This document shows positions 1 through 8,936 of a stretch of DNA of 8,936 nucleotides, piece after piece. Made by a program: the position numbers and the translations under genes. Position 1 is the stretch's first letter. Every line of letters begins with the position of its first letter. The stretch spans positions 5,715 to 14,650 of the forward strand of contig RYWC01000012.1 in assembly GCA_003979335.1 (NCBI GenBank), read 5' to 3'. A model generated the notes under the pieces. The model did no database searches and had not been told where the DNA came from. It saw only the letters and a list, made by a program, of their open reading frames with translations. The DNA comes from Clostridia bacterium (lineage in GTDB: Bacteria > Bacillota_A > Clostridia > Christensenellales > Borkfalkiaceae).

Positions 1-4
1 AGTA

Positions 5-24
5 AGTTTACCGTTGAATTTTAG
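5..24 (+). repeat. Left copy of a terminal inverted repeat
   Basis: AGTTTACCGT (5-14) and GAATTTTAG (16-24) both occur in inverted orientation at the right end, as ACGGTAAACT (4504-4513) and CTAAAATTC (4483-4491). The two blocks are 1 nt apart here and 12 nt apart on the right, where the extra bases belong to a small palindrome. The position just outside all element genes suggests recombinase attachment-site arms. A dispersed host intergenic repeat is the main alternative. Confidence 0.45.
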
Positions 25-81
25 AAAGTTGCTTTTCGACAAAACTTTCCAAAAATCGCAAACATTTGTTTTGAAAACCTA

Positions 82-110
82 TTGACTTTATACTGTCATA
101 GTGATAAAAT
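82..110 (+). promoter_or_regulatory. Sigma-A type promoter for the left-end RNA/leader
   Basis: A -35 box TTGACT (82-87) is separated by 17 nt from a -10 box TAAAAT (105-110). Transcription would start near 116-118, which is exactly where the first stable hairpin (118-144) begins. The promoter is therefore well placed to make the structured RNA, and it could read on to the relaxase about 740 nt downstream. Confidence 0.65.
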
Positions 111-116
111 ACATAG

Positions 117-358
117 CATACCACAGTAGTGTAATGAGTGGTATTGTACCCTTTTGAAAGGGTGTGCCGAACGGATAACGGTTATGAGTTCGGCAGATTC
201 CGCAATGAGCGACAGCTCATAGGACGCGGAAGGTTTGGGCAGTATAGCCGCCCGTGCCTTAGCTTACGGAAAGGGCGTAAGTTTTGTTTTGTTACGCAAA
301 ATTCGTAAGCCGTGATAGGCTTTTATAAGTGTACGATTTTTTCGGAAAACGGCACTTA
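117..358 (+). ncRNA. Candidate structured RNA or long structured leader (unrecognised family)
   Basis: A dense series of hairpins follows the promoter: 118-124/138-144 (7 bp), 148-154/157-163, 165-172/188-195 (8 bp, with an inner 175-179/181-185 stem), 198-203/226-231 with an inner 205-210/215-220 stem closed by a GACA loop, 237-240/250-253, 263-268/276-281, 292-296/304-308, 307-311/318-322 and 326-331/353-358. Such density over 240 nt without a plausible reading frame suggests function as RNA. I do not recognise it as tRNA, tmRNA, RNase P, SRP RNA, T-box or a common riboswitch. It could be an independent RNA carried by the element, a regulatory leader of the relaxase transcript, or single-stranded DNA structure used in transfer. 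The 3' end is uncertain. Confidence 0.5.
307..324 (+). terminator. Weak possible intrinsic terminator
   Basis: A 5-bp stem AAGCC/GGCTT (307-311/318-322) with a 6-nt loop runs into a short T stretch (321-324). Its left arm overlaps an arm (304-310) that can instead pair with 262-268, so termination could be conditional. The stem is short and the T tract is only four bases, so it may not terminate efficiently. Confidence 0.25.
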
Positions 359-540
359 AATCAATTCTCTAACTTAATAGAATGACCAACCATCATAGAG
401 CACATTATGTTGCTAAACACGGTTAGAAGTCGGTGATACAAGAAGTTATCAGCGGCTTTTTTCGCGCCTTTTTTACGGTATCTATTCCACTCTTTCTTGC
501 GTGGACGAAGATATAAAACTAACAATTCGGAGGTAAATTT
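359..540. other. Stretch without a supported gene
   Basis: No reading frame on either strand here has a convincing start. A 68-codon minus-strand frame (361-567) begins at GTG without a ribosome binding site. Two T6 runs (455-480) follow G/C-rich triplets but form only 3-bp stems. The end of the stretch holds the GGAGG ribosome binding site (529-533) of the short ORF that starts at 541. Confidence 0.4.
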
Positions 541-696
541 ATGACAATAAAAAGCATATTCCCACACAGTAAACCGTGTGGGCGTGCGCTTTGCGCACGG
601 TTTTATAGCAAGCTAAAAAACTACACGCTTTTTGTTTTCGGCGCAAATTTGCCCTTGCAAGCAAGCAAATTTGTTTCTCAAATAAGACCGCCTTAA
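541..696 (+). CDS. Putative 51-residue leader peptide
   Basis: An ATG at 541 sits 7 nt after a strong GGAGG site (529-533) and opens a 51-codon frame ending in TAA at 694-696. The product is basic and Cys-poor, begins MTIKSIFPHS, and matches no family I know. Two hairpins (561-599) lie inside the coding region, and a longer stem (644-652/665-673) lies near its end. A ribosome translating this frame would therefore remodel the RNA. This is the usual layout of a leader peptide controlling a downstream gene by attenuation, here presumably the relaxase. The alternative is that the ribosome binding site is fortuitous and the region is only transfer-origin DNA. There is no homology support. Confidence 0.4.
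   Translation: MTIKSIFPHSKPCGRALCARFYSKLKNYTLFVFGANLPLQASKFVSQIRPP
561..599 (+). promoter_or_regulatory. Two abutting hairpins inside the leader ORF (attenuator candidate)
   Basis: CCCACAC (561-567) pairs with GTGTGGG (576-582), and immediately afterwards CGTGCGC (583-589) pairs with GCGCACG (593-599) around a TTT loop, followed by GTTTTAT. The second hairpin resembles an intrinsic terminator with a short T tract. Both are perfect 7-bp stems. Their place within a translated leader suggests translation-dependent read-through, but a role in single-stranded DNA during transfer is equally possible. Confidence 0.4.
644..662 (+). repeat. Upstream copy of a 19-bp motif repeated in the oriT-like region
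   Basis: Positions 644-662 match 812-830 at 15 of 19 bases, with the 9-bp core GCCCTTGCA (651-659 and 819-827) identical. The downstream copy lies in the oriT-like hairpin cluster just before the relaxase. The left part of this copy also forms a 9-bp stem with 665-673. A duplicated relaxase or accessory-protein binding site is a reasonable guess. Confidence 0.4.
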
Positions 697-720
697 TCGG
701 CAAGCAAATGACAAGCAAAA
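661..720 (+). repeat. Iterated GCAAGCAAAT-type motif
   Basis: GCAAGCAAAT occurs exactly at 661-670 and 700-709, and a shortened form CAAGCAAAA follows at 712-720. Short A-rich iterations next to a transfer origin can be accessory-protein binding sites, but the motif is simple and may be chance. Confidence 0.25.
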
Positions 721-768
721 TCACAAGACACGGCAACATCAAACAGCACCACTCGGACGGACAAAACG

Positions 769-837
769 GGATATGCGGAGTATATCCATATCTCACTAGG
801 CTACAAGTAGCCAAGTTCGCCCTTGCAGGGGGCAACT
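769..837 (+). other. Candidate origin of transfer (oriT) upstream of the relaxase
   Basis: Three dyads lie in 70 nt: GGATAT/ATATCC (769-774/782-787), GGCTA/TAGCC with a 4-nt loop (799-803/808-812), and AGTT-C-GCCC (814-822) pairing with GGGC-AACT (830-837) around a 7-nt loop with C818 bulged. The last ends 5 nt before the relaxase ribosome binding site. MobV-family origins are typically inverted repeats immediately upstream of the relaxase gene, so position and structure fit. The nick site cannot be assigned from sequence alone. Confidence 0.5.
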
Positions 838-842
838 ATTGC

Positions 843-848
843 AGGAGG
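843..848 (+). promoter_or_regulatory. Ribosome binding site that fixes the relaxase start
   Basis: A perfect AGGAGG lies 6 nt before ATT (855-857) and 9 nt before ATA (858-860). No ATG, GTG or TTG occurs in frame nearby, so the site points to a non-canonical start. ATA is preferred because with it as residue 1 the protein aligns without a gap to pMV158 MobM, including residues 14, 16, 17, 24 and 25. Confidence 0.7.
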
Positions 849-857
849 AACAAAATT

Positions 858-2051
858 ATAAGTTATCAGGTAGTTAGAATAGAACAATTCAATAAAGGTA
901 GTTTAGGCAAGATTGGCGGCGAAACTGAACGCACAAGCAAGCACCACCGCAACGAAGATATAGACGACGAGCGCACACCGCTAAATCTCTATTTCAAGAA
1001 GTCGGAAGGCGGTCTTACCGCTCAATGGAAAAATACAATGAAAGAGCTAAACGCAACCTTCCGTGAAAAGAAAGACTCCACCGCTTTCGAGGGTATGATT
1101 ATCACATCGGATACGGTGTTCTTTGAGCGGCTCGGTTGGAAGAAAGGCGAAGAAACACCGTATGCGGTAATGGAGTTTTTCAACCGTTGTTATGAGTTCG
1201 CGTTGCAGGAAATCGGCTATAAAGGAACGGACAAAAACATATTGTCAGCCGTTATCCATTTGGACGAAACCACACCGCACTTACAGCTCTACTACATACC
1301 CGTCGTAGACACCGCCAAAAAGAAAGTCTATGAGAAAGGCGCGGACGGGAAAGTATTGCGGAACGAAAAAGGCTCGCCTATTCAAAAGAAAGACGAACAC
1401 GGCAAAAGCGTTTACGAGTATGTACCGTTGGAACAACCGAAACTTTGCAGTTCGGACTTTTGGAGTGAACGCGGTGGACAGTTATCCTACGGCAATATGC
1501 AGAATAGTTTTCACGAACAAATAGGCGTTCACTACGGTTTGGATCGCGGCGAAGTCGGAAGCAATAAAAAGCATACGACCAAGTACCAATGGCAAAAGCA
1601 AAAACAGGAAGCCGAACTTGCAAGTCTTGAAGCGGAAAAAGTCCACGCCGAAGAAGTAATCGAGCAGGCGCAAACAGCCGTTGCAACGAGAGATAAAGCG
1701 TTAGAAGAACTTAAACCGTTGCAGGGATATTTAGACGCTTTTCACGAAGCATTGAGCGGCGAGCTTCCGTTATCGCCTACTAAGTTACGGAAGATGATTA
1801 TCGGACTTACAACCGAGTATAAACGGCTGGAAGAAGAAAAGAAAATCACGGACAAAGACCGTGAAAACCTTTTCTCGGAATTGCAGAAAGCCGAGCGTCG
1901 CATACCCGAATTAGAGAAGTACAAAGAGTTTGTCGCTTTCGTAAACGAGTACGCGCCGGACAAGTTAGACGAAGCCAAGCGCACGGCAACCGAGCGCAAG
2001 AACGCACCGAAATCACCCGTTAAATCTACAAAGAATTGGTGGTCGAAGTAA
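858..2051 (+). CDS. MobV/Pre-type relaxase (plasmid mobilization protein) with altered active site
   Basis: This family nicks the origin of transfer, stays attached to the 5' end and pilots the strand into a recipient. With ATA as codon 1 the protein is 397 residues. The N-terminus (residues 1-35, starting ISYQVVRI) aligns ungapped with MobM. The metal-binding motif HLDETTPHLQ lies at 134-143. The Pre/Mob domain runs to about 240, and charged coiled-coil segments follow (about 243-290 and 320-365), as usual for dimerizing MobV proteins. Two substitutions stand out. Residue 22, His in MobM, is Glu (codon 921-923). The final His of the HxDExxPHxH motif is Gln (codon 1284-1286). An in-frame ATG at 708 lacks a ribosome binding site and would translate the oriT-like DNA, so I reject it. 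ATT at 855 is an alternative start. The family call is firm; activity is uncertain. Confidence 0.85.
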   Translation: MSYQVVRIEQFNKGSLGKIGGETERTSKHHRNEDIDDERTPLNLYFKKSEGGLTAQWKNTMKELNATFREKKDSTAFEGMIITSDTVFFERLGWKKGEETPYAVMEFFNRCYEFALQEIGYKGTDKNILSAVIHLDETTPHLQLYYIPVVDTAKKKVYEKGADGKVLRNEKGSPIQKKDEHGKSVYEYVPLEQPKLCSSDFWSERGGQLSYGNMQNSFHEQIGVHYGLDRGEVGSNKKHTTKYQWQKQKQEAELASLEAEKVHAEEVIEQAQTAVATRDKALEELKPLQGYLDAFHEALSGELPLSPTKLRKMIIGLTTEYKRLEEEKKITDKDRENLFSELQKAERRIPELEKYKEFVAFVNEYAPDKLDEAKRTATERKNAPKSPVKSTKNWWSK

Positions 2052-2091
2052 AAAATCATTAAATACCGTTCTACTACTCTATCTGATTCCG

Positions 2092-2120
2092 TTGACAAGA
2101 TACCTATAAAAGCGTATAAT
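2092..2120 (+). promoter_or_regulatory. Perfect consensus sigma-A promoter of the recombinase operon
   Basis: TTGACA (2092-2097) and TATAAT (2115-2120) are separated by exactly 17 nt, so both boxes match consensus fully. Transcription would begin near 2127, about 40 nt before the first gene. A small dyad TGTC/GACA (2133-2136/2142-2145) lies just after the predicted start and could be an operator. A promoter this strong for a recombinase operon suggests a repressor normally holds it, perhaps the small protein encoded first in the operon. Confidence 0.8.
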
Positions 2121-2166
2121 AAGAAAAAGGCGTGTCAATACGACATATATATTTACGGAGGGTATT

Positions 2167-2385
2167 ATGAAACCGAGAGCGGAAAAAGATAAGAACTATG
2201 AAGAACGGCACAGAGAAGAACGCAAAGCAAAAAGTTTGGTTTGGGGGACGAGCGTGCCGAGAAAACAGGCAGAAGAAATAAACACATTTTTAATGAAGAA
2301 CGGTTACACGAAAGTCCGTCTTATAGAAGCGGGATACAAAGTGTTATTAGAAGAAGCCGCTATGAAAGAGAGAAACGGACAGTAA
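2167..2385 (+). CDS. Small ribbon-helix-helix-like DNA-binding protein
   Basis: This 72-residue basic protein starts at ATG 5 nt after a GGAGG site (2157-2161). After a charged N-terminal tail (1-22, rich in Arg, Glu and Lys) it shows the ribbon-helix-helix order: a short strand (about 23-30, SLVWGTSV), helix one (about 32-45) and helix two (about 48-64), separated by the turn NGYT. Proteins of this fold bind DNA as dimers and serve as repressors or relaxosome accessory factors. It is the first gene after the consensus promoter and precedes the TnpW-like and recombinase genes, so autoregulation of that operon or help at oriT is plausible. The fold is inferred from the pattern only, and the exact family is not recognised. 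Confidence 0.7.
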   Translation: MKPRAEKDKNYEERHREERKAKSLVWGTSVPRKQAEEINTFLMKNGYTKVRLIEAGYKVLLEEAAMKERNGQ

Positions 2386-2459
2386 CCGAAAAGCAAACTA
2401 AACTTATGTGTTCTTCTTGTATGACGGGAACAAATAACTTGAAACGCCCGATTTCAGAC

Positions 2460-2465
2460 AAGGAG
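2460..2465 (+). promoter_or_regulatory. Ribosome binding site that reveals the TnpW-like gene
   Basis: AAGGAG lies 4 nt before ATT (2470-2472) and 7 nt before ATA (2473-2475). The frame is closed upstream by TGA at 2437-2439, and no ATG, GTG or TTG lies between that stop and 2473. Initiation must therefore use ATT or ATA if the gene is translated on its own. Confidence 0.6.
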
Positions 2466-2472
2466 TACCATT

Positions 2473-2748
2473 ATAAACAAGAACAAAGCAAGACCTAAGG
2501 CAGATATACTGTCTTACTATTATGAACAAGAGAACGGCTCGTTTGTAAGAAGCCGTGAAAAAGTTATCGGGAACACGGTCTATACCGTAATATCCCGTGA
2601 AAAGTCGGACACCGACGTTACGGCGTTCGAAATTACAAAAAGACTAATCGAGCGGAATATCGACGAAGCATTGAAACCGTCTGTTCCTATTCGGTTATCT
2701 CATAAGCAATCGCTTGGAAGTTGCAATTCGGGAGGTAATAAACAATGA
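2473..2748 (+). CDS. TnpW-like transposon-encoded protein with non-canonical start
   Basis: A 91-codon open frame runs from ATA (2473) to TGA (2746-2748), placed after an AAGGAG site at 7 nt. The middle of the product, residues about 24-58, has the pattern I associate with transposon-encoded TnpW proteins: an IGNTVYTVIS strand, a Ser/Asp/Thr-rich turn, then a helix ending KRLIERNIDEA. TnpW is found with TnpX-type serine recombinases in clostridial elements; its biochemical role is not established. The stop overlaps the recombinase start as ATGA, so the two are probably translationally coupled. Because it lacks a standard start codon, automatic gene finders would miss it. The tail (about 66-91) is Ser/Asn/Gly-rich and may be read through mainly for coupling. 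The family call is moderate; that the frame is coding is well supported by its length and position. Confidence 0.65.
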   Translation: MNKNKARPKADILSYYYEQENGSFVRSREKVIGNTVYTVISREKSDTDVTAFEITKRLIERNIDEALKPSVPIRLSHKQSLGSCNSGGNKQ

Positions 2749-4409
2749 ATTTGCAACCGACAATTAAATATAAGAAAGTAAAAAACACAGAAGAACAATG
2801 GACGGCTCTCTATTGCAGACTGTCCTGCGACGACGATTTGGACGGCGATTCCAACAGTATCCGAAATCAGAAAATGTTGTTACAAAAGTATGCGGACGAA
2901 AACCGTTTGCGCAACGTAAGGTTTTACGTGGACGACGGATATTCGGGAAGCAACTTTGACCGCCCCGACTTCAAGCGTATGATGGACGACGTGGACAACG
3001 GTAAAATATCTACAGTTATCGTCAAGGATATGTCGAGATTCGGCAGGGATCACATTCTTGTAGGCTATTACACCAAGTATTATCTTGCCGAAGCCGACGT
3101 AAGGTTTATAGCAATCTACGACCAAGTGGACAGCGAAACCAATCCCGACGACGATATTACACCGTTCAAAAACATACTCAACGAAATGTACGCCAAAGAT
3201 TGCAGTAAGAAAATTAAGGCAGTTGTCCGTGCCAAAGGCAATTCGGGCAAGCACATTACGACGATACCGCCGCTCGGTTATAAGAAAAGCCCCGAAGATA
3301 AAGAGAAATGGATTATAGACGAGAAAGGCGCGGAAATCGTAAAAGAGATTTTCAAACTCTGTATTCAAGGTTACGGTCCGACGCAGATAGCACGTATATT
3401 GACTGAACGAAAAGTTGAAACGCCCGTAATCTACTTTCACAATCACGGCTTATCCACGTCGTTGAAAATTCGGGAAGGCTCGGAAATTTGGTCGCAACAA
3501 ACGGTTTCGGGTATTCTTGAAAACTTGGAGTACACGGGTTGTACCGTAAACTTCAAGTCCTATAAGAAGTCATACAAGTCGAAACGACGCATTGAATTGC
3601 CGAGAGAAGATTGGGTTATCTTCGAGAACACGCAGGAAGCAATCATAGACAAGCAGACTTTTGATACCGTTCAAAAGATACGCGAGAACAAACGCCGTCC
3701 TACCGATATGGGCGAAATGAGTCCGCTGTCGGGTATGCTGTACTGTGCGGATTGCGGAAAGAAAATGTATCTTTGCCGATGTACCACTATGAAGCAAGCG
3801 GAATATTTCAACTGTTCTACATACCGTAAACAGAAGAAGCGTATTTGTGGCTCGCACCAAATAACGGTTAAAGCGGTAACGGCAATCATACAGGACGATT
3901 TGCGGCGTACCATCCATTTCGCCAAGAACCACAACGAAGAATTTTTACAGACCTTACGCAAGGACGCCGAAGCGAAAACGAAAAAGGAACTCAAAGAGAA
4001 CCTACGCGAAATAGAAACTTCGGAAGAACGCATAGACAAGCTCGACAAGATTATAGAGAGCTTGTACGAAGATAAGGTTGCGGGTAAAATCTCGGAAGAA
4101 CGGTATTTGAAAATGAGCGATACATACGAAGCCGAGCAAGCCACGCTGAAAGAGCGTGTCAAAACTCTGAAAGCGGAAATCGAGAAAGCAAAAGCGCAAG
4201 ACGATAAAATTCTCGAGTTTATGATGCTCATCTACAAGTACAGCAATTTTGAAGAAATCACGCCCGAAATTCTGCGTTCGTTCATTGACAAGGTAATCGT
4301 CCACGAGAAAACGAAAGTAAACGGACATTACAGACAAACCGTTGAAATTATCTATAACTTCGTGGGCACAATCGCGCCGCCGTTCTTCGATGACGACTAC
4401 GACAATTAA
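2745..4409 (+). CDS. Large serine recombinase (TnpX/TndX-type integrase)
   Basis: This 554-residue enzyme would excise and integrate the element by concerted double-strand cleavage with a 5'-phosphoserine link. The resolvase domain (about 19-160) has YCRLS with nucleophile Ser27, YSGSNFDRP (66-74) and the Arg-bearing DMSRFGRDH (95-103). A recombinase domain (about 170-290) follows, with PPLGYKK and a helix-turn-helix-like GYGPTQIARIL. The zinc ribbon has Cys334, Cys337, Cys357 and Cys368 as likely ligands. A charged coiled coil (about 400-490) and a C-terminal DUF4368-like segment (about 500-542) complete the usual order. The length fits the shorter members of the family (TnpX itself is longer). 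The start is set by GGAGGT (2731-2736), 8 nt upstream, and overlaps the preceding stop by 4 nt. All key residues are present, so it looks active. Confidence 0.93.
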   Translation: MNLQPTIKYKKVKNTEEQWTALYCRLSCDDDLDGDSNSIRNQKMLLQKYADENRLRNVRFYVDDGYSGSNFDRPDFKRMMDDVDNGKISTVIVKDMSRFGRDHILVGYYTKYYLAEADVRFIAIYDQVDSETNPDDDITPFKNILNEMYAKDCSKKIKAVVRAKGNSGKHITTIPPLGYKKSPEDKEKWIIDEKGAEIVKEIFKLCIQGYGPTQIARILTERKVETPVIYFHNHGLSTSLKIREGSEIWSQQTVSGILENLEYTGCTVNFKSYKKSYKSKRRIELPREDWVIFENTQEAIIDKQTFDTVQKIRENKRRPTDMGEMSPLSGMLYCADCGKKMYLCRCTTMKQAEYFNCSTYRKQKKRICGSHQITVKAVTAIIQDDLRRTIHFAKNHNEEFLQTLRKDAEAKTKKELKENLREIETSEERIDKLDKIIESLYEDKVAGKISEERYLKMSDTYEAEQATLKERVKTLKAEIEKAKAQDDKILEFMMLIYKYSNFEEITPEILRSFIDKVIVHEKTKVNGHYRQTVEIIYNFVGTIAPPFFDDDYDN

Positions 4410-4435
4410 AAGCAACTAAACCAAGACAAGAGAAA

Positions 4436-4458
4436 AGGCGTGGCTTTACGCCACGCCT
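4436..4458. terminator. Bidirectional intrinsic terminator between convergent genes
   Basis: A perfect 9-bp GC-rich stem, AGGCGTGGC (4436-4444) with GCCACGCCT (4450-4458), encloses a 5-nt loop. On the minus strand it is followed by TTTTCTCTT, a good T tract that would end the surface-protein transcript. On the plus strand it is followed by AATTCTTTT, a weaker tract that would end the recombinase operon. Confidence 0.75.
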
Positions 4459-4478
4459 AATTCTTTTCCGCCTACGGC

Positions 4479-4513
4479 TTACCTAAAATTCCCTATGGGA
4501 ACTACGGTAAACT
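4479..4513. repeat. Long imperfect palindrome and right copy of the terminal inverted repeat
   Basis: TTACC (4479-4483) pairs with GGTAA (4506-4510), and TTCCC (4489-4493) with GGGAA (4497-4501), around a TAT centre. This gives an imperfect palindrome of about 32 bp. Blocks CTAAAATTC (4483-4491) and ACGGTAAACT (4504-4513) recur inverted at 16-24 and 5-14. Serine recombinase attachment sites are imperfect palindromes of this size, so this is the best candidate for the right attachment site. It could also form an RNA hairpin in the 3' region of the minus-strand transcript. Confidence 0.45.
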
Positions 4514-4534
4514 CGGTGTTTTTATTTTGCTGTA

Positions 4535-7500
4535 TTATTCTTTGTTTTCTTCGCCGCCGTCAGACGTTTCTTCAACAGTTGAAGAGGGATTCTCTTCATT
4601 AGCGCCGTCGGGGGTTTCTTCCGTAGTTGTTGTATCTTCGGTAGTAACTTCTTCCGCGGTATTTGCGTTATTTTCCGCGCCGCCGTTGTTGTCGGAAGTT
4701 TCGGCTTCGGTTTCCTCGTTCTTTACAAGGTGAAGTTTTCTGATATAACGGTCGCGCTTGCGGTAAACGTTTTTGTTTGATGCCGCGTTGTTTTTCTTTC
4801 TTCTGTTCTTGATATACTGCGTAACGCCTATGGATACAAGGGTTATGAGAAGAACAACTACAAGAACTATCGAGGAAATATAAAGCCCGAGTTCTGCCGA
4901 GCTTGCCGCCTCGTCGTCGGTATCGCTGTCGTCGCCATCGTCGGTAGCGGTGTTTTTGGTGATGCTTTGGTCAACTGCCGAATAGTCTACGAATACGTTT
5001 CTTGAATGCTGCTGTTCGTCGTCGAATTTAAGGAACGCAAGCTTTTCGGTGAACAGAGACGTTTCGTAATTGTAACCCGTTTCCCCATCGCTTGCCGTGT
5101 CTGCGTTGAAAGGTACGTAAGCCGCTGAATCGTAAAGGGTGTAGGTGTAGTAGTTGGCGTCGAAACCGTAATCTGCTTTTACAGTGTCTTCGATGTCGTG
5201 CTTTTTAAGAAGCTCTTCATATGCCGAAATGTTTTCCGTTTTGATTTCGTCGAAAAGCTTAGTCCCGTCGGGAAGACCTTTTATAAGGTTGTAATAAGCG
5301 TTAAGAATTTCCGTTTCATACTGTTTAAGACGGGTTTCAACGTTGTTTACGGTGTGCTGGCTGATGTCGAAAGCAACTGCGCTTGTGTTGTCCGCGTTGC
5401 CTTTTTCGTCTCTTACGCCGTTCCAAAGTTCAAGCCTGTAATCTTTTGCTTCGCTACCTGCCTGAATAACGAAGTTTACCGTAATCCATCCGTTTTCATC
5501 GCCGAAGTTTGCGCAGTCTTCCGCGGTTATTTTTACCGCAAATTTCTTGTCAAGCGCAGTATAATTATATCTTGCAAGGTCTTTATCAAAGGCGTTTACT
5601 TCCGTAAGAGGCTTCATCTTGCCGTCTTCCGCGTCTTTTACAAGATAGAAATACTTTCCGTCTTTGTACTCGTAAACGTTTTCGCCGTTGCTGTTGCAAA
5701 GGTAGTGGTCTGCAACTTTACTGCGGTCTGTCGCGCTGAGGTAATAATCTTCGCCGTCTTTAAGGTCGTCGTAATTTACGGGATTGCCGTCCTTATCAAA
5801 GAAGTTATTGTGCTCGAATTTCGAATCTTTATAAGTCTTTATAAGGTTGTGCAGGTTTGCGTAAACCTTACCGTCCTTACCGTCGTAAAGTCCGTCGTCC
5901 CTGAGTGTGTAAACAATGTGCTTGCGGTGGGTTTCACTGTTCCAATCGCTGTCGAACTCTTCGTCAAGAACGTTACCTTCTTCGTCATAATAGAATGTGT
6001 AGTCGGGCGTGTTGTAACTTAAAACGTTTTTGTCGTCGGGGTTGACCAGATAAACATAAGCAAACGCGTCGGAGCCTGAGACTTTGACTTTTACGCTGAC
6101 CGTTTCGGCATTGTTTGCGGAAACGCTCTTCTTTTCGCCGATAAATCCGTAGTTTGCAACTTCGCTCAAAGTGTAGTAGGTTGCGTTTTCATCCCATGTC
6201 GTGCCTGCGGCAGGCTTATATTTTTTGCCGTTTAAAGCGGTGATTATATCTGCGCCTGTTTCGTTTTCGCCTGCTTCAAGATAATAATTTCCGTTATCGA
6301 ACGTCTCTTCGGTTGCGTCAGCTTTGTCTGCATATTTTCTTAAAACGTCGTTTATTATGATAAGGGGCTGATAGCAGTTTTCGCCGAATACATCGCTCCA
6401 ATTGCCGCTTGCTTTACCGAAGCTTGTCGCAATTGTGCTCCAATTCGCGTAGCTTTCCGCGTGTTCTTTATTAATAAGACCGGCCAGAGCGTTTGTATTG
6501 CCAGCGTCGAACGAAGGCTTGCTGTCAGCGTCCGTAACGGAAGAGCTTCCGCCGTTTTTGCCTACATACTTGTCGGGCGTTGCAATTCCCGTCTTTATGT
6601 CGGAAGTTCCCGTAGCCTCGTCCATAACTTTTCCGCTTTCGCTGTCGTCTTCGTTTGAGAACGAGAACAGGGCGGTGGTAGTGCCGCTTGAAGCAAGGTC
6701 GTAAATTTCTTTATCTATTTCAAGCGTCTGCATGTTTGCCACAACCGCCCAACCTGCGTTGTAATTGCCTGCGGCGTTAATAATTGCGGTGGTGCCGAAA
6801 CTGAAATCGATTTTAAAGTTTTTAGCTACGTCTGTGTCATTCTTTACAAAGAAGAAACACTGTACCCAGCCTTCATATATATCTTTCTGGTTTTCGAAAT
6901 TCGTCTTGTTGCCCGTCGTGTCAATTGTCAGCGTCTGCGCGCTGTCCTTTATGGGCAAACCGTTTTCGTCTTCCTCGTAAATTTTAAGGGTGGCGGCGGT
7001 GCCGCCGTCCATATCGCTGGTTTTTACCCAAAGAGATACAACGTAATAGCCGTCTTTATCGGTATCGCCTACGCTGAACGAGGGGGTAATTGTTGCGGTA
7101 TAGGGCACGCCCCATTCGGAGAACAATGCAAGAATGTTTCCGCCGTTTTTTGCAGGAAGTTTGTCCAATCCTTTGACTGCGTCGTTAAGTTCTTTGGCGT
7201 AAGTTCCCGTAAAAGTATGGTTCTTTGCGAACGCGCCTATAATGTCTTCGCTTGTGGGCAGAGGCTGTGTATCCTTTACAAGGTTTAAATCGCTCTGCGT
7301 CTTTTTACCTACGTTGGTCGTGTTAAAAGAGTTGGTGGTAGCGGCGTAAATTTTGCCCTTGCTGTCCTTTTCTGTCGTAAGGGCGGCGGTTACATTTGCG
7401 GCGCCGAACTCAAACGAGTTGTAAACGTTGCCTGCGCCCTGTTCGGAAGCAAGGTCGATGAGGTAGCGGAAGTCGTAAGCGTGCCTTGTATCGCTGCTGC

Positions 7501-8842
7501 CTCTTGTCAGAACGTCGGCATAGAAAATTTTATCGTCCGCTTCCGAGGTAAGGTTGCAACTTGTCCCTTTTGCCGTTATTTCGGAAGCATAGTCGCCGTA
7601 ACTGCACTTTTCGTCTTCGAGAGAGCGGTATTTGGTAACCTTTACGTCGTCAAAGAAAGCGTAACCTGTAACTTTTTCGTTGTTGTCGCTGCCGCCGAGC
7701 CCGAGCCTGATTTGAACGGTGCTTGACGCAAAGTCGCATGCGTTGACGTAAACGGTATAGTTGAGCCAGCCGTTGCTTTCAACGCCGTCCAAAGCGTTGT
7801 CGGGCGCGCCTGCAATAATTTTTTCTGTGTTTATGGCTTTAACGGAAAAATTGTCGATTGTGGTACTGTTGACCTGTTGAATAATTTCCACATACGCGCC
7901 TTTGTCTTCGTCTTCAAGCGCGCTGTAACCCTTGTCGAATTTAAGGTCTGAAGTTTTAACCCAGAACGAAATTTCCGCCGAGGTGTTTGCTTCAAGGGTT
8001 ATTGCGGAAGCGGTGTAATATTGGTTTACGCCGTTAAACTTAGTGTCGGTGGGGGAGTTGTGTATCATAAGCACGTTGGAAACGTAATTTTCTTTTCCGT
8101 CGCCGTCCTTATAATACAGGCTGCCTGTTATATCTTCGGTAAGAAGTTCGTATTCTTTGCCGTCAACAGTAATTTTTGTGTTGTCGTCATTGATATCGTA
8201 ATGGGTTTTGGGATTGGAGATAGTCTGCTTTCTCACATACTTGGTAAAGTCTGTGTCGAAATAGAATTCCCCGTCGTCCTCGTTCTTGTAAACTTGGGTT
8301 TTTCCTTCGCCCTCGCCGATATAATAATTATCGCCTTCCTGAACAATGCCGAAGTAAGCTTCATAACCCTGATTTTTAATCCAGCTGTCTTTTACGTCGT
8401 CCGCTTCGAGCATAGCGGCGTAGTTGTCCTTGTAAAGAAGGTCCCTCGAACGCATACCGTTATAGTCGACGTATTCCTCGTTGTCCGAAGAAAGGTCGTT
8501 GTTATAATCGAGTTTTCCAGAAAGTTCTTCGTCGGTTATGTCTTTAAAAGCCTTGTCCGAAACGTTTATAACGCCCGATTTGACGGAAGTGTCTCCGCCG
8601 AGCGACCAGTTATTTACGTTTCTTATAAAGTGCACGGCTTTGTCGGGAATTGCAAAATGCTCGAAGTTTCCGTTTTTCAAAAGCTGTGTATCGTCCCTTG
8701 CGGCGACGGCGTTGGATTGCTCGTCGTCTTCTCCGTTGTTCGCGCAGGCTGCCGCAAGTCCGGTGCAGGTAACCGACAGCGCGCAAAGCATAGCTATTAG
8801 GGATTTTCTCGTTCTGTTTTTATTAGAGTAATTTTTAGCCAT
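4535..8842 (-). CDS. Giant exported, membrane-anchored surface protein with repeated beta-sandwich modules
   Basis: This 1435-residue protein starts 4 nt after AGGAG (8847-8851). An N-terminal signal (basic 8-13, hydrophobic 15-32) ends at LAAAC with Cys33, a plausible though not ideal lipobox. NGNFE (57-61) opens a carbohydrate-binding-module-like fold. Three divergent modules recur, each with a surface strand and a Gly-Trp strand: ISFWVKTSDL (291-300) with NGWLNY (357-362); VSLWVKTSDM (602-611) with EGWVQC (657-662); VSVKVKVSGS (915-924) with NGWITV (1117-1122). Module one ends GYAFFDDVKVTKY, typical of galactose-binding-like jelly rolls. Acidic, Tyr-rich insertions (about 120-255 and 950-1090) contain YxDxxG-like units. 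One membrane segment (about 1318-1344) is followed by a basic stretch and a 91-residue tail ending Glu/Thr-rich. No catalytic motif was recognised. Glycan binding at the cell surface is inferred. It is transcribed toward the element. Confidence 0.85.
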   Translation of the reverse strand: MAKNYSNKNRTRKSLIAMLCALSVTCTGLAAACANNGEDDEQSNAVAARDDTQLLKNGNFEHFAIPDKAVHFIRNVNNWSLGGDTSVKSGVINVSDKAFKDITDEELSGKLDYNNDLSSDNEEYVDYNGMRSRDLLYKDNYAAMLEADDVKDSWIKNQGYEAYFGIVQEGDNYYIGEGEGKTQVYKNEDDGEFYFDTDFTKYVRKQTISNPKTHYDINDDNTKITVDGKEYELLTEDITGSLYYKDGDGKENYVSNVLMIHNSPTDTKFNGVNQYYTASAITLEANTSAEISFWVKTSDLKFDKGYSALEDEDKGAYVEIIQQVNSTTIDNFSVKAINTEKIIAGAPDNALDGVESNGWLNYTVYVNACDFASSTVQIRLGLGGSDNNEKVTGYAFFDDVKVTKYRSLEDEKCSYGDYASEITAKGTSCNLTSEADDKIFYADVLTRGSSDTRHAYDFRYLIDLASEQGAGNVYNSFEFGAANVTAALTTEKDSKGKIYAATTNSFNTTNVGKKTQSDLNLVKDTQPLPTSEDIIGAFAKNHTFTGTYAKELNDAVKGLDKLPAKNGGNILALFSEWGVPYTATITPSFSVGDTDKDGYYVVSLWVKTSDMDGGTAATLKIYEEDENGLPIKDSAQTLTIDTTGNKTNFENQKDIYEGWVQCFFFVKNDTDVAKNFKIDFSFGTTAIINAAGNYNAGWAVVANMQTLEIDKEIYDLASSGTTTALFSFSNEDDSESGKVMDEATGTSDIKTGIATPDKYVGKNGGSSSVTDADSKPSFDAGNTNALAGLINKEHAESYANWSTIATSFGKASGNWSDVFGENCYQPLIIINDVLRKYADKADATEETFDNGNYYLEAGENETGADIITALNGKKYKPAAGTTWDENATYYTLSEVANYGFIGEKKSVSANNAETVSVKVKVSGSDAFAYVYLVNPDDKNVLSYNTPDYTFYYDEEGNVLDEEFDSDWNSETHRKHIVYTLRDDGLYDGKDGKVYANLHNLIKTYKDSKFEHNNFFDKDGNPVNYDDLKDGEDYYLSATDRSKVADHYLCNSNGENVYEYKDGKYFYLVKDAEDGKMKPLTEVNAFDKDLARYNYTALDKKFAVKITAEDCANFGDENGWITVNFVIQAGSEAKDYRLELWNGVRDEKGNADNTSAVAFDISQHTVNNVETRLKQYETEILNAYYNLIKGLPDGTKLFDEIKTENISAYEELLKKHDIEDTVKADYGFDANYYTYTLYDSAAYVPFNADTASDGETGYNYETSLFTEKLAFLKFDDEQQHSRNVFVDYSAVDQSITKNTATDDGDDSDTDDEAASSAELGLYISSIVLVVVLLITLVSIGVTQYIKNRRKKNNAASNKNVYRKRDRYIRKLHLVKNEETEAETSDNNGGAENNANTAEEVTTEDTTTTEETPDGANEENPSSTVEETSDGGEENKE

Positions 8843-8909
8843 ATAACTCCTGAGTTCATATGCGGTAAAATGGCGTTTGTTTTAAGCCGCCGCATCTAAA
8901 TCTATTATA
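8843..8909 (-). promoter_or_regulatory. Upstream region of the surface-protein gene: weak promoter, 5' hairpin, ribosome binding site
   Basis: Read on the minus strand, TATAAT lies at 8909-8904, about 60 nt before the start codon, but no good -35 box stands 16-18 nt upstream. The leader contains a 6-bp stem (8860-8865/8890-8895) with an inner GGC/GCC pairing, then AGGAG (8851-8847). The TATAAT sits in A/T-rich sequence, so it could be fortuitous. Confidence 0.35.
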
Positions 8910-8936
8910 TAAATATATAATCGTACCATATCATTT

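Follow-up and report, generated by a model that had tools for sequence, protein, structure and literature searches.

A Tn4451-like element of Clostridia keeps its relaxase and TnpW-like genes on near-cognate start codons, probably as a translational throttle

Mobilizable transposons of the Tn4451/Tn4453 type carry TnpX, TnpW and TnpZ, and relaxases of the kind found in such elements are structurally represented by MobM (crystal chain 4lvi), which we take to be the relaxase of plasmid pMV158 and which presumably starts with AUG, unlike the relaxases described here. To our knowledge, near-cognate start codons are known in bacteria for only a handful of genes. Initiation at AUU is said to occur in the insertion sequence IS911 (attributed to Polard 1991 and Prere 2011). 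In Staphylococcus aureus, one report describes non-canonical starts behind extended Shine–Dalgarno (SD) sequences in infC (AUA), ccpN (AUA) and cvfC1 (AUU), the natural starts of ccpN and cvfC1 giving ∼10% of the AUG output in poor medium and the AUA start of ccpN up to 30% of it in rich medium (PMC13009471).

The element described here shares with Tn4451/Tn4453 the combination of a Mob_Pre/MobV relaxase, a DUF4368 large serine recombinase and, encoded directly upstream of the recombinase, a TnpW-family protein. It differs in that no resistance gene was seen, in that the ribosome site of the recombinase lies in a hairpin, and in the near-cognate starts of the relaxase and TnpW genes, which were read in this element and its relatives. 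MobM belongs to the same relaxase family, and its first residues, Ser-Tyr, match the codons that follow the near-cognate codon. An AUU start in a transposition gene is the feature in common with IS911, where the start belongs to an insertion sequence and is linked to programmed frameshifting, whereas here it concerns a relaxase and TnpW with no sign of frameshifting. The staphylococcal genes likewise have a near-cognate start behind an extended SD, and for ccpN and cvfC1 the measured output was low; those three are single host genes, whereas the present case involves two genes carried by a mobile element, across a large clade and with swaps among weak codons. Weak starts as such are thus already known (infC, ccpN, cvfC1 and IS911); for relaxases and TnpW, no report of near-cognate starts in the open-access literature was found among the matches listed, and to that extent the observation is new.

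The window, by which we mean the whole 8,936-nt stretch of Clostridia bacterium DNA that was analysed (contig RYWC01000012.1), is occupied from position 1 to about 4511 by a Tn4451-type mobilizable element with a MobV relaxase, a 72-aa gene, a TnpW-like gene and a large serine recombinase (Table 1), the DUF4368 recombinase, the Mob relaxase and the TnpW-like gene forming the gene set of this type. The relaxase matches Pfam Mob_Pre (PF01076) with 91.5 bits (cut-off 25.5, E 8e-26) and NCBIfam MobV (NF041497) with 102.6 bits (cut-off 100), which places it in the MobV family. The stop codon of tnpW, TGA, overlaps the recombinase ATG (ATGA). The nearest relatives of the window are Clostridia records, mostly metagenome-assembled. 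Two of the searches of viral contig and phage records gave no match, and the others gave only distant loci: one recombinase locus, one relaxase locus and eleven records with distant relaxases. The window has no match to Rfam at gathering cut-offs.

Table 1. Coordinates of the element's features in the window
Feature	Position	Strand	Basis or remark
SD AGGAGG of MobV relaxase gene	843..848	+	Sequence; SD core in 94/96 distinct relaxases
MobV relaxase gene	858..2051	+	Start ATA 858-860, ATT 855 just before; Pfam Mob_Pre, NCBIfam MobV
SD GGAGGG of small gene	2157..2162	+	Sequence
Small 72-aa gene (control gene, ordinary ATG start)	2167..2385	+	ORF; ATG in 29/30 distinct relatives
SD AAGGAG of tnpW	2460..2465	+	Sequence; similar SDs in relatives
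tnpW-like gene	2473..2748	+	ATA 2473-2475 most likely start; ATT 2470 possible
Hairpin GTTGCAATTC / GAATTTGCAAC	2720..2757	+	Recombinase SD (2730-2735) in loop, ATG at stem
Large serine recombinase, ATG start	2745..4409	+	Pfam: Resolvase, Recombinase, Zn ribbon, DUF4368
Right end of element	4505..4515, ~4511		Homology to L002, L003, L004 ends at 4510-4512

The open frame of tnpW runs from 2443 to 2748 and is closed upstream by a TGA at 2440-2442. An earlier, sequence-only reading had the frame closed at 2437-2439, and the closure itself stands with a three-base correction of its place, as 2437-2439 reads ACT. It was right that ATT 2470 and ATA 2473 lie behind AAGGAG; no in-frame ATG, GTG or TTG occurs before the TTG at 2671, a codon that would leave only 25 codons of the gene. 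Judged from the SD spacing, which is 7 nt for the ATA and 4 nt for the neighbouring ATT, the ATA is the likelier start codon of the two. The search for relatives found 34 predicted homologues of the protein, and, of the 35 sequences in the alignment of these homologues, 12 match the Pfam family TnpW (PF14202; best E 1.5e-7), whereas the window protein itself has no match to this profile at E up to 10. Since its kinship runs through the homologues, together with the position of the gene before the recombinase, we call the protein TnpW-like and do not treat it as a direct member of the profile. An AlphaFold2 model of the protein had a mean pLDDT of 65.7, and Foldseek found no match to it in the PDB at E 0.001.

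The frame is kept as a protein in the relatives. A comparison of synonymous and non-synonymous change, as the sequence-only reading had proposed, indicates purifying selection, with dN/dS of 0.24-0.38 among the window and its relatives L002, L003 and L004 and of 0.10, 0.11 and 0.26 in three other pairs (two comparisons with L005, whose coordinates were out of frame, were left out). The start was read in 37 distinct tnpW genes, after one of 38 (L020) had been dropped for a broken frame. An ATA, ATT or ACG stands 6-10 nt behind an SD in 31 of the 37, while the same codons occupy 22 of 102 places at three control positions 9-27 nt further along the frames; the remaining genes start with ATG in one case (L043) and probably with TTG in two (L175, L198), and three have no clear SD. 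Eighteen of the 31 near-cognate genes, the window's included, are without any in-frame ATG, GTG or TTG upstream in the open frame, and in L007, L008 and L014 a stop codon lies just before the SD. The other 13 have such a codon 15-54 nt upstream, so an ordinary start is possible in these genes.

The relaxase had been said to share this weak start, and its AGGAGG is indeed followed by ATT and ATA (Table 1). We surveyed 251 genomes related to one carrier and found Mob_Pre matches in 78; the 100 listed places that were fetched, together with the window and L002-L019, gave 112 genes with a readable start, of which 98 were distinct by their first 150 residues and 96 were kept after two from other clades (L191, L237) had been set aside. 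These 96 start with ATA (64), ATT (16), ATC (8), ACG (2), TTG (3) or ATG (2), with one misprojected start (L238, set aside, as was the misaligned L094), which makes 90 of the 96 near-cognate. The spacing between SD and start is 6-9 nt in 89. Nearly half of the near-cognate relaxases (42 of 90) have some in-frame ATG, GTG or TTG upstream, five of them only within 12 nt, and the other 48 have none in the frame. Where an in-frame stop lies at most eight codons upstream, 29 of 37 relaxases have no ATG, GTG or TTG between that stop and the conserved Ser-Tyr, and the ATA of L160 and L173 follows the stop immediately.

Conservation of the protein sequence begins at the same place. Codon 2 of the relaxase is Ser in 86 of 95 sequences, written as TCN in 35 and as AGY in 51, and codon 3 is Tyr in 88, whereas the residues at codons -1 and -2 are variable; because Ser is kept through both codon boxes and the preceding codons drift, translation appears to start at the near-cognate codon 1. 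In the alignment with MobM, residue 2 (Ser) of the window relaxase query falls on residue 1 of chain 4lvi, and a distant relaxase aligns likewise. The ATG at 708, which the list of open reading frames had taken as the relaxase start, is missing in L004. The relaxase has a dN/dS of 0.07 between the window and L004; window and L002 differ by only two changes, both non-synonymous.

Weak starts of this kind lead gene finders to place the starts of these genes wrongly, in agreement with the earlier remark that they are missed or misplaced. Among the 120 listed homologues of the relaxase L164 (P0035-P0154), 59 have annotations that begin at an internal Met, codon 8, which reveals a systematic annotation error at relaxase starts; the other 61 comprise 50 that are N-terminally extended with Ile at the start position, five that begin MSY and six of other kinds.

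The sequence-only reading had pictured two independent changes from ATG to ATA within the element. This is not supported, as the weak state spans a large clade in which a tree of 95 relaxases requires at least 18 start-codon changes, mostly among weak codons. Neither are the homologues uniformly ATG-started, as ATG occurs in 2 of 96 relaxases and in 1 of 37 tnpW genes. Although a single transition would turn ATA into ATG, an average of 9.2 changes over 300 traced parsimonious histories lead from ATA to ATT or ATC, against 0.6 from ATA to ATG and 2.0 that reach ATG from any codon, counts that are rough because the tree is a quick one with long branches and a root state that may be ATA or ATC. 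Since the changes of the codon, though frequent, lead mostly to other weak codons, selection seems to keep the start weak, and the pattern suggests that weak initiation itself is under selection in both relaxase and tnpW. That 'not AUG' is kept across a large relaxase clade and in TnpW while the codon itself shifts is unusually clean evidence of selected weak initiation, and the relatives offer a natural panel of about 100 start sites on which the roles of IF3 and SD strength in initiation can be studied. A conserved near-cognate start with a strong SD, a feature expected of genes with IF3-regulated starts, is present in relaxase and tnpW alike.

Avoidance of ATG is seen in two of the element's four genes. 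All 36 distinct relatives have a recombinase that starts with ATG, 34 of them read by script and the other two, L175 and L176, by eye. In the small gene, ATT 2164 is followed by ATG 2167, as had been claimed, and its 30 distinct relatives have ATG in 29 and GTG in one (by script 27 ATG, two GTG and one without a start; L014 and L157 were corrected by eye); as the script could find only ATG, GTG and TTG, the ATG counts of both genes lean on contexts read by eye. Other relaxase clades mostly lack the weak start. At the level of the order, 15 of 24 loci belong to other relaxase clades and all start with ATG, all eight of the SYxxCHM type have an ATA or ATT start (genomes already counted contribute at least three, L267, L277 and L278), and L283 is unclear. 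At the level of the class, 24 of 29 loci outside the clade were readable, with ATG in 22, TTG in L088 and apparently ATT in L085. A relaxase of a Clostridioides difficile plasmid has an ATG start, and a second relaxase in one carrier genome, G003 (L075), has a TTG start. The L085 relaxase, of another clade (IIAKKNYSVARV), seems to be ATT-started behind AAAGGAG, with a stop directly before.

We consider a shared translational throttle, one of two options that the sequence-only reading had offered, the best explanation of the weak starts: with a probability of about 0.77, this Tn4451-like element keeps its relaxase and TnpW genes on near-cognate starts as a maintained throttle that probably reaches the recombinase by coupling. 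Relaxase and TnpW would start at AUA or AUU behind strong SD sequences, and relaxase output would be held to a small fraction of the AUG level. Ribosomes coming from the weak tnpW codon would probably have to open the hairpin to free the recombinase ribosome site. If tnpW translation opens the hairpin in this way, the one weak tnpW codon would also gate recombinase output. With both DNA-processing enzymes kept low, there would be less nicking and excision of the host chromosome, which suggests a translational brake on mobile-element transfer.

The hairpin lies inside the 3′ end of tnpW (Table 1). It was counted in 13 rows of one type, 12 of them distinct, with relatives that have other loop lengths (L016, L062) or other stems left out. 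In the 12 distinct rows, four of the 11 pairs have changes on both sides and pairing holds in 96.2% of cells; neither value is reached in any of 500 shuffles, and slid versions of the pairing attain at most 47.7%. Further pair types show no excess over the shuffles (5 vs 5.2). Five distant relatives have unrelated stems at the same place, with z between -2.7 and -4.4, and the copy in the window has no more than modest stability (z -1.31). At least six pairs span SD and start in 22 of 28 distinct recombinase starts, 6 of 25 small-gene starts and 28 of 92 relaxase starts, and the median z of the start region is -1.95 for the recombinase, +0.19 for the small gene and +0.86 for the relaxase (n 92), which is not structured. 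The hairpin likely couples the recombinase to tnpW translation. In Bacillus badius a hairpin that looks similar by eye precedes the recombinase, where TnpW is ATG-started and ends before the hairpin, so coupling to tnpW is not the only role such a hairpin may have. The counterpart of the window's hairpin around the recombinase ribosome site is at 3477-3514 in L294.

A more specific explanation than a constant throttle is a switch that responds to IF3, in which this factor rejects the weak codons and relaxase and TnpW rise as free IF3 falls, in the manner of infC; we regard this as possible and hold it only tentatively. ATA, ATT, ATC and ACG form the class of starts against which IF3 discriminates, and among the 96 relaxases GTG is absent and TTG occurs in three, in accordance with such a switch, although those three TTG starts fit plain weakness equally well. 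A search of 18 host genomes detected the IF3 gene, which the sequence-only reading had suggested checking, in 16 of them, and by eye infC itself starts with ATT (nine) or ATC (one) behind an SD in 10 of the 16 host loci (L021-L036). On the other hand, infC has an ATG in L023 and an ATG beside the ATT in L027 and L032, and three further loci (L021, L026, L034) are unreadable. The staphylococcal precedents are divided: an effect of growth medium is reported for the AUA start of ccpN, whereas the AUU start of cvfC1 showed none (PMC13009471). A wider proposal, that IF3 availability acts as a sensor timing exit and transfer of the element through start-codon proofreading of the relaxase and, by way of tnpW coupling, of the recombinase, is speculative, and we think it unlikely to hold in full.

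The weak codons might also not be starts at all, with translation beginning instead at an ATG at codon 8 of the relaxase and at an internal or upstream codon of tnpW. Codon 8 is ATG in 82 of 95 relaxases, the annotations that begin there agree with it, and the homologue P0002 is annotated from further upstream of tnpW (MKRPISDKEYII...), which at first resembled an ordinary upstream start, as would the upstream codons of the 13 genes noted above. However, the SD of most relaxases is at its working distance from codon 1 and a long way from codon 8, codons 2-7 show conservation at the protein level and are present in MobM, and codon 8 of the window relaxase is not ATG; the frame of the P0002-type start is off by one base in the window, L002, L003 and L004, and we consider this alternative very improbable. 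About as hard to maintain, in our judgement highly improbable, is that the host lineage uses AUA and AUU starts generally, through an altered initiator tRNA or IF3, and that the element is nothing special. The weak infC starts of the hosts would fit such a habit, whereas the small gene and recombinase of the same elements keep ATG and the host genomes speak against it. In 400 kb of G003, with 271 long frames, SD-supported starts were 67 ATG, four TTG and two GTG (180 of the 271 frames have no SD core), and the 18 frames with only a near-cognate codon behind the SD were, by eye, each beside an ATG or inside the gene. A stricter test, which required an SD and no alternative start nearby, was run on 400 kb each of two genomes: G003 gave 30 ATG, five TTG and no near-cognate start, and G224 gave 46 ATG, five GTG, one TTG and seven near-cognate cases, over a background of 139 matches at other codons. 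Of those seven, the element's own relaxase is the only one that resembles a gene by eye. The other option of the sequence-only reading, a host factor licensing AUA starts generally, is thus not supported: by eye no gene-like near-cognate start lay outside the element in these 2 × 400 kb, and most host genomes have IF3. Loss of the ATG by mutation bias, decay or assembly error has a practically negligible chance: the host genomes come from metagenome assembly and the start regions are A+T-rich, as it would have it, whereas separate assemblies agree, neighbouring genes keep ATG, the low dN/dS of both genes indicates maintained proteins, and the codon is swapped among ATA, ATT and ATC.

A translational throttle remains our preferred reading of the two weak starts, and a few observations on the rest of the window may be added. 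A segment of about 130 bp at 549-680, between leader and relaxase, is missing in L004 (at about 4226) and shows inverted repeats by eye; it is possibly an oriT or a small insertion. The leader itself, at 198-326 and 376-548, is conserved with L004 and has no Rfam match. Outside the element and unrelated to it, the minus strand carries a 1435-aa frame at 4535-8842, which matches no Pfam or NCBIfam family above cut-off and in which, by eye, the N-terminus is lipoprotein-like and the C-terminus contains a membrane segment.
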